Shown here piece after piece: positions 1 through 7,930 of a DNA stretch of 7,930 bases. Below the pieces are notes generated by a model, which was given only the letters and a program-made list of their open reading frames with translations, did no database searches and was not told the origin of the DNA. A program made the translations under genes and the position numbers. The DNA comes from Alphaproteobacteria bacterium (GTDB lineage: Bacteria > Pseudomonadota > Alphaproteobacteria > RS24). Each line of letters starts with the position of its first letter. Within the stretch, counting starts at the first letter, position 1. Location of the stretch: NCBI GenBank assembly GCA_028816945.1, contig JAPPQG010000195.1:1-7930 (forward strand). The letters run 5' to 3'.

Positions 1-2
1 TA

Positions 3-1586
3 TTAAGCCGTGCCGCCGACAGTTAATCCGTCTAGGCGCAAACTTGGTTGGCCGACCCCGACAGGCACGCTTTGGCCTTCTTTTCCACATGTGCCTATGC
101 CTTCATCTAATTGCATATCATTGCCAATCATGGAAATGCGTTGCATGGATTCAGGCCCCGTGCCGATAAGGGTTGCCCCTTTAAGCGGTGCGCCTAATTT
201 GCCGTCTTTAATTTCATAGGCTTCGGTGCAGGAAAAGACAAATTTGCCCGATGTAATATCCACCTGCCCGCCGCCAAAAGAAGTGGCATAAATGCCATTT
301 TTGACACTTGCAATTATCTCATCTGCCTGTGTGTCCCCGCTTAACATAAATGTATTGGTCATGCGGGGCATGGGACGACAGGCAAAACTTTCCCTGCGCC
401 CATTGCCTGTGGGGGCTTGCCCCATAAGGCGCGCATTCATACGGTCTTGCATATAGGCTTTCAAAATACCGTCCTCTATCAATATAGTGCGTTCAGTCTT
501 TGTGCCTTCATCATCAATCGTCAAAGAGCCACGCCGCCCGCTTATTGTGCCATCATCAATCACTGTGACACCGGGGGAAGCGACCCTTTCGCCAATACGA
601 CCAGAAAAAGCAGAAGTCTGCTTGCGGTTGAAATCGCCTTCTAGCCCATGCCCGACAGCCTCATGGAGCAAAATCCCCGGCCACCCCGGCCCTAGCACAA
701 CATCCATTTCCCCCGCCGGCGCGGGTATGCTTTCTAAATTAACCAAAGCACAGCGCAAAGCTTCATCTACTTGTGCCTGCCAATTTTCTGCCGCTAGCCA
801 TTGGCGGTAGCCGTCGCGCCCGCCACGCCCACAATGGCCGACTTCTTGGCGTTCATCTTCGCCCGCAACAATGGAAATATCAAGCCGCACAAGCGGGCGT
901 ATATCATATAAGGGCGTCATATCGGGGCGGATAATGCCAACAACTTGCCACTCACCAGCAAGCGAGACAGAGACTTGCCGCACACGATTATCACGGGCGC
1001 GGGCATAATTATTTATGTCTTCTAACAATTTGACTTTATCGATGAAATTTTCGCCATCAAGGGGATTTTTATCCATATAAAGCTGCGCGTGTGCCGCTTG
1101 CGGGGCGTCTGCCCATTGGCCGCTATGGCCGGCTAGAATAGGGGAAAGGGCTTTTGTGGCGCGTTTGAGGGCAGTTTTGGATATATCGGTAGAATGCGCA
1201 AAGCCAATCGCTTCATCGGCAACTGCCCGCAAGCCAAAACCTTGCGATGTATCAAAACTTGCCGCTTTTAGGCGATTATCATCAAAGGCAAAATGCTCTG
1301 ATAATGTATATTCTAAAAATAATTCGCCATCATCTGCCGTCTGTAATGCGCTTTGCGTCATCTCTATGGCCGCCGCTTCATCAATCTGCCGATTGGCAAA
1401 AAGCACAGCCTGTGCGACAGGCACAGCCTGCGGTGCGACCTGTGCGGCAGGTGCGACCTGTGCGACAGGCGCGGCCTGTGCGGCCTGTGCGACAGGTGCG
1501 GCAGGATTGGGATTGCCTGCGGGGGCTTTATCGGCTAGTTTATGCATGCGTTTATCGGTTGCGTTATCGCTCATTTGCTTACTCAT
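3..1586 (-). CDS. tldD: TldD metalloprotease (PmbA/TldE partner) with a low-complexity N-terminal insert
   Basis: This is a complete 527-residue TldD, ATG at 1586 and TAA at 3-5. TldD is a cytoplasmic zinc protease that works with TldE/PmbA, known for degrading unfolded peptides and maturing small modified peptides. The zinc site is visible as HEAVGHGLEGD with H308, E309 and H313 (HExxxH). The third ligand expected from E. coli TldD is the Cys in GIGTCGKEGQSVPVG, here C500. The N-terminal domain begins near residue 62 (LFANRQIDEAAA, then QGFGLRAVADEAIGFAH at 115-131). Usual family length is about 475 residues; the excess is an Ala/Pro/Val/Gln repeat at residues 28-62. A second Met at residue 5 is an alternative start, and neither start has a convincing ribosome binding site. 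It is divergent from the oxidase genes. tldD beside this cluster is common in alphaproteobacteria, with no known functional link to oxidase assembly. Confidence 0.96.
   Translation of the reverse strand: MSKQMSDNATDKRMHKLADKAPAGNPNPAAPVAQAAQAAPVAQVAPAAQVAPQAVPVAQAVLFANRQIDEAAAIEMTQSALQTADDGELFLEYTLSEHFAFDDNRLKAASFDTSQGFGLRAVADEAIGFAHSTDISKTALKRATKALSPILAGHSGQWADAPQAAHAQLYMDKNPLDGENFIDKVKLLEDINNYARARDNRVRQVSVSLAGEWQVVGIIRPDMTPLYDIRPLVRLDISIVAGEDERQEVGHCGRGGRDGYRQWLAAENWQAQVDEALRCALVNLESIPAPAGEMDVVLGPGWPGILLHEAVGHGLEGDFNRKQTSAFSGRIGERVASPGVTVIDDGTISGRRGSLTIDDEGTKTERTILIEDGILKAYMQDRMNARLMGQAPTGNGRRESFACRPMPRMTNTFMLSGDTQADEIIASVKNGIYATSFGGGQVDITSGKFVFSCTEAYEIKDGKLGAPLKGATLIGTGPESMQRISMIGNDMQLDEGIGTCGKEGQSVPVGVGQPSLRLDGLTVGGTA
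1404..1505 (-). repeat. 9-bp-period repeat in tldD encoding (P/Q)(V/A)A units
   Basis: About eleven imperfect 9-bp units encode tripeptides such as PAA, PVA, QAA, QVA and PAA (TldD residues 28-61). The phase slips near residues 53-57. The DNA consists of GCACAGG/CCTGTGC-like blocks. Because the period is divisible by three, copy-number change keeps the frame. The segment lies before the conserved TldD domain and is probably a disordered, dispensable linker. Confidence 0.85.
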
Positions 1587-1803
1587 TTAGCTGGTTCATA
1601 TACTGCTTATTTTGCTGATTATCCGTTTGGTTTAGGGTTTCATATGCCACTAATATAGCATATATTTGCTCTATATCATATTATCATTATGATTTTCAGC
1701 TTGTAATTATATGAGAATCAGTAAATAATTATATGAGTATCGGTAAATAACGATTATATTCGTAATTGTTTGAGGGATTTTGACGAGTGGGATTTAGGGA
1801 CGA
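1587..1803. promoter_or_regulatory. AT-rich divergent intergenic region between tldD and coxB
   Basis: This 217-bp non-coding stretch must hold the promoters for leftward tldD and, most likely, the rightward oxidase operon, because it is the only sizeable gap before coxB. It is strongly AT-rich (TATATC, TTATATGAG, TTATATTCG), so -10-like hexamers occur by chance and I do not assign a specific promoter. It contains a 22-bp repeat series (1690-1758) and the beginning of a GGGAYTT series (from 1772), listed separately. No regulator binding motif could be named with confidence. Confidence 0.6.
1690..1758. repeat. Three ~22-bp direct repeats upstream of coxB
   Basis: Three units begin with TGA and end with ATTATA: 1690-1711, 1712-1733 and 1734-1758 (the last has three extra bases). 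In the offset register 1704-1725 and 1726-1747, two 22-bp copies match at 20 of 22 positions (core TTATATGAG, then ATCAGTAAA or ATCGGTAAA). The first unit is more diverged from the second (15 of 22). TGATTTTCA (1690-1698) and TGAGAATCA (1712-1720) are also near-inverted (8 of 9). Spacing of about two helical turns would suit repeated binding of a regulator on one DNA face, but simple replication slippage explains it equally well. Confidence 0.7.
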
Positions 1804-4438
<2,635 letters not shown>

Positions 4439-4520
4439 GTGCCAGTCCAATAGAGATAAATCGTCAAATAGATGAATAGGTAAAGCCTGCCAGATAGATG
4501 AATAGCCAAATAGGTAATAG

Positions 4521-4616
4521 ATAGATAGCCCAATAGCCAAATAGGAAACTAGATAGATAGCCCAATAGCCAAATAGGAAACTAGATAGATAGCCCAATAG
4601 ACAAATAGATAGATAG
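4521..4616. repeat. 8-bp/32-bp higher-order tandem repeat
   Basis: Twelve consecutive octamers all end in TAG. They form a 32-bp unit made of ATAGATAG, CCCAATAG, CCAAATAG and GAAACTAG. Copies 4521-4552 and 4553-4584 are identical; copy 4585-4616 matches at 27 of 32 positions. Looser relatives extend upstream to about 4466. It looks like a minisatellite grown from a TAG-ending octamer. There are no unique spacers, so it is not CRISPR. Confidence 0.92.
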
Positions 4617-4630
4617 AAAAATATACAATT

Positions 4631-4714
4631 ATGATACCGCCTTCGCAAAATCGTCCTAAAACCTATCAAACCCCGCCACAGGCGCGCACTAAATCTGCCA
4701 CAGGCGCGCACTAA
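4631..4714 (+). pseudogene. Short open frame, likely the detached former start of ctaB
   Basis: ATG 4631 opens 27 codons, beginning MIPPSQNRPK, and stops at TAA 4712-4714 inside the second copy of a 22-bp duplication. If one 22-bp copy is removed, this frame continues without a stop through 4719-4751 and into the ctaB frame at 4752, adding 40 residues that end AFQLS before VIADYF. Alphaproteobacterial CtaB proteins commonly have a variable N-terminal extension before DYFxLLKPRV, which fits. The ATG lies in an AATTATG context like coxA and coxC but lacks a clear Shine-Dalgarno site. The frame relation is read directly; that it is a broken N-terminus is inference. Confidence 0.55.
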
Positions 4715-4718
4715 ATCT
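4675..4718. repeat. Perfect 22-bp tandem duplication upstream of ctaB
   Basis: Positions 4675-4696 and 4697-4718 are identical, each starting GCCACAGGCG and ending ACTAAATCT. The length leaves a remainder of one when divided by three, so the duplication shifts the frame between ATG 4631 and ctaB. The absence of any mismatch suggests a recent event or an assembly error. Confidence 0.95.
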
Positions 4719-4751
4719 GCTTATCCGCAACGAACCGCTTTTCAATTAAGC

Positions 4752-5612
4752 GTGATAGCGGATTATTTCACCCTGTTAAAGCCGCGCGTGATGTCGCTTG
4801 TTGTCTTTACCGCTTTGATTGGCTTGGTTATTGCGCCTGTCTCTATGGACCCTGTTATGGCTTTTCTAGCTGTCTGCCTGATTGCCATTGGGGCGGGGGC
4901 ATCGGGGGCTTTGAATATGTGGTATGAGGCGGATATTGACGCTTTAATGACGCGCACAAAAACCCGCCCGATTCCCGCCGGCCGCTTGCCGCGCGCGCAT
5001 GTGCTAGTCTTCGGCCTCGTGCTTTCCTTTGCGGCCATTTTATCGCTTGGTCTATTTATAAATTGGCTCGCCGCAGGTCTTTTGGCTTTTACCATTTTCT
5101 TTTATGCCGTCGTCTATACAATATGGCTGAAACGGCTTACGCCGCAAAATATTGTTATTGGCGGCGCGGCGGGGGCTTTTCCGCCAGTTATTGGTTGGGT
5201 CGCGGCGACAGGCAGTATTGGCATTTATCCGCTCATTTTATTTGCGATTATTTTTTTCTGGACACCGCCGCATTTCTGGGCGTTAGCCCTTTTGAAACAT
5301 AAAGAATATGCGGCCGCGAATATCCCCATGCTTCCTGTTATTGCAGGTGAGCGCGCCACCCGCACGCAAATTCTTATCTATGCCCTTATTCTTGTGGGCT
5401 TTGCCTTTTTGCCATGCGCATTGGGCTATGCGGGCTTATTTTATGGGCTAGGCGCGGGGCTACTCAACATTATTTTTGTCACCCTTGCTTTATGGCTTTT
5501 TATGGCTGACCCGATAAAAGGCAAACGGGCGGCGGGCTTTTTATTCGCCTATTCCATTATCTATCTATTTTTGCTATTCGGTCTATTGCCGTTAGATAAG
5601 CTCGTAGGATGA
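4752..5612 (+). CDS. ctaB: Protoheme IX farnesyltransferase (heme O synthase)
   Basis: This integral membrane UbiA-family prenyltransferase transfers a farnesyl group to heme B to make heme O, the precursor of heme A used by CoxA. It shows about eight to nine membrane segments. The first Asp-rich motif is NMWYEADIDALMTRT (55-69) followed by RPIPAGRLP (72-80); the second conserved region spans TPPHFWALALLKHKEYAAAN (171-190) and IPMLPVIAGE. The conserved opening DYFTLLKPRVMSLVVFT begins at residue 4. The start used is GTG 4752, the only standard start codon between the in-frame stop at 4632-4634 and that motif, and it has no visible Shine-Dalgarno site. The N-terminus therefore looks truncated relative to relatives, probably through the 22-bp duplication just upstream. 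At 286 residues the catalytic core is complete. Confidence 0.96.
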   Translation: MIADYFTLLKPRVMSLVVFTALIGLVIAPVSMDPVMAFLAVCLIAIGAGASGALNMWYEADIDALMTRTKTRPIPAGRLPRAHVLVFGLVLSFAAILSLGLFINWLAAGLLAFTIFFYAVVYTIWLKRLTPQNIVIGGAAGAFPPVIGWVAATGSIGIYPLILFAIIFFWTPPHFWALALLKHKEYAAANIPMLPVIAGERATRTQILIYALILVGFAFLPCALGYAGLFYGLGAGLLNIIFVTLALWLFMADPIKGKRAAGFLFAYSIIYLFLLFGLLPLDKLVG

Positions 5613-5652
5613 TATGCTAATAAGGTGATATGCTAATAGGATGATATATTCG
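5605..5652. repeat. 16-bp tandem repeat over the ctaB stop and ctaG leader
   Basis: Three 16-bp units occur: TAGGATGATATGCTAA (5605-5620), TAAGGTGATATGCTAA (5621-5636) and a diverged TAGGATGATATATTCG-like copy (5637-5652). Units one and two differ at two positions. The first unit includes the ctaB TGA stop (5610-5612). The array fills most of the 57-bp ctaB-ctaG gap. Confidence 0.85.
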
Positions 5653-5669
5653 TAAGATATTGAGATGAC

Positions 5670-6308
5670 ATGCCAATGACACACGCAAAGACAGATATGA
5701 TGACACACGCAACAACACATACAATGAAACACGCAATGACATACAAAAGGCGCAACATATATATGACATTATCTCTATGTCTTGCTACTATTGGTTTTAT
5801 GGGTGTGCTGGTTTGGGCTGCTGTGCCGCTTTATGAAATTTTTTGCCGTGTGACAGGCTATGGTGGCACAACTAGCCGTGCTGAAACGGCTCCTAATGTC
5901 GTTGTTGAACGGGTTATAGAAATAAGGTTTGATGCAGGCCTGCACCGCTCTATGGCATGGGATTTTACAGCCCCCGCTCAGCCTATCAATTTGCGGCCGG
6001 GAGAGACGGCGCTTGCCTTTTACCGCGCCCATAATCCAACTGATGAGGTAATCATTGGCACAGCAAGTTTTAATGTGACGCCGCAAAAGGCAGGCTCTTA
6101 TTTTTCTAAAATTGATTGCTTTTGCTTTGTCGAACAGACACTTTTGCCGGGGCAAAGTGCCGATATGCCCGTGACATTTTTCATTGACCCATCTATTGCC
6201 ACTGATTCTGAAATGGATGATATAAATACCATCACCCTATCTTATACATTTTTCCGCTCTAAACAGGCGGCAAATATCAATATAGAGAACAAACAACCAA
6301 GGGGATAA
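5670..6308 (+). CDS. ctaG: Cytochrome c oxidase assembly protein CtaG/Cox11 (CuB chaperone)
   Basis: Cox11/CtaG is a membrane-anchored periplasmic copper chaperone that delivers copper to the CuB site of subunit I. It has a cytoplasmic N-terminus, one membrane helix (about 34-56) and an immunoglobulin-like domain. Copper residues are C150 and C152 in DCFCF, and the additional family cysteine is C59 in [13 protein letters not shown]. Other family marks are the YRAHNPTDE segment (118-126), [15 protein letters not shown] (134-148) and the C-terminal TLSYTFF (189-195). The first 26 residues are built from 24-bp repeats, and Mets at 3, 10, 11, 19, 23 and 32 are alternative starts with no decisive Shine-Dalgarno site. 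It is the Cox11 type, not the unrelated CtaG_Bacillus caa3 factor. It ends two bases before coxC. Confidence 0.96.
5676..5747 (+). repeat. In-frame 24-bp tandem repeat at the ctaG start
   Basis: Three 24-bp units start at 5676, 5700 and 5724, each opening ATGA(C/A)ACACGCA. They encode [16 protein letters not shown] and MKHAMTYK (residues 3-26). Every unit begins with an in-frame ATG, so the gene has several evenly spaced potential starts. The encoded segment is His/Thr/Met-rich and precedes the membrane helix on the expected cytoplasmic side. Confidence 0.88.
6299..6304 (+). promoter_or_regulatory. Ribosome binding site of coxC
   Basis: AAGGGG lies six bases before the coxC ATG at 6311 and overlaps the end of ctaG (TAA 6306-6308). 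It fixes the coxC start and suggests translational coupling with ctaG. Confidence 0.75.
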
Positions 6309-6310
6309 TT

Positions 6311-7150
6311 ATGGCCGACACACATGCACACTCACACCATCACGATTATCATCTCGTAAATCCTAGCCCATGGCCGATTATTGGCGCTGTCAGTGCCTTT
6401 ATCATGGCATTGGGCGGGGTTGTGTATATGCATTATGAGATAATTTGGCTGTTATTGATTGGCGCGGCGGGCGCGCTTTATACCATGCTTGTTTGGTGGC
6501 GTGATGTGATACGCGAAGCCAATGGTGGCGACCATACGCCGGTCGTCCAATTACACCATCGCTATGGCATGATGTTATTTATTCTCTCAGAAATTATGTT
6601 TTTTGTTGCTTGGTTCTGGGCTTATTTTGATGCAAGTTTGGCTGTCGACCATCCTTTACAGGAAATGCGTATGGCAGTAACAGGGGGCGAATGGCCGCCA
6701 CAAGATATTGCGACTTTTGACCCTTGGGGCTTGCCTCTTATCAATACGCTTATTTTGCTAACCTCTGGCACAACGGTAACTTGGGCGCACCACGCCCTCT
6801 TGCATGGCGACCGCAAAGGGCTAAAACAAGGCTTACTATTGACGATTATATTAGGCGTGTTATTTTCCGCCTTCCAAGCCTATGAATATATGCATGCAGG
6901 CTTTGGCTTTGCGGGGCATATTTACGGCTCAACCTTTTATATGGCAACGGGCTTTCACGGCGCGCATGTGATAATTGGCACAATTTTCCTAACCGTTTGC
7001 CTGTTTCGTTCTATGAAAGGCGATTTTACCCCACAACAACATTTTGGCTTTGAAGCGGCGGCTTGGTATTGGCATTTTGTTGATGTTGTTTGGCTGTTTT
7101 TGTTTGCCATTATTTATGTTGCAGGTGCAGGCACACAGGCTGCGCATTAA
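6311..7150 (+). CDS. coxC: Cytochrome c oxidase subunit III
   Basis: Subunit III is the third core subunit of the aa3 oxidase. It binds lipid beside subunit I and supports proton uptake and enzyme stability rather than carrying a redox metal. At 279 residues it has the usual length and seven-helix pattern. Family marks are [10 protein letters not shown] (14-23), WWRDVIREA (62-70), [17 protein letters not shown] (82-98), with E94 as the conserved carboxylate equivalent to the DCCD-reactive Glu of mitochondrial COX3, then [19 protein letters not shown] (145-163), [15 protein letters not shown] (206-220) and the closing [17 protein letters not shown] (249-265). The N-terminus is His-rich ([10 protein letters not shown], 5-14). 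The start is supported by AAGGGG. It follows ctaG by two bases and precedes SURF1 by seven. Confidence 0.98.
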
Positions 7151-7157
7151 CTCATAT

Positions 7158-7247
7158 ATGCGCTACCTGCCTATGCGCCTATTTTCTATGCGTCCATTTT
7201 TCAGGCATCCATTTCCCATGCGCTCACTTTCCATGCGCCGAGCTACA
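7158..7247 (+). repeat. In-frame 15-bp tandem repeat at the SURF1 start
   Basis: Units begin at 7158, 7173, 7188, 7203, 7218 and 7233. Five of six open with ATGCG(C/T); the 7203 unit reads AGGCAT instead. The encoded pentapeptides are MRYLP, MRLFS, MRPFF, RHPFP and MRSLS, running into MRRAT. They form a basic, hydrophobic leader directly before the first membrane helix and give five in-frame ATGs at repeat starts. Confidence 0.85.
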
Positions 7248-7930
7248 TTTTTTGCTGTGCTTTTTATGTTGCCTGTTTTGCTTGGCCTTATCCTATTGGG
7301 TAATTGGCAAATGGCACGGCTTGCGTGGAAAACCGAACTGATTGAACGCATTGAAGCACGGCTTGCCGCGCCCATTATGCCTTTGCCACCTGCCACACAA
7401 TGGCCTTCATTAGAACAAGCCCTATATGAATATCGCCGCGTGCAGCTCACAGGCAGATTCGACCATAGTAAAGAGCAATATTGGTATGCGCGGAGCAAAC
7501 AGGGTGCGGTTGGTGTGCATGTGATAACCCCTTTTCAGCTCACAGACGGGGCGAGCGTGTTAGTCAATCGCGGCTTTGTGCCACAAGCAAAGCGCGACCC
7601 GAAAACCCGTTTAAGCGGGCAAGTCAAAGGGCAGGTGCAGCTTTCAGGTCTGCTCCATTGGTCGGGGCAACGCAAATGGTTTAACCCGCCCGATGAACCA
7701 GAGCATAATTTTTGGTTTGTGCGCGATGTAGCAGGCATGGCAAAAAATATCGGCTTGCAAGCGGCGCCCTTTTTTGTTGATGTAGATAATATGCCCGCGC
7801 CCGCATTTTATGCTTGGCCGTTGGGCGGGCAGACTCATATTGACTTGCCGAATCGGCATTTAGGCTATGCGCTGACTTGGTATGGATTAGCACTTGTGCT
7901 TGTGATTATCTTTGCGCTGTGGCATTTACA
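7158..7930 (+). CDS. surf1: SURF1-family oxidase assembly factor (partial, 3' end outside window)
   Basis: The frame from ATG 7158 stays open for 257 codons to the window edge with no stop. SURF1/Shy1 proteins sit in the inner membrane and assist heme a insertion into subunit I. An N-terminal helix (about 31-49) leads into the signature GNWQMARLAWKTELI (48-62). A periplasmic domain follows, with YRRVQLTGRFD (92-102), VLVNRGFVP (135-142) and NPPDEPEHNFWFVRD (176-190). The second helix begins at NRHLGYALTWYGLALVL (232-248); H234 lies at its start, near where heme contacts are reported in Paracoccus Surf1. Only the last few codons should be missing. The first 25 residues are a Met-Arg repeat, so M26 (7233) is an alternative start. 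No strong Shine-Dalgarno site is seen. A DUF983 gene often found before SURF1 in alphaproteobacteria is absent here. Confidence 0.94.
   Translation, partial: MRYLPMRLFSMRPFFRHPFPMRSLSMRRATFFAVLFMLPVLLGLILLGNWQMARLAWKTELIERIEARLAAPIMPLPPATQWPSLEQALYEYRRVQLTGRFDHSKEQYWYARSKQGAVGVHVITPFQLTDGASVLVNRGFVPQAKRDPKTRLSGQVKGQVQLSGLLHWSGQRKWFNPPDEPEHNFWFVRDVAGMAKNIGLQAAPFFVDVDNMPAPAFYAWPLGGQTHIDLPNRHLGYALTWYGLALVLVIIFALWHL

Follow-up and report, generated by a model that had tools for sequence, protein, structure and literature searches.

A frame-breaking 22-bp tandem duplication at the start of ctaB in an alphaproteobacterial genome rich in tandem repeats

Spontaneous, reversible duplications in the pneumococcal type 3 locus, in cap8E and in tts were reportedly described by Waite et al. 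in 2001 and 2003. Reversible sequence duplications within the capsule operons of several pneumococcal serotypes are likewise mentioned in the accessible part of one published account (PMC4243769). Reversibility is not to be assumed, since in the agr locus of Staphylococcus aureus a duplication-plus-inversion reverted and no revertants arose from a duplication in agrA (PMC6686034), and since in the lrp gene of Xenorhabdus nematophila, three mutations of which were tandem duplications of 26–116 bp, the available sections report no genetic reversion among those seen in the eight mutants tested, a set that does not necessarily include the duplication mutants (PMC6786866).

The ctaB locus considered here resembles the pneumococcal capsule genes in that a short duplication within coding sequence would alter expression and would be reversible in principle. 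Unlike those genes, for which phase variation has been reported, ctaB, a respiratory gene, is known here in one assembled state from a draft genome, and what is affected is its N-terminus, which is poorly conserved. The locus also recalls Xenorhabdus lrp, where tandem duplications occur as ordinary mutations in a gene, although the lrp cases were selected culture mutants, whereas the ctaB event is found in a draft genome and leaves the core enzyme encoded. A limited literature search returned no report of a tandem-duplication switch at ctaB.

The window, that is, the whole 7,930-nt stretch of DNA that was analysed, carries a cytochrome oxidase operon composed of coxB, coxA, ctaB, a gene for a CtaG-type assembly protein, a subunit III ORF and a gene for a SURF1-type protein, the subunit III and SURF1-type ORFs reaching scores short of the curated cut-offs for the models they match; tldD lies on the opposite (minus) strand. 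Haem A oxidases are supplied via heme O synthase, and ctaB is required by the neighbouring cox operon. The features that matter for the argument are given below, P0001 being the nearest protein relative of the ctaB product.

2813..4438, plus strand: coxA (cytochrome c oxidase subunit I), the upstream neighbour of ctaB (TIGR02891, 721.3 bits, cut-off 670.75)
4439..4630, plus strand: inflated coxA–ctaB spacer, 192 nt from the coxA stop to ATG 4631 (comparison with 27 family loci)
4501..4608, no strand assigned: 32-bp tandem array within the spacer, 3.4 copies, 96% matches (Tandem Repeats Finder)
4631..4714, plus strand: frame of ATG 4631, 27 codons followed by TAA 4712–4714 in copy 2; homology to the N-terminus of P0001 in its first residues (20/23, E 4e-14)
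4675..4696, plus strand: 22-bp unit, copy 1
4697..4718, plus strand: 22-bp unit, copy 2, identical to copy 1 and containing the TAA that ends the ATG 4631 frame
4698..4751, plus strand: rest of the N-terminal codons, in frame with ctaB, aligned to P0001 residues 20–37, with no ATG, GTG or TTG before 4752
4752..5612, plus strand: ctaB core ORF (heme O synthase) from GTG 4752, 286 aa (TIGR01473, 305.7 bits)

By curated equivalog models, whose cut-offs are exceeded over the whole core, the predicted product of ctaB is a heme O synthase (CtaB/CyoE). The alignment to TIGR01473 (cut-off 210.3) covers profile positions 2–280 of 281, position 2 falling at residue 4 of the GTG-started protein, and NF003349 scores 307.5 bits (cut-off 246) over positions 25–312 of 318; NF003348, a model that remains below its own cut-off, has its position 2 at residue 1. 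Judged from these profiles, the protein predicted to start at GTG 4752 is a complete core without an extension, and the stretch detached from it lies outside the conserved part of the enzyme. This is the only ctaB match in the 69%-complete genome, and a comparison of the core with solved structures returned no match.

The first-pass annotation, made from the letters alone, had pointed to two identical 22-bp units at 4675–4696 and 4697–4718, and to a frame that runs from ATG 4631 to TAA 4712–4714 out of phase with ctaB; the sequence bears out both statements. The period-22 match extends over 4675–4720, the unit being bounded by a 2-bp GC repeat. As 22 is not a multiple of 3 and the stop sits within copy 2, a change in copy number shifts the frame, and a third copy could not restore it because that stop would remain, as had also been claimed. 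The same annotation held that 40 residues are cut off from ctaB: the separation itself stands, and the figure has to be corrected to 33 codons, since the 121 nt from ATG 4631 to the core is the two-copy length, from which one 22-bp unit must be subtracted to give 99 nt. The ctaB frame is open from 4635, with GTG 4752 as its sole ATG, GTG or TTG up to the core.

A 19-base piece of the unit occurs at only two sites in the window when up to 3 mismatches are allowed, and at none in 200 shuffles. A chance origin of the duplication was considered and is ruled out by these shuffles (0/200) and by the Markov-1 resample described below (0 vs. 47). By eye, the CAC TAA stop shows no slippery sequence at which ribosomes could shift by +1 out of the ATG frame and into that of ctaB. 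Over 4600–4800 the predicted RNA structure is no more stable than in shuffled sequence (z -0.12), the 4300–4900 interval holds 2 promoter-like sites (shuffle mean 1.4) and 0 terminator-like sites, and Rfam yields 0 matches at gathering thresholds.

The comparison with relatives indicates which copy state is older. In a search with the ctaB ORF, the nearest relative among the best 120 of 8000 matches is P0001 (326 aa, 93% identical; a single cluster of 15 members of JGI source, compared as protein), the next match among them being 73% identical. P0001 carries the same N-terminus unbroken, which the window matches in two pieces lying in different frames: the ATG 4631 frame aligns without gaps to P0001 residues 5–27 (20/23 identical, E 4e-14), and the ctaB frame aligns from copy 2 onward with P0001 from residue 20; upstream of copy 2 (4635–4697), that frame shows no match to P0001. 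The unit-encoded motif PQARTKS is present in both window pieces, and the stretch to which it belongs is in single copy in P0001. Moreover, in all 27 other family genomes searched, an in-frame ATG lies 22–40 codons before the L[LM]KPRV motif, when only 7 codons separate GTG 4752 from that motif in the window, which thus departs from the start architecture of the family: the 27 family CtaB proteins have an N-terminal extension whose ATG is in frame, and in the window it is out of frame. On the strength of the unbroken P0001 N-terminus and of these 27 upstream ATGs, two copies are very likely the derived state, and the simplest history would be one unit first, followed by a duplication in the lineage of the window. 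The earlier proposal that the duplication severs a real-looking N-terminus from ctaB is thus upheld by P0001 and by the family, and no relative with an equally short CtaB and no extension was found among the 27 family genomes.

The 22-bp repeat itself is, by eye, in none of the 27 family spacers. In one family genome (G005), an exact 12-bp in-frame tandem duplication affects the same N-terminal part of ctaB (locus L083, 1466–1493), which suggests that duplications also strike this stretch elsewhere and are tolerated there. DNA of relatives with the same N-terminus was found in none of 80 genome_contigs loci, drawn from at least 591 that encode a relative, in a set that may omit records very near the window; the best identity was 64%. 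A search of viral_contigs gave one distant 35-residue match, and among protein fragments an 80-residue N-terminal query gave 45 matches, none covering more than 76% of it, with no alignable N-terminus besides that of P0001. The N-terminus is identical between a family sequence and a record labelled as PS1 clade (L006; L089), for which the limited literature search returned no report of tandem repeats, and another related protein, P0004, is labelled Parvibaculales. The host is accordingly most likely an alphaproteobacterium close to the PS1 clade. Outside the family, three proteins (P0086, P0111 and P0112, 281 aa) are annotated as starting from MKPRV, although this is annotation only and these proteins are more distant, and in one genome_contigs locus (L031) only 13 codons separate the ATG from the motif that follows it.

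The duplication is not the only change at this junction. The window has 313 nt between the coxA stop and the aligned ctaB core, against 58–122 nt in 27/27 family loci; in these 27 spacers, by eye, the ctaB ATG follows the coxA stop by about 4–25 nt, when ATG 4631 stands 192 nt away. The 22-bp duplication is therefore a second layer on a junction already swollen by repeats.

The start sites themselves were compared by a simple anti-Shine-Dalgarno energy, with 252 first-ATG starts of long ORFs from the sampled contigs, as well as random sites, serving as the reference. That GTG 4752 lacks a Shine-Dalgarno-like sequence, as previously noted, holds true, and ATG 4631 lacks one too. The energy at GTG 4752 is 2.0 kcal/mol, with 96% of the 252 starts and 92% of random sites at least as strong; that at ATG 4631 is 0.2 kcal/mol, with 76% and 53% at least as strong, respectively. 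On the same scale the coxA start reaches -6.6 and the subunit III gene start -6.2 kcal/mol. A low score is not fatal, however, since ATG 7158, taken as the start of the SURF1-type gene, also scores 2.0, equal to GTG 4752. The annotated start of P0001 is an ATG four codons further upstream than ATG 4631, and this ATG is missing from the window; together with the want of a Shine-Dalgarno-like sequence, this suggests that ATG 4631 was perhaps never a strong start. As P0001 has a Met aligned to GTG 4752, an internal start is conceivable in both the window and P0001.

We then considered how common such duplications are in this genome, using stretches from 100 of its 238 contigs (L112–L131, L133–L172 and L190–L229; 442,647 non-N bases, about a third of it) and samples of 63–100 kb from each of four relatives (G026, G010, G005 and G003; 323,085 bases in total). 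Exact tandem duplications of at least 12 bp number 66 in the own-genome sample, or 14.9 per 100 kb, and one Markov-1 resample of 60 contigs gave 0 where 47 were observed. Two family members come near this density, G026 with 12.7 and G005 with 11.2, the values for G010 and G003 being 0 and 1.2. Exact duplications of at least 20 bp number 6 in the own genome, against 0 in the 323,085 bases of the four relatives. When imperfect repeats are included, tandem-repeat regions reach 48.1 per 100 kb (3.08% of bases) in the own-genome sample, versus 11.1, 2.0, 17.5 and 2.5 in G026, G010, G005 and G003, that is, about 3 to 24 times the density in the four sampled family members. An earlier control, the surroundings of relatives' ctaB loci (1.0 and 0.9 duplications per 100 kb), is biased, these loci being gene-dense, and was replaced by the whole-contig samples.

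The lengths and positions of these duplications bear on their origin. Period lengths among the 66 vary, with no peak at 22 (2/66). Although ORFs of at least 100 aa cover 90% of the sampled bases, 32 duplications lie wholly outside ORFs, 7 at ORF edges and 27 inside, the last being slightly nearer ORF ends than expected (15/27 vs. 10.8). Since the duplications are enriched outside ORFs and their lengths are spread, they look as though a genuine process of duplication, with selection acting as a filter, had produced them, and not a habit of the assembler; assembly errors are a less likely source in that random errors would not avoid genes. Within ORFs, 22 of 27 have a length that is a multiple of 3, an excess that we do not take as proof, because it is partly forced by the definition of an ORF and because G026 shows the opposite (1/5 a multiple of 3, 4/5 not). 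Inspected by eye, the 7 edge cases and the 5 frame-changing in-ORF cases look like spacer or spurious-ORF cases, with the exception of ctaB. This genome-wide pattern favours a real mutation at ctaB over an assembly error and raises its chance, without being proof.

The explanation that we prefer, and hold to be reasonably probable, is that a recent, frame-breaking 22-bp duplication is predicted to weaken, rather than abolish, the translation of heme O synthase; an ordinary recent mutation is favoured because only one assembled state is known and because the repeat is absent from P0001. The duplication would have arisen by strand slippage or a similar event, as one of many in the genome; it puts ATG 4631 out of frame with ctaB. 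Ribosomes would then start poorly at GTG 4752, possibly aided by re-initiation after the 27-codon frame, and the predicted product would be the core enzyme minus 33 poorly conserved residues. Because the conserved core does not include the detached stretch, an effect, if any, is expected on initiation, and its size is uncertain because ATG 4631 has no Shine-Dalgarno-like sequence either. The two-copy state thus probably lowers ctaB translation, and the one-copy state was perhaps not strong either. The reverse event, which would remove one copy, may be expected at some low rate, so that the two-copy state should be revertible in principle, without thereby being an evolved switch.

Of the other explanations, an unlikely one that nevertheless deserves serious attention is that copy 2 stems from misassembly, or from a minority allele chosen by the assembler, most cells having one unit and an intact ctaB. 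In its favour, the draft assembly is broken into 238 contigs and 69% complete, the contig concerned contains runs of N, and the duplication disturbs a gene that the cox operon needs; yet duplication lengths vary without a peak at 22, 32 of the 66 fall outside long ORFs, the abundance of tandem-repeat regions once imperfect ones are included (48.1 per 100 kb) points to a biological process, and the nearest downstream run of N starts at contig position 7931, 3.2 kb off. We regard it as improbable that translation of ctaB in this genus genuinely begins at the Met/Val codon 4752, the stretch upstream being a leader that is either untranslated or translated separately, in which case the duplication would change little. 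This would accord with the Met of P0001 aligned there, the core profile beginning there, the poor ribosome site of ATG 4631, the expanded coxA–ctaB spacer and the three more distant proteins annotated from MKPRV, but it sits badly with the in-frame ATG 22–40 codons before the motif in 27/27 family genomes, with a leader whose translation agrees with P0001 at 20/23 residues in an ungapped alignment, and with the very poor start that GTG 4752 makes at 2.0 kcal/mol.

It had also been suggested that a reversible change between one and two copies could lower heme O synthesis, and a phase-variable switch kept by selection, in which both forms alternate in the population and tune that synthesis, seems to us very improbable. 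A 22-bp exact direct repeat can collapse, and the oxidases that depend on haem A are fed by heme O synthase, which would accord with a switch, as would the reversible duplications in pneumococcal capsule operons seen in the accessible part of their source (PMC4243769). Against it stand the varied repeat lengths genome-wide, which suggest ordinary mutation, the failure of the 22-bp repeat to be kept at the locus in P0001 or in the 27 family spacers, and the excerpted reports of an agrA duplication without revertants (PMC6686034) and of no genetic reversion among eight lrp mutants (PMC6786866). The suggestion thus went unsupported, the ctaB case being 1 of 66 exact duplications in the sampled third of the genome. 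Hardly credible at present is the broader idea that a free-living bacterium would toggle heme O synthesis and its aa3 oxidase by gaining and losing a 22-bp copy at the start of ctaB, with tandem duplication steadily rebuilding gene starts across the genome.

Taken by itself, the ctaB case is one frame-breaking short duplication, a common type of mutation. It also marks a genome with an unusually high frequency of tandem duplications, many of them in spacers or frame-keeping, so that the supply of mutations and selection can be observed together. Were both copy-number forms to occur in the wild, they would represent an unexpected means of varying respiration, and a true switch would constitute a respiratory contingency locus outside host-associated pathogens, the usual setting of such loci.

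Tandem repeats are also seen in several other spacers and gene starts of the operon (1704–1750, 4501–4608, 5608–5647, 5674–5741 and 7171–7239). Those at 5674–5741 in the ctaG-type ORF and 7171–7239 in the SURF1-type ORF are N-terminal and frame-keeping, with units of 12/24 and 15 bp that encode MTHA- and MR-like repeats, respectively; in the ctaG-type ORF (5670–5760), the repeat itself creates several in-frame ATG codons, which leaves the true start uncertain. In-frame repeats of 9/18/27 bp likewise occur in the N-terminus of tldD (1432–1505, minus strand), and in-frame 27-bp repeats in the C-terminus of coxB (2717–2797).
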